NCBI RefSeq assembly: GCF_036365825.1
Contig: NZ_CP142675.1
Coordinates: 2,116,501 to 2,180,500, forward strand
Origin: Qipengyuania sp. HL-TH1
GTDB taxonomy: Bacteria; Pseudomonadota; Alphaproteobacteria; Sphingomonadales; Sphingomonadaceae
DNA: 64,000 bases
Direction: 5' to 3'
Shown: positions 1 through 64,000 of the stretch, piece after piece
Position numbering within the stretch: the stretch's first letter is position 1
How the letters are laid out: each line of letters starts with the position of its first letter
The notes under the pieces: generated by a model
The model's database searches: none
Told to the model about the DNA's origin: nothing
The model's input: only the letters and a program-made list of their open reading frames with translations
Translations under genes and position numbers: made by a program

Positions 1-197
1 TGTCCGACCCGGTCGAGCGGATCAAGCTGCGCGACCAGATCGCCGACAAGGTCCGCGGCGTCACCGGGATGAGCTGCGTGGTCGAGCTGGTCCCGCCGCG
101 CACGCTGCCGCGCACCAGTTCGGGCAAGCTCAGCCGCGCCAAGGCGAAAAAACAGTATCTTGCGGGCGAAATCGTCCCGCTCGACCTCGCCGCCTGA
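1..197 (+). CDS. C-terminal end of an AMP-binding acyl-AMP/acyl-CoA ligase (5' truncated by window edge)
   Basis: The frame starting at base 3 is open to a TGA at 195-197 and encodes the last 64 residues of an adenylate-forming enzyme. The stretch LPRTSSGKLSRAKAKKQY is the C-terminal A10-type motif of the ANL superfamily, in which the lysine after SSG contacts the acyl-adenylate. The tail is closest in style to long-chain fatty-acyl-AMP/CoA ligases, but the substrate cannot be told without the N-terminal domain, which lies outside the window. The next gene starts 164 bases downstream behind its own putative promoter, so this is probably the end of a transcription unit. Confidence 0.8.
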   Translation, partial: SDPVERIKLRDQIADKVRGVTGMSCVVELVPPRTLPRTSSGKLSRAKAKKQYLAGEIVPLDLAA

Positions 198-300
198 GGC
201 CTGCGCCAACGCGGCCCTCTGCGCGACGGACCACCGGCAGAATTGCCTTGCGCTTGCCGCCTTCGGCGCGGCACTATCGCTGCGCCGCGCGACTGCGCGC

Positions 301-329
301 TTGAAGATCGTGTATTGCCACCCTAATAC
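301..329 (+). promoter_or_regulatory. Putative sigma70-type promoter of the telA operon
   Basis: TTGAAG at 301-306 and TAATAC at 324-329 are separated by exactly 17 bases and lie 32 bases upstream of the chosen telA start at 362. A purine-rich ribosome site (GGAGAG, about 346-351) sits between them and the ATG. The rest of the 198-361 gap shows no other signal. Prediction from sequence only. Confidence 0.45.
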
Positions 330-361
330 AGGATTATAGCCGCTTGGAGAGATCTGCGCCC

Positions 362-1576
362 ATGAGCGATACGAAAACGCCGACCGCAACTGCCACCGAA
401 ACCGCCTTCGACCTCACGCCGCCCGATCCCGTGCCCGAGGTCAAACCGGAGAAGGCTGCGGGCCTCGTCCCGGTTTCGGAAGAGGTGAAGAGCAAGCTGC
501 AGACCAAGGTCGACGGCTTCGTCGCCGACCTGATTGCCGAGGATGCGAATTCGCCCGAATTCGGCAAGAAGGTCGACCAGCTGACCAATATGGGCCGCAA
601 GGAAATCATGGCCGCGGCGGGCATGTCCAACCGTTTCCTCGACCGGCCGGTGCGTGCGATGGACAAGGACGAAGGCGTCGGCGCCAATCTTTCCGAACTG
701 CGCCGCGTGGTGGAAGACCTGGATCCGGGCAAGCGCGGCAAGCTGTCGGGTCCGCGCAAGATCCTCGGCATCATCCCCTTCGGCAACAAGCTGACCAATT
801 ACTTCCGCAGCTACCAGAGCGCGCAGACGCATATCCAGTCGATCCTCAACAACCTCGCCAGCGGCAAGGACGAGCTGATCATGGACAATGCCGCGATCGA
901 CGTCGAACGGCAGAAGCTGTGGGAGGCGATGGGCAATCTGGAACAGATGATCCACATCTCCAACTCGCTCGACGCGAAGCTGGAGGAAAAGGCCGCCGAA
1001 CTCGACGCGACCGATCCGGCCAAGGCCAAGGCGGTGCGCGAAACCGCGCTGTTCTATGTCCGCCAGCGCACGCAGGATTTGCTCACCCAGATGGCGGTGA
1101 GCGTGCAGGGCTATCTCGCGCTCGACCTGGTGAAGAAGAACAATGTCGAGCTCGTGAAAGGCGTCGACCGCGCGAGCACCACCACCGTCGGCGCGCTGCG
1201 CACGGCAGTGACCGTGGCCGAGGCGATGACCAACCAGCGCCTCGTGCTGGGCCAGATCACCGCGCTCAACGAAACCACTGCGGGCATCATCGACAGCACC
1301 AGCACGCTGCTGCGCGACCAGACCGGCAAGATCCACGAACAGGCCGCGGCGAGCACAATCCCGCTCGAAACGCTGCAACGCGCCTTCCAGAACATCTACG
1401 ACACGATGGACGAGGTCGACAGCTTCAAGCTGCGCGCGCTCGACAGCATGAAGCAGACGGTCACGCTGCTGACCGACGAGGTCGAGAAGTCGAAAGGCTA
1501 TATCGCGCGCGCCGAAGGCCAGTCGCAGGCGCAGAAGCAGGTCGCCGAAAGCAGCCTGCTGAGCATCGAGGGCTGA
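362..1576 (+). CDS. TelA/KlaA-family toxic anion resistance protein
   Basis: This 404-residue protein belongs to the TelA family, named from tellurite resistance on plasmids but widespread in chromosomes, where its biochemical role is not settled. Visible support: the long helical, coiled-coil-like body, a segment around residues 110-150 with the family pattern GIIPFGNKLTNYF, and the helix carrying ALFYVRQRTQDLLTQM. No signal peptide or membrane segment is visible, so it is probably cytoplasmic. The frame is open further upstream (TTG at 344), but ATG 362 is preceded by GGAGAG and is the better start. It is the first gene of a unit with an XpaC-like membrane protein and a PHA-granule-type small protein; TelA and XpaC are neighbours in many bacteria (Bacillus yceG/yceH), suggesting they act together. 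Confidence 0.85.
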   Translation: MSDTKTPTATATETAFDLTPPDPVPEVKPEKAAGLVPVSEEVKSKLQTKVDGFVADLIAEDANSPEFGKKVDQLTNMGRKEIMAAAGMSNRFLDRPVRAMDKDEGVGANLSELRRVVEDLDPGKRGKLSGPRKILGIIPFGNKLTNYFRSYQSAQTHIQSILNNLASGKDELIMDNAAIDVERQKLWEAMGNLEQMIHISNSLDAKLEEKAAELDATDPAKAKAVRETALFYVRQRTQDLLTQMAVSVQGYLALDLVKKNNVELVKGVDRASTTTVGALRTAVTVAEAMTNQRLVLGQITALNETTAGIIDSTSTLLRDQTGKIHEQAAASTIPLETLQRAFQNIYDTMDEVDSFKLRALDSMKQTVTLLTDEVEKSKGYIARAEGQSQAQKQVAESSLLSIEG

Positions 1577-1586
1577 GGGCGGCATC

Positions 1587-2345
1587 GTGAACGACCTCAC
1601 CCGCGACAGCGACCGCATATTGTCCGAGAGCAAGGCGCTGGTGCGCGACAACCGCGAAGGCGGCCGCCACCGGCGCGCGCCCTCGATCGGGCAGGGTTCG
1701 GCCAAGGCCAAGCGCGACCACCTGATGAAAAAGGTGCGCAACCTCGTGATCGCGGTGGCCGTCATCTGGCTGGGAGCCGGGGTTGCCGGGGCGATCTTCA
1801 GCGGCATCGGTTTCTGGGGCGTCATGGCTGTCGTTGTCGCCACGGCCATCGCTACCGCGATCTTCTCCAGTTATCCGAAGATCAAGACGCCCAAGCGCGC
1901 CGACATCAACAAGGGCAATGTCCAGCAGATGGTCGGCCGCACCGAGCTGTGGCTCGAAGCGCAGCGGCCTGCCCTGCCCCCGCCCGCGGCACAGATCGTC
2001 GATGACATGGGCGTCCAGCTCGACGCGCTGGGCCTGCAGCTCGAAGGGCTCGACCAGGACCATCCCAAGGCGCGCGAAGTGCGCAGCCTGGTGGGCGAGC
2101 AATTGCCGCAGATGATCGACAGCTACCAGCGGATCCCGGCGCATCTGCGCAAGGAAGAACGCGCCGGCGCGACCCCCGACCAGCAGCTCACCGACAGCCT
2201 CGGCAAGATCAGCGGCGAGATCGATTCGATCACTCGCCAGCTGGCCGAGGGCTCGCTCGACGATCTGGCGATCAAGCACCGCTATCTCGACTACAAATTC
2301 GGCGAAGGGGCGCAGACCAGCCCGCAACTGGAGCACAAGAACTGA
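1587..2345 (+). CDS. XpaC-like membrane protein (TelA partner)
   Basis: GTG start at 1587, ten bases after telA; 252 residues. The first 45 residues are charged, then two adjacent hydrophobic segments (about residues 50-70 and 72-92) form a membrane hairpin, and the remaining 160 residues are hydrophilic and helical. This architecture and the position next to TelA match the XpaC family (named for hydrolysis of 5-bromo-4-chloroindolyl phosphate in Bacillus, true function unknown). The family call rests on layout and context more than on a motif. It overlaps the next gene by one base (TGATG), indicating translational coupling. Confidence 0.6.
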   Translation: MNDLTRDSDRILSESKALVRDNREGGRHRRAPSIGQGSAKAKRDHLMKKVRNLVIAVAVIWLGAGVAGAIFSGIGFWGVMAVVVATAIATAIFSSYPKIKTPKRADINKGNVQQMVGRTELWLEAQRPALPPPAAQIVDDMGVQLDALGLQLEGLDQDHPKAREVRSLVGEQLPQMIDSYQRIPAHLRKEERAGATPDQQLTDSLGKISGEIDSITRQLAEGSLDDLAIKHRYLDYKFGEGAQTSPQLEHKN

Positions 2346-2647
2346 TGCGCGTTCCCATTTCCCACAGCCTCGGCAAGGAAGAAGTGCGCCGCCGCCTCCA
2401 GTCACACAGCCACGAGATCGCCCAGTATATCCCCGGCGGCATGGCCGACGTCACCACCAGCTGGCCGAGCGAGGACCGGATGGACTTGGCGGTCAGGGCC
2501 ATGGGTCAGGGCGTCGACGGCTGCGTGATCATCGAGGACGATCAGGTGGTGTTCGAGGTCAATCTGCCGCCCGCGCTGTCCTTTGTCGAACCGATGGTCG
2601 CCAGCGCGATCCGCAAGCAGGGCCAGAAACTGATCGCGCCGAAGTAA
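2345..2647 (+). CDS. Small polyhydroxyalkanoic-acid-system family protein
   Basis: This 100-residue basic protein resembles the PHA granule region family (PF09650): an N-terminal SHSLGKEEVRRRL stretch, a central two-strand part, and the C-terminal end VASAIRKQGQKLIAPK. Members are associated with polyhydroxyalkanoate granules or simply conserved beside other genes; a granule role here is inference because no PHA synthase or depolymerase lies in the window. Its ATG overlaps the stop of the XpaC-like gene by one base, so it is the third gene of the telA operon. Confidence 0.65.
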   Translation: MRVPISHSLGKEEVRRRLQSHSHEIAQYIPGGMADVTTSWPSEDRMDLAVRAMGQGVDGCVIIEDDQVVFEVNLPPALSFVEPMVASAIRKQGQKLIAPK

Positions 2648-2792
2648 TTTCGCCCGCGCCGCCGAGAAATTTTCCCGACCGCGGAACGATCTCCTTTGCG
2701 GAGCGCTCTGCACTGGGGCGGATCAGGAATCCGGATGCGGATGCATGGCTGATCCACATGGGGCAAGACGGTAGGGAAGCGAGGCCGAGCGA

Positions 2793-3347
2793 ATGCCGGT
2801 AGCAAACGGGGCGTGTCGCTCCACCAGGACTTATCTCAAGACCGGAACCGCGGCGAGCCATGACCGGCTCGATACGCGTCTGGGCGCGCTGGTGACGGGC
2901 GATGCGCGCGATTATGTGGCGTTTCTCGATATCCAGTACCGCGCGCGCGTGGGCGTCGAAGGCTGGCTGGCCGGCAGCGGAACCCAGCCGCCATGTCAGA
3001 GCAATTTGCTGGCGCAGGACATGTCCGCGCTGGGACGCGCGGTCCCCGAAGATGCCCCCGCTTTCACCCCTCCCGCGGGCAGCGACGCGCTGGGCGTATG
3101 CTGGGTGCTGGCGGGATCATCGCTGGGCAATCGCGCAATCCTCGCGCGGCTCAGGAAAAACAAGGTGGACTGGCCGGTCGATTTCCTGTCCGACATGGGC
3201 ATGACGACCTATTGGCGAAGCCTGCTGCCCGCGCTCGAACGACCGCATTCCATCGCCGTGGACGAAGCCGCCTTGCAGGCTGCGCAAGCCACCTTTTCCC
3301 ACTTTAACGCGATCGTGGCCGACAGCCTCGCGCGTGAGGCCGCATAA
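2793..3347 (+). CDS. bphO: Biliverdin-producing heme oxygenase
   Basis: 184 residues of the bacterial heme oxygenase fold, predicted to open heme to biliverdin IX-alpha plus CO and iron. His23 in the TAASHDRLD stretch is the expected proximal heme ligand. The sequence DALGVCWVLAGSSLGNRAI corresponds to the distal-helix glycine-rich segment (G-SLG-) over the heme. The stop codon overlaps the start of the bacteriophytochrome gene by one base (TAATG), so the two are translationally coupled: the enzyme makes the chromophore that the next protein binds. Symbol given by function and context; sequence divergence within the family is high. Confidence 0.85.
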   Translation: MPVANGACRSTRTYLKTGTAASHDRLDTRLGALVTGDARDYVAFLDIQYRARVGVEGWLAGSGTQPPCQSNLLAQDMSALGRAVPEDAPAFTPPAGSDALGVCWVLAGSSLGNRAILARLRKNKVDWPVDFLSDMGMTTYWRSLLPALERPHSIAVDEAALQAAQATFSHFNAIVADSLAREAA

Positions 3348-5893
3348 TGAATCCGCAGGACGTCAATCTTTCCAATTGCGATCGCGAACCGATCCACCAG
3401 CTTGGCCGGATCCAGGGTTTCGGCGCGCTTATCGCGGTCAATTCCGACTGGTTCGTCGCGCATCGCTCGACTAATCTCGAAGCCCTGTTCGGCCCCGACC
3501 GCACGGTCGAGATCGGGGATCGTCTCTCGCTGCTGCTCTCCCCCGCCGCATTGCAGCAACTGCGCAGTTCGGCCACCGCGCTGACCATGCCCGACCAGGT
3601 CGAACGACTGTTCGGTCTCGCGCTGTTCGACAGCGACGCGCTGTTCGATTGCGCGCTGCACAGTTCGGGCGGGAACACGGTGATCGAGATCGAACCGCAT
3701 GCGGCGGGCGATCTCAACCGCCAGCTGAGCATTCTGCGGCCGATCATGACCCGGCTGGAAAAGCATACCGAAGTGCAGCCGCTGGTCGACGAGGCGGCCC
3801 GCCAGTTGCGGCTGGCGCTGCAGATCGACCGCGTCATGGTCTATCGTTTCCGCGAGGATCTGTCGGGCGAAGTCATCGCCGAAGCCGCGCGCGACGATCT
3901 CGAGAAGTTCCACGGCCTGCGCTATCCGCGTTCGGACATCCCCGACCAGGCGCGCGCGCTCTATGTCCGCAACCGCTTCCGCATCATCGCCGATGTCGAA
4001 GCCGAGCCGGTCTCGGTCGAACCCGGCGTGTCACTCGATGGCGAGCCGCTCGACCTCAGCATGAGCACGCTGCGCGCGGTTTCGCCGATCCATATCGAAT
4101 ATCTCAAGAACATGGGCGTCGGCGCCTCGCTGTCGATCTCGATCATCATCGGCGGGAAATTGTGGGGGCTGTTCGCCTGCCATCATTACGGCCCCAAGCT
4201 GCTCCCCTATTCGCAGCGCACCGCAGCCGAGCTGTTCTCCGAATTCTTCTCGCTGACGCTCGACCGTACGCTGGCCCGCCAGAGCGCCGATCGCCGCGAA
4301 ATGGGGCGCGAGGTCCACACCCGGCTGATGCGCGATGTCGTCGCTGGTACCCCGCTGTCCGCCAGCCTGCCGATGATCGAACCGGTCATCCAGCAGGTCA
4401 TCCCGCATGACGGGGTGAGCATTTTCGTCGAGGATATATACGACGCGCGCGGTTCTGCTCCCAATGAGGAGGAATTTCGCGCGATCGTCGCCAATCTCAA
4501 CGGCACTGCGACGAGCAAGCTGCTCGCCACCGAGGCGATTGCCGAACGCCTGCCGCGCGCTGCCCGGTTTGCCGACCGGGCGACGGGCGCGCTGGTCATC
4601 CCGGTCTCGCGCACCCCGCGCGATTACCTGATCCTGTGGCGCAAGCCGCTCACCCAGACCGTGACCTGGGCGGGCAATCCCGAAAAGGCAGTCGAGGCCG
4701 GTCCCAATGGCGACCGGCTGACCCCGCGCAAGAGCTTCGAGGCCTGGCGCGAAACGGTCGAGGGCCGCGCCGAGAAATGGTCGCGCGCCGAGATCGAAAT
4801 TGCCGAGAGCCTGCGCGTCACACTGCTCGAGATCATCCTGCGGCTGACCGACGAGGCGGTGACCGAACGCGCCCGCGCGCAGCAGCAGCAGGAATTGCTG
4901 ATCGCGGAGCTCAACCACCGCGTGCGCAATATCCTCAACCTGATCCGCGGGCTGATCAACCAGTCCAAGGGCGATGCGCGCGATATCGAGAGTTTCGTCG
5001 AAATCGTCGCGGGCCGGGTCGCCTCGCTCGCGTCGGCGCATGACAACATCACCAAGGGCAATTGGTCGCACGCGCCCTTCTCGGAGCTGATCGAGACCGA
5101 GGCCAACGCCTATCTTTCAGCGAGCCGGGACCGGCTCGACCTGCGTGGCCCCGAAGCGATGATCGCGCCCGAAGCCTATACGGTGATGGCGCTCGTGATC
5201 CACGAAATGATAACCAATTCGGCGAAATATGGCTCACTGAGCGATCAATCGGGCAAGCTCGAGGTGGAAGTGAGCCGCGATGCCGAAGACAATTTCTGCG
5301 CGCAATGGCGCGAAAGCGGCGGGCCTCCGGTCAAGCCGCCCAGCCGCCGTGGGTTCGGCAGCACGATCACCGAACGCTCTATCCCCTACGAACTCGATGG
5401 CACCGCCGAGATCAATTACCGCCTGGAAGGTGTCGAGGCCCGGTTCTGCATCCCCGCGCGCTATGTCGAATGGCGTTCGCGCGATGGCGAAAAGAGCGCA
5501 GCCGCCAAGCCGAAGAAGGACGCCCGGTTGGAGAACCTGCCCGACAGTGTGCTGCTGGTCGAAGACAGCATGATCATCGCGCTCGATGCGGAGGATTGCC
5601 TCAAGGAACTCGGGATCGGGACCGTGCGGATCGAAAGCTCGGTCGCAGCGGCGCTCGACGCATTGACGAAGAGCCAGCCCGAACTGGCCATTCTCGACTA
5701 CAATCTGGGCAAGGAAAACAGCGAACCGATCGCCGCCAGGCTCAGGGAAATGGGCGTGCCGTTCTGGCTGGCGACGGGCTATGGCGAAATGCAGGACCGG
5801 CTCGAAGAACTGGGCGCATCGGGCCTGCTGACCAAGCCTTACGGCAAGGACGAGCTGGTCGAAGTGATCGGCAGCTACGACAAGGACGACTGA
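3347..5893 (+). CDS. bphP: Bacteriophytochrome HWE-type histidine kinase with fused C-terminal receiver domain
   Basis: 848 residues. Domains in order: PAS (about 10-110) with the biliverdin-attaching cysteine near the N-terminus (Cys11 in SNCDREPIHQLG); GAF (about 135-300) with the PRSDIPDQARALY chromophore-pocket motif; PHY (about 320-500) with the tongue motif PRKSF; a HWE/HisKA_2-type kinase in which ELNHRVRNILNLI carries the phospho-accepting His524, followed by the family's WRESGGP and GFG ATP-lid elements; and a receiver domain (about 725-845) with Asp784 in AILDYNLG as phosphate acceptor and Lys in TKPYG. It should act as a cytoplasmic red/far-red light sensor signalling by phosphotransfer, in part to its own receiver. 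No separate output regulator is adjacent. The preceding gene supplies biliverdin. Confidence 0.93.
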   Translation: MNPQDVNLSNCDREPIHQLGRIQGFGALIAVNSDWFVAHRSTNLEALFGPDRTVEIGDRLSLLLSPAALQQLRSSATALTMPDQVERLFGLALFDSDALFDCALHSSGGNTVIEIEPHAAGDLNRQLSILRPIMTRLEKHTEVQPLVDEAARQLRLALQIDRVMVYRFREDLSGEVIAEAARDDLEKFHGLRYPRSDIPDQARALYVRNRFRIIADVEAEPVSVEPGVSLDGEPLDLSMSTLRAVSPIHIEYLKNMGVGASLSISIIIGGKLWGLFACHHYGPKLLPYSQRTAAELFSEFFSLTLDRTLARQSADRREMGREVHTRLMRDVVAGTPLSASLPMIEPVIQQVIPHDGVSIFVEDIYDARGSAPNEEEFRAIVANLNGTATSKLLATEAIAERLPRAARFADRATGALVIPVSRTPRDYLILWRKPLTQTVTWAGNPEKAVEAGPNGDRLTPRKSFEAWRETVEGRAEKWSRAEIEIAESLRVTLLEIILRLTDEAVTERARAQQQQELLIAELNHRVRNILNLIRGLINQSKGDARDIESFVEIVAGRVASLASAHDNITKGNWSHAPFSELIETEANAYLSASRDRLDLRGPEAMIAPEAYTVMALVIHEMITNSAKYGSLSDQSGKLEVEVSRDAEDNFCAQWRESGGPPVKPPSRRGFGSTITERSIPYELDGTAEINYRLEGVEARFCIPARYVEWRSRDGEKSAAAKPKKDARLENLPDSVLLVEDSMIIALDAEDCLKELGIGTVRIESSVAAALDALTKSQPELAILDYNLGKENSEPIAARLREMGVPFWLATGYGEMQDRLEELGASGLLTKPYGKDELVEVIGSYDKDD

Positions 5894-5915
5894 CCCCGCG
5901 GCCCGTGCGGCGCGG

Positions 5916-6638
5916 CTAGTTGAAGAAGCGCTGCTGGTAGTGGAAGGTCGCGGCAACCGGGTTGCCGCTCGCGTCGCGCGCCGGTTCGAAACGCAACTGG
6001 TCGAGCGCGAGGCGGCAGACCGCCGCATCGGTTTCGGGGAACGGGCTGGGCCGGTAGATGCTGCAGCGCGTCGCGCGCCCCTGCGCCGAAACGGTCAGCC
6101 TTACGATGACCGACTGGCCGATCCGCGCCTGCCGTCCGCCGGGAGGAACGGGAAAGGCGCTTGCATCGGTAATCGCGCGCGTCAGCACGGGCTTGGTCGC
6201 CGCTCCCCCGCCCTGGCCGCCGCCGCCTTCGCCGCTGCCGGTCCCCTCGCCCGTTCCGGACCGGCCGGTGCCCTGCCCCTGATCGGTCGCGCCGGCGGTA
6301 TTTGCCGTCCCGGTCGAGGAGGCACGCGGCGCCGGCGGATCTTCGCGCATACGCCGCTCGGGCTCGGGCGCGGTGACCGCATCGGGCACCGCCTCGCGCC
6401 CCGGATCGCCTTGCGCGCCTTCGGGCTCGGGTTCGGTCGGTTCGGGCTCTTCCTCGGGCGTGGATACCGTGACGGTGAACGCCGAGACCACCGAGCGCTC
6501 TACCCCGGAGACCGCCGTCGGCGCCAATGCGCGCACCAGCAGGTAGAACAGGCCGAGGTGGATCAACGCGATCAGCGCGATCACCCAGGGATTGAGGCGC
6601 TTCTTGGTCTGCGCATAGCGGGTCGCGGGTTCGGCCAT
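5916..6638 (-). CDS. TonB-type energy transducer
   Basis: 240 residues. A short basic N-terminus is followed by one membrane helix (WVIALIALIHLGLFYLLV), a Pro/Glu- then Gly-rich periplasmic linker, and a C-terminal TonB domain ending VAATFHYQQRFF. It couples the proton gradient, with ExbB and ExbD (not in the window), to outer-membrane receptors; the receptor encoded upstream at 6755-9310 is an obvious client. ATG at 6638 is chosen because the frame upstream is low-quality and the membrane helix then starts about 20 residues in, as usual. The gene converges on bphP. A strong terminator separates it from the receptor gene, so the two are not simply co-transcribed. Confidence 0.88.
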   Translation of the reverse strand: MAEPATRYAQTKKRLNPWVIALIALIHLGLFYLLVRALAPTAVSGVERSVVSAFTVTVSTPEEEPEPTEPEPEGAQGDPGREAVPDAVTAPEPERRMREDPPAPRASSTGTANTAGATDQGQGTGRSGTGEGTGSGEGGGGQGGGAATKPVLTRAITDASAFPVPPGGRQARIGQSVIVRLTVSAQGRATRCSIYRPSPFPETDAAVCRLALDQLRFEPARDASGNPVAATFHYQQRFFN

Positions 6639-6682
6639 CGGGCGATCATGGCAAAGTCGCCCGACCGGGTCCAGCGGCATGG

Positions 6683-6716
6683 AAAAAGGGCGGCCCTCCC
6701 GAAGGAGGACCGCCCC
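6683..6716 (-). terminator. Rho-independent terminator of the TonB-dependent receptor gene
   Basis: Read on the minus strand the sequence forms GGGCGGTCCTCC, a TTCG tetraloop, and GGAGGGCCGCCC, followed by a run of five T. It lies 39 bases after the receptor stop codon. The stem is long and stable, with only one mismatched step. Confidence 0.9.
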
Positions 6717-6754
6717 GTAGTCTGCACATGGGGCCGAGCCCCATGCCGGTTATC

Positions 6755-9310
6755 TTAGTAGCCGAGGATCAGCGAAACGCTGGCTGCCCGCGGCGGACCC
6801 ATCTGCACGAAGGGCAGATCGCCCGAGGTGAGGCCGCCACCGAAGCCGCCGACATAGAGCTCGTCGAACAGGTTGGTGATGTTGAACTGCACCGCGGCAT
6901 CGCGACCGTTGAAGTATTCGCCAAGGCGAACACGCAGGTCGATATCCACCAGCGTGTAGCTGTCGACGGTCGCCGGGAAGCCGACGCTTTCGCCGACGAA
7001 TCCCTGCGGATCGCGCGGGAGGTTTTCGTCGTTCACGTAGCGCTTGCCGGTGTGCTTGACCTGCACGCCGAGTTCTGCCGGGCCGAAGTTGTACTGGCCA
7101 CGTGCGCCAACCGTGAAGGTCGGTGCGCCGCTTTCACGCTTGCCGGCAGTCTGGGCGAATTCGCCCGCGTCCAGCTGCACGTTGTCGCGGATTTCCGATT
7201 CGTTGAGCGAACCGAAGACATAGAGCAGCGTGTTCGGGGTGGGGCTGTAAGCCACCGAGGCATCGATGCCGTACTTGTCGACGACACCCAGGTTACGGGT
7301 GATCGTTTCGTCGAGGATCGGATCGTAGGCGGTTGCACGGCGATTGTTGTACCGCGTGTACCAGCCGACCAGCTGCGCCTGAAGGTCGCCATTCTGGAAA
7401 CGCAGGCCAAGGTCGAAGCTGTCGGTGGTTTCGGCCACCGGACGCGCGCTTTCGACATCGGGGAAGTAGATCGAGTCGTAGAGCTCGTCCGTACCCGGGA
7501 CCGAAAGACCCTTGCCGTAGTTGCCGAAGAACGATGCATCACCGAATTCATAGGTGAAGCCGACGTTCGGCAGCAGCTTGTCGTAATTGTATTCACGCGA
7601 CTGCGGCGGAGCCGAACCGCTGATGACTTCACCGGTGTTGGGGTCGGTCACATAGGGGTTGGCGGCTTCGTATGCAGCGCTCACACCACCGACGCAGTCG
7701 AGGAAACCGCTGGCCGAGGTGGTGTAGCAGAACTGGTTCAGGTCGCGCTTGTAGAAGGGCACGCTGAGACCGAGGACTGCGGTGAAGTCGTCGAAGAAGC
7801 GACCACGATATTCACCCGCAACCTTGTGCAACGTCGCATAGGACTGGCGATCGCGCTTGTTGAGCACGAAGCCGTCCGCAGTGGCCAGCGGGTTGTTGAT
7901 CGGGAAGACATCCGCGATTTCGCCATTGGCGAGAGCGACCGAGGTCTGGCCCGTCTGACGGTGGTTGGCATCGTCATAGGTGTAGCTCAGGCGGACGCGG
8001 TGATCGTCGTTGATCTCGTAAGCCAGGTTGGCAATCACGCCGAACCGGCGCGTGCGGGTCTGGCTCGGATCGTGACCCGTGACTTCGTCGAGCGTGTCGC
8101 CGTCGCCGTTGAGGTCGCGACCGAAGTAGTAACGGCCACCGATGAAGCCGGTCATGTCGACGCCGCCGACATCACGCGTGCCTTCGAGCAGTTCTTCGTC
8201 GCCGCCGCCATTGGCCTTGACGTACTGGTAGCTCGGATCGACCGTCAGGATCAGGCCGTCAGACAGCGTGAAGCGCGACGAACCGCGGATGTTGCCGGTG
8301 TTCGACGGATTGAAGCGACGATCGAATTCGGCACCGCAATTGTTGTCGCTGCCGGCAGTGCCCGGGGTCGGGCCCTCGACGGTGCAGGGATAGTTGATTT
8401 CGTAGAACCGCTCTTCCTTGGTCGCCGGGAAACGGTTGGTGAAGCCCGAACCAGGTTCGAAGTCCGGGTCGACGCGGAGCGGAACCGAACCGAAGAAATT
8501 GTTGCGGTTCTGGTTGTAGTGACCGGCAATGGCAACGAAATCGCCATTGTCGCCGATGTCCTGCCAGATGCGGCCGTTATACTGCTGCTTCTCGACCACG
8601 CCGTAATTGTTGAACGGGTTGTTGTAGCGCGTGAAGCTGGCCGAGGCGAAAGCCTTGGTGCCCATGCCGGTGATGTCGCCGGTATCGATCATCACAAAGC
8701 CGCGGCCATAGAGACGGCTGCGGTCGTAGTTCGCATTGTTGCCCTCGGCGAAGATGTCGCCGGCAGTCAGCGTCATGGTGACGCCGAAATCGTCGGCCGG
8801 CTCGCGCGTACGGATGTTGATCGTGCCACCGACGGCCGAAGCGGTCGGGCTGTCGACGTCGGTCATGCCGAGGTTGACGCTGATCGATTCGAGAACTTCG
8901 GGATCGACCTGCTGGTTGGTGTAGAGCGCATAGTTGCCCGAGTCGTTCAACGGCAGGCCGTCGAGCGTCTGCGAGATGCGGCTGTCGTCGAAACCGCGGA
9001 TGGTGAAGCTACCGCCCGACGAACCCCAGGGATCGTTGTTCTGGAAGCTGACACCCGGAACCAGGTTGACGATGTCGTTGACCGTCTGGCCGGGGCGCTG
9101 GCGGCGGATGATTTCCTCGCCCAGAACCTGTTTCGCCTTCGGCGTGTTGGGCATGTCGACACCGCCGACGCCGGTGGTGCGAGCACCCGAAACGATGATG
9201 ACCGAGTCGTCGAAATCGACCGAACCGGTCGACTGTGCGGCGGCCGGGGCGGCGACCATTGCACTGGCGGTGCTGACCACCGATGCGGCCAGGAGATATT
9301 TGAACTTCAT
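6755..9310 (-). CDS. TonB-dependent outer-membrane receptor
   Basis: 851 residues with a clear signal peptide ending in APAAAQS. A TonB-box-like stretch (DDSVIIVSG) near residue 35 is followed by the plug domain (VPGVSFQNNDPW, FTIRGFDDSRI, GGTINIRTR) and a long 22-strand-type barrel ending in the aromatic-terminal strand AASVSLILGY. Extracellular loops include a calcium-site-like DLNGDGDTLDE and paired cysteines. Ligand cannot be read from sequence; family members here range from siderophore to nucleoside and vitamin uptake. The TonB gene lies just downstream, and the dioxygenase and nucleoside-transporter genes upstream share its strand. The 253-base gap upstream (9311-9563) is AT-richer and presumably holds its promoter; no convincing -35/-10 pair was found there. 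Confidence 0.92.
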   Translation of the reverse strand: MKFKYLLAASVVSTASAMVAAPAAAQSTGSVDFDDSVIIVSGARTTGVGGVDMPNTPKAKQVLGEEIIRRQRPGQTVNDIVNLVPGVSFQNNDPWGSSGGSFTIRGFDDSRISQTLDGLPLNDSGNYALYTNQQVDPEVLESISVNLGMTDVDSPTASAVGGTINIRTREPADDFGVTMTLTAGDIFAEGNNANYDRSRLYGRGFVMIDTGDITGMGTKAFASASFTRYNNPFNNYGVVEKQQYNGRIWQDIGDNGDFVAIAGHYNQNRNNFFGSVPLRVDPDFEPGSGFTNRFPATKEERFYEINYPCTVEGPTPGTAGSDNNCGAEFDRRFNPSNTGNIRGSSRFTLSDGLILTVDPSYQYVKANGGGDEELLEGTRDVGGVDMTGFIGGRYYFGRDLNGDGDTLDEVTGHDPSQTRTRRFGVIANLAYEINDDHRVRLSYTYDDANHRQTGQTSVALANGEIADVFPINNPLATADGFVLNKRDRQSYATLHKVAGEYRGRFFDDFTAVLGLSVPFYKRDLNQFCYTTSASGFLDCVGGVSAAYEAANPYVTDPNTGEVISGSAPPQSREYNYDKLLPNVGFTYEFGDASFFGNYGKGLSVPGTDELYDSIYFPDVESARPVAETTDSFDLGLRFQNGDLQAQLVGWYTRYNNRRATAYDPILDETITRNLGVVDKYGIDASVAYSPTPNTLLYVFGSLNESEIRDNVQLDAGEFAQTAGKRESGAPTFTVGARGQYNFGPAELGVQVKHTGKRYVNDENLPRDPQGFVGESVGFPATVDSYTLVDIDLRVRLGEYFNGRDAAVQFNITNLFDELYVGGFGGGLTSGDLPFVQMGPPRAASVSLILGY

Positions 9311-9563
9311 CGAGAGGATCCCTTCGTCTCGTTAAAAGTAGGCTGGTACGTCAAAGCCAGCTCCCTTTGCGGGGAGGACGTTGCGCCAAAGCGATCTTTT
9401 TATGACATGATCAAGACATGTATTGCACCTGCGAGACGTTTCGCTGCAGCGCAATAAAATTTGCTTGGATTTCCGCGACTTAGACTAGTTGCAAAAAGGC
9501 AACGAATCCGATTCTTTCCGGAACCGATGCATAAATACAACGCTCGCCGGATGCGGCGGGGCC

Positions 9564-10505
9564 TCAGGCGAGATTGATCTCGCGCAGGCGCTGGAGCAGG
9601 AATTCGTGACTCGAAATCGGTTCGGGCCGCTTTTCGGGATGCGCCGGGTCGATGCACGAGGGCAGCGTCTCGATCACGTAATCGGGGCGGAAGTGGAGGA
9701 AGAACGGCATTGAGTAGCGCGCGCGATAGGCCGCTTCCCCGCGCGGATTGACCACCCGGTGCGTGGTCGAGCGCAGCTTGCCGTTGGTCAACCGGTCGAG
9801 CATGTCGCCGACATTGACCACCAGCGCCCCCTCGGGCGGCGCAACCGCTTTCCATTCACCCTGCGCGGTCAGCAGTTCGAGCCCCGCCTCCTCCGCGCCG
9901 AGCAACAGCGTGATCGTGTTGATGTCGCCATGCGCAGCAGCGCGAATCGCGCCCTCGGCTTCCGCGCCCTCGAGCGGCGGGTAGCGCAGCAGGCGCATCA
10001 CCGAATTGCCGTCCTCGACCGTGGGCGCGAAGAAGCCGCGGTCGAGCCCGAGATGCAGCGCGATGCCCTCGAGCACGCGGCCCCCGGCTTCCTCGAATGC
10101 CGCGTAGAGTTCGGAGAAGGTCTCGCGGAAACCCTTGACCTCGGACGGCCAGACATTGTCGGCCATGAACTCGGCCAGCGGATGGCCTGCGGCCAGCTCG
10201 CGCCCGACGTGCCAGAATTCCTTGAGATCGTGGACCTTGGCGTCCTTGGCCTTCTCGGTCCCGAAGGGGGTATAGCCGCGCGCGCCGCCGCCGCCGGGAA
10301 TGTGATAGGCGCGCTTGACCGCGTCGGGGAGCGCGAAGAACTGCTTCGCCAGCGCTTCGGCGCGGTCGATCAACTCCTGCGGGATGCCGTGGTCGCGGAC
10401 GACGGCGAACCCGTATTCCTCGAAGCTGCGGCCCAGTTCGGCGGCGATGGAGTCGAGCGGCTGTGCCAGCGACACAACCGCGATATCGGTGTTCGAATCG
10501 GTCAT
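9564..10505 (-). CDS. Isopenicillin N synthase-family 2-oxoglutarate/Fe(II) dioxygenase
   Basis: 313 residues. The N-terminal DIOX_N part contains GFAVVRDHGIPQELID and the double-stranded beta-helix has the iron ligands His and Asp in AAHGDINTI and the second His in STTHRVVNP, plus the RYS motif (Arg-x-Ser) that binds the 2-oxoglutarate carboxylate. Such enzymes hydroxylate or oxidise small molecules using O2 and 2-oxoglutarate. ATG 10505 is chosen; the frame stays open further upstream but there it lies inside nupC. It starts 14 bases after the nupC stop, so it is likely co-transcribed, hinting at a nucleoside or base as substrate (compare thymine/uracil dioxygenases); this is inference. Confidence 0.88.
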   Translation of the reverse strand: MTDSNTDIAVVSLAQPLDSIAAELGRSFEEYGFAVVRDHGIPQELIDRAEALAKQFFALPDAVKRAYHIPGGGGARGYTPFGTEKAKDAKVHDLKEFWHVGRELAAGHPLAEFMADNVWPSEVKGFRETFSELYAAFEEAGGRVLEGIALHLGLDRGFFAPTVEDGNSVMRLLRYPPLEGAEAEGAIRAAAHGDINTITLLLGAEEAGLELLTAQGEWKAVAPPEGALVVNVGDMLDRLTNGKLRSTTHRVVNPRGEAAYRARYSMPFFLHFRPDYVIETLPSCIDPAHPEKRPEPISSHEFLLQRLREINLA

Positions 10506-10519
10506 AATGGCTGCGCCCT

Positions 10520-11866
10520 TTAATACGGCAGGAAGAGTCCCGCCAGCGCCGCGCTCATCAGATTGGCGAGACTGCCCGCCGCGAGCGCGCGCAGGCCGAG
10601 CTTGGCGATGACCGGGCGCTGGTTGGGTGCCAGCCCGCCGGTCACGGCCATCTGGATCGCGATCGAGCTGAAATTGGCAAAGCCGCACAGTGCGAAGGTG
10701 ACGATCGCGCGGCTGCGATCGGTCAGCACGCTGGCGTCCATTGCGCCCAGTTCGATAAAGGCGACGAATTCGTTGAGGACGATCTTGGTGCCGAACAATC
10801 CGCCCGCGGCACCGGCCTGCTCCCACGGAATGCCGATCAGATACATCACCGGTGCGAACACCAGTCCGAGCAATTGCTGGAAACTGACATCGGGATAGCC
10901 GAACCAGCCGCCGATACCGCCGAGGATGCCATTGGCGAGCGCAACCAGCGCGACGAAGACCATCACCATCGCGCCAACCGCCACGGCGAGCTTCACGCCG
11001 GTCTGCGTCCCCTGCGCGGCGGCCTCGATGATATTGGCGGGCTTGTGGCCTTCCTCGAAGGTCTCGGCGACTTCGACTTCATGCGCCTTGCCGCCTTCGG
11101 TCAGCGCGGCGGGTCCTTCGGCGCTGATCCGGCTCTTGGGCAGCACGATCTCGCCTTCGGGATCGACGCCGGACATTTGCGCGGCATCGCGGGCCAGGTC
11201 GCTCTGGTCGTCGGGCATGATGATCTTGGCCATCAGGATGCCGCCGGGTGCGGACATGAAGGCCGCGGCGAGCAGGAAGGGCACCGCTTCGGCGCCAATG
11301 AAGCTGGCATAGGCGGCGAGGATGGTCCCCGCCACGCCGGCCATGCCCACGCTCATCAGCGTGAACAGCCGGCTGGGGGTCAGCGCGGCGAGATAGGGGC
11401 GCACCACCAGCGGGCTTTCCGACTGGCCGACGAAGATGTTGGCCGCGCTACCCAGCGCCTCGACCTTGCTGATGCCGGTGATCCAGCCGATCGCCCCGCC
11501 GACCCAGCGCACCAGCCGCTGCATGATGCCCCAGTGGTAGAGGATCGACACGATCGCCGCGAAGAACACGATCACCGGCAAGGCGGCGATGACGAAGGTG
11601 TTGGTGAAGGGATTGGCCCCCATCGGCCCGAACACTGCCTCGATCCCGACCTTGGAGTAATCGAGCAGCGCGATCACCCCGTTGGACAGCGACTGGATCA
11701 GTTGCACGCCAAACGGTGTCCGCAGCACCAGCAGCGCCATCAGCGCCTGCAGCGCAAAGGCGGCCCCGACTACGCGCAGGCTGATACGGCGCTTGCCCGT
11801 CGACAGCAGGAAGGCGAGCAGCAGGATCGCCACGATACCGACGAGATTGATCAGGATGGGCGACAT
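10520..11866 (-). CDS. nupC: NupC-type concentrative nucleoside transporter
   Basis: 448 residues, almost entirely hydrophobic with about ten membrane segments and re-entrant loops. The family motif GQSESPLVVRPYL (G-Q-S/T-E-x-P) that forms the nucleoside site is present, as are the Nucleos_tra2_C features NEFVAFIELG and the C-terminal CGFANFSSIAIQ. It should import nucleosides across the inner membrane with H+ or Na+. ATG 11866 has a purine-rich site (GAAGGGAACCCG) just upstream. It heads a unit with the dioxygenase gene and is divergent from queT. Confidence 0.92.
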   Translation of the reverse strand: MSPILINLVGIVAILLLAFLLSTGKRRISLRVVGAAFALQALMALLVLRTPFGVQLIQSLSNGVIALLDYSKVGIEAVFGPMGANPFTNTFVIAALPVIVFFAAIVSILYHWGIMQRLVRWVGGAIGWITGISKVEALGSAANIFVGQSESPLVVRPYLAALTPSRLFTLMSVGMAGVAGTILAAYASFIGAEAVPFLLAAAFMSAPGGILMAKIIMPDDQSDLARDAAQMSGVDPEGEIVLPKSRISAEGPAALTEGGKAHEVEVAETFEEGHKPANIIEAAAQGTQTGVKLAVAVGAMVMVFVALVALANGILGGIGGWFGYPDVSFQQLLGLVFAPVMYLIGIPWEQAGAAGGLFGTKIVLNEFVAFIELGAMDASVLTDRSRAIVTFALCGFANFSSIAIQMAVTGGLAPNQRPVIAKLGLRALAAGSLANLMSAALAGLFLPY

Positions 11867-11993
11867 CGGGTTCCCTTCGGGGAGGACTAATTGCGGATGA
11901 AATCGGTCGCTGTCTTGCGCGCGCTGCCGCAATAGTCAATTTTCGGGACCCGCAGACGGCCTCGCCGTCCACCAAACTTGTCGAGGCCGTGTG

Positions 11994-12677
11994 ATGACCG
12001 AACCCGCCAACGAGACCCGTCTCGCCGCTGCCGCCATGCCATTGGGGCAGTTCGTCTACACGCTGCTTTATGGCGGGATGACGGTGCTGGCGGGCGTGCT
12101 CGCCTTCAAGCAGGTGCAGCTGTGGCCGACCGATCTGGCGGTGGAATCGGGCATTTTCGCCTTCCTCCTGCTGGTCGTCATCTCGAGCACGATGGCGCAG
12201 CTTTACGGCGAGAAGCTGGCCAACCGGATCGTATGGTGGGGGTTCATCCCGCTGCTCGTGGCCTCCCTGCTCATGCAACTGGTGCTCTCGCTCCCTGCCT
12301 CGACCGAAATGTCGCAGTTCCGCGGGGACGACCTCGCCGCGTTCGAGCGCGTGCATGCGACGCTGTGGCGCGTGTGGCTGGCAGGCCCGGCCGCCTATAT
12401 CGTTTCGCTGCTGCTCAATGTGTGGATCTTCTCGCGCCTGCGCGGATCGTCCGAAGGCGCATCGACGCTGTCACTGATGGCGCGCGGGGCGATTGCCTCG
12501 GCGCTGAGCCAGGCGATCGATTCGGTGATCTTCATCACGCTGGCGTTCTATGGCCAGTTCGCGATCACCAACCTGCTGATCGGGCAGATCATCGCCAAAG
12601 TCGTGCTCAGCCTGGTGCTGGTGCCGTTCCTGATTACCGGCGGGGTCGCCTTCGCCCGCTGGCTCGACCGCCGCTAG
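11994..12677 (+). CDS. Queuosine precursor transporter (YhhQ/QPTR family)
   Basis: 227 residues with six membrane segments. The family pattern for 7-cyano-7-deazaguanine uptake proteins is visible: SSTMAQLYGEKLANRIVWWG early and SQAIDSVIFITLAFYG with a conserved acidic residue later. It should salvage preQ0/preQ1 for queuosine in tRNA. The GTG at 11991 directly precedes ATG 11994; the ATG is preferred. The upstream gap has an inverted repeat (GGCCTCG about 11959 with CGAGGCC about 11982) but nothing that fits a preQ1 riboswitch. The stop overlaps that of the convergent DUF421 gene through a shared CTAG. Confidence 0.85.
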   Translation: MTEPANETRLAAAAMPLGQFVYTLLYGGMTVLAGVLAFKQVQLWPTDLAVESGIFAFLLLVVISSTMAQLYGEKLANRIVWWGFIPLLVASLLMQLVLSLPASTEMSQFRGDDLAAFERVHATLWRVWLAGPAAYIVSLLLNVWIFSRLRGSSEGASTLSLMARGAIASALSQAIDSVIFITLAFYGQFAITNLLIGQIIAKVVLSLVLVPFLITGGVAFARWLDRR

Positions 12678-13204
12678 ACGCGCTTTACGTTCTCGACGAT
12701 CGTCTCCTCGAGATGGTCGCCGTGCAGCACCGACACGTCGCCGGTGGTTTCGAGCACCACTGCCCGGACCTGGCCTAGATCGAGCACATTGGCTTCGCGC
12801 AGCTTGGCGACCAGATCGCTCTTGGCGACGCGCGTGTACGTCAGGGCATCTTCGCAGAACTTCCCGTTGCGCATCAGGAAGACCGGATCGTTCTGCATCA
12901 GGTCCTCGACATGGTCGGACGTCTTGCGCAGCCGCGCCGAGGTCGCCTGGATGAGGAACAGGCCCGCCATTGCGACCATGGCCTGGGCGAAGGCTTTCCA
13001 GTCGCTCGCCTGCGCCGCACCCGCGATGAGACTGCCGAGCGCGATCGTCATCACGAAGTCGAAATTGGTCATCTTGGACAGCGAGCGCAGCCCGTTGAGG
13101 CGGATCAGCACCACCACCCAGATGATGGCGGCAATTGCCAGCAATACGCCGCGCGCGATGGTATCCGGCCAGGGAGTGTCGAGTATCATGCTGCCCCAAC
13201 GCAT
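12674..13204 (-). CDS. DUF421 (YetF/YcaP-type) membrane protein
   Basis: 176 residues: three N-terminal hydrophobic segments (about 17-35, 45-65, 75-90) and a cytoplasmic alpha/beta domain with the family signature LRKTSDHVEDLMQNDPVFL and LREANVLDLGQVRAVVLETTG. Function of the family is unknown. Two starts are possible, ATG 13204 and ATG 13189; the longer one is given. The gene converges on queT with overlapping stop codons, leaving no room for separate terminators. Confidence 0.85.
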   Translation of the reverse strand: MRWGSMILDTPWPDTIARGVLLAIAAIIWVVVLIRLNGLRSLSKMTNFDFVMTIALGSLIAGAAQASDWKAFAQAMVAMAGLFLIQATSARLRKTSDHVEDLMQNDPVFLMRNGKFCEDALTYTRVAKSDLVAKLREANVLDLGQVRAVVLETTGDVSVLHGDHLEETIVENVKRV

Positions 13205-13233
13205 GGCGGGCGCGAATCTATCCCGCCCAGCGT

Positions 13234-14085
13234 TCAGCCCTGCAAATGCCGCGCGTGCCAGCCGACATGCTCGGCCATGAAGGTCGAGATGAAGTAATAG
13301 GAATGGTCGTAGCCGGGCTGCATGCGGATTTCCGCCGGCATGCCTGCGGATTTGCAGGCATCGACCAGCAGTTCGGTCCTGAGCTGTTCCTCGAGGAAAT
13401 TGTCCGCCGTGCCCTGATCGACCAGCAGGTTCGCATGGCGCGCACCGTCTTCGATCAGCGCGCAGGCATCGTATTCGCGCCAGTCGCTGCGGTTGTCGCC
13501 CAGATAGCCGCCCAGCGCCTTGTCGCCCCACGGACAGTTCAGCGGGCTGACGATCGGCGAGAAGGCGCTGATCGAACGGAAGCGGTCGGGATTGCGCAGG
13601 CCGATGGTCAGCGCGCCGTGGCCGCCCATCGAATGGCCGCTGATCGCCTGCCGCTGCATGTCGGCGGGGAAATGCTCGGCCAGCAGCGCGGGCAGTTCCC
13701 GTTCGATATAGCTACGCATCTGGAAATGCTGCGCCCAGGGCGCCTGCGTCGCATCGACATAGAAGCCCGCGCCCTGCCCGAAATCATAGGCCTCGTCATC
13801 GGGTACGTCCTCACCGCGGGGCGAGGTGTCGGGCGCGACGAAGATGACCCCGTGCTCGGCGCAGGCAGCGCGGAATTCGCCCTTCTCGGTGACATTGGCT
13901 TGGGTGCAGGTCAGCCCCGACAGGAACCACAGCACGGGTAGTTTTGCGCCGTCTGCATGCGGCGGGACGAAGACCGAGAAGGTCATCTGCGTGCCGGTGC
14001 TGGCCGAGGCATGACGGTAGACGCCCTGCACGCCGCCATGGCTGCAATTTTCCGATACCGTCTCGAGCGTGCCCGCGGTGGTCAT
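13234..14085 (-). CDS. fghA: S-formylglutathione hydrolase
   Basis: 283 residues of the esterase D family, converting S-formylglutathione to formate and glutathione in formaldehyde detoxification. The nucleophile elbow [10 protein letters not shown] has Ser152; the acid is in [11 protein letters not shown] and the base His in [16 protein letters not shown]. The oxyanion region [17 protein letters not shown] is typical. It is the last gene of the overlapping unit frmA-scoA-scoB-fghA and starts within the scoB stop (ATGA). Full length for the family. Confidence 0.96.
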
Positions 14086-14738
14086 AGCGCGACCTCGTAT
14101 TTCGCGGTCGTCTTCGCGGCGATTTCGTCCGCCGTCACGCCCGGCGCCAGTTCGACCAGCCGGAAGGGGCTGTCATGGTTGGGCCGCTGGAATACCGCCA
14201 GATTGGTGACGATCATGTCGACCACGTTCTGCCCGGTCAGCGGCAGCGTGCATTCGGGAATGAACTTGGGGCTGCCGTCCTTGGCGGTGTGATCCATCAC
14301 CACGATGATCTGCTTGACGCCCGCGACGAGATCCATCGCGCCGCCCATGCCTTTGATCATCTTGCCCGGGATCATCCAATTGGCGATGTCGCCGTTCTGG
14401 GCCACTTCCATCGCGCCCAGCACGGTCAGGTCGATATGCCCGCCGCGGATCATGGCGAAGCTGGCCGCGCTGTCGAAATAGGCGCTGTGCGGCAGTTCGC
14501 TGATGGTCTGCTTGCCCGCATTGATCAGGTCCGCATCGACCTCGTCGGGGTAAGGGAACGGTCCGATGCCAAGCATGCCGTTCTCGCTCTGCAGCGTGAC
14601 ATGCATGCCTTGCGGAATGTGGTTGGCGACCAGCGTCGGGATGCCGATGCCAAGATTGACGTAATAGCCGTCGCGCAATTCCTGCGCGGCGCGGGCCGCC
14701 ATCTGGTTGCGGTCCCAGCCTGCTGCTTCCTGGGGCAT
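14082..14738 (-). CDS. scoB: 3-oxoacid CoA-transferase subunit B
   Basis: 218 residues. The catalytic glutamate that carries the CoA thioester lies in [12 protein letters not shown], and the nucleotide/CoA loop [18 protein letters not shown] is intact. With ScoA it transfers CoA from succinyl-CoA to acetoacetate or a related 3-oxoacid. The start overlaps the scoA stop by one base and its stop overlaps the fghA start by four bases. The subunit is a separate polypeptide here, as in most bacteria. Confidence 0.95.
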
Positions 14739-15447
14739 CAGGCGCTCTCCCTTTCGCGGGTGGTTTCGAATTCGATCTTCTTGTCGTAGGGCGCGCCCAC
14801 GATCATCCGCTGGACGTAGACGCCCGGCAGGTGGATGCAGTCGGGGTCGAGGCTGCCGGTGGGCACGATCTCTTCGACCTCGACCACGCAGACCTTGCCG
14901 CAGGTTGCCGCGGGCTGGTTGAAATTGCGTGCGGTCTTGCGGAACACGAGGTTGCCGGTTTCATCCGCCTTCCATGCCTTGACGATGGCGAGGTCGGCGA
15001 AGATGCCGCGTTCGAGGATATAGTCCTCGCCGTCGAAGGTCTTGGCTTCCTTGCCTTCGGCGACCTGCGTGCCGACGCCGGTCTTTGTGTAGAAGCCGGG
15101 AATACCCGCACCGCCGGCGCGCATGCGCTCGGCCAGCGTGCCCTGCGGGCAGAACTCGACCTCGAGCTCGCCCGAAAGAAACTGGCGTTCGAATTCCTTG
15201 TTCTCGCCGACATAGGAGGAGATCATCTTCCTCACCTGCTGGGTGCGCAGCAGCATGCCGATGCCTTCATTGTCGATGCCCGCATTGTTGCTGGCGAAGG
15301 TCAACCCCTTCACGCCGCTGTCGCGGATCGCGGTCAGCAGGCGTTCGGGAATGCCGCACAGGCCGAAGCCGCCGCTGGCGATGAGCATGTCGTCGCGCAG
15401 CACGCCGTCGAGCGCTGCCGCGGCATCGGAATAAATCTTTCCGCCCA

Positions 15448-15448
<1 letters not shown>
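14738..15448 (-). CDS. scoA: 3-oxoacid CoA-transferase subunit A
   Basis: 236 residues with the subunit-A glycine-rich loop [16 protein letters not shown] near the N-terminus and the [16 protein letters not shown] segment. It forms the CoA-transferase with ScoB. The start ATG overlaps the frmA TGA by one base, so formaldehyde-oxidation and ketone-body genes are physically and translationally linked. That linkage is unusual enough to be listed as a finding. Confidence 0.95.
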
Positions 15449-16560
<1,112 letters not shown>

Positions 16561-16617
16561 GGATAATGGCTCCGGACTAGAGGTGCCGGCGCACCGGCCT
16601 CGGGGCGAAATACAATG

Positions 16618-16694
<77 letters not shown>

Positions 16695-16706
16695 ACCACG
16701 GCGTGC

Positions 16707-16735
16707 CACCTAGGGGCGCTGTCGCGGGTGGTCAA
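16707..16735 (-). promoter_or_regulatory. Promoter of tRNA-Lys
   Basis: On the minus strand TTGACC (16735-16730) and TAGGTG (16712-16707) are spaced by 17 bases, with 13 bases from the -10 element to the tRNA 5' end. The same pattern occurs ahead of rpmH and rpsT in this window, which strengthens the call. Confidence 0.75.
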
Positions 16736-16766
16736 GCCGGTGATGCGGCCGATACCGCGCCTGCGC

Positions 16767-17252
16767 TCAGGAAAGCCGCGCGGCCAGCTGGCGCACCGTC
16801 AGATGCGTCACCGGATCGTGCCAGTGCGGCGCGATCTCGGCGGCAGGGTGCAGGACGAAGGGGCGCTGCCGGAACAGGGGATGCGGGATCGCCAGCTCGC
16901 CGGTATGCCAGGCCCCGCCGCTCCACAGCACGATATCGAGATCGAGCGTGCGCGAGCGCCAGCGCTGTCCGCGCCGGTTGCGACCGAAGGCGCGCTCGAT
17001 ATCCTGCAAATTCTCCAGCGCGTCGGGCGGCGAGAGATCGCCCGTGATGATCGCCGCGCCATTGGCATAGCGCCGCAGCGACGGGCCGACCGGCGCGCTG
17101 TCGACCACGCGCGCGACCGCCTCGACCTCCCAGCCGCTTTCGGCCAGCGCCGCCACCGCCGCCGCCAGTACCGCGCGCGGCGCGCCCACGCCGGACACCC
17201 GGCAGTTCGAGCCGAGCGCGACCAGATAATGATGCTCGCTTGCCTCGCCCAT
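16767..17252 (-). CDS. folK: 2-amino-4-hydroxy-6-hydroxymethyldihydropteridine diphosphokinase
   Basis: 161 residues, the usual length. Visible HPPK hallmarks are VALGSN at the N-terminus, RWRSRTLDLDIVLW holding the Asp-x-Asp magnesium ligands, and IPHPLFRQRPFVLHPAAEI. It transfers pyrophosphate from ATP to the pterin in folate synthesis. No other folate gene is adjacent. It reads away from the divergent peptidase gene. Confidence 0.95.
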   Translation of the reverse strand: MGEASEHHYLVALGSNCRVSGVGAPRAVLAAAVAALAESGWEVEAVARVVDSAPVGPSLRRYANGAAIITGDLSPPDALENLQDIERAFGRNRRGQRWRSRTLDLDIVLWSGGAWHTGELAIPHPLFRQRPFVLHPAAEIAPHWHDPVTHLTVRQLAARLS

Positions 17253-17304
17253 GCCCCCGCCCTAGCGTCCCCGCCGACAAGAGCCAATCGGGAGCGGCAG
17301 GTAC

Positions 17305-18726
17305 ATGAAGATCAAGGCAATCGTGGCGGCAGGTGCGCTGGCCATGGCAGGGCAGGCAGCGGCGGACGATCATGCGCCGCGCGACCTGACTGCGCATGAG
17401 CAGCGCGTTTACGACATCTACCGCGATATCATCGCCTTCCGCACGGCGGCAGGTCACGGGCAGATGGACGAGATGGTCGCCTATCTTACCGACCGACTGA
17501 CGGCAGCCGGCTTTGCCGAAGAGAATCTGCTGGTCACCGATTACGACAGCGAAGGCGATCCGACGCAGGGGTTGGTCGTGCGCTACCGCGGCGACGGGTC
17601 TGCCGGCGCGAAGCCGATCGTCATGCTCGCGCATATGGATGTGGTCGACGCCCTGCCCGAAGACTGGGAGCGCGATCCCTTCGCGCTGGTCGAGGACGAA
17701 GGCTATTTCTTCGGCCGCGGGACGCAGGACAACAAATACGGGGTCGCCAATCTCACCGGCACCTTTATCCGGCTGAAGGAAGAGGGTTGGACGCCCAGCC
17801 GCGACCTCTATCTGGTTTTCTCGGGCGACGAGGAAACGGGCATGGTCTCCACCCGCGCGCAGGCTCGGTGGGTCGCCGACAATGTCGACCCCGCCTATAT
17901 CCTCAACTCCGACGCCGGCGGGATCGGGCTGGCGGACGATTTCTCGCCGCTCGCGCAGCAGGTGCAGCTGGCCGAGAAGACCTATGTCACTTTCGATGTC
18001 ACCGCGACCAATCCCGGCGGGCATTCCTCGCGCCCGCGCAGTGACAATGCGATTTATGACCTCGCGGGCGCGCTGACGCGAATTGCGCAGCACCAGTTCC
18101 CCGTGCGCGAGAGCGAGCTGACGCGCAGCTATTTCGGCGCGCTGGGCCAGAGCATTCCGGGCGAGCTGGGCGCGGCCATGCGGACCTTCGCCGCCGATCC
18201 CGCCGATGACAGCGCAATCGCGCTGATCAGCGCCGATCCGGGCTATGTCGGCACGCTGCGCACGACCTGCGTGGCGACCATGCTCGACGCCGGCCATGCC
18301 GAAAACGCGCTGCCGCAATCGGCCAGCGCCGCCGTCAATTGCCGGGTCTTCCCGGGCGAAGGCGTGGAATCGGTCAAGGCCGCGCTGGAGCAGGCGATCG
18401 GCAATGAAGCGATCACCGTGACGCAGCGCGCCGAGGCGACCGAAAGCCCGATGAGCACCTTTCCCGGCGAGGTCCGCAATGCGCTGGCCAAATCGCTCAC
18501 CGCGCGGTTCGGGCAGGCGATCCCGATGATCCCGACGATGTCTTCAGGCGGCACCGACGGCATGCATTACCGCGCGCTGGGGTACGATACGGTGGCCATC
18601 GGCGCAGGCGCGAGCCGACCGCAGGACATCTATGCGCATGGCCTCAACGAGCGGATGCGGGCCGATGCCTTCTATGCCGGGCTCGACCACTGGAGTATCG
18701 TGCTGAAGGAACTGGCGGGCAGCTAG
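17305..18726 (+). CDS. Secreted M20-family metallopeptidase
   Basis: 473 residues with a signal peptide (MKIKAIVAAGALAMAGQAAA), so probably periplasmic. The dinuclear zinc site is readable: His110 and Asp112 in LAHMDVVD, the bridging Asp in GRGTQDNKYG, Glu-Glu in SGDEETGM, and a late His in SGGTDGMHYRALG. The dimerisation or lid domain lies in between (about 215-340). Members are aminopeptidases or carboxypeptidases with various substrates; specificity here is unknown. The stop overlaps the tail of the convergent minus-strand gene at 18723. Confidence 0.9.
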   Translation: MKIKAIVAAGALAMAGQAAADDHAPRDLTAHEQRVYDIYRDIIAFRTAAGHGQMDEMVAYLTDRLTAAGFAEENLLVTDYDSEGDPTQGLVVRYRGDGSAGAKPIVMLAHMDVVDALPEDWERDPFALVEDEGYFFGRGTQDNKYGVANLTGTFIRLKEEGWTPSRDLYLVFSGDEETGMVSTRAQARWVADNVDPAYILNSDAGGIGLADDFSPLAQQVQLAEKTYVTFDVTATNPGGHSSRPRSDNAIYDLAGALTRIAQHQFPVRESELTRSYFGALGQSIPGELGAAMRTFAADPADDSAIALISADPGYVGTLRTTCVATMLDAGHAENALPQSASAAVNCRVFPGEGVESVKAALEQAIGNEAITVTQRAEATESPMSTFPGEVRNALAKSLTARFGQAIPMIPTMSSGGTDGMHYRALGYDTVAIGAGASRPQDIYAHGLNERMRADAFYAGLDHWSIVLKELAGS

Positions 18727-19142
18727 AACAGCTCGTTGGCGGCAGGCCGCGCGGTGAAGCTGCCGAGCGTGAGCTGGCGCTGGTGCCCGAGCAGTCCGCT
18801 GCTCGCGATCTCGAACGGGACCAGCACATCGGCTGCATAATTGGCCGCGCGCAGGCGGACTTCGATCGTCGCGGCGTCGGTCCGGTGACGAACGATGGCG
18901 GCGGCGCGGATCGTCCCGTCGGCCGCGCGCGGACGGATCACATCGGCGAGCCGGTCGAGCACGCCCTGCGCGCCTTCGATGGCACCCGTCTCGAGCACCG
19001 CGACATTCTGGATCGCGCCATTGGCGCGCAATTCGAACACCAGCGGGAAGAACGTCCCGTCCTTTTCGATCCGGGCGATCGCGGCTTCGAGCGCGGCGGT
19101 GAAGAGCGCATCGAGCCGTGCCTGGTCGATGCCCGCAGCCAA
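18723..19142 (-). CDS. Hypothetical protein following N-carbamoylputrescine amidase
   Basis: 139 residues, family not recognised. It starts with TTG at 19142, two bases after the stop of the amidase gene, with GAGGA nine bases ahead of the TTG; no ATG or GTG in frame fits. The sequence is soluble and looks like an alternating strand/helix single domain: FFPLVFELRANGAIQNVAVL, then IRAAAIVRHRTDAATIEVRL. No signal peptide, membrane helix or metal motif is visible. Tight spacing implies co-expression with aguB. Confidence 0.6.
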   Translation of the reverse strand: MAAGIDQARLDALFTAALEAAIARIEKDGTFFPLVFELRANGAIQNVAVLETGAIEGAQGVLDRLADVIRPRAADGTIRAAAIVRHRTDAATIEVRLRAANYAADVLVPFEIASSGLLGHQRQLTLGSFTARPAANELF

Positions 19143-19144
19143 GC

Positions 19145-20008
19145 TCAGATATCCTCGCTGATGCGCCCGTAGAGCTGCGGGCGGCGGTCGCGGAAGAAGC
19201 CCATCCCCGCCCGGTGTTTGCGCGCGCGGTCGAGATCGAGCGTGGCGGTCAGCACCCCTTCGCTCGACCCGCCGAATTCCGCGACCAGATCGCCCCATTC
19301 GTCGCTGATGAAGCTGTGGCCATAGAAGCTCTGCTGGCGATCGGCGGGGCCTTCGTGCCCGATCCGGTTGGCGGCGCAGACGGGCATGCAGTTGGACACC
19401 GCATGGCCGATCATCGCACGGCGCCACATGCGGCTGGTGTCGAGATCGGCGTCATAGGGTTCGGAGCCGATGGCGGTGGGATAGAACAGCACTTCGGCTC
19501 CCTTGAGCGCCATCACCCGCGCGCATTCTGGATACCACTGGTCCCAGCAGATCCCCACGCCGACGCGCGTGCCGAACACGTCCCACACCTTGAACCCGTC
19601 ATTGCCCGGGCGGAAATAGTACTTCTCTTCGTAGCCCGGGCCGTCGGGGATGTGGCTCTTGCGATAGGTCCCCATGATGGCACCATCGGGTCCGATCATC
19701 GCCAGCGTGTTGTAATAGTGCTGCCCGTCGCGTTCGAAGAAGCTGGTCGGGATCGCCACGCCGAGCTTGGCCGCCAGTTCCTGCATTGCCTGCACGCTCG
19801 GGCTTTCGAACGTGGGATGCGCGAGGTCGAACAGCTCTTCCTCTTCCGTCCGGCAGAAATACTCGCCCGCGAACAGTTCGGGCGGCAGGATCACCTGCGC
19901 GCCCTTGCCCGCGGCCTCTTCGACAAGCGCGGACACGGCAGCGATGTTGTCGGCCGGCTCGGGGCGGGCGAGCGGCAATTGCAGGACGGCGACGGACAGC
20001 TTTCTCAT
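19145..20008 (-). CDS. aguB: N-carbamoylputrescine amidase (nitrilase superfamily)
   Basis: 287 residues. The nitrilase-fold catalytic triad is visible: Glu in LPPELFAGEYF, Lys in YRKSHIPDGPGY, and nucleophile Cys154 in VGICWDQWYPE, the last being the AguB-type signature. It hydrolyses N-carbamoylputrescine to putrescine, CO2 and ammonia. The partner agmatine deiminase (aguA) is not adjacent. ATG 20008 is chosen since the frame upstream runs into noncoding sequence; the hypothetical gene at 18723 follows after two bases. Confidence 0.93.
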   Translation of the reverse strand: MRKLSVAVLQLPLARPEPADNIAAVSALVEEAAGKGAQVILPPELFAGEYFCRTEEEELFDLAHPTFESPSVQAMQELAAKLGVAIPTSFFERDGQHYYNTLAMIGPDGAIMGTYRKSHIPDGPGYEEKYYFRPGNDGFKVWDVFGTRVGVGICWDQWYPECARVMALKGAEVLFYPTAIGSEPYDADLDTSRMWRRAMIGHAVSNCMPVCAANRIGHEGPADRQQSFYGHSFISDEWGDLVAEFGGSSEGVLTATLDLDRARKHRAGMGFFRDRRPQLYGRISEDI

Positions 20009-20046
20009 GCGCGCGAGATAGGCAGCCGCCGCCGTCCAGACAATGG

Positions 20047-20871
20047 TTACTGCGCCTTGCGGAACAGCAGCGTCATGCGGTCGCTTTCGCCGATGGCTTC
20101 GTATTTCGCGCGGTCCTGGTCGCCGTAACGCAGCACCGGCGGCAGCGTCCACACGCCGCCTTCCCAGTTCGCAGGGTCGTTCGGATTGGCGTTGATCTCG
20201 CTCTCACCGGCCAGTTCGAAGCCGTTGGCGGCGAAGATCGCGACGACATCCTGCTTGCGCATGTAGCCGCGCTGGCGCGCGCCGTAATCGTCGTAGCTTG
20301 CGCCTTCGGGCGCGCGGTGCTGGACCACGCCGACCATGCCGTCGTCCTTGAGCATCATGCGCGCAGCCTTGAGCACATCGTCCGCCGCATTGCCCATGTT
20401 CAGCCCGTGCATCGAGCGGAAGATCAGCACGCGGTCGACCGTGCCGGCGAGGTCTTCGGGCATCTCGTCGATCTCGAACGCAGTCACCGCATCCGCCTCA
20501 ACACCGGTCATTTCGGCGACTTCGGCCTTGAACCGTTCGGTCCAGCCCTTCGCGCGCGCTTCCTGCGCCCGGCTGTTGTAGGTGCCGCCATCGCTATCCT
20601 GATCGAAGGCGATATATTTGCCCGAAGAGTGCAGATAGGGCGCGAGCACGCGCGTGTACCAGCCGCCGCCCGGGCCGTATTCGGCCACGGTCATATCGGG
20701 CGCGACCTGGAAGAATTCGAGCGTTTCGGCGGGGTTGCGGTACTGGTCGCGCGCGCGGTCGTCATCGCGCACATCGGCTGCCAGCACGGTTTCGAGATCG
20801 GCGGCGTGGTTGTCGGCAGCGAGCGGTGACGCGACGAGAGCGGCAACGGCGGCAGTCAGCATAAGACGCAT
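20047..20871 (-). CDS. Exported class I SAM-dependent methyltransferase-like protein
   Basis: 274 residues. A signal peptide ([21 protein letters not shown]) precedes a Rossmann-type methyltransferase with motif [15 protein letters not shown] and a central [14 protein letters not shown]. The start has a near-perfect ribosome site (GAGGAGG). It belongs to the predicted-methyltransferase group COG4798, whose periplasmic placement is odd because SAM is not expected there; substrate and activity are unknown. It is divergent from msrA across 103 bases. Confidence 0.82.
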
Positions 20872-20974
20872 GGAAATCCTCCTCAATTCATCCGGCAGTG
20901 TTCTGGACCTGCCGCGGGTGGATGACAAGGCGAAGACGGCTTCCTATCTGCTGGGCACAAGGAGATTGACGAGT

Positions 20975-21511
20975 ATGGCTCAACAACAGGCGATCGTTGC
21001 CGGCGGATGTTTCTGGTGCACCGAAGCGGTGATGAAAGACGTGATCGGCGTCAGCGCAGTGGAAAGCGGCTATATCGGCGGGCACCAGCCCAATCCGACC
21101 TACAAGGAAGTCTGCACCGGCAATACCGGCCATGCCGAGGGCGTGCGCGTGACCTTCGACGATGCGCAGATCACGTTGGCGCAGCTCTACGATGTGTTCC
21201 TGGGCACGCATGACCCGACCCAGCTTAACCGGCAGGGCAACGATGTCGGCACGCAATACCGCAGCGCGATCTTCCCGCTCGACGGGCAGGAAGACGAAGC
21301 GCGCGCGGCGATCGCGCGCTGGAACGACGAACACCCGGGCCAGCAAGCGGTCACCACGATCGAAAGCGGCGAATGGTATCCGGGCGAGGATTACCATCAG
21401 GAATATTGGGAAGGCGAAGGCCAGCGCAATCCCTATTGCCAGGCGGTGATCCCGCCCAAGCTGATGAAGCTGCGCAGGAGCTTCCAGAAATACCTCAAGC
21501 AAGACGCCTGA
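20975..21511 (+). CDS. msrA: Peptide-methionine (S)-S-oxide reductase
   Basis: 178 residues. The catalytic cysteine is in [11 protein letters not shown], and the family motifs [18 protein letters not shown] and YHQEYW are intact. It repairs S-methionine sulfoxide in proteins. ATG 20975 is preceded by AAGGAG; the open frame extends upstream only through noncoding sequence. A separate msrB (R-epimer enzyme) lies at 39034. Confidence 0.95.
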
Positions 21512-21622
21512 GGAAAAGTCCCGCGGGTCCCTGGGGCGATTTCGTGATCGGGATTGGGCCGCGCGGCATCCGACCCGCGCGGGTCATTGTGGGAAAGCGC
21601 GCAAGCTGCAATTGTCGGCGTC

Positions 21623-22480
21623 ATGCCGGGAGCACCGACCAAGGCCCTCACCAGCGACCATGTCGTCCATGATGACGGCAGTGTCGCGTTCGCCTGTTCG
21701 CAGGACGATGCGCTGTGGCCGTGGACGGTGATCGGTCCGCACCACCCGGGTGCGATCCAGGCGGCGAGTTACTGGCTCAGCGTCGAATGCGCCATGGCGC
21801 TGGGCGGGTGGGACCCGGACAAATGGTCGGCGCTGACCTGGACCCGCTGGAGCTGCGGCGAGCCCGGCGCCGGGCGCATGGCCCGCGGTCGCTACGAACG
21901 GACAAGAATCGAAGGCAAGGAAAGCTTCTCGATCCAGCTCTACGATGCGCAGGACGCGCCGATCTGCCGCCTCGATGGGCGCGGCGTGGTGTTCCGCACA
22001 CGCGATTTCGCCCAGTGGCGCAGCAGTGCCAAGGACCGCGGGGAGCAGCTGCGATCGGACCGCTTCGCCTATGCCGGGCACGAGGCGCTGGGGATTGCGC
22101 CGGGAGAACTCCCTTTCCTCGGCCCGCTCGACGGCAGTGCCGGCAGCGCCGCCACCGGCCTGCTCGACCACGCCAATGCCATGCCGCCCGCCCATCCCTG
22201 GCTCGACGGCTCGGGCGACCATGTGAACTCGGCGCATCTGGCCGAAGTCGCCCGGCAATTCGTCAGCCTGCTGTGCGCGGGCCAGCCGTTCCGCGTGACC
22301 GCCGCCGAGATGCGCTTCGACCGCTATGTCGAACTGGGTGTGCCCTTCACGGTCGAGCGGACCGAGGGCGATGACGAAACCGCGGTGGACATGGCCATTC
22401 GCCAGTCCGGCCGCGTCTGTACACAGATATCGTATCGGATCTCTCCGGAAGATCCGGAGACCGGGAAAAGACAGATCTAG
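21623..22480 (+). CDS. Uncharacterised protein with possible tandem hotdog-like halves
   Basis: 285 residues, soluble, no signal peptide. I do not recognise the family with certainty. The two halves share a faint pattern: LTSDHVVHDDG with HHPGAIQAASYWLSVECAMA in the first, and SGDHVNSAHLAEVARQFVSL in the second, followed by strand-rich sequence. That resembles the hydrophobic-helix/beta arrangement of hotdog-fold proteins such as AfsA-type domains. If right, it may act on an acyl thioester. ATG 21623 fits the start of recognisable composition. The next gene begins 75 bases on. Confidence 0.5.
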   Translation: MPGAPTKALTSDHVVHDDGSVAFACSQDDALWPWTVIGPHHPGAIQAASYWLSVECAMALGGWDPDKWSALTWTRWSCGEPGAGRMARGRYERTRIEGKESFSIQLYDAQDAPICRLDGRGVVFRTRDFAQWRSSAKDRGEQLRSDRFAYAGHEALGIAPGELPFLGPLDGSAGSAATGLLDHANAMPPAHPWLDGSGDHVNSAHLAEVARQFVSLLCAGQPFRVTAAEMRFDRYVELGVPFTVERTEGDDETAVDMAIRQSGRVCTQISYRISPEDPETGKRQI

Positions 22481-22554
22481 TCTTGGCGAAACAGCAGGTT
22501 GCAAAGACCGCCCCCAGAAGACAAAGTCTTGAGGTCAAACTGGGGGTCGGCAAA

Positions 22555-24241
22555 ATGTATAGACTATTCGCTGCTGCAACACTTCTGATCGCGGCACCGC
22601 TTTCCGCACAGCAAGTCCACGAGCAGCAGGCGGCCTTCGACGCTGCGGTTCTGAGCGACCGGGAGCTGATCGCAGAGGCGCAGGCCAATCGCTGGCTCGA
22701 ACAGCCCTGCGATATCGGCGTTCCCCTGTTCGGCGAGATTTTGGAACGAGGCCTCGGCGACACACATGTCGCGCGGGCTCAACTCTTCGCGGGCGCCCTG
22801 TGCGATGATGAACGCGACGATTATGCAGCGGGTATGGCCAAGGTCCGCCAGCTCGAGGCGGGCTGGCCGGACTTCGACTTTACCGATCTCGGCCTGTATT
22901 TCGCTGTTCGCTCGAACAATGCGGCCGAGTATCTTTCTCGCATGCGGGCGCTCGACAATGGCCAGCTTGGGGAGTTCGAACCACAAAGATTCTGGCAAGG
23001 CTTCCGCATGGTTCGTGACCAGGGTGCCGAAGACCGCTTCGATGACATCATGCTGGAGTGGATCGATGCCCGGCGTCTCGCATACCTACCGGCGGATTTG
23101 CACGCCGGGGTAGCCATGGCTGCGCTCAGCGCGGCGATCCGGCATGGCCGCACGGAGATGGCTCCACAATTGCTCGCGACCATCCGCTCTCCCGCTGATT
23201 ACCTGACCTTGCTGTCCATGCGGGAATATGAAGCGATCTGGCCTTTCGCGGCAGAACGGGCCGGCCCCAATCTCGAGGCCATAACGGATGAGTATGTGTT
23301 CTGGGCCAGCGCGCGTCTTGAAAACCACCCCAGCGATCGCGATCGATTCTCGGACGCAGCCCACGCCCTTCATTATGCGGGACGATTCGAAGAGGCGATT
23401 GCGCTTGCACGCCAGTGGCGCGAGCGGGATGGGTCTATGGCTTCGATCGAGGAGGGCGATGGCTGGACCCTCAATATCGAAGCCTACGCCAACGACGCAC
23501 TGGGACGCCGCGACGAGGCCGACCGGATTTTCGACCAGCTGGCCGCGCTGGACCCGGAGGAACATCCATGGGTCGTCAATTTCGTGATCAACCGGGCATC
23601 GCGCCTCGTCGGTCATGAGCGCTGGGAAGACGGGCTCGAAGCCGCCTCGCTTGCGCGCCGTGTCGCCGACAGCTGGGGATCGCAATACGCACGGATGATC
23701 ATAGCCCGCGATCACACTTGCGCGCTGGCGGCTCTTGATCGTGCGGATGAGATCGCTCCCGAATTGGCATTTCTGCGCGAAAACAAGGCGGAATCCTACA
23801 CACTCGCCGCGCAGGCGCTGCTCTGTGTCGGAGAACGCGCCGAAGCCGTCGATCTGCTGCTTGAAGGGATCGCCGACGAACCGAACCGCAGTCAGGTTCT
23901 GGGGGCTTGCAGCCGAGCACCTTCGACCTGTTCTATACGCCGTCTAAATTGCCGCATCCGGTCGAGTTGCTCGACGAAAGCGCCGAGTTGCAGGCAGCCT
24001 TCGAGCAATATGCGCGCGTCATCCCGGAGGAGTTCACGCCGACTGCATCGATCCTCGCGAACCGCTGAGCGTCCTTCGAGGCCTTCGCGCCCGCGCGCGA
24101 GGAACACCGCTGCTAAGTTCACCTCCTCGGCTTTGGTGCGGACCCGACCTTCTTTGGCAGCATCGCTAGCTGTGCGAGGATGCAACTGGGCCAGTCGGGG
24201 CGCGACTGCACCTCGATCGACTATCGCATCGCCGGGATCTA
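22555..24241 (+). pseudogene. Secreted helical-repeat (TPR-like) protein, frameshifted and interrupted at its 3' end
   Basis: The gene starts at ATG 22555 with signal peptide MYRLFAAATLLIAAPLSAQQ and reads about 450 residues of helix-pair sequence such as HYAGRFEEAIALARQW and DALGRRDEADRIFDQLAAL, typical of TPR-type solenoids. Near 23900, at a run of five G, the frame changes: the original frame turns into Arg/Ser-rich nonsense, while the -1 frame continues with plausible protein (QPSTFDLFYTPSKLPHPVEL). That frame then meets TGA at 24066 and TAA at 24114 but keeps coding-like sequence (DPTFFGSIASCARMQLGQSG) up to TAG 24239-24241. One indel plus two stops suggests a decaying gene; the last part might also be a separate remnant. 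Base composition is lower in GC than the neighbours. Confidence 0.65.
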
Positions 24242-24340
24242 GCCGCCGGTCGGGGTGACTGGGTCGGTCATCGAACTGGGCTTTGCTTTTGCGGCCATGA
24301 CCTCTGGGTGCCATTTATCTCTTTCCTGCAGGAGCTTACC

Positions 24341-25726
24341 TTGCCCACAGTCCCGCGTTTCCTGGTCGCACTGACCGCCTTCATCCTTCCCCATGCCGGA
24401 CAGGCGCAGATGGGCGGCGATGGGGCGGAGGCGGAATTTGCGACGTGCGCGGACGCGGGTGCGAACCCCGCGCTCGCCGGCACGCAATGCGCGCTCGTAT
24501 CGACCCCGCTCGACCATGCGGCACCCGCGCAGGGCGCGATCGACCTGTTCGTGCGCAAGTTTCCCGCACGCGGACCCACGCAAGGCGAACTCTGGCTGAT
24601 CGCCGGCGGGCCGGGGGAATCGGGCGCTTCCTTCTATCCCTTCATCGATACGCTGCGCGCGGCAGCCCCGGGCTTCGACCTCATCGTGCCCGATCACCGC
24701 GGCACCGGCTATTCGGCGCGGCTGTGCCCGGCCGAGGAAAGTGCGCAAAGCGATGGCGGGATGGCTTTGGAAGGGGCCGAATGGGGGAGCTGTATCGGTT
24801 CGATGCATGCCGATCCGCAGCGCACGCAATCCTTCACCATCACCAATGCCGCGCATGACATCACGCTGTTGATGGACGAGTTGGGCAGCGCAGACCGGCG
24901 CTATCTCTATGGCGTTTCCTACGGCACGCAGCTGGTCCTGCGCACGCTGGCGGTCGCCCCGCCCGCATCGCTCGACGGAGTGATCCTCGATTCGCTCGTT
25001 CCCGCGGATGACGATATGCGCCACGACCTCAGCCGCCGCTCGCAGGTCACCGACACGATCGGGCGGCGGGTGCTGCGGCAATGCGATGCACGCGCCGAGT
25101 GCAGCCGGTATTTCGACCGCCCGCTGGAACAGGCCGTGGCCGACCTGCTCGCCGATCCCGAACTGTCGGAGCCGCTTGGCGCGAACCCGAAATATCTGCT
25201 CGCGGCGCTGATCGACTTTCCCGAGACGCGCGCGATCCTGCCCTATGTGATTGCCGACCTGCACCGCGGCGAGACTGCCTGGCTGGACCATGCCAAAGCG
25301 CAGCTGGGCGCCATACAGGCGCGGTTCGCGGCGTTTCCGCAATTCGGGTCCTCGATCCCGCTGGTCAGCCTGATCAGCCGGTCGGAGAACAATCGCCGTC
25401 CCGATCTGACCGCCGAGATGATCGCCGAAGAGGAGGCCGGACTGCTCTTCGCCAGTCCGCTGCCCCGCCATCTGCTGCCGGGCGGGTTCCCGACTTACGA
25501 TCCCGGCGAGGCGCTGGGACGGATGCCCGCGAGCCTTCCGCCCACGCTGGTGCTGCAGGGCCAGCTCGACCCCAAGACCGCCTATGACGGCGCGGCTGCC
25601 TATGTCGACCGGCTCGGCGCGCGCGGCGAGATTACCTTGTCCGCCAGCGCCACCGCGCCGCATTATCTGCTGATGACCGATCCGGATTTCTTCGTCACCG
25701 AAGTCGGTGCGTTCATCGGCGAATGA
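24341..25726 (+). CDS. Secreted alpha/beta hydrolase, peptidase S33/TAP type
   Basis: 461 residues from a TTG start at 24341 that has AGGAG seven bases upstream; the alternative GTG at 24308 lacks one. A signal peptide (FLVALTAFILPHAGQAQ) is followed by an alpha/beta fold: oxyanion segment IAGGPGESGASFY, the PDHRGTGYSARL motif of prolyl-iminopeptidase relatives, and nucleophile Ser in YGVSYGTQLVL. A C-terminal TAP-like part has LVLQGQLDPKTAY (acid) and APHYLL (His). It should cleave peptides or esters outside the cytoplasm; substrate unknown. It meets rsmB tail to tail with no gap. Confidence 0.87.
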   Translation: MPTVPRFLVALTAFILPHAGQAQMGGDGAEAEFATCADAGANPALAGTQCALVSTPLDHAAPAQGAIDLFVRKFPARGPTQGELWLIAGGPGESGASFYPFIDTLRAAAPGFDLIVPDHRGTGYSARLCPAEESAQSDGGMALEGAEWGSCIGSMHADPQRTQSFTITNAAHDITLLMDELGSADRRYLYGVSYGTQLVLRTLAVAPPASLDGVILDSLVPADDDMRHDLSRRSQVTDTIGRRVLRQCDARAECSRYFDRPLEQAVADLLADPELSEPLGANPKYLLAALIDFPETRAILPYVIADLHRGETAWLDHAKAQLGAIQARFAAFPQFGSSIPLVSLISRSENNRRPDLTAEMIAEEEAGLLFASPLPRHLLPGGFPTYDPGEALGRMPASLPPTLVLQGQLDPKTAYDGAAAYVDRLGARGEITLSASATAPHYLLMTDPDFFVTEVGAFIGE

Positions 25727-26965
25727 TCAGGCCCCGCGTCGCCAGCGGGCGATGAAGAACCCGTCGAGACCGCCCGCGTCCACGAGCATGCCGGGATCGG
25801 TACGGATCCAGCCCTCGGCAGTGGCCGCCAGCCCTGCCGGCAATTCGTCCGGCGAGACGGCGAGCGTGGGCATGGTGACGGCGCCCGTCTGGTCCTCGCC
25901 CTCCTCGCGTTCGAGCGAACAGGTCGCATAGACCAGCGTCCCGCCGGGCTTGAGCCAGCCCTGCGCCTGCTGCAGCAGCGCGGTATGGAGCTCGGCCATT
26001 TCCTCGATCTGCCGTGCGCCGATCCGGTGCAGGACATCGGGATGGCGGCGCGCGGTGCCGGTGGCGGTGCAGGGCGCGTCGAGCAGGATGGCATCGTACT
26101 GGTGCTTGGGCTCCCATTTCAGCGCATCGGCGCGCACGGTATTGGCCTTCAGCCCCGTGCGCTTGAGGTTCGCCTTGAGCAGGTCGAGCCGGCGCTTGGA
26201 AATATCGAGCGCGGTGACCTGCCAGCCCTGCGCCGCCAGCTGCAGCGTCTTGCCCCCGGGCGCAGCGCACAGGTCGAGCACATGGCGCCCCTCCCCCTGT
26301 CCCAGCAGCCGCGCGGGCAGCGCCGCAGCAAGGTCCTGCACCCACCACGCGCCCTCGGCAAAGCCGGGCAGCGTTTCGACACTCGCGCCGCGCGGGAGCC
26401 GCAGGTGGCCCGGCATCAGGCTGTCGGCGGCAAGCTGGACCTGCCAGTGCTCCGTTTCGGAAGGATCGCGCAGCGTGAGGTCGAGCGGCGGCGGTTCGGC
26501 GAGACCGGCGGCAATCGCCTCGGCCCGCTCGCCCCAGCGCGCCGCGACTTCGGCGGGCAGCGTCGGCGCGGCAGGCAGCGCCGCCTCGCGCTTGGTCAGT
26601 GTGGAGAATACGCCGTGCGCCAGCCGCCGCGGACCGCCCGCGAGCAAATCGAGCCCTGTCGCCACCACCGCATGCGGCGGCGTGCCCAGCCGCAGCCATT
26701 GCGCAAGCATCATCCGCAGCACCATGCGCGCCTTGGCATCGTGCGGCAGCGGCTTCTTGGTCGCGCTGTCGATCAGCGCATCGAGATCGACCAGCCAGCG
26801 GAGCACTTCGCTGGCGATGGCACGCGCGAGCGCCTTATCCTCGAACTTGCGCAGGTCCTTGGTGGCGCCGGCGAAGGCGATGTCGAGCGTCTCGCCGCGG
26901 CGGATTACGGCGTCGAGCAGGCGCAGCGCGGCACGGCGTGCGTGGATACCTTGGGGTTGGGCCAT
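25727..26965 (-). CDS. rsmB: 16S rRNA m5C967-type RNA methyltransferase
   Basis: 412 residues: an N-terminal NusB-like helical domain (about 1-140) and a C-terminal Nol1/Nop2/Sun domain. The SAM site is VLDLCAAPGGKTLQL, and the two catalytic cysteines are in LLDAPCTATGTARRHPD and VYATCSLEREEGED. ATG 26965 starts the NusB-like domain directly. It is divergent from the small SDH assembly gene across 55 bases. Confidence 0.93.
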   Translation of the reverse strand: MAQPQGIHARRAALRLLDAVIRRGETLDIAFAGATKDLRKFEDKALARAIASEVLRWLVDLDALIDSATKKPLPHDAKARMVLRMMLAQWLRLGTPPHAVVATGLDLLAGGPRRLAHGVFSTLTKREAALPAAPTLPAEVAARWGERAEAIAAGLAEPPPLDLTLRDPSETEHWQVQLAADSLMPGHLRLPRGASVETLPGFAEGAWWVQDLAAALPARLLGQGEGRHVLDLCAAPGGKTLQLAAQGWQVTALDISKRRLDLLKANLKRTGLKANTVRADALKWEPKHQYDAILLDAPCTATGTARRHPDVLHRIGARQIEEMAELHTALLQQAQGWLKPGGTLVYATCSLEREEGEDQTGAVTMPTLAVSPDELPAGLAATAEGWIRTDPGMLVDAGGLDGFFIARWRRGA

Positions 26966-27020
26966 GGCCGCGCCCCTACCCGCACTTGCACAAAGCCGCC
27001 AGCGGCATCATCTTGGCAGC

Positions 27021-27179
27021 ATGCCGAAACGCGCCACCACCCGCCCCGAAGGCTTCAAGAAGCCCGCTCACTGGACCAATGATACCCCGCCCGCGCCCCG
27101 GAAGGGCAGCGATGACGAGGACCTCAGCCCGACGCGCTATGGCGACTGGGTGAAAGACGGCATCGCCATCGATTTCTGA
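27021..27179 (+). CDS. DUF1674 protein, succinate dehydrogenase assembly factor 4 type
   Basis: 52 residues. The C-terminal signature SPTRYGDWVKDGIAIDF is that of DUF1674/SDHAF4, a small protein that in eukaryotes protects flavinylated SdhA before complex II assembly. The N-terminal part is basic and proline-rich. ATG 27021 leaves the whole domain. No sdh gene is nearby; pairing with rsmB in a divergent arrangement is common in related genomes as far as I recall. Confidence 0.88.
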   Translation: MPKRATTRPEGFKKPAHWTNDTPPAPRKGSDDEDLSPTRYGDWVKDGIAIDF

Positions 27180-27227
27180 GATTGCCGGTCATGGCGAGGA
27201 GCCCGAAGCCCCCCCGCGCAATGATTA

Positions 27228-28639
27228 TCAGATGGCGGTAAGCTTGAGCTTCAACCCGTCCTTGGGCTTGGGGATCGGCCACGCCTGCCATTCGGGATCG
27301 CCCGCCGCCAGCTCGATACGGTAGCGCGGCAACATCTGTGCCAGCAGGATCTTCACCTGCATGTAGGCGAAGTGCAGCCCCAGGCACATATGCGCCCCGC
27401 CGCCGAAGGGCACCCAGGCGTATTTGTGCCGTGCCTTCACTTGCTCGGGCGTAAAGCGCATCGGGTCGAAGGTGTAGGGATCCTCCCAATGTTCCTCGTC
27501 GTGATGCGTGTAGTGGATGTTGATCCCGACATGCGCGCCGGCCGGAATGCGATAGCCGCCATATTCGAAGGACTTGAGCGCGCGGCGCGGCATCGAAGGC
27601 ACGGGCGGCACGAACCGCAGCGCTTCCTTGAACGCCATTTCGGTCAGGTCGAGCTTGCCCAGATCGTCATATTCGAGATCGCGCGGGCGGCCGCTGGCAT
27701 CGCTGCCCCCGGTGACCGCGGCGATCTCCTCGCGCAGCCGGTCCTGCCATTCGGGATGCTTGGCGAGCAGCCACAGCAGCGAGGTGGCGCTGGAGGTGAT
27801 GGTGTCGTGCGCGGCCATCATCAGGAAGTTCATGTGATCGACCACTTCGTCGACCGGCATCAGGCTGCCATCGTCATATTCGGCGGTGGCGAACTGGCTG
27901 AACATGTCCTGCCCGCCGCCTTCGGCGCGGCGGCGATGCGTTTCGCGCGTGAAATAGTCGACCAGATAGGCACGGCCATCGACGCCGCGCTTCATCTGCG
28001 TGAAGGGCAGCGGCTTGCGCACCGGTGCGACGCTGGCCTGGACCATGTCGACGAAAGCGGTGTTGATGCGGTCCGCTTCGGGACCCCAGGGGATGCCGAT
28101 GAAACTGTCGGCGGCGAGGTCGAGCGTCAGTTCCTTGATCGAGGGATAGAAGAGCATTTCCGCCCCCGAGCCATCGCCGCCCCATTCCTCGACCCGCTTG
28201 GCGATGCCGCGGTTCAGCGCGTCCGCATAATGGCGCATCGGGCCGGGCTTGAAGGCGATCGACAGCGCGCGGCGATCGGCGCGGTGATGGTCGAAATCGA
28301 TCAGCATCAGACCGCGCGGGAACAGCTTGTCGAGGATCGGCCCCCAGCCCTGTTCGGAGCTGAAGATCTTGTCGCGGTTCATCAGCAGCATCTCGTTGGC
28401 CTCGGCCCCGATCAGCGCGACATTCCAGCCACCGAAGGCCTTGTTCTTGTAAACGCGGCCGTATTTTTCGACCATGCGCCGCGTCTGGCCATGCGGGTCG
28501 GCCAGCATCTTGAAGGTGTTGCCGACGATCGGCCACCCCCCTCGCCGGGAATATGTGCGAGCGCATCGTCGCCGGGATTGCCTTCCTGCCAATGCGATGG
28601 CGCGGTCTCGGCAGACTGGTGCGGGGCAAGCGTGGCCAT
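27228..28639 (-). pseudogene. Cytochrome P450 with a single-base frameshift near the N-terminus
   Basis: The body is an intact bacterial P450: I-helix MMAAHDTITSS (Ala-His-Asp-Thr, acid-alcohol pair present), ExxR in FKEALRFVPP, and the heme loop FGGGAHMCLGLHFA with the thiolate Cys. The natural start is ATG 28639 (MATLAPHQSAETAPSHW) with AAGGAG just upstream, but this frame is lost after HIPGEGG at a run of six G (plus-strand C run 28536-28541). Adding one G restores IPGEGG-WPIVGNTF, the normal proline-rich entry to a P450, for a protein of 470 residues. It is therefore either a recent pseudogene or a homopolymer error. Related enzymes accept sterols, fatty acids or terpenoids; the substrate is unknown. 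It follows hemH. Confidence 0.8.
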
Positions 28640-28649
28640 TAGGTAGCTC

Positions 28650-28672
28650 CTTACAACTTACTTTGTTGTAAG
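28650..28672. promoter_or_regulatory. Perfect 8-bp inverted repeat, putative repressor operator of the P450 gene
   Basis: CTTACAAC (28650-28657), seven-base spacer, GTTGTAAG (28665-28672). It is AT-rich in a GC-rich context, sits between the hemH stop and the P450 ribosome site, and would occlude transcription or translation initiation if bound. Size and symmetry fit a TetR-type operator; no tetR gene is adjacent. Confidence 0.6.
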
Positions 28673-28678
28673 TAGGTT

Positions 28679-29707
28679 TTACGCGGGAATCCACCCCGAC
28701 AATTCACGGCGCAGCAAAGTTTCGAGCATGTCCAGCCCGGCAGCGGACGTATTGAGGCAGGAAAGCGCGGCAAACTGCGCTCCGCCCGCTTCGGTGAACT
28801 GTTCGCGCCCCTGGATCGCCAGCTCTTCCAGCGTCTCGAGACAATCCGCCGAAAAGCCCGGTGCAGCGACGGCCAGCCGTTTGGTCCCCGCCTGCGCTTC
28901 CTCGGCGAAGGTATCGTCGGTCGCGGGGCCCAGCCACTTGGCCGGGCCGAAGCGCGACTGGAAGGTCGTGCGGAACCGCAGGCCCGGGCGGACCAGCCGC
29001 TCCTGCAGCAGCCGCGAGGTCTTCTGGCAGTGGCAATGGTAGGGATCGCCCAGTTCGAGCGTGCGCTGCGGCATGCCATGGAAGCTGAGCAGCAGCAATT
29101 CGGGAGCGAAGTCGAGCGCATCGAGCTGGCGCGACAAATCCTGTGCCAGCGCATCGATATAGGCCGGATCGTCGTGATAGGGCGGCAGCGTGCGTAGCGA
29201 GGGCTGCCAACGCATTGTCCGCAGCTTGTCCGCAGCCTTGTCCACAACCGTCGCGGTCGTGGCGGCCGAATATTGCGGGTAGAGCGGAGCGAGCAGGATG
29301 CGTTCGCATCCCGCGTCCATCAGCGCTTGGATGCGCTCGGGGATCGCCGGTGTGCCATAGCGCATCGCCCAGTCGACCATGACCGCGTCGCCCAGCCGGA
29401 CCTGCATCGCCGCGGCCTGGTCGCGCGTGATGACCGCGAGCGGCGAGCCTTCATCGGTCCAGACCTGCTGGTAGGCATGCGCGCTCTTCTTCGGGCGCGT
29501 GTTGAGGATGATCCCGCGCAGGATCGGTTGCCAAGCGATCGGCGGGATTTCAACCACGCGCCGGTCGGACAGGAATTCGCCGAGATAGCGTTTCACCGGT
29601 CCCTTTTCGGGGGCATCGGGGGTCCCGAGATTGACGACGAGCACGCCGACCTTGCCCGATTTCACGGGCGGATGGTCGGCGGGTAAGTTCTGTTCTTGCC
29701 AGGTCAT
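28679..29707 (-). CDS. hemH: Ferrochelatase
   Basis: 342 residues. It inserts Fe2+ into protoporphyrin IX. Family landmarks: VLVVNLGTPDAPEK at the N-terminus, VDWAMRYGTPAIPERI, LLAPLYPQYSAATTATV, and the catalytic histidine in LLLSFHGMPQRTL. The CHCQKTSRLL stretch is at the usual place. ATG overlaps the stop of the upstream oxidoreductase gene by four bases (ATGA). Placement directly ahead of a P450, a heme enzyme, is suggestive but the operator-like repeat between them implies some independence. Confidence 0.95.
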   Translation of the reverse strand: MTWQEQNLPADHPPVKSGKVGVLVVNLGTPDAPEKGPVKRYLGEFLSDRRVVEIPPIAWQPILRGIILNTRPKKSAHAYQQVWTDEGSPLAVITRDQAAAMQVRLGDAVMVDWAMRYGTPAIPERIQALMDAGCERILLAPLYPQYSAATTATVVDKAADKLRTMRWQPSLRTLPPYHDDPAYIDALAQDLSRQLDALDFAPELLLLSFHGMPQRTLELGDPYHCHCQKTSRLLQERLVRPGLRFRTTFQSRFGPAKWLGPATDDTFAEEAQAGTKRLAVAAPGFSADCLETLEELAIQGREQFTEAGGAQFAALSCLNTSAAGLDMLETLLRRELSGWIPA

Positions 29708-32001
29708 AGACCCTCCGAAAGCAATGGCAGGCGGCGAAAGCGCACTCCGGTCGCCGAGTAAAGCGCATTCGCGATAGCCGGGGGCGCCACCGCCACGCCG
29801 AGTTCGCCCGGATCGAAAGGCGGGGCATCGCTGGCGAGGAATTCGACGACGATTTCGGGACAATCCCCCAGCGTAGGCAAACCCAGACCGGCAAGCCGGG
29901 CCGGCACCGGCCTGCCCTCTTCATAGGCGACGCTCGATCCGGTCGCGAGCGAGAGACCGAAGATCAACCCGCCCTCGATCTGTTGGCGCGCGATATCGGC
30001 ATTGACCACGCGCCCGATATCGACCGCCGCATGCAGCCTGGTCACGCGCACGCCGCCTTCGCCCAGCGCGGCCTGCGCGACACAGGCGATCCGGCCGCCG
30101 GTATCGGGCGTGCCCATCCGCACCATCGCCAGCCCCTGACCGGTGCCGCGGCGCCCGCCATCCCATCCCGCGAGCCGCGTCGCGCGGCGCAGCGTATCGG
30201 CCATGCGCGGCATCCGGCCGAGCATTTCCATGCGGTAGAGCATCGGATCGCGCCCCGCGCGTTCGGCCAGTTCGTCGACGAAGCTTTCGATGAAGAAGGC
30301 GTTATAGGCGATGGCATTGCCGCGCAGCCGCCCGGTCGGGAAAGGCAAGGTGACGGGCAGGTGGTCGATGGCGACATGCTCGATTCCATAGGGCGGCAGC
30401 GCGCCGTCGCACGCCATCGCATCGGCCTTGTCCGCCGCCTGCTCCAGCGCAGCTTGCGGGGTCTTGTTGTCGAACAGGCGGTAGCCGAATTCGCGCGCGG
30501 TGGCGGGCATTGCCAGCCGCGCGCGCCAGGCGGCGATCCGCCCGCCGCTGGCGGCCTCGAAACCCGCTTCGAGCCGCGCGCTGACCGGGGTCCGCACGGG
30601 GAGCGACTGCAATTCCTGCGCACGCGGCCAGGTAAGCTGCACCGGCCGCCCGATCTCCCGGGCGATCTGCGCGACCTCGATCGCGTGACGCCGCTCGAGC
30701 CGCGCGTCGAAACTGCCGCCTGCAGCGGTCGGATAGAGCACGACATTATGCGGCGCGATGCCGATCGCCTTGGCTGCTGCGCGCCGGGTGAGTTCGGGGG
30801 CCTGCGCGGCGATCCACAGCTCCAGCTTGCCGCCATCATAGCGCGCGGTGGCGCTGGCGGTTTCGATCGCCGCATGGACCGCGGGGCCGACCGCATAGGT
30901 CTGCGCATAGTCGGGGCGGGCAAGCAGCTCGTCGGCATCGCCCAGCGCCAGCGTGCGCCTGGGCTCGACCGTGCCATGCGCTTCGTCGAGCGCCTCGAGC
31001 GCAGCCGCGCTTTCGACCGCGGGCGGTCCGGCGAACACCGGGCGCATCGCCTTGAGCGCCTGCTCGGCAACCCACCAGCTTTCGGCCACTGCGGCGAGAT
31101 AGCGCCTGGATTTCACCACGCCGACCAGGCCGTCCAGCCCCTCGACCGCCGCCGCTTCGAACCCCGACAGGTCGGGCTTGCCCAGCGGCCCGTGGCGGAT
31201 CGAGGCGAAGACCATTCCCGGCAGGCGGATGTCCCCGGCAAACAGGAAGCTGCCATCGACCTTGGCGGGCAGGTCGAGCCGGGGGAAATCGGGCGCCAGT
31301 TCGGCCTCGGCGGGCACGGGATCCTCGCTCGCAGGCGCTACGCGCAGGGGCGGCGGATCGGGGGGATCGAGCTCTGCGGCCTCCGCCACCAGCGCGCCGA
31401 AGCCCAATTGCTGTTCGGCGTGGCGGACGATGCCGCGTTCGACCAGGCATTCTTCCCAGTCCACGTCCCAGCGTTCGGCCGCCGCCATCGCCAGCAGCGC
31501 GCGCGCGGTCGCGGCGGCTTCGCGCAGCGGCAGTTCATACGCAGCGAGCGAGGTCCCGTCCGCCGTCGCGGCAAAGGCATTGCTGCGCGCGTAATTCTCC
31601 GCCAGCTGGCTGTCTGGATCGCCGGCGAAGCTGGGCAGGTTGGACCAGAGCGGCGCCCATTTCGCGGCCAGCGGGATATTGGCGTAAAGCCCCGCGGGCG
31701 GGCTGGGTTCGACCGCGACCTGGCGCCAGTCGGCGCCCAGTTCGACCGCCACCACCTGGGCCAGCACGGTCGTAACGCCCTGCCCCATTTCGAGCTGCGG
31801 CACCGCCACGGTGACCACTCCGTCGCGGCCGATGGTGATCCAGCCGCCGAAGTCGCGTTCATTGGGACCGGGGGACAGCGGGCTGGTGTAATGACGTGGC
31901 CACAGCCACCAGGCCACGCCCAATCCCCCGCCCACCGCGGCGCCCGCAACCAGCTGGCGCCGCGTTACGGGAAGCGCGGTCAGCTTTGCGCGCCAATCCA
32001 T
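29704..32001 (-). CDS. Molybdopterin-binding subunit of an isoquinoline 1-oxidoreductase-type enzyme
   Basis: 765 residues of the xanthine oxidase large-subunit family, aldehyde oxidase-like. A Tat-style N-terminus (TRRQLVAGAAVGGGLGVAWW) suggests export or a membrane anchor, as in IorB-type subunits. Cofactor-binding segments are readable: VPQLEMGQGVTTVLAQ, AAGGSFDARLERRHAIE, RLRGNAIAYNAFFIESFVDE, and the C-terminal ELGVAVAPPAIANALYSATG with the expected active-site Glu. Such enzymes hydroxylate N-heterocycles or oxidise aldehydes and need a small 2Fe-2S subunit, which is not adjacent here. ATG 32001 lies inside the end of mrp (22-base overlap) and the stop overlaps hemH. Confidence 0.87.
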   Translation of the reverse strand: MDWRAKLTALPVTRRQLVAGAAVGGGLGVAWWLWPRHYTSPLSPGPNERDFGGWITIGRDGVVTVAVPQLEMGQGVTTVLAQVVAVELGADWRQVAVEPSPPAGLYANIPLAAKWAPLWSNLPSFAGDPDSQLAENYARSNAFAATADGTSLAAYELPLREAAATARALLAMAAAERWDVDWEECLVERGIVRHAEQQLGFGALVAEAAELDPPDPPPLRVAPASEDPVPAEAELAPDFPRLDLPAKVDGSFLFAGDIRLPGMVFASIRHGPLGKPDLSGFEAAAVEGLDGLVGVVKSRRYLAAVAESWWVAEQALKAMRPVFAGPPAVESAAALEALDEAHGTVEPRRTLALGDADELLARPDYAQTYAVGPAVHAAIETASATARYDGGKLELWIAAQAPELTRRAAAKAIGIAPHNVVLYPTAAGGSFDARLERRHAIEVAQIAREIGRPVQLTWPRAQELQSLPVRTPVSARLEAGFEAASGGRIAAWRARLAMPATAREFGYRLFDNKTPQAALEQAADKADAMACDGALPPYGIEHVAIDHLPVTLPFPTGRLRGNAIAYNAFFIESFVDELAERAGRDPMLYRMEMLGRMPRMADTLRRATRLAGWDGGRRGTGQGLAMVRMGTPDTGGRIACVAQAALGEGGVRVTRLHAAVDIGRVVNADIARQQIEGGLIFGLSLATGSSVAYEEGRPVPARLAGLGLPTLGDCPEIVVEFLASDAPPFDPGELGVAVAPPAIANALYSATGVRFRRLPLLSEGL

Positions 32002-32942
32002 GCGTCGACCTTGGCGGCGATATCGTGGAACGGCGCGGCGAGCGCGCCCGTGCCGCAGGCGGGCGGCTGGCCCCGATCGCTGCCCTCGCGAATGGCAAGA
32101 TCGAGCGGGATCCGGCCGAGGAACGGCAGTTCGAGCCGCTCGGCAGCGGTTTCGACCCCGCCCCTGCCGAAAGGATCGGACAGTTCGCCGCAATGCGGGC
32201 AGACATAGCCGGCCATGTTCTCGACCAGCCCGATCACCGGCACTTCGGCCTGGTCGAACAGCTGCCCTGCGCGCGCCGCATCGATCAGCGCGAGGTCCTG
32301 CGGCGTGGAAACCAGCACCGCGCCCATCGGCTTGAACCGCTGCAGCATGGTCAGTTGCACATCGCCCGTACCCGGTGGCAGATCGACCAGCAGCGTATCG
32401 ACATCGCCCCAATGGGCATCGATCAATTGCGTGAGCGCATTGCCCGCCATCGGCCCGCGCCATGCCAGCGCGCGACCGGGTTCGACCAGATGGCCCATCG
32501 ACAGCACCGGAATGCCGAACTCGCTCTCCACCGGGACCAGCTTTTCATCGCGCGCGATGGGCTTCTTGCCCTGATTGCCCAGGATGACCGGCTGCGAGGG
32601 GCCGTAGATATCGGCATCGACCAGCCCGACCTTGTGGCCCAGGCGGGCGAGTGCGATCGCCAGATTGGCGGTCAGCGTGGATTTGCCCACCCCGCCCTTG
32701 CCGCTGCCGACGGCGATCAGCCGCCGCTGGCGGCGCTCGGCGGTCATCACCACGCGGGTTTCGGAAACATCGTCGCGCTCACTGAGGATATCGGTGATCG
32801 CGCGTTCGATATCGGCGCGCTCCTGCTCACCCAGCCCGGCGGCATCGACCACGGCAATCGCCCGGCCCTGTTTGATGGTCAGCGCGGAAACGCGGTCGGC
32901 AAGGCTGGCAGGAAGCAGCGATTTCGGATCGGTCGAACTCAT
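31980..32942 (-). CDS. mrp: Mrp/NBP35-family Fe-S cluster carrier ATPase
   Basis: 320 residues. The deviant Walker A GSGKGGVGKST, switch I/II elements DADIYGPSQP and DLPPGTGDVQL, and the cluster-binding CPHC motif (MAGYVCPHCGE) are all present. An N-terminal FSCA/MIP18-like piece of about 75 residues precedes the ATPase. It delivers 4Fe-4S clusters to apo-proteins. It is divergent from hflK across 76 bases and runs directly into the molybdenum enzyme gene, whose partner subunit would need Fe-S clusters. Confidence 0.93.
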   Translation of the reverse strand: MSSTDPKSLLPASLADRVSALTIKQGRAIAVVDAAGLGEQERADIERAITDILSERDDVSETRVVMTAERRQRRLIAVGSGKGGVGKSTLTANLAIALARLGHKVGLVDADIYGPSQPVILGNQGKKPIARDEKLVPVESEFGIPVLSMGHLVEPGRALAWRGPMAGNALTQLIDAHWGDVDTLLVDLPPGTGDVQLTMLQRFKPMGAVLVSTPQDLALIDAARAGQLFDQAEVPVIGLVENMAGYVCPHCGELSDPFGRGGVETAAERLELPFLGRIPLDLAIREGSDRGQPPACGTGALAAPFHDIAAKVDAWIGAQS

Positions 32943-33018
32943 GGGCGCGGCTGCTGTAGCATCGAAAAGCGCGCGGCAACCCCTGTTTTTCCGTGGCGGC
33001 GCACCTATAAGGAAAGAC

Positions 33019-34167
33019 ATGAGAATTTTTGACGGGTTCGGACAGAGGATTTCCCTGGCAATGGCGGGCAACAAAAGCCCTTGGGGCGGCGGCTCCGGGG
33101 ATGACGGAGACGACGACAAGCCCGAGGGCACCAAGGGCGGCGACAAACCCCGCGGCCCGCGCAATCCCTGGCTCCCGCCGGGTGGCGGCGAGGATGGCCG
33201 CCGCGCCCCCAATATCGAGGATATCTTCAAGAGCCGCGGCCCCGAAGGCCCGCGCCGCAGCGGCGGCGGCCCCGGCGGTCCCAATTTCCGCTTTCCCCAG
33301 CGCCCCGGCGGCAAGAGCTGGTTCCCGATCGCAGTCATCGGGATCATTGCCTTTGGCCTGCTCGCGACCAGCTTCCACCTTGTCGGTCCGCAGCAGCAGG
33401 CCGTGGTGAAGACGCTGGGCGAGTACACCCGCACTCTGCGCCCGGGCCTGCAGATCACCGCCCCCTTCCCGATCGAAACGGTCGATGTCGAAGATGTCGA
33501 AGGCGTCCGTTCGGTGCGCATTCCGGGCGGTGACAGCCAGGTCAAGCTGATCCTGACCGGCGACCAGAACCTCGTCGATCTCAGCTATATCGTCCGCTGG
33601 AACATCAAGGACCTCGAGGGCTACAAGTTCCGCGTGGTCGATCCGATCGAGACGGTGAACGAAGCCGCCGAAGCCGCGATGCGCGCCTCGGTCGCCGAAA
33701 CCGAGCTCGACGAGACCTTCTCGGGCCAGGGCCGTGCAGCGATCGAACTCGACGTGCGCGAACGCATGCAGGCCACGCTCGACAGCTATGGCGCGGGCGT
33801 CCGCGTGCTGGGTGTCGAAATCGAAAAGGCCGATCCGCCCGCGCAGGTCGTCGATGCCTTTCGCGACGTGCAGGTCGCCGAACAGAATGCCGATGCGGCG
33901 CGCAACCAGGCGCGCGGCTATGCCCAGCAGGTGCTCGCACAGGCCGAGGGTGAGGCGGAAGCTTTCAACAAGGTCTATGAGCAGTACCGCCTGGCCCCGC
34001 AGGTGACCCGCCAGCGGCTTTATTACGAAACCATGGAGCGTGTGCTGAGCCAGACCGACAAGACAATCGTCGAAACCGACAATGTGACCCCGTATCTGCC
34101 GCTGCCCGAGATTCGCCGACGGTCACAGCAGCCCGCGACCACTGTCACGGCACCGGGGGGCCAGTAA
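33019..34167 (+). CDS. hflK: FtsH protease modulator HflK
   Basis: 382 residues. A glycine- and proline-rich cytoplasmic N-terminus is followed by one membrane helix (WFPIAVIGIIAFGLLATS) and the SPFH/band-7 domain (HLVGPQQQAVVKTLGEYTRT, LTGDQNLVDLSYIVRW), then a long helical tail. With HflC it forms the membrane cage that regulates FtsH. ATG 33019 follows AAGGAAAG; an in-frame ATG at 33061 is the alternative. One base separates it from hflC. Confidence 0.93.
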   Translation: MRIFDGFGQRISLAMAGNKSPWGGGSGDDGDDDKPEGTKGGDKPRGPRNPWLPPGGGEDGRRAPNIEDIFKSRGPEGPRRSGGGPGGPNFRFPQRPGGKSWFPIAVIGIIAFGLLATSFHLVGPQQQAVVKTLGEYTRTLRPGLQITAPFPIETVDVEDVEGVRSVRIPGGDSQVKLILTGDQNLVDLSYIVRWNIKDLEGYKFRVVDPIETVNEAAEAAMRASVAETELDETFSGQGRAAIELDVRERMQATLDSYGAGVRVLGVEIEKADPPAQVVDAFRDVQVAEQNADAARNQARGYAQQVLAQAEGEAEAFNKVYEQYRLAPQVTRQRLYYETMERVLSQTDKTIVETDNVTPYLPLPEIRRRSQQPATTVTAPGGQ

Positions 34168-34168
34168 G

Positions 34169-35002
34169 ATGAGCACTTTCCTGCAGAAACACCGCAACTG
34201 GGTCATCGCGCTCGCCGTGGCGGTGATCGCTTTCATGATGAGCGCCTATGTCGTTCCCGAAGAGGAGCAGGTCGTCATCATCCGTACCGGCCAGCCGGTC
34301 GGCACGGTCAATACGCCCAATGGCACGACCGGCGCGGGCATCTATTTCCGCATGCCGATCATCGAAAGGGTCAGCCGCGTCGAGAAGCGCCTGCTCGATC
34401 TCGAGATGACCGATGAAGAGGTTCTCTCGGCCGACCAGCAGCGCCTGCTCGTCAATGCCTACGCCCGGTTCCGCATTACCGACCCGGTCCGCATGGTCGA
34501 ACGCGCCGGTTCGACCGATGGCGTGCGCAATGCGCTCGAGCCGATCCTCAACTCGGTGCTGCGCCAGGAACTTGGCCGCCGGACCTTCCAGGCCATGCTG
34601 ACCGCCGAACGCGGCAGCGCGCTGGCCAATGTTCGCACCAATCTCGACCGTCAGGCGCGGCAGTACGGGGCCGAGGTGGTCGATGTGAAGATCATGCGCA
34701 CCGACCTGCCCGAAGCACCGCTGCAATCGGCCTTCCGCCGGATGGAATCGGATCGCGAACGCGAAGCCCGCACGATCCGGGCGGGCGGCAGCCGCGACGC
34801 GCGGATCATCCGCGCCGAAGCCGATGCCGAAGGCGCGCGCATCTATGCCGAAGCCTTTAGCAAGGACGCCGAGTTCTACGACTTCTACCGCGCGATGCAG
34901 AGCTATAACGTGACCTTCTCCAATGGCGATAACCCGTCGGAAAGCAGCATCATCCTGTCGCCGGACAATGAGTATCTGCGGCAGTTCCGCGGGCGGCGTT
35001 GA
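34169..35002 (+). CDS. hflC: FtsH protease modulator HflC
   Basis: 277 residues: N-terminal membrane helix (WVIALAVAVIAFMMSAYVV), then the SPFH domain (EQVVIIRTGQPVG, DLEMTDEEVLSADQQRLLV) and the conserved EAFSKDAEFYDFYRAMQSY end that packs in the HflKC assembly. Immediately follows hflK, as in most proteobacteria, and precedes the Do protease gene, forming an envelope quality-control cluster. Confidence 0.95.
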   Translation: MSTFLQKHRNWVIALAVAVIAFMMSAYVVPEEEQVVIIRTGQPVGTVNTPNGTTGAGIYFRMPIIERVSRVEKRLLDLEMTDEEVLSADQQRLLVNAYARFRITDPVRMVERAGSTDGVRNALEPILNSVLRQELGRRTFQAMLTAERGSALANVRTNLDRQARQYGAEVVDVKIMRTDLPEAPLQSAFRRMESDREREARTIRAGGSRDARIIRAEADAEGARIYAEAFSKDAEFYDFYRAMQSYNVTFSNGDNPSESSIILSPDNEYLRQFRGRR

Positions 35003-35043
35003 CGGTTCGTCGAGCGGCGTCCGCGCCGTTCAAATGGCATTCA

Positions 35044-35070
35044 CCGGCGGGGGCGAAAATCGCCCGCCGG
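35044..35070. other. Hairpin in the hflC-degP gap
   Basis: CCGGCGGGGGCGA, loop AAA, TCGCCCGCCGG: an 11-pair stem with a two-base bulge. There is no T run on either side, so it is not a standard intrinsic terminator; it could slow decay of hflKC mRNA or mark a processing site. The remaining gap to the degP start shows nothing else clear. Confidence 0.4.
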
Positions 35071-35145
35071 AACGCCAGGTCCGCATGGCGGTAGCTTTGC
35101 TGCCGACCGCGGCACCTGCAATTTAGAGAAGAGGACGAAAAGGAC

Positions 35146-36690
35146 GTGAAGCCCGTGCGATATGCATATTCCGTGACGAGCGCGCTGCTGGTAGGCGGCG
35201 CCGCGATCTCGCTCGCGACCGGCTACCCGGCCGGCGCCCAGGTCGCCCAGAACGACGACAGCCACATGGCCCGCGTCGTCCCGCGTGCCGGCGCTCCCGA
35301 AAGCTTTGCCGACCTGACCGCGCAATTGCAGCCTGCCGTGGTCAATATCTCGACCCGCCAGCGGATCGAGGTTTCGGGCAGTAGCGGCAATCCCTTCGCC
35401 GGCACCCCGTTCGAGGGCCTGTTCAACCGCCGCGGCGGCGGCCAGCAGCAGCAACCGCAATATCGCGAAGGCCAGTCGCTGGGCTCGGGCTTCATCATTT
35501 CGGCCGACGGCTATGTCGTGACCAACAACCACGTGGTCAGCCCGACCGGGCGCGGGACGGTGGAGGAAATCACCGTCACCATGCCCGACGGCACCGAATA
35601 TAACGCCGAACTGGTCGGCACCGACCCGCAGAGCGATCTGGCCGTGCTCAAAATCAACCGCAGTGCGGATTTCCCCTTCGTCGAGTTTGGCGATTCGGCG
35701 CAGGCCCGCCCGGGCGACTGGGTGGTCGCGATCGGCAATCCCTTCGGGCTTGGCGGAACGGTCACCTCGGGCATCGTCTCGGCGGTCTATCGCAACACCG
35801 GCCAGGGCGGCGCCTATGACCGCTATATCCAGACCGATGCCGCGATCAATCGCGGCAATTCGGGCGGCCCGCTGTTCGACATGCAGGGCAATGTCATCGG
35901 CATCAACAATGCGATCTTCTCGCCTTCGGGCGGCAGCGTGGGGATCGGCTTCGCCATTCCCGCCGAGATCGCCGCACCGATCGTCAAGCAGCTGCGCGAC
36001 GGCGTCGAAATCGAGCGCGGCTATCTGGGTGTCTCGATCCAGCCGGTGACCGACGATCTCGCCGATTCGCTGGGCATCGAGCAGAACCGCGGCGAGTTCA
36101 TCCAGTCGGTCCAGCCGGGCGAGGCGGCCGACGAGGCGGGCATTCGCGCGGGCGATATCGTGACCAAGATCAACGGCCAGACGGTCACGCCCGACCAGTC
36201 GCTGTCCTATCTCGTCGCCAACACCCCGCCGGGCACCACCATCCCGGTCGAGCTGATCCGCGACGGGCAGACGCGCCGCGTCAATGTGACCGTGGGCAAG
36301 CGTCCGAGCGAGGAAGAACTGCGCCAGCAGCAGCAGTTCGACCCCGATGCCGAGGACGAAGATCCGATGGAAGCGAGCGACAATGCCGTGATCGAGGAAA
36401 AGCTCGGCCTGCAGGTGTTGCCGCTGACGCCGCAGATCGCGCGCCAGCTGGGCGTCGGCACCGACACGCAGGGGCTTGTCGTGGCGGGGGTCGACCGGAA
36501 CTCCGATGCGGCCCGCAAGGGGCTGCAGCGCGGCGACATCATCCTCACCGCGAACTATCGCGCAGTGACCAGCATGCAGGATCTGGAGAACACCATTCGC
36601 ACCGCGGAAAGCGAGAACCGCGAAGCGGTGCTGCTGCGCATCCAGCAACGTGGCCGCCAGCCGGCCTATGTGGCGGTGCGCCTGCGCTAA
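35146..36690 (+). CDS. degP: Do-family periplasmic serine protease (DegP/HtrA type)
   Basis: 514 residues from a GTG start with AAAAGGAC upstream. Signal peptide to about residue 30; trypsin-like domain with catalytic His129 (TNNHVV), Asp164 (QSDLAVLKI) and Ser239 (NRGNSGGPLF); then two PDZ domains (GYLGVSIQPV; VLPLTPQIARQLGV). A Gly/Gln-rich LA-like loop follows residue 80. It degrades or chaperones misfolded envelope proteins. DegP, DegQ and MucD relatives cannot be separated by eye, so the symbol is by type. A strong terminator follows. Confidence 0.92.
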   Translation: MKPVRYAYSVTSALLVGGAAISLATGYPAGAQVAQNDDSHMARVVPRAGAPESFADLTAQLQPAVVNISTRQRIEVSGSSGNPFAGTPFEGLFNRRGGGQQQQPQYREGQSLGSGFIISADGYVVTNNHVVSPTGRGTVEEITVTMPDGTEYNAELVGTDPQSDLAVLKINRSADFPFVEFGDSAQARPGDWVVAIGNPFGLGGTVTSGIVSAVYRNTGQGGAYDRYIQTDAAINRGNSGGPLFDMQGNVIGINNAIFSPSGGSVGIGFAIPAEIAAPIVKQLRDGVEIERGYLGVSIQPVTDDLADSLGIEQNRGEFIQSVQPGEAADEAGIRAGDIVTKINGQTVTPDQSLSYLVANTPPGTTIPVELIRDGQTRRVNVTVGKRPSEEELRQQQQFDPDAEDEDPMEASDNAVIEEKLGLQVLPLTPQIARQLGVGTDTQGLVVAGVDRNSDAARKGLQRGDIILTANYRAVTSMQDLENTIRTAESENREAVLLRIQQRGRQPAYVAVRLR

Positions 36691-36710
36691 AGCCGCTGCA
36701 TGACATGCCA

Positions 36711-36746
36711 AGGGCGGCCCTCGCATTTCGCGGGGGCCGCCCTTTT
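36711..36746 (+). terminator. Rho-independent terminator after the Do protease gene
   Basis: GGGCGGCCCTCGC, short loop, GCGGGGGCCGCCC followed by TTTT. The opposite strand also ends with an A/T-poor tail, so it mainly serves the plus strand, but it lies between convergent genes and may stop PBP1A transcripts partly. Stem sequence closely resembles the terminator at 6683. Confidence 0.9.
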
Positions 36747-36759
36747 CATATCCGCCCGG

Positions 36760-38931
36760 CTAATTGTTGGGGCGCGGCGTCTGCTGCGGCTCCGGTTCGC
36801 GCCGCCCGCCGGTCGCCTCGTCGAGGAAATCGTCGCCGATCGCCTGCGGCGCGCCATCGGCACCGCGGGGCGGTTGCTGCGGTGCGCGCGGCGCGGGCAC
36901 GGCCGGCGTGCGCGGACGCGCCGGATCGAGCGTCCGGTCGAAATCGTCGGCGAAGGGATCGCCGCGCGAGCTGTCGCTCGTACCCGGCTCGATCAGATTG
37001 CCCTGCTCGTCGATGAAGTAGTAATCCTCCGGATCGCCGAGCATGTATTCATCGTCGGGCTCGAGCTGCCATTCAGGCAGCTGGAGATCGGTGTCGAATT
37101 CGACCACCGGGCGATCCTTGACCGCATAGCGCATATAGGCGGCAAAAGCGCGCGCGGGCGCGGTGCCGCCCTGCAGGCCGCCGACGCGCGCATTGTCGTC
37201 GCGGCCCATCCACACGCCGGTGGTGATCCCGCTGGAAAAGCCGACGAAATAGCCATCCTTGTTCGAGCTGGTGGTGCCGGTCTTGCCCGCCACCGGGCGC
37301 CCGATCTGCGCCGCCCGGCCGGTGCCGGTGGCAACCGCCGTCTGCAACAGGTCGGTGATTCCCGCAGCGACATAATCGGGCACCAGCTGCGACGAGCGCG
37401 CGGGTTCGTGCTGGTAGAGCAATTCGCCATCGGCGGTCTCGACCTTGAGGATGCCATGCGGTTCGACCGAAGCCCCCTCCGCCGATACGACGGCGAAGGC
37501 GCGGGTCATGTCGATCAGCCGCACTTCGTTCGAACCCAGCACCATGGCGGGATAGGTGTTGATCTCGGTCGTTATGCCGAACCGCCGGGCCATCGAGGCG
37601 ACGGTGCCGAAGCCGACTTCATTGCCCAGCTGCGCGGCGACCGTGTTGATCGAATAGGCAAAGGCGGTGCGCAGATCGATTTCGCCGACATTGCGCCCGC
37701 TCGAATTGCGCGGGCTCCACCCGTCGATCTCGACCGGCGTATCGACGACGCGGTCGTTGGGCGTGTAGCCCGCCTCGAGCGCGGCGAGATAGACGAACAG
37801 TTTCCATGCCGAACCCGGCTGGCGCAGCGCATCGGTCGCACGGTTGTAATTGGTCGCGACGTAATCGGTGCCGCCGACCAGCGCGAGGATCGCCCCGTCG
37901 CGGTCCATGCTGACCAGCGCGCCCTGCGCCCCGTCGGGCGTGTTCGACTTGATCGACGCGGTCGCCGCGCGCTGCATCCCGACATCGAGCGTGGTCCACA
38001 CCTCGATCGGCTCGAAGGTCTCGGGCAGCAGCAGGTCGAGCTGCGGCAGCGCCCAGTCGGTGAAGTAGCGCACCGAATTCTGGCCCGCCTCTTCCTTGAG
38101 CTTCACCGCGCTGGGATCGACCGTCACATCGGGCGCGATCCGTCCCTGTTCCTTCATCAGCCGCAGCACCACGCTGGCGCGGCCTACCGCGGCGTCGACA
38201 TCGGCAGTCGGAGAATAGCGGCTGGGCGCCTTGACCAGCCCGGCGATGATCGCCGCCTCGGCCACCGACAGTTCGGTCGCGGGATGGCTGAAGAACTTCC
38301 GGCTGGCGCTGTCGATGCCATAGGCGCCGCCGCCGAAATAGACCTTGTTGAGATAGAGCTCGAGGATCTGCTCCTTCGAGAACTTCCATTCCAGCGCCAT
38401 GGCGAGGATCGCCTCGCGCAGCTTGCGGTCGAGCGAGCGGTTGTTGTTGAGGAAGACGTTACGCGCGAGCTGCTGCGTGAGCGTCGAGGTCCCGCCGACG
38501 CGTTCGCGCGAACCGGTCAGCCCTTCGATGATCGCACCGCCGGTGCGCCAGGGGTCGATCCCGAAATGCGAATAATACCGCCGGTCCTCGACCGAGATCA
38601 TCGCATCCTTCATCACCTGCGGGATCTCGTCCGAGGTCAGCCATTTGCCGAAGCTGGGGCCGAGCTCGACAATCTCGGTCCCGTCGCGCGCGCGCACCAC
38701 GATGGTCTGCGCGTTCTGCGTCGCTTTCAGCTGGTAATAGGTCGGCATCGAGCGCGCGGAAAATCCCACGGCGAGCGCCAGGAACAGCGCCACGAGCAGC
38801 GCCAGCGCGCCGCCCCAGACGAGGAGGCGGCGGGTCCAGCGCGCGAACCAGCTTTGCGGTTTGTCCGCTGCGGCCCGTGCAGCGCGTTCCTTGCGCGCCG
38901 AACTCTTGCGGCGGCTCCCTCGTCTATCCAT
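36760..38931 (-). CDS. mrcA: Bifunctional penicillin-binding protein 1A
   Basis: 723 residues. A basic cytoplasmic N-terminus and one membrane anchor (LLVWGGALALLVALFLALAV) are followed by a GT51 transglycosylase domain with catalytic Glu115 in SVEDRRYYSHFG and the GGTSTLTQQLARN motif, and by a transpeptidase domain with Ser374 in PGSAWKLF (SxxK), SINTVA (SxN) and KTGTTSSNKDG (KTG). The tail (last 70 residues) is proline- and acid-rich and probably disordered. It polymerises and crosslinks peptidoglycan. The convergent Do protease gene ends 70 bases away. Confidence 0.95.
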   Translation of the reverse strand: MDRRGSRRKSSARKERAARAAADKPQSWFARWTRRLLVWGGALALLVALFLALAVGFSARSMPTYYQLKATQNAQTIVVRARDGTEIVELGPSFGKWLTSDEIPQVMKDAMISVEDRRYYSHFGIDPWRTGGAIIEGLTGSRERVGGTSTLTQQLARNVFLNNNRSLDRKLREAILAMALEWKFSKEQILELYLNKVYFGGGAYGIDSASRKFFSHPATELSVAEAAIIAGLVKAPSRYSPTADVDAAVGRASVVLRLMKEQGRIAPDVTVDPSAVKLKEEAGQNSVRYFTDWALPQLDLLLPETFEPIEVWTTLDVGMQRAATASIKSNTPDGAQGALVSMDRDGAILALVGGTDYVATNYNRATDALRQPGSAWKLFVYLAALEAGYTPNDRVVDTPVEIDGWSPRNSSGRNVGEIDLRTAFAYSINTVAAQLGNEVGFGTVASMARRFGITTEINTYPAMVLGSNEVRLIDMTRAFAVVSAEGASVEPHGILKVETADGELLYQHEPARSSQLVPDYVAAGITDLLQTAVATGTGRAAQIGRPVAGKTGTTSSNKDGYFVGFSSGITTGVWMGRDDNARVGGLQGGTAPARAFAAYMRYAVKDRPVVEFDTDLQLPEWQLEPDDEYMLGDPEDYYFIDEQGNLIEPGTSDSSRGDPFADDFDRTLDPARPRTPAVPAPRAPQQPPRGADGAPQAIGDDFLDEATGGRREPEPQQTPRPNN

Positions 38932-39033
38932 CGATTATGCTGGCACCCTTGTTGCTCGCCGCCCTATAAGTGCCCCGACCTTGCATGGCGAGGTCTAACC
39001 AAGCGTGAACGGAACCATGCGCGGTTGGACGTC

Positions 39034-39435
39034 TCAATCCTCGGGCTCGAAATCGAGCGCGGCGGAGTTGATGCAATAGCGCAGGCCGCCGCGATCGGGT
39101 GGCCCATCGGGGAAGACATGGCCCAGATGCCCGCCGCAATTGGCGCAGGTCACCTCGGTCCGGATCATCCCGTGCGACACATCGCGGTGCTCGTCGACCG
39201 CCTCGCCTTCGGCAGGGGCGGTAAAGGCGGGCCAGCCGCAGCCGCTGTTGTATTTCTCGCCGCTCTCGAACAGCTTCTGGCCGCAGCCCGCGCAGTAATA
39301 TTCGCCGGCATCGTAATGCTTGTCGTATTTGCCGGTGAAGGCACGCTCGGTCCCGGCTTCACGCAGCACGTGGAATTGCTCGGGGGTCAGCTTCTCGCGC
39401 CATTCGGCGGCGGTGTGTTCGGGCTTGTCGCTCAC
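39034..39435 (-). CDS. msrB: Peptide-methionine (R)-S-oxide reductase
   Basis: 133 residues from a GTG start at 39435. Zinc site CxxC pairs (CAGC and CANC), GCGWPAF, and the catalytic cysteine in RYCINSAAL mark it as MsrB. ATG is absent in frame nearby, and GGACAAGCC precedes the GTG. Complements msrA at 20975. Divergent from rpsT across 199 bases. Confidence 0.94.
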
Positions 39436-39517
39436 GGCTTGTCCTTTCGTCTGGGACAGACCATATAGGCGCTGCCGGAGCCGATGCACGTGGTTCCGCG
39501 AATGGTCGACGATTTGC

Positions 39518-39546
39518 TTGACGATTCGGAGGCGCGCCGCTAAGTG
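39518..39546 (+). promoter_or_regulatory. Promoter of rpsT
   Basis: TTGACG (39518-39523) and TAAGTG (39541-39546) with exactly 17 bases between. Same form as the tRNA-Lys and rpmH promoters. A GATTC site (GANTC class, 39523-39527) lies in the spacer, so it could be sensitive to CcrM-type methylation if the host has that enzyme. Confidence 0.7.
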
Positions 39547-39634
39547 CGCCGCTTTCCGGCGGCCCATGCCGCCTTTTCGCACGCACTTACGAGATTTCCC
39601 GCCGCGCATGCCGTGCGGCCTGACGAGGACAAAC

Positions 39635-39895
39635 ATGGCCAACACGCCGCAAGCCAAGAAGCGCATCCGTCGCAACGCAAACCGCGCCGAAATCAACGGT
39701 GCCCGCATGAGCCGCATCCGCAACTTCCTCAAGAAGGTGGAAGTCGCGATCGAAGGCGGCGACAAGGATACCGCACAGACGGCGCTCAAGAGCGCGCAGC
39801 CGGAACTGGCGCGCGGTGTCGCCCGCGGCGTGCTGCACAAGAACACTGCGGCGCGCAAGATGAGCCGCCTGACGAAGCGGGTCGCTTCGCTCTAA
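39635..39895 (+). CDS. rpsT: 30S ribosomal protein S20
   Basis: 86 residues, the usual length, strongly basic and helical: [20 protein letters not shown] at the start and [16 protein letters not shown] at the end. ATG 39635 is the only sensible start. It precedes dnaA, an arrangement shared with other alphaproteobacteria, but a terminator separates the two. Confidence 0.97.
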
Positions 39896-39937
39896 GAGAT
39901 CTCGCCGGTCCCGGGACCGGCTTCGACAGTATTCGTG

Positions 39938-39966
39938 GGGCCGTCGGGTTAACCGGCGGCCCTTTT
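39938..39966 (+). terminator. Terminator after rpsT
   Basis: GGGCCG (39938-39943) pairs with CGGCCC (39957-39962), with an inner CGG/CCG step around a GTTAA loop, followed by TTTT. A second perfect palindrome, CCGGTCCCGGGACCGG, sits just upstream at 39905-39920. Confidence 0.85.
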
Positions 39967-40389
39967 GTCGTATTTCAGTTGCATTCGAATACTGGCCTGA
40001 AATGCATTCGTAACAAAACCCACGCGAAACTCACGATTCGCAGCGCAAATTTGGGCGAACTCAAGTAATATCCGTCACTTGAACGGGGGCCTGCGGCTTA
40101 CACGTGAGTCAACAAGTATATTTCAGATTTTTTGCAGTTATCCCCCTTGCGACTCATCCGGCGAGCGACCTACACAATGGTTCTCGGTTCGGGGCGGGAC
40201 AGCCCGGACCTTTAGATTATCGACGAGCGAGGGCGACCTTCGGATGCACCGATTCCGGAGTGTGGCGATGCTGTGCCCGGCCTTGCCAATGTTAGAAGCA
40301 AACGAGTGGCGCCGCGGCGTTCACCGGGGGATGATACAAGAATGCGTAAGGCATCAGACATTGGTTCGCGCAAGGCACAGGACGATTTC
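39967..40389 (+). promoter_or_regulatory. Long noncoding leader and control region of dnaA
   Basis: About 420 bases without a convincing gene and AT-richer than the surroundings. It holds four GANTC sites (40035, 40106, 40151, 40251), the methylation target of CcrM in alphaproteobacteria, a repeated GCATTCG (39981 and 40004 region), a T-rich tract near 40120-40135, and one weak DnaA-box-like TTATCCCCC near 40138 (two mismatches to the Escherichia coli consensus). TTGCGA with TACACA at 18-base spacing near 40147-40176 is a weak promoter candidate. No cluster of DnaA boxes is seen, so I do not call an origin. Confidence 0.5.
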
Positions 40390-41802
40390 ATGGAAGATCA
40401 AGAGGCGGTGAACCTGGCGGCGGACTGGGCCGATATCAGCCAGGGCCTGCGCAAGGATCTTGGTCACCAGCTCCACAGCCAGTGGATCAAGCCGATCCAG
40501 GTCGGCGGGATCGACAAGGACAGCGGTACGCTCGACCTGTTCCTGCCCACCGAATTCAGCGCCAATTGGGTCAAGGACCGCTTTGCCGACCGGCTCAGCC
40601 TGGCGTGGAAGATTGCGCGCAGCGAAGTGCGCGACGTCCGCATCCAGGTCCACCCGGGCCGCCGCCAGGTCGCCGATCTGCGCCTCCATTCGGACGGGCG
40701 CCGCCCGGCCAATGACGGGGCCGACACCTCGATGATGGCGATCGGCGCCGACACGCTGGGCGATACCGGTTTCACCAGCTCGGTCGGGCTCGACCCCAGC
40801 CTCACCTTTGCCGCCTTCATCACCGGTGAAGCCAATGTGCTCGCCTTCAACGCCGCGCAGCGCATGGGCGCGACCGAGAAGCCGCAGTTCAGCCCGCTCT
40901 ACCTCAAGGCCGCCACCGGCCAGGGCAAGACCCACCTGCTGCACGCCACCGGCCATGCCTTCCTGCAAGCGCATCCGCGCAGCCGTATCTTCTACTGCAG
41001 CGCCGAGCGCTTCATGGTCGAATTCGTCCAGGCGCTGAAGGCCAACCAGATGCTCGAATTCAAGGCCCGGCTGCGCAGCTTCGACCTGCTGCTGGTGGAC
41101 GATATCCAATTCATCATCGGCAAGGCCAGCGCGCAGGAAGAACTGCTCTACACGATCGATGCGCTGCTCGCCGAAGGCAAGCGGCTGGTGTTCGCCGCCG
41201 ACCGTGCGCCGCAGGCGCTCGACGGGGTCGAACCGCGCTTGCTCAGCCGCCTGTCGATGGGCCTCGTCGCCGATATCCAGGCCGCCGATATCGAACTGCG
41301 CAAGAAAATCCTCACCTCCAAGCTGACGCGTTTCGCACCGCTCGACGTGCCTGCGGACGTGCTCGACTTCCTCGCCCGCACCATCACCCGCAATATCCGC
41401 GAACTGGTCGGCGGGCTCAACAAGCTGATCGCCTACGCCCAGCTGACCGGGCAGGAAGTCTCGCTCCAGCTGGCCGAGGAGCAGCTGACCGATATCCTCT
41501 CGGCCAACCGCCGCCGGATCACGATCGACGAGATCCAGCGCACCGTATGCCAGTTCTACCGTATCGACCGCAGCGAGATGAGCTCCAAGCGCCGCGCGCG
41601 CGCCGTCGTGCGGCCGCGGCAGGTGGCGATGTATCTGTCGAAGGTGCTCACCCCGCGCAGCTATCCCGAAATCGGGCGCAAGTTCGGCGGGCGCGACCAT
41701 TCGACCGTGATCCACGCGGTGCGGCTGATCGAGGATTTGCGCCAGCGCGATGCCGATATGGATGGCGATGTGCGCAGCCTGCTTCGGCAGCTCGAAAGCT
41801 GA
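40390..41802 (+). CDS. dnaA: Chromosomal replication initiator protein DnaA
   Basis: 470 residues from ATG 40390 (AGGA seven bases upstream); an in-frame ATG at 40342 would add 16 residues. Domain I is at the N-terminus (about 10-85), linker about 85-135, then the AAA+ domain with Walker A ATGQGKTHLLHATG, Walker B LLLVDDIQFI, and sensor region RLLSRLSMGLVADI. Domain IV ends in the DNA-binding signature GRDHSTVIHAVRLI. Walker A reads A-T-G-Q-G-K-T where most DnaA have G-x-x-G-x-G-K-T with GLGKTHLL; this Q variant is seen in some alphaproteobacteria. A 28-bp palindrome follows the stop. Confidence 0.95.
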   Translation: MEDQEAVNLAADWADISQGLRKDLGHQLHSQWIKPIQVGGIDKDSGTLDLFLPTEFSANWVKDRFADRLSLAWKIARSEVRDVRIQVHPGRRQVADLRLHSDGRRPANDGADTSMMAIGADTLGDTGFTSSVGLDPSLTFAAFITGEANVLAFNAAQRMGATEKPQFSPLYLKAATGQGKTHLLHATGHAFLQAHPRSRIFYCSAERFMVEFVQALKANQMLEFKARLRSFDLLLVDDIQFIIGKASAQEELLYTIDALLAEGKRLVFAADRAPQALDGVEPRLLSRLSMGLVADIQAADIELRKKILTSKLTRFAPLDVPADVLDFLARTITRNIRELVGGLNKLIAYAQLTGQEVSLQLAEEQLTDILSANRRRITIDEIQRTVCQFYRIDRSEMSSKRRARAVVRPRQVAMYLSKVLTPRSYPEIGRKFGGRDHSTVIHAVRLIEDLRQRDADMDGDVRSLLRQLES

Positions 41803-41854
41803 CGGCATAAGCGCGGGCGCCGGCGCGTCCGCTCCCCACCCCGTTCACACCGCT

Positions 41855-41882
41855 TCGACAGCTCTGTGCACAGAGCTGTCGA
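41855..41882. repeat. Perfect 28-bp palindrome downstream of dnaA
   Basis: Two 14-base arms, TCGACAGCTCTGTG and its exact complement, meet with no spacer. Located 53 bases after the dnaA stop and 32 bases before the next start. No T run follows on either strand. Could be a dimer- or tetramer-protein site, a cruciform, or a terminator hairpin without a U tract. Confidence 0.85.
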
Positions 41883-41913
41883 CAGGCGCCATCGCGCGCG
41901 CCAAAGAGCCTGC

Positions 41914-42348
41914 ATGCCGCAGATACCTCCCGCCGCCCCGCGCGCCGATATCGCCCTGCCCGCTTCCTTCGGCGCCGCACTGTGGCGCGGCGCGCGGTGC
42001 CGGTGCCCGCGGTGCGGCGAAGCGCCGCTGTTCCGCAAATGGCTCAAGCCGCATGATCGCTGCCCCGCCTGCGCGCTCGACATCTCGGGCCAGCGCGCGG
42101 ACGATTTTCCGGCCTATGTCTCGATCTTCGTCACCGGCCATTTGCTCGCGCCGGTGCTGATCATCCTCGCGAGCGACTTCGCGCTGTCGAGCATGGCGAT
42201 CCTCGCCATCATCCTGCCGCTGGCGGTGATCTTCATGCTGGTCACGCTGCAGCCCGCCAAGGGCGCCGTGATCGCGCTGCAATGGTGGCACGGCATGCAC
42301 GGCTTTCGCCGCGAACGCCTGCCCGAACCGCAGGAGGAATTGGAATGA
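41914..42348 (+). CDS. DUF983 membrane protein
   Basis: 144 residues. An N-terminal zinc-ribbon-like part has CRCPRCGEAPLF and CPACALDI (paired CxxC), followed by two long membrane helices (about 75-98 and 100-122) and the family end LQWWHGMHGFRRERLPE. Function unknown. The stop overlaps the start of the MoeB/ThiF-like gene by four bases. Confidence 0.85.
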   Translation: MPQIPPAAPRADIALPASFGAALWRGARCRCPRCGEAPLFRKWLKPHDRCPACALDISGQRADDFPAYVSIFVTGHLLAPVLIILASDFALSSMAILAIILPLAVIFMLVTLQPAKGAVIALQWWHGMHGFRRERLPEPQEELE

Positions 42349-43118
42349 GCCTGCCACCGGGCCGTCTCGACCGGTTTGCGCGGCACATCGTGCTGCCCGA
42401 AGTGGGCGGCGCGGGCCAGGTCGCGCTGGCGGGCAAGCATCTGGTGCTGGTGGGCCTGGGCGGGATCGGCTCGCCCGCGCTGCAATATCTCGCAGGCGCG
42501 GGGATCGGGAAGCTGACGCTGGTCGATGACGACCGGGTCGATGCCAGCAATCTCCAGCGCCAGACGCTGTATAACGAACGCGATGTCGGCCACGGCAAGG
42601 CGGTGATCGCCAAGCGCTGGGTGACCGGCTTCGACGCCGCGCTCGACGTCACCATCAGCGACCGCCGGATCACGCGCGACAATGCACACGAACTCGTGGT
42701 CGATGCCGATCTGATTCTCGACGGGACCGACAATTTCGCCACAAGGCTGGCGGTTGCCGATGCCTGCGTGGCGGAGCGCGTTCCGTTGCTCTCGGCCGCG
42801 GTCGGGCGCTTTCAGGGGCAGGTCGGTGCCTTTGCCGGACACCTTCCCAACCAGCCGTGCTACCGCTGCTTCGTCGGCGATGCCTTCGATGCGGAGGATT
42901 GCGACACCTGCGCCGAGGACGGCATGCTTGGCGCGATGGCCGGCTGGGTCGCGACCTTCGCGGCGTTGCAGGCGGTGCGCATCCTGCTCGACGGGGTCAG
43001 CGCGCTGGGCGAGGCCGATTGGGGCCGGGTCCACCTGCTCGACGGGCTAAAGCCCGCCATGCGCAGCTTCACCATCGCCAAGGACCCCGCCTGCGCCGCC
43101 TGCGGGTCAGCCGCCTAG
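42345..43118 (+). CDS. MoeB/ThiF/HesA-family adenylyltransferase
   Basis: 257 residues of the E1-like fold: RFARHIVLPEVGGAGQ at the N-terminus, nucleotide loop LVGLGGIGSPALQYLAGAG, Asp-containing DLILDGTDNF, zinc pair CYRC with CAAC at the end, and the catalytic-Cys region CDTCAEDGMLGAMAG. It activates the C-terminal glycine of a sulfur-carrier such as MoaD or ThiS. No rhodanese domain is attached and no carrier gene is adjacent, so MoeB or ThiF cannot be decided. Coupled to the DUF983 gene. Confidence 0.87.
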   Translation: MSLPPGRLDRFARHIVLPEVGGAGQVALAGKHLVLVGLGGIGSPALQYLAGAGIGKLTLVDDDRVDASNLQRQTLYNERDVGHGKAVIAKRWVTGFDAALDVTISDRRITRDNAHELVVDADLILDGTDNFATRLAVADACVAERVPLLSAAVGRFQGQVGAFAGHLPNQPCYRCFVGDAFDAEDCDTCAEDGMLGAMAGWVATFAALQAVRILLDGVSALGEADWGRVHLLDGLKPAMRSFTIAKDPACAACGSAA

Positions 43119-43808
43119 GACTTCCGCAACCCATTCGGGGACCACCTGCGTCGCCGGGCCGTGCCGCGACTGGTGGAACCAGCGCGATCCCATGCTCGCC
43201 TCGAGATTGAGTTCGAGCGTGCGGACGCGCATTTCACGGGCGTCCTGGACGAAACCCGCCGCGGGATAGACCGCGCCCGAGGTGCCGATCGAGACGAACA
43301 GATCCGCCTGCCGCAACGCGGCATGGATGCGCTCCATTTCGTAGGGCATTTCGCCGAACCACACGACATCGGGCCGCAGCGCGGGCGTGCCGCAAGCCGG
43401 GCATGGCGGACGGTCGATCATTGGCCCGGTCCAGCGCGAACGGATATCGCAGGCAGTGCACCAGGCGTTGAGATGCGTGCCATGCATATGCAGCACGCGG
43501 CGCGCGCCCGCCCGCTCGTGCAGGTCGTCGACATTCTGCGTCACCACCAGCAGTTCGCCGTCCCATTCCGCATCGAGCCGGGCGATCGCCTCATGCGCGG
43601 CATTGGGCTGCTTGGCCTGGATCGCCTCGCGCCGCTGGTCGTAGAAGCGCAGCACGAGATCGGGATCGCGCACGAAGGCCTCGGGCGTGGCGACATCCTC
43701 GACCCGGTGCTGTTCCCACAAGCCGCCGCCATCGCGGAAGGTATCGATCCCGCTTTCGGCGGAGATACCTGCCCCGGTGAGGATCACGATGTTGCGCATA
43801 TCGGTCAT
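43107..43808 (-). CDS. cobB: Class III sirtuin, NAD-dependent protein deacylase
   Basis: 233 residues. NAD site LTGAGISAESGIDTFRD, catalytic His in HMHGT, and four zinc cysteines (CTAC, CPAC). Tyr56 and Arg59 in RFYDQRR form the YxxR pair that binds succinyl or malonyl groups in SIRT5-type enzymes, so desuccinylation is likely alongside deacetylation. Start MTDMRN at 43808; a second in-frame ATG is three codons on. Its end overlaps the convergent MoeB/ThiF-like gene by 12 bases. Confidence 0.93.
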   Translation of the reverse strand: MTDMRNIVILTGAGISAESGIDTFRDGGGLWEQHRVEDVATPEAFVRDPDLVLRFYDQRREAIQAKQPNAAHEAIARLDAEWDGELLVVTQNVDDLHERAGARRVLHMHGTHLNAWCTACDIRSRWTGPMIDRPPCPACGTPALRPDVVWFGEMPYEMERIHAALRQADLFVSIGTSGAVYPAAGFVQDAREMRVRTLELNLEASMGSRWFHQSRHGPATQVVPEWVAEVLGG

Positions 43809-43878
43809 TTGCCCTCAAGTAGCGATGCGGTAGGGCATGTCAAAGACCGGCCATGAACCATGGCCGATAGGGGAAAGA

Positions 43879-44607
43879 ATGGCGCGGATCGGGATTATCG
43901 GGTGCGAAGGCGCCATGGGCCATGCGCTTGCCGCCGTGATCGGTGCAAGCGGGCATGAACTGGCGGGCGGGATCGACAAGGGCGGCGACGCGGCCGGGCT
44001 GGCCGATGCAAGCGAGGTGCTGGTCGATTTCTCGACCCCCGGCGCGCTGTGCATCAACCTCCACGCCGCGATCGGCGCAGGCGTGCCGCTGGTGATCGGC
44101 ACGACCGGGCTCGAGGAGCGGCATCACGCCGCGATCGACGATGCCGCGCGCGCGGTGCCGGTGCTGCAGACGGGCAATACCTCGCTCGGCGTGACGCTGC
44201 TCGCGCATCTGGTCCGCGAGGCCGCTGCAAGGCTGGGACCCGACTGGGATATCGAAATCCTCGAGATGCATCATCGGCGCAAGGTCGATGCCCCCAGCGG
44301 GACCGCGCTGCTGCTCGGCGAAGCTGCGGCAGGGGCGCGCGGGATCGATCTCGCCAGCCATTCCGAACGCGGACGCGACGGGCACACCGGCGCGCGCGAA
44401 GAAGGCGCGATCGGCTTTGCCAGCCTGCGCGGCGGCACCGTGGCGGGCGAACACAGCGCGATCCTGGCGGGCGAGGAAGAACGCATCACGCTGTCGCACA
44501 GCGCCGAGAATCGCTCGATCTTCGCGCGCGGCGCGGTGCGCGCGGCCGAATGGATGATCGGGCGCGATCCCGGCCGCTACTCGATGGACCAGGTGCTGGG
44601 GATCTGA
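43879..44607 (+). CDS. dapB: 4-hydroxy-tetrahydrodipicolinate reductase
   Basis: 242 residues. The NAD(P) loop IGIIGCEGAMGHAL and the catalytic signature EMHHRRKVDAPSGTALLL are intact. It catalyses the second step of the lysine/diaminopimelate branch; dapE lies further along at 48911. ATG 43879 follows AGGGGAAAG; an upstream in-frame ATG at 43837 has no such site. The K+ channel gene begins five bases after the stop. Confidence 0.95.
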   Translation: MARIGIIGCEGAMGHALAAVIGASGHELAGGIDKGGDAAGLADASEVLVDFSTPGALCINLHAAIGAGVPLVIGTTGLEERHHAAIDDAARAVPVLQTGNTSLGVTLLAHLVREAAARLGPDWDIEILEMHHRRKVDAPSGTALLLGEAAAGARGIDLASHSERGRDGHTGAREEGAIGFASLRGGTVAGEHSAILAGEEERITLSHSAENRSIFARGAVRAAEWMIGRDPGRYSMDQVLGI

Positions 44608-44611
44608 GCCT

Positions 44612-45409
44612 GTGACCCTGCGCGCCCGTCTGCACCGGCAATTGCATATCGGCTCCTGGCCGAATGGCCGGCTGACGGGGCTGAACATCTTCGTGGTGTG
44701 GACGATCCTGCTGGCATTGCTGGTCGGGATCGTCGCGACCGAGCCGCAGATCCGCATCCCCTACCAGCGCGAAATCCTGATTGCCGAGTTCGTCTTCGGG
44801 ATGATCTTCCTCGTCGAATACGTCGGGCGCATCTATGCCGCGCCCGAACGCGAGGGGCCGGGTTCCGCCTGGGCCAAGCGCTGGCGCTTCATCCTGTCGC
44901 CGATCGGGATCATCGATTTGATCGTGGTCGCAGTGAGCCTGGCGCCCTTCTTCATTGCCAATGCCGCGGTGCTGCGCGTCATCCGGCTGCTGCGGATCGT
45001 CTCGATCCTCAAGTTCAGCCGCTTTTCCGCCGCGATGCGCGAAATCGGCGCCGCGCTGCGCGAACGCAGCTACGACCTGATCGTCTGCGCCACGCTGGCG
45101 CTGGTGCTGGTCCTGCTGGGCGCGGCGGGCCTCTATTGGGTCGAGGGCAGCCTGCAGCCCAAGCAGTTCGGCTCGATCCCGCGGGCGCTGTGGTGGGCGG
45201 TGATCACGCTGACGACAGTCGGTTATGGCGACGTCTATCCAGTCACCACCGCAGGGCGGCTGGTCGGTTCGATAGTGGCAATCGGCGGGGTGCTGCTGGT
45301 GGCGCTGCCGACGGGTATCGTCGCCGCCGCCTTCAGCGATGCGATGCAGCGCCGCCGCGAAGCGATGGCGCGCGCATTGGAGGACATGGAAGGCTCGATC
45401 CCCGAGTGA
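44612..45409 (+). CDS. Voltage-gated potassium channel-like protein
   Basis: 265 residues, GTG start. Six membrane segments are visible, with a charged S4-like helix (VIRLLRIVSILKFSRF) and the pore loop WWAVITLTTVGYGDVYP carrying the TVGYGD selectivity filter. A short cytoplasmic C-terminal helix follows. It lies between dapB and nth with very short spacings and is probably co-transcribed. Confidence 0.93.
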   Translation: MTLRARLHRQLHIGSWPNGRLTGLNIFVVWTILLALLVGIVATEPQIRIPYQREILIAEFVFGMIFLVEYVGRIYAAPEREGPGSAWAKRWRFILSPIGIIDLIVVAVSLAPFFIANAAVLRVIRLLRIVSILKFSRFSAAMREIGAALRERSYDLIVCATLALVLVLLGAAGLYWVEGSLQPKQFGSIPRALWWAVITLTTVGYGDVYPVTTAGRLVGSIVAIGGVLLVALPTGIVAAAFSDAMQRRREAMARALEDMEGSIPE

Positions 45410-45419
45410 CCGCCCGATT

Positions 45420-46070
45420 ATGACCAAGGACCAGATCTTCGAATTTTTCCGCCGGCTCGCCGAGGACAATCCCGCGCCCGAGACCGAGCTGGAATATGGC
45501 AATGCCTACCAGCTGGTGGTGGCGGTCGCGCTCTCCGCGCAGGCGACCGATGTCGGCGTCAACAAGGCGACACGCGCGCTGTTCCGCGAAGTCGAGACGC
45601 CGCAGGCGATGCTCGCCCTGGGCGAAGACGGGCTGAAGGAGCACATCAAGACCATCGGCCTGTTCAATTCCAAGGCCAAGAACGTGATCGCGCTCTCGCA
45701 GCTGCTGGTCGACGAATATGGCGGCGAGGTGCCCGACACGCGCGAGGATCTCGTCCGCCTGCCCGGCGTGGGCCGCAAGACTGCCAATGTCGTGCTCAAT
45801 TGCTGGTTCGGGCAGGAAACCTTCGCGGTCGACACGCATATCCTGCGCGTCGGCAACCGCACCGGCCTCGCCAAGGGCAAGACGCCCGAACAGGTCGAGG
45901 CCAAGCTGGAAAAGCGCGTGCCGCAGCCCTTCCGGCTGGGCGCGCATCACTGGCTGATCCTGCACGGCCGCTATATCTGCAAGGCGCGCACGCCCGAATG
46001 CTGGCGCTGCCCGGTGGTCGATCTGTGCAGCTACCGCAAGAAGGTGCTGGAGAAGCCCAAGGGGCGCTAG
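45420..46070 (+). CDS. nth: Endonuclease III
   Basis: 216 residues. Helix-hairpin-helix LPGVGRKTANVVL with the catalytic Lys just before ALSAQATDVGVNKAT-type partners upstream, the catalytic Asp in FAVDTHILRVGNR, and the 4Fe-4S loop CKARTPECWRCPVVDLC (C-x6-C-x2-C-x5-C). It excises oxidised pyrimidines. The last 180 bases are duplicated at 47081-47259 beyond the ATP-grasp gene. Confidence 0.96.
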   Translation: MTKDQIFEFFRRLAEDNPAPETELEYGNAYQLVVAVALSAQATDVGVNKATRALFREVETPQAMLALGEDGLKEHIKTIGLFNSKAKNVIALSQLLVDEYGGEVPDTREDLVRLPGVGRKTANVVLNCWFGQETFAVDTHILRVGNRTGLAKGKTPEQVEAKLEKRVPQPFRLGAHHWLILHGRYICKARTPECWRCPVVDLCSYRKKVLEKPKGR

Positions 46071-46144
46071 GTGCAACGGCCCCCGCCCCCTTCTCCGGTT
46101 CACCCCGTGCGGAACGCAAAACCGCGACCGGCGTATCGCTGACG

Positions 46145-47023
46145 ATGGACCTGCGGAAGCTGCCCTCCCTCCCGCACTGGCTCCTGCCCCTGCCCAAGGT
46201 CCGGATCGGCCTCACCTATCTGTGGCGTCACCGTCGCTGGCCCGACCTGCGCCGCCCGCGCCGCTTCACCGAACTGGTGCAGCAACGCAAGCTGGAGGAC
46301 CGCAATCCCCTGCTGCCCGTGTGGGTCGACAAGGTTTCCGCCAAGCAGCAGGCCGCGCGGTTGCTGGGCGAGCGATGGATCATCCCCACGCGCTGGACGG
46401 GCAGCGTCCTGCCCGCAGGCCCGCCCGCCCCCTTTCCTTTCATTCTCAAGGCCAGCCATGGCTGCAACCAGAACGTGGTGTGCCATGACGCGGCGGATTG
46501 GCAGGCGGCGCGGCGGCGGGCTGCGGGCTGGACGCGCAGGGCCTACGGCCTGTGGCTCGACGAATGGGCTTACCGCGACCTGCCGCCCGGTTACATCGTC
46601 GAACCCTTTCTCGGCAGCGGCGACCAGCTTCCGGTGGATTACAAGATCTATGTCTTCGGCGGGCACGCGGTGCTGGTGCAGGTACATCTCGATCGCGGGC
46701 GCAATCACCGCTGGACGCTTTACGACCGGGCATGGACGCAGGTCTCGATGCCGGAGGAGGCACCTTCGCCCGCGCCGGCGAATCTCGACCGCATGCTGGC
46801 CGCCGCCGAGACGCTGGCGCGGCCCTTCGACTTTGCACGGATCGATTTCTACGAGATCGACGGCCAGCCGAAATTCGGCGAAGTCACCTTCTATCCCGGC
46901 TCGGGGCTCGACCCGTTCGATCCGCCCGAACTCGACCGGCATATCGGCGCGCTATGGCTGGCGGCGATCGCGGGCGACCGAGCCGAACCGAAGCAAGCGG
47001 AACTGCAACCGGTCGCGGCCTGA
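46145..47023 (+). CDS. TupA-like ATP-grasp family protein
   Basis: 292 residues from ATG 46145. The ATP-grasp signature of the TupA-like family is present: FILKASHGCNQNVVC, DEWAYRDLPPGYIVEPFL, VDYKIYVFGGHAVLVQV and the metal-binding RIDFYEIDGQPKFGEVTFYP. Related proteins join amino acids or sugars during capsule and teichuronopeptide synthesis. No other polysaccharide gene is adjacent. It stands alone between the real nth and a degenerate copy of the nth tail, which suggests it arrived as an insertion or through a recombination that duplicated the flank. Confidence 0.82.
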   Translation: MDLRKLPSLPHWLLPLPKVRIGLTYLWRHRRWPDLRRPRRFTELVQQRKLEDRNPLLPVWVDKVSAKQQAARLLGERWIIPTRWTGSVLPAGPPAPFPFILKASHGCNQNVVCHDAADWQAARRRAAGWTRRAYGLWLDEWAYRDLPPGYIVEPFLGSGDQLPVDYKIYVFGGHAVLVQVHLDRGRNHRWTLYDRAWTQVSMPEEAPSPAPANLDRMLAAAETLARPFDFARIDFYEIDGQPKFGEVTFYPGSGLDPFDPPELDRHIGALWLAAIAGDRAEPKQAELQPVAA

Positions 47024-47070
47024 TCCGCAATTAGTGGATTGTTGACGGAGATCTTAACGCCAATCCCGAC

Positions 47071-47259
47071 GAGACCCGAGCAGGTTGAAGTGAAGCTCGA
47101 AAAGCGCGTGCCGCAGCCCTTCCGGCTGGGTGCGCATCACTGGCTGATCCTGCACGGCCGCTATGCCTGCAAGGCGCGCACGCCCGAATGCTGGCGCTGC
47201 CCGGTGGTCGACCTGTGCAGCTATAGCAAGAAGGCGCTGAGAAGCCCAAGGGGCGTTAA
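47071..47259 (+). pseudogene. Degenerate duplicate of the nth 3' end
   Basis: From 47081 to 47259 the sequence matches nth 45891-46070 with roughly 15 differences, including a one-base deletion (GTGCTGGAGAAG in nth, GCGCTGAGAAG here) that breaks the frame just before the end. The Fe-S cysteines are still encoded but the helix-hairpin-helix and active site are absent, so the piece cannot be functional. It and the nth tail form direct repeats flanking the ATP-grasp gene. Confidence 0.9.
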
Positions 47260-47582
47260 TCAACTGTCCTTGTCTGATCGGTTCCGCACTTCGAACAAAT
47301 TTTCGCAGGCACAGGACCGGGCAATGTGACAACTCCCCAAAGGTAGTCGTTCACGAAGAGTGATCGTCCGCAGTTTCGGCATCGGATCAGCAAAGAAGCG
47401 AGGCTTGCCATTCCAAATATGATGAGAAACGCAAAGAGCACAGGCTCGCGATTCCGAGCTTCGACGCCCAAACTATCCAAAATTGTGGGAAGCCCAAGCC
47501 ATAGCGGAGCCAGCGCTATCAAACCTAGGGATAAGCGCAGCGCACGGGAATAGGGACTGAGTTCCGACCAGCTAGACATCAT
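47256..47582 (-). CDS. Small membrane protein with zinc-ribbon-like tail
   Basis: 108 residues; family not recognised. Two membrane helices (about 16-36 and 46-66) are followed by CRNCGRSLF and CSKCGTDQ, two CxxC pairs that could hold a zinc. Start at 47582 or the adjacent ATG at 47579, just inside the end of the dctA-like gene, so it may be read through from it. Base composition is clearly less GC-rich than its neighbours, and its end touches the degenerate nth copy, pointing to acquisition together with that rearrangement. Confidence 0.55.
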   Translation of the reverse strand: MMSSWSELSPYSRALRLSLGLIALAPLWLGLPTILDSLGVEARNREPVLFAFLIIFGMASLASLLIRCRNCGRSLFVNDYLWGVVTLPGPVPAKICSKCGTDQTRTVD

Positions 47583-48834
47583 CCGCCGAGATCATCTCGC
47601 GTGTGTCGATCTCGCCCGTCATCACCGCCACCGTGGTCGCCACTGCAGCATCGCCGCTGACATTGGTGGTGGTGCGCATCATGTCCATGATCCGGTCCAC
47701 GCCGGCGACGAAGGCGATCGTCTCCAGCGGCACGCCGACCGCGCCGAACACCAGCGCCATCATGATGAGGCCCGCGCCCGGGATGCCCGCCGCGCCGACC
47801 GCGCCGAGCGTCGCGAGGATCGAGATGAGGAAATAGTCGCCCATCGACAGGTCGACGCCGAAGATCTGCGCGCCGAACAGCGTGGCGAGACCGAGATACA
47901 TCGCGGTGCCGTTCATGTTGATCGTCGCACCGAGGCTGATGACGAAGCTGGCCACCGAATTCGACACGCCGAGATTGCGCTCGGCGCAGCGCAGCGTGAC
48001 GGGCAGCGTTGCATTGGAACTGGCGGTCGAATAGCTCACCGCCATCGCATCCAAGATACCGCGGAAGAAGTCGCGCACGGGCAGCTTGGCAAGGAACTTG
48101 ATCATGCTGCCGTAGATCAGCGTGATGATCAGCAGGCAGCCGAGATAGTTGAGCCCGACCAGCTTGGCGAGGCTGACCAGCGCATCGAGCCCGAGCGTGC
48201 CCGCCACCCACGCCATCAGCGCGAAAACGCCGAAGGGGGTCAATTCCATCACGATCATGGTGACCTTCTGCATGATCACCGCGCCGCTATCGAAGACCTT
48301 CTGGACGGGAACGCCGTCTTCCCTGGCCATCAATATGCCGATGCCGATCAGCATGCTGAACACGATCAGCGGCAGCACCGCGACATCGGCCATCACCTGC
48401 ACCGGGCTTTCGGGCACGATCGAGAGGATCATGTCGACCGCGGAAGTCTCGTTGGGTTCGGGCGTCGCGCCCTTCTGGATCGCATCGGTATCCAGCCCCG
48501 CGCCCGGCTGGACCAGCGTGCCGAGGCCCAGCCCGAGCCAGACCGCGATCTGGCCGGTGACCACGAACAAGAGCATCGCCCGCCCGCCGACCGCGCCCAG
48601 TTTGCGCAAATCGCCAATCGCCGCGACGCCCGAGACGAGGCTGAAGAAGATCAGCGGGACGACCAGCATCTTGATCGACTTGATGAAGAAATCGCCGATC
48701 CACTTGATGCTTTCGGCTTCCGGGCCCCAGGCCCAGCCGGTGAGCACACCGAGGATGAGCGCGGTAATCACGCGCTGCCACAGCGGAATTTCGAACCAGG
48801 TCCTCAGCAACTTCCCAACCCCTCGTCTTGTCAT
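47572..48834 (-). CDS. Dicarboxylate/amino acid:cation symporter (DAACS family)
   Basis: 420 residues with eight membrane segments and two re-entrant loops. Family motifs are SYSTASSNATLPVTL (HP1 serine-rich loop), ISLGATINMNGTAMYLG (TM7 NMDGT-like), and GIPGAGLIMMALVF (HP2), followed by VDRIMDMMRTTTNVSGDA (substrate-binding Asp, Arg/Thr and Asn in TM8). It takes up C4-dicarboxylates or acidic amino acids with Na+ or H+. The exact substrate, and therefore dctA versus gltP naming, cannot be read. Confidence 0.92.
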   Translation of the reverse strand: MTRRGVGKLLRTWFEIPLWQRVITALILGVLTGWAWGPEAESIKWIGDFFIKSIKMLVVPLIFFSLVSGVAAIGDLRKLGAVGGRAMLLFVVTGQIAVWLGLGLGTLVQPGAGLDTDAIQKGATPEPNETSAVDMILSIVPESPVQVMADVAVLPLIVFSMLIGIGILMAREDGVPVQKVFDSGAVIMQKVTMIVMELTPFGVFALMAWVAGTLGLDALVSLAKLVGLNYLGCLLIITLIYGSMIKFLAKLPVRDFFRGILDAMAVSYSTASSNATLPVTLRCAERNLGVSNSVASFVISLGATINMNGTAMYLGLATLFGAQIFGVDLSMGDYFLISILATLGAVGAAGIPGAGLIMMALVFGAVGVPLETIAFVAGVDRIMDMMRTTTNVSGDAAVATTVAVMTGEIDTREMISADDV

Positions 48835-48910
48835 TGCGAGCGGTCAAAGCCGCGCGCGGATTCATGCCGCAGTTATCGTGGCTTGCAAAGCCTTGTGAGG
48901 ACGCGCGCGT

Positions 48911-50047
48911 TCACCCGGCGAGCACGTCGCGGGCGATCCGCGCGTAAATCCGGCTCAGCGTGGCGAGATCCTCCACCGCGACCGCCTCGTCGGTCTTGTG
49001 CATGGTCGCATTGACCAGCCCGAATTCGATTACCGGGCAGACGCTGCGCAGGAACCGTGCATCCGAAGTGCCGCCGGTGGTCGAGGGTTCGGGATCGACG
49101 CCGGTCTCCGCCTTCACGGCCGCAGCGATACTGTCGCTGAAGGCGCCCGGCGGAGTGAGGAACGGCTCGCCGCTGATGATCGGCAGCGCGCTGCCGCCGT
49201 GCTTTTCCGCAATTGCGCCGACTTTCTCGGACAACGACGCGCCCGAATGCAGATCGTTGAAACGGATCGAGATCCGCGCCTTGGCGAGCGCGGGGATCAC
49301 GTTGTGTGCATCGTTGGGCACATCGATCTCGGTAACTTCGAGATTGCTCGGCTGGAACCAGTCGGTGCCTTCGTCGAGCACCAGCGCGTCGAGCTCGGCA
49401 AGCATCGCCACCAGCCTGGGGATCGGATTGTCGGCGAGGTGCGGATAGGCGACATGGCCCTGCGTGCCCTGCACTTCGAGCCAGATGTTGACCGAGCCTC
49501 GCCGCCCGATCTTCATCATATCGCCCAGCCGGTTGACCGACGTGGGTTCGCCAACGAGGCACAGGTCGGGCTGGTGGCCCTGCTCGCGCATGAAATCGAT
49601 TAGCGCGCGCGTGCCGTGGAGCGCGGGGCCTTCCTCGTCGCCGGTGATGAGGAAGCTGATTGTCCCCGCATCGGCAGGCACATGGGCGGCGGCATCGACC
49701 ATGCAGGCGATCGCGCCCTTCATGTCGACCGCGCCGCGGCCGTAGAGCAGCTCACCGCGCACTTCGGGTTCGAAGGCCTCGCTGGTCCAGCCGCCACCCG
49801 GCGGCACCACGTCGACATGCCCGGCAAAGGCGAGATGCTTCGATCCTTCGGGCCCGCGGCGGATCGCGAAGAGGTTCTCCACCGGCGCTTCGGGGCTGCC
49901 CACCGCGCCTTCTCCGCGGGTGAAGCGCGTCACTGCGAAGCCGAGCGGCGCCAGCATCGCTTCCAGCGCGTCGAACACCGCGCCGGTGGCGGGGGTGACG
50001 CTGGGCGCGGCCATCAGCCGCTTGGCGAGATCGAGAACATCAGTCAT
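48911..50047 (-). CDS. dapE: Succinyl-diaminopimelate desuccinylase
   Basis: 378 residues of the M20 family. Zinc residues are visible in FAGHVDVVPPG, GRGAVDMKGAI, TGDEEGPA and near the C-terminus in FGLVNATMHKTDE; the lid domain lies between. The DapE-type pattern AYPHLADNPI and TEIDVPNDAHNVIP is present. It forms LL-diaminopimelate in lysine and cell-wall synthesis. Divergent from the cupin gene across 29 bases. Confidence 0.95.
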   Translation of the reverse strand: MTDVLDLAKRLMAAPSVTPATGAVFDALEAMLAPLGFAVTRFTRGEGAVGSPEAPVENLFAIRRGPEGSKHLAFAGHVDVVPPGGGWTSEAFEPEVRGELLYGRGAVDMKGAIACMVDAAAHVPADAGTISFLITGDEEGPALHGTRALIDFMREQGHQPDLCLVGEPTSVNRLGDMMKIGRRGSVNIWLEVQGTQGHVAYPHLADNPIPRLVAMLAELDALVLDEGTDWFQPSNLEVTEIDVPNDAHNVIPALAKARISIRFNDLHSGASLSEKVGAIAEKHGGSALPIISGEPFLTPPGAFSDSIAAAVKAETGVDPEPSTTGGTSDARFLRSVCPVIEFGLVNATMHKTDEAVAVEDLATLSRIYARIARDVLAG

Positions 50048-50076
50048 GCTGCACGCGCTAGCAGGAGTGCGCAGCG

Positions 50077-50544
50077 ATGCCCAAGCTCGATCTCGATGCC
50101 ATCCCCCAGACCAATGCGACGGGTTACCCGGCCCCCTACGATGCCGAGGTGCAGGGGCGCTGGTACCGCCGGCTGGGACCTGTGGCGGGGCTGACCCATT
50201 TGGGGGCCAGCCATGTCGTGCTGAAGCCCGATGCCTTCTCATCGCAGCGACACTGGCACCGGCAAAAGGACGAGCTGCTGGTCATGCTGGCAGGCGAGGC
50301 CGTGCTGATCGAGGATACGGGAGAGATCGTGGTCCGCCCCGGCGATGTCGTTGCATGGGCCGCAGGGGTCGAGAATGGCCACCGGCTGCACAACCGCGCC
50401 GCTGCCGATTGCGTCTTCGTGGTCGTCAGCGGTGGCAGCAATGAAGTGGATTCGGGCGAATATCCCGATATCGACATGGTCTTCGATGCCGAGGGCTATG
50501 CCCAAAAGGACGGAACCCGCTATCCGGCCGAACGCCTGCCCTAG
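50077..50544 (+). CDS. Cupin-domain protein
   Basis: 155 residues with a single cupin barrel: motif 1 HWHRQKDELLVMLAGEA and motif 2 VRPGDVVAWAAGVENGHRLHN give the metal-binding His, Glu and His. Binding partner or reaction is unknown. The rest is a C-terminal extension with an acidic YPDIDMVFDAEGY strip. It converges on the S1/P1 nuclease gene with four overlapping bases. Confidence 0.85.
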   Translation: MPKLDLDAIPQTNATGYPAPYDAEVQGRWYRRLGPVAGLTHLGASHVVLKPDAFSSQRHWHRQKDELLVMLAGEAVLIEDTGEIVVRPGDVVAWAAGVENGHRLHNRAAADCVFVVVSGGSNEVDSGEYPDIDMVFDAEGYAQKDGTRYPAERLP

Positions 50545-51431
50545 TCGCGCACCTCTTCGGGCAACGGCCCCGGCTCGAAAGCGCGATCGAGATATTCGGC
50601 CATGCGCAATCCCGCCTGCAGCACGCGGCGCCGCGCGATCGGGGCCGAGCGTTCGATCAGTTCCTGCGACAGCGCGGTCTCGCGCGGCAGTGCACCCTCG
50701 CACGGGTCGCAGCCGAAGGTTTCGGGATAGATGAAGTCGCGCGAGATCTGCCAGCTTTCACGGCCCCAGTCGGCGGCCTTGCCCCCCGCCAGTTCGGCGC
50801 GTTCGGCCGCGCTGTAGCGCCGCGCGATCGGCGGATTGCCGCTGATCGCGCGTTCGGCCAGCGGCCCGTCCCACACCCAGTGCAGGTTCAGCCCCGGGAC
50901 GATGCCATAGGCCGCCTCGCGATCGTTGCCGCCGCGGTCGTCGTGATCGCCCGAATGCAGCGGCATGTGGATGTCGCCGATGAAATGGACGAGGAAGGCG
51001 AGCGCTTCCACGCGGACATTGTCGGGCAGGCTCTCGTCGGCGAGGATGCGCTGGTTGCGTTCGACCTGCGCGCTGACGCAGCCGAGGCCGGAGCAGTTCT
51101 TGCGCGCGTCATATTCCTCGGTGACCGGCTCGGTCTGGTAGTGCCAGGCGAAAGTGTAGCCCCAGCGCCAGTACTGGCCGCGCAGGCAGTCGGGCCACAC
51201 GCTCGCATCCTGCAGACTGTCCAGGTCGCAATCGGGCGTGCCCAGCAGGGGCGAGGCCTGCAGCAGCCGTGCGATGTCCGCGCGCGTCTGCGGGCGCACG
51301 TTTTCCAGCGCGATATCGGCGGTCACCGTATGCGCGTAGAAGCCCCAGGCCTGCGCCTGCGCGGGGAGCAGCAGCGCCGCCAGCGCGGCGCATGCGCTCA
51401 GGCAATGGTTTCGTATTGTTCGATGACCCAT
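50541..51431 (-). CDS. Secreted S1/P1-family nuclease
   Basis: 296 residues. The signal peptide ends at AQAQA and the mature protein then begins with Trp-Gly, whose free amino end is a zinc ligand in this family. Other ligands are in DASVWPDCL, FAWHYQT, FLVHFIGDIHMPLHSGD and NLHWVWDG. Six cysteines suggest disulfides. It should cleave single-stranded nucleic acid or release 3' phosphate outside the cytoplasm. ATG 51431 overlaps the end of the GST gene by 34 bases; no start beyond the overlap keeps the signal peptide. Confidence 0.9.
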   Translation of the reverse strand: MGHRTIRNHCLSACAALAALLLPAQAQAWGFYAHTVTADIALENVRPQTRADIARLLQASPLLGTPDCDLDSLQDASVWPDCLRGQYWRWGYTFAWHYQTEPVTEEYDARKNCSGLGCVSAQVERNQRILADESLPDNVRVEALAFLVHFIGDIHMPLHSGDHDDRGGNDREAAYGIVPGLNLHWVWDGPLAERAISGNPPIARRYSAAERAELAGGKAADWGRESWQISRDFIYPETFGCDPCEGALPRETALSQELIERSAPIARRRVLQAGLRMAEYLDRAFEPGPLPEEVRD

Positions 51432-52060
51432 TCTTCGCTTTCCGATGTTTCGATCCACGCCTGCAACCACTCATGCTCCCACACCGCCTGCATATAGGCG
51501 GCGGCGAAGCCGGGTACGGCGATCTGATAGCTGATGAAGCGTGACACTACCGGGGCGAAATAGACATCCGCCGCGCCGAAAGTGCCGAACAGGAACGGGC
51601 CGCCGCTGCCGAAGCGGCTGCGCGCCTCGGCCCACAGCCCGAGAATGCGCAGGATGTCCTGCCGGCAGGCCTCGCTCGGGGTGAAGCCCTCGAACCGCTT
51701 GCGCACGTTCATCGGGCATTCGCCGCGCAGAGCATGGTAGGAGGAATGCATTTCCGCGACCATCGAGCGCGCCATGCCGCGCGCGACCGCGTCCTTGGGC
51801 CAGAACCGGTCGCGCCCGACCTTGTCGGCGAGATATTCGAGGATCGCGAGGCTGTCCCACACCACCGCCTCGTCGTCCCACAGGATCGGTACCTTGCCGT
51901 GCGAGGGCTGCGTGCCGCCATCCTCGCTCTTGAGCGCGTCCCATTGCTTGCCGAACATCGGCACGGTGATTTCCTCGAACGACAGACCCGACTGCTTCGC
52001 CGCGAGCCAGCCGCGCAGGCTCCAGCTCGAGTAATTCTTGTTGCCGATGATCAGCTTCAT
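51398..52060 (-). CDS. Glutathione S-transferase family protein
   Basis: 220 residues. A thioredoxin-like N-terminal domain ([20 protein letters not shown] with Ser in the catalytic position, and the cis-Pro in [10 protein letters not shown], then [14 protein letters not shown]) and an all-helical C-terminal domain. It conjugates or reduces electrophiles with glutathione; specific role unknown. ATG 52060 is the only sensible start. Confidence 0.92.
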
Positions 52061-52150
52061 ATGTGCACCCACCTTGCGTGGGGCGGCGGTAGAGGCCCGG
52101 CCGGGCACTGTCGAGGCTGAACAGGCAAGGCCGCCCGGCCCCGGTTCGTC

Positions 52151-52262
52151 ATTCCCGCGCAGGCGGGAATCCAGACAACGGCAGCGATACTCGATGCGGT
52201 TTCCATCAGGCGCAAGGTGTGCCAGCAAGACCCCTTATCTAGGCCCCTGCCTCCGCAGGGGC
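52151..52262. repeat. Two short palindromic dispersed-repeat units
   Basis: ATTCCCGC-GCAG-GCGGGAAT (52151-52170), part of the CGTCATTCCCGC...GCGGGAATCCAG type repeat common in proteobacterial intergenic DNA, and GCCCCTGC-CTCC-GCAGGGGC (52243-52262). They lie in the gap between the GST and VOC genes. Rest of this gap is unremarkable. Confidence 0.7.
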
Positions 52263-52274
52263 GACGGAGTAGAC

Positions 52275-52694
52275 ATGTCGCTCAGGCCCTTCCACCTCGC
52301 CTTCCCGGTTCACGACCTAGCCGCTGCTCGCGCCTTCTATGGCGAGGCCATGGGCTGCCGCGAGGGACGCAGCAGCGCCGAATGGGTCGATTTCGATTTC
52401 TACGGCCACCAGATCGTCGCGCATCTCGCCCCCGGCGAAGCGGGCGACCGCGCGAACAACCATGTCGACGGGCACGGCGTGCCCGTGCCCCATTTCGGCG
52501 TGGTGCTGACAATGAGTGACTGGCAGAACCTGGCCGAGCGCCTGACCAGGGCGGGCGTGGAGTTCGCCATCGAACCCACCATCCGCTTCAAGGGCCAGCC
52601 CGGCGAACAAGCAACGATGTTCTTCCGCGACCCCAGCGGCAATGCGCTGGAAATGAAGGCCTTCGCCGACGACGCAATGCTGTTTGCGCGTTAG
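52275..52694 (+). CDS. VOC-superfamily (glyoxalase/dioxygenase-fold) protein
   Basis: 139 residues: [20 protein letters not shown] at the start gives the first metal His, HFGVVLTM the second, and [16 protein letters not shown] the final Glu of a two-module VOC fold. Members include glyoxalases, dioxygenases and resistance proteins; this one resembles uncharacterised glyoxalase-like proteins. Translation starts at ATG 52275 directly after the palindromic repeat. Confidence 0.88.
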
Positions 52695-52766
52695 ATGGCT
52701 GTTTCAGCAGCCCGTCCGCTAACGACCCGTTTTGAGACTTCCATTGATGACAGGATGGCAATTTGC

Positions 52767-53009
52767 CTAGTCCCGGCGTTTCTTGCTCTCCGCATCCGCC
52801 TCTTCGGCAAACTGGCGAACGATTTCAGCGTCCTCTTTACTAAGAGAGGTGGGGTTTTTTGCTTCTCTTTCTTCGGCTCTCAATGCTTCTAGACCCCATG
52901 CTTCAGCAGCCGTGGCCGCGATAATCCGTCGATTGGCCAATGGGTCATTTAATGATCGTTCCAAATGACGTACCTGTTCACTGCGGCATTTCGCTGCACT
53001 CAGTTGCAC
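52767..53009 (-). CDS. Small charged hypothetical protein
   Basis: About 80 residues from a GTG at 53009; a TTG at 53063 would add 18 basic residues but lies deep in the glycosyltransferase gene. The sequence is a likely helix with many charges (EAWGLEALRAEEREAKNP, SLSKEDAEIVRQFAEEADAE). No family recognised. It overlaps the end of the glycosyltransferase gene by ten bases and shares its AT-richer composition. The coding status is uncertain. Confidence 0.4.
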   Translation of the reverse strand: MQLSAAKCRSEQVRHLERSLNDPLANRRIIAATAAEAWGLEALRAEEREAKNPTSLSKEDAEIVRQFAEEADAESKKRRD

Positions 53010-54043
53010 AGCTCTTCGCTTTTTCGACCTGCTTCCATTTTTGGAAGATCGTGAGAAATACAATTCTCATGCGTGGGCTTAGAGGAATTGTTCCTCACCG
53101 TCCCCGCAATGGTTCGCGAGGGTTGAGTGGGTCGAGCAGAGATCAACTCCAGCTCTTTCGTAGCGAGAAGTATTCCTGGCACCTCGCCCGAACCACGGTA
53201 TCTGATCGCTGCCGGTGATCTCAGGTGACTTTCAAGCAGGGAGAGGATTTCTGTCTCATACTCGGCATCGAATTTCCGTGCGAAAAGATCGGTACTTCGC
53301 TTCAATTCGTCGAAATCCTTCTCGTCGTAATTGCGGGGGCGCAACTTGATGTCACCATCAGGCACCCAGTCGATCATTCTCAGATCATCATTCATAACGG
53401 TGCCGTGGTCGATACTGTTCATCATCACGGTCTGGAAGAACGCTTCGTCCGCGATAAAGCTGTTACTATAAAACGTCTTGAACCGTTCTGCTCCGGGGTC
53501 ATGGCAAACATAATCGCAAAAACTGCGCGTCACAGCCTTCCACTGCGTCCCGATGAACGGCGTGTCACCAAGGATGTAGGGGCGCGCGATGCCCGTCGCA
53601 GTCATTTTCCCTTGCTCCTCTTTGAACACATGGCTGATGCGATTCATCGTATCGGGCCGTTCCTTGGCCTGATCGAGCGCGCGGATAAACTGCTTGCCGG
53701 GGTGCGCGGCAAAGAACTGGCGAATGTAGTCTTGGCTCTTGAGTGGGAAATCCTGACCTGAAAGATTGATATAGTGGGTCCACCTACTATCCATCTCGAG
53801 CAGGCGAGCCATCCCTCGCAGTTCAGCGTCCACGAGGCTGTATCCGCCCCAAAGGGCATCTTTCGATTCCAGCATTTCGACCCCCTGATAAGGTGTCAGA
53901 AAGTCTGTGATTTCCTCAGTCAGGGTCGCACCAGAGCCTTTGTCGACGTGTACGACATACTGGTTCCCTGGCAGGTAGATTGCCTTGAACAAGCGTTTGA
54001 ACTGAGCTGGATAACGATGAACGAGAAGGAAATAAGCGATCAT
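53000..54043 (-). CDS. GT14-type glycosyltransferase (core-2/I-branching family)
   Basis: 347 residues. The Branch family pattern is clear: MIAYFLLVHRYPAQFKRLF at the N-terminus, YVVHVDKGSG, ALWGGYSLVDAELRGMARLL, HYINLSGQDFPLKSQDYIR, and SFIADEAFFQTVMMNS. Bacterial members transfer sugars such as GlcNAc or xylose to surface glycans. No membrane anchor is visible, so it is probably cytoplasmic. The gene and its flanks are noticeably poorer in GC than the rest of the window and it has no glycan-synthesis neighbours, which suggests lateral transfer. Confidence 0.85.
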   Translation of the reverse strand: MIAYFLLVHRYPAQFKRLFKAIYLPGNQYVVHVDKGSGATLTEEITDFLTPYQGVEMLESKDALWGGYSLVDAELRGMARLLEMDSRWTHYINLSGQDFPLKSQDYIRQFFAAHPGKQFIRALDQAKERPDTMNRISHVFKEEQGKMTATGIARPYILGDTPFIGTQWKAVTRSFCDYVCHDPGAERFKTFYSNSFIADEAFFQTVMMNSIDHGTVMNDDLRMIDWVPDGDIKLRPRNYDEKDFDELKRSTDLFARKFDAEYETEILSLLESHLRSPAAIRYRGSGEVPGILLATKELELISARPTQPSRTIAGTVRNNSSKPTHENCISHDLPKMEAGRKSEELCN

Positions 54044-54374
54044 ATGGCAGGACCTTTGGATCGACCGCGCCGGGCTGCCGACACCCCGGGCACGTCGATT
54101 GCGTTTCCTGTCTCAGGAACGCCAATCAAATGAACTTTTGATCGTGAAGAGACACCGCCAGACAGAACTGCGATAAATCGCAATGGCGTGATGGGTAATT
54201 GGCGCTGCGATCCGCGGGTTACAAGGCTCTGTCGTTTCAGCGAGGTTTGCGAACTCGCATCCCTGTCTTATGTCGGGTGTGAATTCTATCTATCGCCTAA
54301 TTCCAATTGTCCGCTAACCACCCCAAATCCGGTCGTTCACCCAGCGATATGACGAGCCGAAAAACGGACGCCCC
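54044..54374. other. AT-richer noncoding stretch upstream of the glycosyltransferase gene
   Basis: 331 bases with no convincing open frame or RNA. One small inverted repeat (TGCGAT-AA-ATCGCA, about 54168-54181) is visible. It presumably contains the glycosyltransferase promoter and the 3' end of engB transcripts; no terminator stem with a T run was found. Composition joins it to the foreign-looking glycosyltransferase patch. Confidence 0.5.
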
Positions 54375-55028
54375 CTAAACCCCCGCGTCCCCCAGCACTG
54401 CCGCCCTCAACTCCCCAATGCCCATGCCCTTTTCGGCGCTGGTCACGTGGATCTCGGGGAAGGCGGCGACGTGCTTGCGCGCTTCGGCTTCGGTCGCCTC
54501 GATCACCTTGGCGAGTTCGCTGGCCTTCATCTTGTCGGCCTTGGTCAGCACGACACGGTAACCCACCGCGGCCTCGTCGAGCATGGTCATCATCTCGCGG
54601 TCGACATCCTTGGGGCCGTGGCGCCCGTCGACCAGCACCAGCGTGCGGGCAAGCACCGGGCGGCCGCGCAGATAGGTCTTCACGAGGCTCTTCCACTTCT
54701 CGACCACTTTGACCGGGGCCTTGGCAAAGCCGTAGCCGGGCATGTCGACGAGACGGAACAGAGTGGGTTCGCCCACTTCGAAGAAGTTGAGTTCCTGCGT
54801 ACGGCCCGGCGTGACCGAGGCGCGTGCGATCGACTTGCGCCCGGTCAGCGCATTGAGCAGCGAGCTCTTGCCCACGTTGGAGCGCCCGCAGAAGGCGATC
54901 TCGGGAACGGTCGGTTCGGGCAGGAACTTGAGCTGCGGTGCCGAGAGGAGGAAATCCACCCGGCCCGAGAACAGCTTGCCCGCGCGCCGTTCGAGCGCGG
55001 CTTGTTCGGCGGCTTCGGCTTCGGTCAC
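54375..55028 (-). CDS. engB: Ribosome biogenesis GTPase EngB/YihA
   Basis: 217 residues from a GTG start at 55028 that overlaps the yidC stop (GTGA). GTPase motifs: G1 GRSNVGKSSLLNAL, G3 DMPGYGFA, G4 LTKADK, G5 TSAEK. The family's switch region SVTPGRTQELNFF is intact. It assists late 50S assembly. Last gene of rpmH-rnpA-yidD-yidC-engB. Confidence 0.95.
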   Translation of the reverse strand: MTEAEAAEQAALERRAGKLFSGRVDFLLSAPQLKFLPEPTVPEIAFCGRSNVGKSSLLNALTGRKSIARASVTPGRTQELNFFEVGEPTLFRLVDMPGYGFAKAPVKVVEKWKSLVKTYLRGRPVLARTLVLVDGRHGPKDVDREMMTMLDEAAVGYRVVLTKADKMKASELAKVIEATEAEARKHVAAFPEIHVTSAEKGMGIGELRAAVLGDAGV

Positions 55029-56815
55029 GAGCCCGCCTTGGCCGCTTCGGCGGCCTTCTTCGCCTTGTCCTCTTCGATCGCGGCGCGCAGCTGCGGATGC
55101 TTCGAATAGAGGTATTTCTGCTGAGCCAGCGTGAGGATGTTCGAGGTCACCCAGTAGAGCAGCAGGCCCGCGGCGAACGGCGCCATCACGAACATCAGGA
55201 TCCACGGCATGATATCGAAGATCTTCTGCTGCATCGGATCGAGCGTGCTCGGGTTGAGCTTGAAGGTCAGCCACATGGTGAAACCGAGCAGGACGCCGAG
55301 CACGCCGAGCCCGAAGATGATCATCAGGAACTGCGGCACTTCGATACCGACATAGGACAGCGCATTGGCCAGATTGGCCGGATCGGGCGCGGACAGATCC
55401 GTGATCCACAGGAAGTCGCGGTGACGCATCTCGATCGCGAGATAGAGCACCTTGTACAGCGCGAAGAACACCGGGATCTGGAGCAGCATCGGCAGACAGC
55501 CCGCGACCGGGTTGACCTTCTCCTTCTTGTAGAGCGCCATGATCTCCTGTTGCTGCTTGGGCTTGTCGTCCTTGTACTGTTCCTGGAGCGCCTTCATCTT
55601 CGGCTGGATCGCCTTCATCGACGCCATGCTGGCAAAGCCCTTCTGGGCGATCGGGAACATGGCCCCGCGCACGATGATCGTCAGGCAGATGATGGCGATG
55701 CCGAAATTGCCGACCGCGTCGTAGATCGTGCGCAGCAGCCACAGGAACGGCTTTTCGAACCAGCGGAACCAGCCCCAGTCGATCGCGAGGCCGAACTTCT
55801 GGAGCCCGGCATCCTCGTAGCTGTCGAGGATCACGCTTTCCTTGGCCCCGGCATAGAGCCGCGAGGTGACGGTGTATGCCTGTCCCGCAGCCAGATTGCT
55901 CGGTTCGTAGATCATGTCCGCGCGATAGGTTTCGTCGCCCAGCGCGCGGAAGGTGGTTTCGGGCGCGGTATCGTCCTGCGGGACGAGCGCGGCGAGCCAG
56001 TAGATATCGGTGAAGCCGGCCCAGCTGGTGCGGCCTTCGGGCGAGATCCGCTGGTCGTCGTCGAGATCGTCGTAATCGACATCGTAATCAGCGCTATCGC
56101 CGAATACGCCGATCGGGCCCGAATGCGCGATCCACAGATCCTCGCTCGCGGTGCGGCTGGTGCGATTGACGAGGCCGAAGGGCTGGATGACGACGGGGGC
56201 GCCGCCGCTATTGGCAACCGATTGTTCGGCGGTGACCATGAACTTGTCGTCGATCGAATAGCGGATGGCGAAGGTCAGCCCTTCGCCATTGTCATGCGTC
56301 AGCGTGACGGGCGTGTCGGCGGTCAGGACATCGCCATCGGCTTCCCACAAGGTCTGCGGGCCGGGAACCGTGAGGTTCGAACCGACCCAGCCGAATTGCG
56401 CGAATTGCTGCGCGGGCGTGCCGCTGGGCGAGAAGATGCGAACCGGTTCGCTATCCTTGCTGGTGGTTTCGTTATAGCCCTTGAGCACGATGTCATCGAT
56501 CACCCCGCCGCGCAGGTTGATCGACCCCGCCACGCGCGGTGCGTCGATAGGCAGCCGGTCGGGGCTGGCCAGCGCGGTCTTCAGATCGGCCACTTCCTGC
56601 TCGCGCATCGCCGGATCGACGAGGCCGCCGGTGCGCGAATGCCGCGTTGCCGCCCCGTCGGCCGCCTGGCTCGCCTGTTCGCTTGGCGTATCCGCCCGGT
56701 CCCCGACCAGCGCCTGTTCGGGCTGCGGGTAGAGGTAGTCCATCGCCGAGGTCCATCCCAGCAACAGCAGGAAGGAAAGCACTATGGCGAGGATCAAATT
56801 GCGATGGTTGTCCAA
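55025..56815 (-). CDS. yidC: Membrane protein insertase YidC
   Basis: 596 residues. An N-terminal membrane helix (LILAIVLSFLLLLGWTSAMDY), a large periplasmic beta-sandwich domain (about 60-350), and a C-terminal insertase core with FGIAIICLTIIVRGAMFPIAQ, the conserved hydrophilic-groove Arg (residue in IVRG), a cytoplasmic helical hairpin, and the last helices ending YWVTSNILTLAQQKYLY. It inserts inner-membrane proteins alone or with SecYEG. 68 bases separate it from yidD. Confidence 0.96.
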   Translation of the reverse strand: MDNHRNLILAIVLSFLLLLGWTSAMDYLYPQPEQALVGDRADTPSEQASQAADGAATRHSRTGGLVDPAMREQEVADLKTALASPDRLPIDAPRVAGSINLRGGVIDDIVLKGYNETTSKDSEPVRIFSPSGTPAQQFAQFGWVGSNLTVPGPQTLWEADGDVLTADTPVTLTHDNGEGLTFAIRYSIDDKFMVTAEQSVANSGGAPVVIQPFGLVNRTSRTASEDLWIAHSGPIGVFGDSADYDVDYDDLDDDQRISPEGRTSWAGFTDIYWLAALVPQDDTAPETTFRALGDETYRADMIYEPSNLAAGQAYTVTSRLYAGAKESVILDSYEDAGLQKFGLAIDWGWFRWFEKPFLWLLRTIYDAVGNFGIAIICLTIIVRGAMFPIAQKGFASMASMKAIQPKMKALQEQYKDDKPKQQQEIMALYKKEKVNPVAGCLPMLLQIPVFFALYKVLYLAIEMRHRDFLWITDLSAPDPANLANALSYVGIEVPQFLMIIFGLGVLGVLLGFTMWLTFKLNPSTLDPMQQKIFDIMPWILMFVMAPFAAGLLLYWVTSNILTLAQQKYLYSKHPQLRAAIEEDKAKKAAEAAKAGS

Positions 56816-56883
56816 GGTCGGTCCCGTCTTTGTCCGGTCGAAAGTCAGAATGTGGGGTGGTGTCTTAGCCTGTCAAGACAGTA

Positions 56884-57093
56884 CTAGGGCACCGGGTCGT
56901 GGCCGTGGCCGCCCCAGGGGTTGCAGCGCAATATACGCTTGAAGGCCATCCATCCACCCTTGATCGCGCCGTATTTTCCCAGCGCCTCGATCGCATACTG
57001 GCTGCACGAGGGATGGTAGCGGCAGGTCGACGGCAGCAGCAGGCTGGGCCCCAATTGCCACAGCCGCGCGATCCAGATCAGCGGATATTTCAT
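56884..57093 (-). CDS. yidD: Membrane protein insertion efficiency factor YidD
   Basis: 69 residues: [20 protein letters not shown] then [20 protein letters not shown] and [14 protein letters not shown], the full family signature with its cysteines. The ATG overlaps the rnpA stop by four bases. It lies between rnpA and yidC, as expected for this operon. Confidence 0.94.
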
Positions 57094-57473
57094 GCGCGGC
57101 GGCTGCGATTGTGGCGCGGCTTGCGCGGGCGGTCGCCCTTGCCTTCGGCAGCGCGCGCGAGCGCGGCGGCCAGTTCCGCGCGCAGGGCGCCGAAATCGCG
57201 CTCGATCCCGCCCTCGCGGCCGATCAGGATATGATCGTGATCGGGCAGGCCCACTTCGGGCAGCGCGTCCCACAGCAATTCGCGAAACCGCCGCTTCATC
57301 CGGTTGCGCACCACCGCATTGCCGATCTTCTTGGTCACGGTGATGCCATAGCGCTTGCCCTGCCCGTCATTGGGCCGCGCGAGCAGCACGAAGCCGGGGC
57401 GCGCAACCCGCAGCCCGCGATTCGCCGCGAGGAAGTCCGCGCGCTTGCGGATGACGGAGAGGCTCGGGTGCAT
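57090..57473 (-). CDS. rnpA: Ribonuclease P protein component
   Basis: 127 residues, basic. The RNP-like RNA-binding motif [17 protein letters not shown] is intact, preceded by [11 protein letters not shown]. An alphaproteobacterial-type basic tail of about 20 residues follows. It supports the catalytic RNA in tRNA 5' processing. Begins 86 bases after rpmH. Confidence 0.94.
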
Positions 57474-57559
57474 GGATGGCAGATACGCGAACGGGCCCCC
57501 GAATGGGAGCCCGCCAGTGTGGTGCGATTGTCGCCGCGCCTCAGGCGCGGCGCGTCACA

Positions 57560-57694
57560 TCACGCGCAGAGTTTCTTGCGGCCACGGGCGCGACGGGCGC
57601 GCAGGACCTTGCGGCCACCCGGAGTAGCCTTGCGGGCGAAGAAACCGTGACGGCGTGCACGCACGAGGTTCGAGGGCTGGAATGTCCGCTTCAT
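57560..57694 (-). CDS. rpmH: 50S ribosomal protein L34
   Basis: 44 residues, too short for many gene finders: [20 protein letters not shown] at the start, [20 protein letters not shown] near the end, final residues LCA. Exactly the usual L34 length. ATG 57694 has AAGGACG upstream. First gene of the operon, behind a clear promoter and a roughly 90-base leader. Confidence 0.97.
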
Positions 57695-57751
57695 CGGATC
57701 GTCCTTACAAAAGATTTCGGTTGGCTGCCGGCTCGAGTGATTCGGGCCAGC

Positions 57752-57790
57752 AAAAAGGGCCGCCCCTGCGAGCGACGACCTACAGGGCCG
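57752..57790 (-). terminator. Hairpin with U tract in the rpmH leader (attenuator or upstream-gene terminator)
   Basis: On the minus strand GCCCTG pairs with CAGGGGC (one bulged G) around a 14-base loop, then GGCCCTTTTT follows. It lies just after the predicted rpmH transcription start, so it may terminate transcripts of the upstream ClpP-like gene, attenuate rpmH, or both. The stem is imperfect. Confidence 0.45.
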
Positions 57791-57792
57791 CG

Positions 57793-57821
57793 CGCCTAGG
57801 CGAACCGCCCTCTCGCGTCAA
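57793..57821 (-). promoter_or_regulatory. Promoter of the rpmH operon
   Basis: TTGACG (57821-57816), 17-base spacer, TAGGCG (57798-57793) on the minus strand. The -35 element overlaps the stop codon of the secreted ClpP-like gene. The match in form to the tRNA-Lys and rpsT promoters supports it. Confidence 0.7.
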
Positions 57822-58708
57822 GAAAAAGTGACGTCGGCATAGGCCAGCGTCGGGGCCGACCGGACGGCCTTGGTCCGCGCGGGCGTCTTGGCCTGCTGCG
57901 GGCGGCCCGACCAGCGACGCATGTCGCTCGCACCAAGCCACAGGGCACGCGCATGCGGAACCGAATTGGTGAAATCGTAGAACGCACGCGCCTGGTCGGT
58001 GCTCATACCCATCTCGCGGTAATAGTCGAGATACTGGCGGTTCTCCGGAGCGTCGAACGAGAAATCGTCGGCTTCGCGGCCATAGGCATCCATCCAGCTG
58101 TGCACGGCGAACTCGGCGCCATGCGCGATGTCGCGGTCGACTCCGGCGAGGAACAGTTCAACCGCGCCCGAACGGACCGAGCCGATCGCGGGAACGTGGG
58201 TGACGAGGCCCGCTGCACGGATCATCCGGCCGACCTTGAGGTTGGCGCGGTCGTCGCGGGTGCCCGGGCATTCGACCATGTCGAGCTGCTCGATGCCGGG
58301 AAAGTCGCGCATCATCGCGCGGAAATAGCCCGGGGTCGCAGCATCGGTTTCGCCCACCAGCGCCACCCGGCGCGCGTCGATCACGCGGAACGGGCCGTAC
58401 TGCGCAAGACCGCGGTTATAGTCGCGAAAGCGGCGATCGATGAAGGCGGGGGCTTTCCACACCGGCAATGCGGCGGGCGTGTAGGTCTGCGGACGGACGG
58501 CGGCAAGGTTCTGCCGCTCGCGCACCGGCTGTGCCTGGGGGCGGACTACCGCGGCAGGAAGGACCGCGCGGCCCTGGTGCGTCTGCTGGACGACCGGGCT
58601 GGCGACATAGACGACCGGCAGGCTGACCAGGGTCAGCGATTGTGCGGCCACCGGAGCGGCGATCAGGGTACCAAGGGCGGAAAGGAGGATTGCTGTAATT
58701 CTGAACAT
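57818..58708 (-). CDS. Exported protein with ClpP/crotonase-like fold features
   Basis: 296 residues. Signal peptide ends at PVAAQS; a 70-residue Gln/Pro/Val-rich linker follows; the rest has a ClpP-like pattern: a strand-turn VALVGETDAATPGYFRAMM, ANLKVGRMIRAAGLVTHVPA, and SGAVELFLAGVDRDIAHGAEF ending in FAVHSWM, where the Ser after the alanine-rich turn and the late His would match the catalytic Ser and His. Similar predicted periplasmic proteins (COG3904 type) are uncharacterised. Start ATG 58708 by the signal peptide. Divergent from comM. Confidence 0.65.
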   Translation of the reverse strand: MFRITAILLSALGTLIAAPVAAQSLTLVSLPVVYVASPVVQQTHQGRAVLPAAVVRPQAQPVRERQNLAAVRPQTYTPAALPVWKAPAFIDRRFRDYNRGLAQYGPFRVIDARRVALVGETDAATPGYFRAMMRDFPGIEQLDMVECPGTRDDRANLKVGRMIRAAGLVTHVPAIGSVRSGAVELFLAGVDRDIAHGAEFAVHSWMDAYGREADDFSFDAPENRQYLDYYREMGMSTDQARAFYDFTNSVPHARALWLGASDMRRWSGRPQQAKTPARTKAVRSAPTLAYADVTFS

Positions 58709-58877
58709 GGCAATCTTTTGCCGCACGCGCACTTTCCAGCGGCTCAAGAGGTATGGATAACCCGCTGTTAACCATGCTGCTTCACCTCCAGTGTGAACCC
58801 GTTAACCCTCGACAAACAGGGGCTTTCGCGGCATCAGCTAGGGGTGATTGCGGGGGTGGGGGTTAATCCTGGTCGCT

Positions 58878-59531
58878 TTGGTCAAAACGGTGGCCTATCT
58901 CGGGCTCGAGGCACGCAGCGTCGAAGTGCAGTGCTCGGTCGCGCCGGGTCTGCCCAAGCTCAATATCGTCGGATTGGCGGACAAGGCGGTGGGCGAAAGC
59001 AAGGAACGCGTGCGCGCCGCGCTGTCCAGCATGGGCCTTGCGCTGCCGCCCAAGCGGATCACCATCAACCTCTCACCCGCCGACCTGCCCAAGGAAGGCT
59101 CGCATTACGATCTGCCGATTGCGCTGGCGCTGCTGGCAGCGATGGGAGTGACCGATGCCGAGCAATTGGGCGACTGGATCGCGGTAGGCGAACTGGCGCT
59201 CGACGCGCGGATCGTGCCCTCGCCCGGCGTGCTACTGGCGGCGATCCACGCGAGCGAGGCGGAGGCCGGTCTGATCTGTCCACGCGCGCAAGGCTCAGAA
59301 GCGCGCTGGGCGAGCGAGATACCGGTCTGCGCCGCGCCCGACCTGGCGAGCCTGCTCAATCACCTCAAAGGCACGCAGCAACTGCCCGCCCCCGAACCCG
59401 GCGTGGTTGAAAGCGAGGTCGGCGGCGGCGACCTCAAGCAGGTCAAGGGACAGGAGACCGCCAAGCGCGCGCTCGAGATCGCGGCGGCCGGCGGGCACAA
59501 CCTCCTCAAGTACGATATAGCTACACCTTAA
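58878..59531 (+). pseudogene. comM: comM/yifB (Mg-chelatase-like AAA ATPase), truncated by island insertion
   Basis: From a TTG at 58878 the frame encodes MVKTVAYLGLEARSVEVQCS, GLPKLNIVGLADKAVGESKE and SPADLPKEGSHYDLPIALAL, the N-terminal lon-protease-like domain of ComM, then VKGQETAKRALEIAAAGGHN-LL, the lead-in to the Walker A loop. Instead of the expected MxGPPGxGKxxL, the frame runs into YDIATP and a TAA at 59529. About 60 percent of the usual 500-residue protein is missing. ComM is a hexameric helicase that promotes branch migration in natural transformation; this copy cannot bind ATP. The break is followed at once by a serine recombinase. Confidence 0.92.
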
Positions 59532-59543
59532 TCGGCTATATCG
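59513..59543. repeat. Inverted repeat at the comM/island junction, putative attL component or recombinase operator
   Basis: CGATATAGC (59513-59521), 13-base spacer, GCTATATCG (59535-59543): two perfect nine-base arms. It sits between the comM break and the recombinase start (59559, with GAGGAG upstream). Length and symmetry suit either an attachment-site arm of a large serine integrase or an autoregulatory site. Confidence 0.55.
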
Positions 59544-59558
59544 ATAAGATGAGGAGTC

Positions 59559-61169
59559 ATGGATTGCGTAGTGTATATGAGGTGGTCGAGCTCGGAACAG
59601 AGCAAAGGGTCGACCCTCGAACGCCAACGAGCGGATTGCTGGAGCCATGCGGCAGAGCAAGGTTGGCGGGTGCTCGAAGAGTTGGTCGACGACGGCATCA
59701 GCGCCTTCAAAGGTGAGCATGCCGCGACAGGCCAACTCTCCGGCTTCGTCCGAGACGTGGAGGCCGGCCGGTATCCGGAAGGGGTGATCCTGCTCTGCGA
59801 GAAGTTGGATCGGCTTTCCCGCCAGGAACCAAGCCGCGTCTTCCTGTGGATGATGAACCTCACCGAAGCGGGCGTAACCGTGGCTACGGTCGATGGGGCT
59901 CGGCGCTATTCGAAGGGCAACCTCGACATGGCTGCTATCATCGAGGTGATCGTGAAGGCGCAGCTATCCCACGAGGAATCCGAGAAGAAGAGTCAGCGCC
60001 TCGGAGCCGCCTGGGCGGCCAAGCGTCGACGCCTCTCGGCGGGCGAGAAGTTCGTCATGACGAGACGGGCTCCCGGGTGGTTGGAGGTCGTCGGTATCCC
60101 GCCACGGTTCGTACCGATCCCAGAAAGAGTGGATGTCGTGCGCCGCATCTTCGAGGAGACGGTCGCGGGATTCGGAAAGCAGCACATCGCGCGCAACCTC
60201 AATTGCGATGGCGTTCCGACTTTCGGAAGGGCTTCGGGTTGGCATGCGAGTGCGGTTCAGAAGATCCTGCGGAACCCCGCTGTCGTCGGTGAACTGCATC
60301 CGGCGACCAAGCCTCGAGGTTCGAGGAGGGAGGCTACCGGCGAGGTCGTGCAGGATTATTACCCCGTCGTCGTCGACGCCGATCTCCATAGACGGGCGGC
60401 GGCTGCGATGGCCGAGCGCTCGCGTCGTTTCACCGGCAGGGGACGACGGCTCGTCAACCTCTTCTCCGGTCTCGCCCGATGCGAGGCGTGCGGCGCCAAG
60501 ATGACCTTCCGAGGGAAGGGGCGCAAGCAGAGGGCCGACGGCAGCTGGGTGAACGAGGACTATCTCGTCTGCGATGGATACCAGAGGGGTCGGGGCTGCG
60601 ACAATCACCTTCACTACAACTACGCGGTCTGGGAGGATGGTATCCTGTCCCCAATCATCTACGAGGCGCTGCGCGAGGAGAGCTTCGCGCCGCAGGCGGA
60701 GATCCAGGAACTGGAGATCGAGGTCGCTCGTCTCGAACGGGCAAATGAGCTCGCGAGTGTTCGGACTAGGACCGCCCTCGACCTCGCCATCGAGACGGGG
60801 CGACACGAGGCGCGGTCGGCATGGACCGACCTCACCGCCAAGTCGGACGAGGCCGAAGCCGCACTGGACGCCGCTCGGGAGCGCCTTATCCGTATTCGTG
60901 GATCGCTTAGCGTGGAGGAACAGCAGGAACGTGTCCGGACCCTTCGCGCGTCTCTCGATCATCCCGACGAGGACGTGAGGTTCGAGGCGAGATCGAAGAT
61001 CAAGTCGGCCGTCCATGCGCTGGTCACCGACTTGACCTTCTCCGGCCCTGAACAGGTCGGCGTCACCATGACGGTGGGAGGCGATCGCAGGGTGTCCATA
61101 GACCACGACGAGATCAAGGGTGGGACCGAATGGATCATGGGTCGCCTCGATGGCCGACCGCTCGCCTGA
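59559..61169 (+). CDS. Large serine site-specific recombinase
   Basis: 536 residues. N-terminal resolvase domain with nucleophile Ser10 in YMRWSSSEQ, the GSTLERQ segment and LLCEKLDRLSRQEPSRV; recombinase domain (about 165-290) with FGKQHIARNLNCDGVPT and WHASAVQKILRNP; zinc ribbon (CEACGAKMTF and later two Cys near DYLVCDGYQRGRGC); then a coiled coil (about 385-470). It should catalyse island integration, and excision with a directionality factor. It is the first gene inside the comM break, the normal place for the integrase of such an element. Confidence 0.94.
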   Translation: MDCVVYMRWSSSEQSKGSTLERQRADCWSHAAEQGWRVLEELVDDGISAFKGEHAATGQLSGFVRDVEAGRYPEGVILLCEKLDRLSRQEPSRVFLWMMNLTEAGVTVATVDGARRYSKGNLDMAAIIEVIVKAQLSHEESEKKSQRLGAAWAAKRRRLSAGEKFVMTRRAPGWLEVVGIPPRFVPIPERVDVVRRIFEETVAGFGKQHIARNLNCDGVPTFGRASGWHASAVQKILRNPAVVGELHPATKPRGSRREATGEVVQDYYPVVVDADLHRRAAAAMAERSRRFTGRGRRLVNLFSGLARCEACGAKMTFRGKGRKQRADGSWVNEDYLVCDGYQRGRGCDNHLHYNYAVWEDGILSPIIYEALREESFAPQAEIQELEIEVARLERANELASVRTRTALDLAIETGRHEARSAWTDLTAKSDEAEAALDAARERLIRIRGSLSVEEQQERVRTLRASLDHPDEDVRFEARSKIKSAVHALVTDLTFSGPEQVGVTMTVGGDRRVSIDHDEIKGGTEWIMGRLDGRPLA

Positions 61170-61204
61170 CTGACTGCCGACATGTGCGTCGACACGGCCC
61201 CTCC

Positions 61205-62086
61205 CTAATCGGCAGCTCGAGCCGGGACGGGTTGGTTCCGGTCGAGGAAGCTCTGGACCATGCATGCGATTTCCATCGCATGCGTTTCGAGAGCGAAGTG
61301 GCCAGCGTCTAGGAGGTGCACCTTGGCCTCGGGCAGGTCTCTCTTGAAGGCGTCGGCCCCGGCGGGGAGGAAGGCGGGATCGTGCCTGCCCCAGACGGCG
61401 AGGAAGAGTGGCTGCCGATCGCGGAAGTAGGCCTGGAAGTCGGGGTACAGGGCCACGTTGCTCCGATAGTCGAGTATCAGATCGAGTTGCCGCTCTTCCG
61501 CACCTGGACGCGCCATGTAGGCGATGTCGAGCTCATATCCGTCAGGAGCGAGCAGCCGGCTGTCCGCTCCCGTTCCGTACTGCCAATCCCTGATGGTCTC
61601 GGGGCTTAGGCTCGGCCTGCACGCCTCGCGGTTCTCGTCGCTCGGGTCGCGCCAGTAGTCCATCCACGCCGCCCACTCTGGACTGAAGCCTTCCTCGTAG
61701 GCGTTGCCGTTCTGCGATATGATCGCAGTGATCCTTTCCGGTTGCCGCATCGCCATGCGAAAGCCGATGGGTGCCCCGTAGTCGAATACGTAGAGTGCGA
61801 AGCGGTCCAGCGACAGCTCGTCGCAGAAGCCTGTCACGACCTTCGTAAGGTTCTCGAACGTATATTCGAAACCGTCTTGCTCATCGGGCAACGTCTTTCC
61901 GAAGCCCGGCAGGTCGGGTGCTATCACCCTGTTTCTCCGGGAGAGCAGAGGAATGAGATCGCGGAACATGTGGCTCGACGACGGGAAGCCGTGAAGAAGC
62001 AGGATCACGGGCGCGTCGCTTGGGCCGGCCTCGCGGTAGAACACGTCGATACCTTCGACGTTCTGGAAATTATATCGGGTGGACAT
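61205..62086 (-). CDS. Alpha/beta hydrolase of the epoxide hydrolase/haloalkane dehalogenase type
   Basis: 293 residues from ATG 62086 with AGGAGG upstream. Oxyanion motif LLLHGFPSSSHMFRDLIP, APDLPGFGKT, and the nucleophile turn ALYVFDYGAPIGFRMA, which has Asp rather than Ser, as in epoxide hydrolases and dehalogenases. The late acid is in WGRHDPAFLP and the His in DAGHFALETHAMEI. It hydrolyses a small ester-, epoxide- or halide-type compound; the exact substrate is unknown. It is divergent from a LysR gene that probably controls it and converges on the recombinase gene. Confidence 0.9.
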   Translation of the reverse strand: MSTRYNFQNVEGIDVFYREAGPSDAPVILLLHGFPSSSHMFRDLIPLLSRRNRVIAPDLPGFGKTLPDEQDGFEYTFENLTKVVTGFCDELSLDRFALYVFDYGAPIGFRMAMRQPERITAIISQNGNAYEEGFSPEWAAWMDYWRDPSDENREACRPSLSPETIRDWQYGTGADSRLLAPDGYELDIAYMARPGAEERQLDLILDYRSNVALYPDFQAYFRDRQPLFLAVWGRHDPAFLPAGADAFKRDLPEAKVHLLDAGHFALETHAMEIACMVQSFLDRNQPVPARAAD

Positions 62087-62124
62087 GGGAAACCTCCTGT
62101 TCGACTGAGAGATGGGCATTGCAG

Positions 62125-62145
62125 ATTTCGATGGAATATCGAAAT
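62125..62145. promoter_or_regulatory. Palindromic operator between the hydrolase and LysR genes
   Basis: ATTTCGAT, five-base spacer GGAAT, ATCGAAAT: a perfect 8-bp inverted repeat containing the T-N11-A core typical of LysR-type sites. It lies in the middle of the 94-base divergent gap, so one dimer or tetramer could control both genes. Confidence 0.7.
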
Positions 62146-62180
62146 GTGGAAAGGTCACGTTTCAGGGAGCGCAACGAACG

Positions 62181-63062
62181 ATGGACAGACTGCAAGCCAT
62201 GCGGATGTTTGTCGCGATCGACGAGAGTAGGTCGCTCGCAGCCACCGCGCGCAAGCTGGGGCGCTCGCCAGCGACGTTGTCGCGAGCTTTGTCGATGCTC
62301 GAAGCCTCGGCCGGGGAACGATTGTTGGAGAGGACCACCCGGCGTCTCGCATTCACGCCCACCGGCCTGCGACACCTCGAGACCTACCGCGAGATGATAG
62401 CGATGCTCGAGGAGCTGGACGCTCCAAGGGACGGGAAGCTGGCCGGCACTGTGACCATCACTGCTCCTGAACTCTTCGGACAGCTTGTGGTCGCCCCCGC
62501 CATCCAACCCTTCAGGGACAGGCATCCGGAAGTCCTCGTTCGTCTCCTACTTCTCAATCGTCTGGTGGACCTCGTGGAGGAAGGCGTGGATCTCGCCATC
62601 AGGATCGCCGAGCCGAACGACGGCAATTTCGAGATGGTCACGTTGGGTCAGGTGGAACAGCTGACCTGCGCGTCCCCCGGATACCTCGACGACAACGGTG
62701 TTCCTGCCGTACCGGACGACCTCGACAGCCATCGCTGTATCGGCCTCAACGCGGAGGGGTTCGACGACCAATGGCGGTTCTCGATGGGCGGTCGACTCCG
62801 TTCCCGGCACGTGCGCTGCGAGGTGGCCACGAACAACGCGGGCGCTGCAATCGAATTCGCACTCCGCGGAGCAGGATTGATACGCGTCCTTTCCTACCAG
62901 GTTGAGGAGCATCTGGCTTCGGGAGCGCTCACGGAGGTACTCCGCGAATTTCGTGCGCCCCCGCTTCCGATCCAGGTCGTGCACCGGCGCCATGTTCACG
63001 ACCAGGGACTTGTGGGCGCCGTCGTCGAACATTTGGCCGGCATGATCACCGCAAGCTCCTGA
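62181..63062 (+). CDS. LysR-family transcriptional regulator
   Basis: 293 residues: N-terminal winged helix (MDRLQAMRMFVAIDESRSLA, RSPATLSRALSMLEASAGERL, LERTTRRLAFTPTG) and an effector-binding periplasmic-binding-like domain (GKLAGTVTITAPELFGQLVV onward). The pattern is that of the GcvA/AaeR-like subgroup. It probably regulates the divergent hydrolase gene through the palindrome at 62125 and may be autoregulated. The inducer is not known. Confidence 0.93.
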   Translation: MDRLQAMRMFVAIDESRSLAATARKLGRSPATLSRALSMLEASAGERLLERTTRRLAFTPTGLRHLETYREMIAMLEELDAPRDGKLAGTVTITAPELFGQLVVAPAIQPFRDRHPEVLVRLLLLNRLVDLVEEGVDLAIRIAEPNDGNFEMVTLGQVEQLTCASPGYLDDNGVPAVPDDLDSHRCIGLNAEGFDDQWRFSMGGRLRSRHVRCEVATNNAGAAIEFALRGAGLIRVLSYQVEEHLASGALTEVLREFRAPPLPIQVVHRRHVHDQGLVGAVVEHLAGMITASS

Positions 63063-63208
63063 TCCGGAAGCAGGCGATCGCTTTCGCGTGAGTTCGTCGA
63101 GCTGCGAGCGGCGAACCGATCGGGTCTTCCCCTGCGTCGATCGACCATCACTTCCCATGGGATGGCATAGCGTTTAGCCTGATCGCAACTTGGAACGAGG
63201 GGGATACG

Positions 63209-64000
63209 ATGAGGATATGCAGCCTACTGCTGTCAGTTGTCCTGCTGACTTCAGCCGGATGCACGAACCACCACGTGCAGTTCTTCTTCCCGAATACGGT
63301 CGCCGATGCGCCGGACGAGGTGCGCATCTTCATGGATGCCCGAGGAGATCTCTATCCCGACGATGGTATCGCTGCCGGATATGCCCTCCCCGACGGCTCG
63401 CACGGAAGTCTCTTCGAGGCCGCGCGCGGCGGCGACCCGGCCCTTTGTCTCGAGCCTCGGGCCGGAAGCGAGCTCGAGGAACTTTGCGACGCGGTCGACG
63501 AAGGCTGCTACGGCAGCGTCACTACAGACTGCTTCGCACGATGGCAGATGGTCCAAGAGACGATGTGGAAGAGGCGCGCGGAGCGCATCGCCGCGCGCTT
63601 CGGCGAGGACGGCAGGGACACGATCGGGGTCCTGATCTATGGTTTCAACAACTGGTTCCGCGAAAGCGACGCCAACTACGCCACGGCTGAGCGTGAGATG
63701 CGTCGCTTTCTTCCCGCTGATCGCAAGATAGGTTTCGTGGAGGTCTACTGGGACGGGTGCAGAGGCAACGACAAGGGCATAGGCTGCTGGTCACGAGCGC
63801 AGTCCACGGGGCCGCTCGCGGGGTTCGCGTTGCGCCGTCTCTTCAATGGCGTCGAGGAAGCTTGGACGACGGCGTCGGGATCTCCTTCCTGGCGTGTGCT
63901 CACTCACAGTTCGGGAGCGTTCGTCGCTGGTGCGACCTTCGGCGACCCCACGATCGCCCTTCCCCAGCTGCAGGATCCGACGACGAACCGCTGGTATGGT
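63209..64000 (+). CDS. Lipoprotein with alpha/beta-hydrolase features (3' truncated by window edge)
   Basis: Open from ATG 63209, with GAGGGGG upstream, to the end of the window: 264 codons without a stop. MRICSLLLSVVLLTSAGC is a lipoprotein signal with lipobox Cys18. Following a variable part with several cysteines, GVLIYGFNNWFRES resembles the oxyanion strand of DUF900-type hydrolases (VHGYN) and VLTHSSGAFVAG the nucleophile turn (GHSxG). It is probably an envelope-anchored esterase-like protein; the identity is uncertain. It is cargo of the comM island. Confidence 0.65.
   Translation, partial: MRICSLLLSVVLLTSAGCTNHHVQFFFPNTVADAPDEVRIFMDARGDLYPDDGIAAGYALPDGSHGSLFEAARGGDPALCLEPRAGSELEELCDAVDEGCYGSVTTDCFARWQMVQETMWKRRAERIAARFGEDGRDTIGVLIYGFNNWFRESDANYATAEREMRRFLPADRKIGFVEVYWDGCRGNDKGIGCWSRAQSTGPLAGFALRRLFNGVEEAWTTASGSPSWRVLTHSSGAFVAGATFGDPTIALPQLQDPTTNRWYG

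Follow-up and report, generated by a model that had tools for sequence, protein, structure and literature searches.

The comM locus and the island

The window, meaning the whole stretch of 64,000 nucleotides that was analysed, belongs to a marine bacterium in which comM is cut into two halves by a mobile island. The window contains the 5′ half of the gene and the left edge of the island, with the following features.

58848..59504, + strand: comM 5′ half (Pfam ChlI 131.6 bits; Mg_chelatase only over positions 1-26 of 207)
59481..59530, + strand: attL, consisting of the comM left arm (59481-59504), CT (59505-59506) and the attP right arm with CTACAC (59507-59530)
59505..64000, + strand: island part inside the window, the left 4.5 kb of 98,987 bp
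59559..61169, + strand: large serine recombinase (LSR), 536 aa, intact (Resolvase 65.3 bits, Recombinase 51.4, Zn_ribbon_recom 42.1)
61205..62158, − strand: alpha/beta hydrolase, cargo of the LSR module (Abhydrolase_1 107.7 bits)
62112..63062, + strand: LysR-type regulator, cargo (LysR_substrate 109.9 bits, HTH_1 58 bits; start probably near 62182, judged by eye)
63209..64000, continuing to genome position 2180962, + strand: cargo ORF of 417 aa (no Pfam match for the tested part)
Genome C2:2176005-2274991, + strand: whole island, 98,987 bp between the two crossover centres

The break falls within HNLLMIGPPGAGKS, at its second Leu codon. The whole ORF bearing the 5′ half spans 58848-59531 (+), its start codon being either TTG at 58848 or one near 58878. 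The comM part ends in ...GGHNL and, past the crossover, the frame adds eight codons of island DNA (LKYDIATP) before the stop at 59531. A sequence-only reading of this DNA had noted that the match to the ComM family ends just before the Walker A motif and that an LSR begins within 60 bases; the LSR indeed starts 54 bp beyond the break. The same reading had closed the island at 64000, which is simply the end of the window, as the island extends about 94.5 kb more.

The 3′ half of comM, which that reading had proposed to look for, is found outside the window, 98,987 bp downstream on the same strand (genome C2:2274992-2275864 counted from the crossover; the match to the 3′ half covers 2274980-2275861). 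It contains the sole Mg_chelatase_C match in the genome (C2:2275556-2275843, +), and a second junction therefore exists. The crossover centre is located at 59505-59506 in the window on the left and at genome 2274992-2274993 on the right. When the flanks are joined in silico, they give an open 509-aa ComM (a 510-codon frame with the terminal stop only). Intact comM loci were listed in 36 genomes of the genus and fetched for 30 of them; the joined 301-bp site gave one junction-crossing alignment in each of the 30 (gapless in 6), as the suggested comparison with intact comM had anticipated. Taken together, the second junction, the joined frame and the 30 empty sites show that the arrangement is not due to chance. 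Precise excision of the island would restore comM, and the island may affect natural transformation of its host, as the sequence-only reading had expected.

Attachment sites and recombinase

Throughout, attB is written BL-CT-BR (left and right arms from comM) and attP PL-CT-PR, while X denotes the conserved left end of island modules that abuts CT. The layout of attL is based on a comparison of attL and attR in 10 islands. The reconstructed attP is palindromic around the CT dinucleotide: among offsets from -20 to +20, symmetry is highest at the CT centre in all 10 islands with both ends, by a small margin in the present genome, G000 (12 versus 11 of 22). Thus inverted attP arms surround a shared 2-bp core. 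The core dinucleotide of attL equals that of attR in six of the ten islands (G000 included) and is unlike it in four; across the genus itself, the central dinucleotide is CT or TT. Duplicated host bases are not found at the junctions. With the 3′ half in place and a palindromic attP, the proposed site-specific integration in comM by one LSR is supported.

The enzyme carries the Resolvase, Recombinase and zinc ribbon domains, with Pfam scores above the cut-offs, and is the only match to PF07508 (Recombinase) in the whole genome. Arg8 and Ser10 are invariant among eight aligned LSR sequences; we take Ser10 to be the nucleophile. In the genus arrays that have a clade-1 LSR and whose comM N-terminal half was fetched, the distance from the crossover codon to the LSR start is 37-53 bp (G000, G302, G191, G192, G413, G400, G379, G404, G412, G421 and G420; G412 matches LSR residues 1-117 only). 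In the more distant G138, the LSR lies 1.4 kb away from comM (locus L049). Related enzymes are ~65-72% identical. In the plasmid and phage collections, relatives reach at most ~34% identity among the best 20 matches listed for each. No recombination directionality factor was identified in the island.

Internal organisation of the island

The sequence-only reading had described a single island. The island stands, whereas the single element does not: LSR half-sites divide the island into an array of modules. The LSR module is leftmost (BL.CT.PR), followed by LSR-less cargo modules (X ... PL) and a final PL.CT.BR junction into comM. Five internal junctions each join an attP-left arm (PL) to X at the crossover. 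The module boundaries all lie outside the window.

Genome 2207203 (PL arm lost), 2232542, 2233899, 2242218, 2259657 and 2267031: module boundaries

Two exceptions are seen, one junction having TT in place of CT and one boundary missing PL. Five internal half-sites and one X end rule out an island formed in a single event.

The internal PL arms score 26.9-35.7 bits, compared with 31.5-34.5 for the attR arms from which the matrix was built, and all lie on the + strand of the island. When the islands of G000 and G302 were shuffled by mononucleotides, no arm reached 26 bits in 2.06 Mb (+ strand, prefiltered on GTGTA). The number of internal PL arms per island is five in G000, four in G302, one each in G191 and G192, and zero in G413 and G400. 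A regular expression for CTACAC matched once inside the G000 island, with no PL beside it, and is read as chance.

The modules keep PL, but X stands where PR would be. X stays in register with CT across modules of unrelated cargo. Its mean score exceeds shuffles by 8 SD against the comM right arm BR, 7 SD against the PL arm and 4 SD against PR, although in absolute terms it scores far under a real BR. The assignment of X as a B-type end, resembling the right arm of attB, is thus only suggestive.

The Pfam scan covered 61 island proteins, few of them short and all from ORFs lying within locus borders, out of a greedy pick of 93 ORFs of at least 70 aa. These 61 gave no match at E<=1e-3 to relaxases or to type IV secretion/conjugation genes, and no phage structural domain either, on which account the prophage reading was dropped. 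A 341-aa gene adjoining several X ends has 26 homologues, none in a known family. The NCBIfam CcrB model gives 28.7 bits against a cut-off of 900, and the target is comM and not the rlmH of SCC elements. Integrons use the tyrosine integrase IntI with attI/attC sites; here a serine recombinase adjoins the array and LSR arms form its boundaries. The scanned end proteins include no transposition genes of AbaR/Tn7 type and the target is not duplicated. As in CIMEs, modules that have att sites but no integrase stand in tandem with an element that carries one. Viral contigs gave 0 matches to the pattern PL.CT.N13.CCG, and the plasmid collection gave no match to a 180-bp junction query and only 60-80% identical matches to 8 kb of sequence surrounding the nitrate genes.

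Distribution and module sharing

Among 60 genus genomes, comM is uninterrupted in 36 and interrupted in at least 17 at one or both of two places, the LSR site and a second (Walker B) one. The split at the LSR site is present in 13 of the 60, each a separate assembly. An IS1595-type element occupies another comM site in the genus. The PL pattern occurs in 11 of the 60 genomes, the present one included, and its reversed control in none. Of 35 distinct PL sites, 25 are followed by X and 10 by comM. Searched without PL, the X pattern gives 25 matches in 14 of the 60 genomes (control, 3); 20 of these overlap exact PL matches and one follows PL with one mismatch. This leaves four PL-less pattern matches versus three in the control, plus the X at genome 2207203; one of the four, an X-like end at G302:C2:277206, looks real. 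As PL-less X is rare, X as an independent dispersed repeat was dropped. In G259, G189 and G470, BL.X junctions are found in comM with no LSR match within the roughly 20 kb fetched. G192 and G423 carry half-sites away from comM.

Modules are 97-99.9% identical between species, whereas comM and its flanks, compared between these species, are only 75-79% identical. Homology between genomes starts at PL.CT.X sites. G000 and G302 have in common a 10.9-kb block of 99.89% identity, which ends off-site, 1.2 kb inside the next module. A comM module of G302 also matches a second array in G000 over 21.4 kb at about 97% identity. This second array has no LSR, its outer ends were looked for and not found, and its 21-kb module misses the right PL. 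It includes a 10.9-kb unit between two PL.CT.X sites which is missing in G413, a strain of the same species; the two strains have different PL arms and a different X here, and hence this is not a clean single-step insertion.

The identical right ends of modules measure just 70-90 bp and adjoin unrelated cargo. We had considered them as proof of whole-module shuffling and dropped this, given how soon the identity ends. Furthermore, the module in G189 has its left end from one lineage and its body from another. The short ends and this mixed module imply that homologous recombination also shuffles ends.

Possible mechanism and alternatives

The best explanation is probably an LSR-driven accretion of modules at comM, in which comM-left and X together act as a fresh attB. 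The LSR would recombine attB in comM with attP and split the gene. If X is an attB-type half-site, BL.X would constitute a new attB, and an LSR circle (PL.PR) could integrate into either BL.BR or BL.X. Recombination of attL (BL.PR) with any downstream PL.X would excise the LSR together with every module before this PL.X, a step that would need a directionality factor. The remaining modules would stay in comM as BL.X..., while the released block may re-insert elsewhere. Repeated cycles would stack and swap modules, even though attL and attR themselves would be refractory to integration. The integration site, the attP symmetry, the array structure, the sharing across species and the comM arrays without an adjacent LSR are observed; that the LSR acts on BL.X and PL.X, and that excision follows such a cycle, is predicted from the arrangement of half-sites. 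Against the model speaks that internal sites are absent from two of the six clade-1 islands. The low absolute score of X against BR, the off-site end of the 10.9-kb block, the signs of homologous recombination at module ends, the unclean difference between G000 and G413, the LSR-less second array without outer ends, the PL-less X-like end in G302, the LSR position in G138, the unequal core dinucleotides in four islands and the failure to find a directionality factor, relaxase or conjugation gene count against it as well.

Plain accretion of CIME type is an unlikely alternative. Here, the modules would be old LSR islands that lost the LSR and the right arm, X would be a mere leftover of a conserved end, and the array a fossil moving only as a whole. 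A three-step route of this kind is described for IMEs and ICEs (PMC5704250), and 15 ssrA islands of Dehalococcoides that lack an integration module were suggested to be 'cis-mobilizable elements' (PMC3146451). The PL arm is gone from the boundary at genome 2207203, and in G413 the boundary of the module that it has in common with G000 seems to have been lost. However, random deletion would not keep X in register with CT beside unrelated cargo, and X meets comM at the same centre in three genomes. We consider it still less probable that the LSR captures LSR-less circles (PL.CT.X) one by one at PL.CT.BR or PL.CT.X, as in integrons. The internal sites of at least 26 bits do share form and orientation, a module between sites is present in one and absent from the other of two strains of one species, and modules of 1.4 to 21 kb lie in different arrays; yet the shared ends are short and this route needs recombination between two attR sites. 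To our knowledge, no characterised LSR performs that reaction.

It is very improbable that PL.CT.X is a dispersed intergenic repeat of ~150 bp which merely resembles LSR arms and was spread by homologous recombination or by another enzyme. The short ends (70-90 bp on the PL side, about 40-90 bp on the X side) and the near-identical copies adjoining unrelated DNA would fit such a repeat, but PL and X separate exactly at the LSR crossover, as the 10 PL sites followed by comM and the 25 followed by X illustrate, comM-left is joined to X in three genomes and X seldom occurs without PL. Transposition of AbaR type, or an assembly artefact, can hardly account for the split: comM is a known AbaR target and the IS1595-type element occupies another comM site in the genus, but neither end of the island has a transposase among the scanned proteins, host bases are not duplicated, and an LSR with palindromic attP arms accompanies a same-site split in 13 separate assemblies. 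The sequence-only reading had likewise argued for a mode other than AbaR-type transposition.

A more specific proposal, to which we give somewhat less than even chances, is a serine-integrase cassette system whose LSR-less modules have one attP-type (PL) and one attB-type (X) end, such that each insertion or partial excision rebuilds the integration site in comM. If true, a one-way enzyme would add, drop and exchange cargo between the arrays of different species, a functional parallel to integrons. As far as we know, LSRs do not recombine attL with attR unless a directionality factor is present, and they hence serve as one-way tools for genome writing. Natural stacking and swapping by such an enzyme at one locus would reveal a bypass of this restriction. 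The matched attB-like sites (BL.BR, BL.X) and the ~65-72% identical enzymes would provide material for testing. In addition, the genus, being composed of free-living alphaproteobacteria, offers a test bed for the question whether mobile elements disable transformation genes.

Comparison with known systems

AbaR islands of Acinetobacter split comM. Insertions in comM are known in several other species (PMC4774983). In these cases a mobile element splits the gene too, but with other integrases or transposition proteins and in other genera. The presence of a serine integrase at comM in an alphaproteobacterium, put forward as new by the sequence-only reading, holds as an event and was already in print. 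Durrant et al. 2022 (PMC10083194) report that 12.4% of predicted site-specific integrases target magnesium chelatase/ComM homologues and that DNA-competence genes are enriched among the targets. Target gene, enzyme class and logic are alike here, whereas module arrays, internal half-sites and LSR-less modules go unmentioned in main-text passages of that study. Similarly, passages on the Wolbachia phage WO recombinase sr1WO (PMC9203015, PMC5447182) describe a serine recombinase in an alphaproteobacterial magnesium chelatase gene, with gene parts on both sides. However, phage WO is a prophage, while the 61 scanned proteins of the present island include no phage structural domain.

Tandem arrangements have counterparts as well. 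In SCC elements, too, elements without an integrase accumulate at one site next to an element that has it. The Dehalococcoides ssrA islands (PMC3146451) lie in tandem with a serine recombinase module on their left, at the edge, and 15 of them are described without an integration module. A 20-bp direct repeat of ssrA, the target gene, marks their boundaries, in contrast to the PL.CT.X junctions found here, in which the target is not repeated. In ICE/IME-CIME arrays (PMC5704250), integrase-less elements likewise pile up at one site beside an element with an integrase; their accretion is described as proceeding via re-use of attR or direct repeats, whereas here a conserved B-like module end would make the new site. 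We infer that the present mechanism is an altered form of CIME/SCC-type accretion. The splitting of comM by a serine integrase is a known habit, and the module array with internal half-sites is the less ordinary part. Such an array of half-site-bounded modules suggests a way for a one-way enzyme to stack and swap cargo at one spot.

The interrupted comM gene and its attachment sites

The window is G000:C2:2116501-2180500, and its host genome (Qipengyuania sp. HL-TH1, G000; other G numbers denote compared genomes, L numbers fetched loci) comprises two contigs. In the genus set, G413 is the one genome labelled as belonging to the same species. The sequence-only reading described an interrupted comM with a full large serine recombinase (LSR) directly after it, and this arrangement is borne out:

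window 58848-59531: N-terminal part of ComM
window 59559-61169: intact LSR (domains: Resolvase, Recombinase, zinc ribbon)

The downstream 3′ half which that reading anticipated was also found. The sole Mg_chelatase_C match in the genome lies at 2275556-2275843 on the same strand as the comM N part; hence both halves are present, in order, about 99 kb apart. The 301-bp empty site gives a junction-spanning alignment in all 30 intact comM loci fetched (gap-free in six). When the flanks of the 98,987-bp island are rejoined, a single reading frame stays open for 509 codons up to its stop.

The attP site was reconstructed by comparing attL with attR in ten islands for which both ends were available (G000, G302, G191, G192, G319, G162, G169, G413, G354 and G400), all at the site where the G000 island splits comM (site A). 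The best 22-nt inverted arms are centred on codon positions 1 and 2 of the second Leu in HNLLMIGPPGAGKS, which read CT in G000. In 10/10 islands the symmetry at this centre beats every other offset within 20 nt: the centre scores 12-18 of 22, the runner-up offset 8-11. In G000 the two are just one apart (12 vs 11). The G000 attP left arm (PL) is GTGTAGCCGGACACAACCTG, the right arm (PR) is CAAGTACGATATAGCTACAC and the core common to both sides is CACAACCT.

The two central bases are identical between attL and attR in six of the ten islands; in G191, G192, G319 and G400 the crossover dinucleotide differs in its first base. LSRs may need identity of the crossover dinucleotide, and such a mismatch would then be unusual. 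Intact comM genes carry CT (20) or TT (9) at the crossover (29 sites read in 30 loci).

ComM function is expected to be lost in the host: the N product has no ATPase core, and the N domain is missing from the C product. The abstract of PMC11612176 presents ComM as what corresponds in Gram-negative bacteria to RadA.

Internal junctions of the array

Self-comparison of the G000 island revealed internal copies of its right-end arm. With a PL weight matrix built from six attR arms, which recovers the true right ends, internal sites of at least 26 bits were located in G000 (five: 2232542, 2233899, 2242218, 2259657 and 2267031), G302 (four), G191 and G192 (one each); the scan found none in the G413 and G400 islands, and none in 2.06 Mb of shuffled G000 and G302 islands (+ strand, prefiltered on GTGTA). 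Of the four matches of 14-17 bits, three fall on the attL right arms and one lies in G413; a threshold of 14 yields four matches per set in shuffled islands.

Every internal PL site lies on the island + strand and is followed by two core bases and then directly by X, the conserved left end of modules without an LSR. Twelve X sequences, about eight of them distinct as some are shared, are invariant at G10, C17, G18, T23 and C26 counted from the core. One X, at genome position 2207203, has no PL arm.

Of the 60 genus genomes, 11 carry the PL pattern (reversed control 0). Searched without PL, the X pattern gave 25 matches (control 3): by coordinates 20 overlap a PL match, one (in G420) comes after a PL that has a single mismatch, and four have no PL, among them G302:C2:277206, which resembles a real X end. 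The tabulation of PL sites merged near-identical copies and left out sites less than ~110 bp from a locus end; 35 distinct sites remained, with comM next in 10 cases and X next in 25. The pattern PL.CT.N13.CCG is present in 6 of 397 family-sample genomes, from six genera (control 0). Clear X-type junctions are seen in four genera (own genome, G174, G189 and G472); the G158 match is unclear, and the G138 match was rejected as an ordinary comM right end.

Modules without a recombinase in comM

The comM N half runs directly into X at the same centre in G259, G189 and G470 (BL.X, BL being the comM left arm), and no LSR match lies beside it in the ~20 kb fetched from each. At E<=1e-60 in the 396-genome order sample, G259 has no LSR match, nor has G189, whose inclusion in that sample is inferred; G470 lies outside it. 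BL.X is the junction expected after excision of the LSR block. A further candidate, in G492, was discarded, the sequence not being X-like.

Compared with shuffles of themselves, 19 X sequences score +8 SD with the comM right-arm model, +6 SD with the comM left-arm model, and +4 and +7 SD with the attP right- and left-arm models, respectively, absolute scores being low throughout. In register, the consensus C..a.tCGc.c..CCG shares its T, C, G, C, C, C and G with the right arm of comM. This likeness supports, but does not prove, an attB-type role of X.

Module exchange and a second array

G000 and G302 have 10,898 bp in common at 99.89% identity, a stretch that extends from within the PL arm at 2232542 to 1.2 kb past 2242218; the comM and flanking DNA of the two genomes is ~75-79% identical. 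The ~21-kb module that closes the G302 comM array has a ~97% copy in a second G000 array at 3.14 Mb, the match running from its PL.CT.X to 66 bp short of the G302 end. The G000 island ends in 7.6 kb that fall inside an 11.7-kb, 98.9% match to the G413 comM island (18,621 bp), which has an identical right end and an LSR 72% identical to that of G000. In another genus, the body of the G189 comM module matches the last G192 module at 96.6% over 8,152 bp, while the left ends differ. Modules are mobile and shared between species.

The second G000 array is LSR-less and far from comM:

G000:C2:3133592 and 3144526 (L185 8592 and 19526): PL.CT.X junctions enclosing a 10.9-kb unit
G413:C2:1579968: one-site version in the same species, with different arms

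The outer ends of the G000 array were not found.

A proposed stacking cycle

Textbook LSR reactions are attP with attB and, with a directionality factor, attL with attR. A stacking cycle would need these and one assumption, namely that X works as a right attB arm. Such a cycle would account for the leftmost place of the LSR, for internal sites that are PL.X in one orientation, for the occurrence of BL.X and for the failure to find any internal PR next to a PL. It leaves unexplained the origin of X ends, the second G000 array and the way short end segments were exchanged; for that exchange homologous recombination is likely.

Cargo

LSR part: hydrolase, LysR regulator, Tle1-like phospholipase, helicase/nuclease (Pfam)
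G000:C2:2203281-2206066 (L006 8784-11566), LSR module: short prokaryotic Argonaute and DUF4365 REase-APAZ-type partner
Other modules: ABC transporters, AddA/AddB-like pair, nitrate and nitrite assimilation genes, S9 peptidase with cyclophilin
G000:C2:2242270-2243295 (L008 7773-8795): 341-aa orphan gene adjoining a module X end
G000:C2:2189693-2193935 (L005): 772-aa protein, weakly similar to tyrosine recombinases (under the Pfam cut-off)

The Argonaute and its partner reach 564.6 and 572.3 bits with PADLOC class I models, and we take the pair to resemble SPARDA. AddA matches occur in 11 of 41 genomes (own and G302 100%, G017 73%, the other eight 27-31%). A Pfam scan of 61 island proteins gave no relaxase or type IV secretion domain. 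DNA similar to the orphan gene lies near X ends in G191, G302, G189 and G470; the gene has 26 homologues and matched no known family. The 772-aa protein is flanked by 159-aa and 483-aa proteins without known function, and the three possibly form a recombinase trio.

Distribution and other sites in comM

Among 60 genus genomes, 36 have an uninterrupted Mg_chelatase match, and comM is split at site A in 13, three of which (G379, G412 and G404) are also split at a second site. One further genome (G420) retains the N part only, with an LSR after it; four are split solely at the second site, and in six (G418, G408, G409, G416, G168 and G367) comM is fragmentary or without match.

LSR relatives at E<=1e-60 occur in 13 of 396 genomes sampled from the order, own included. 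Searching named genomes with a profile yielded 53 loci, a biased set in that all eight seed enzymes abut comM and some loci repeat the same genomes. The LSR follows the comM N half at site A in 27 (within 1.4 kb, mostly <=60 bp), lies on the opposite side of site A in five, at a third site, within the C half, in seven and near codon 40 in two; 12 have no comM within reach. Hosts include Sphingomonas, Brevundimonas, Methylobacterium, Pelagibacterium and Pararoseomonas. Because relatives also abut comM in the C half (~codon 340-350) and near codon 40 (L081, L083-L087 and L091, and L019, L070 and L082, respectively), one LSR family seems to have evolved several target sites within the gene.

The second site falls in the Walker B stretch LDELPEF, and at least 7 of the 60 genus genomes have an insert there:

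L144, L145, L146, L151: inserts of 3.2-3.7 kb
L147, L148, L149: inserts of 16-18 kb

In L146 the insert codes for a transposase of the IS1595 type (158 bits against a cut-off of 75), to which a 317-aa ORF in the L144 insert is similar.

Comparison with known systems

Among the papers listed in searches of open-access PMC full texts, none has a title or abstract beginning that tells of comM modules bounded by LSR half-sites. LSR insertion in comM is not new by itself, nor is it new for an alphaproteobacterium. Durrant et al. (PMC10083194) report LSRs targeting the magnesium chelatase/ComM gene and, as stated in PMC9203015, the serine recombinase of Wolbachia phage WO acts at a magnesium chelatase gene. 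Other integrases also insert in comM, according to PMC4774983.
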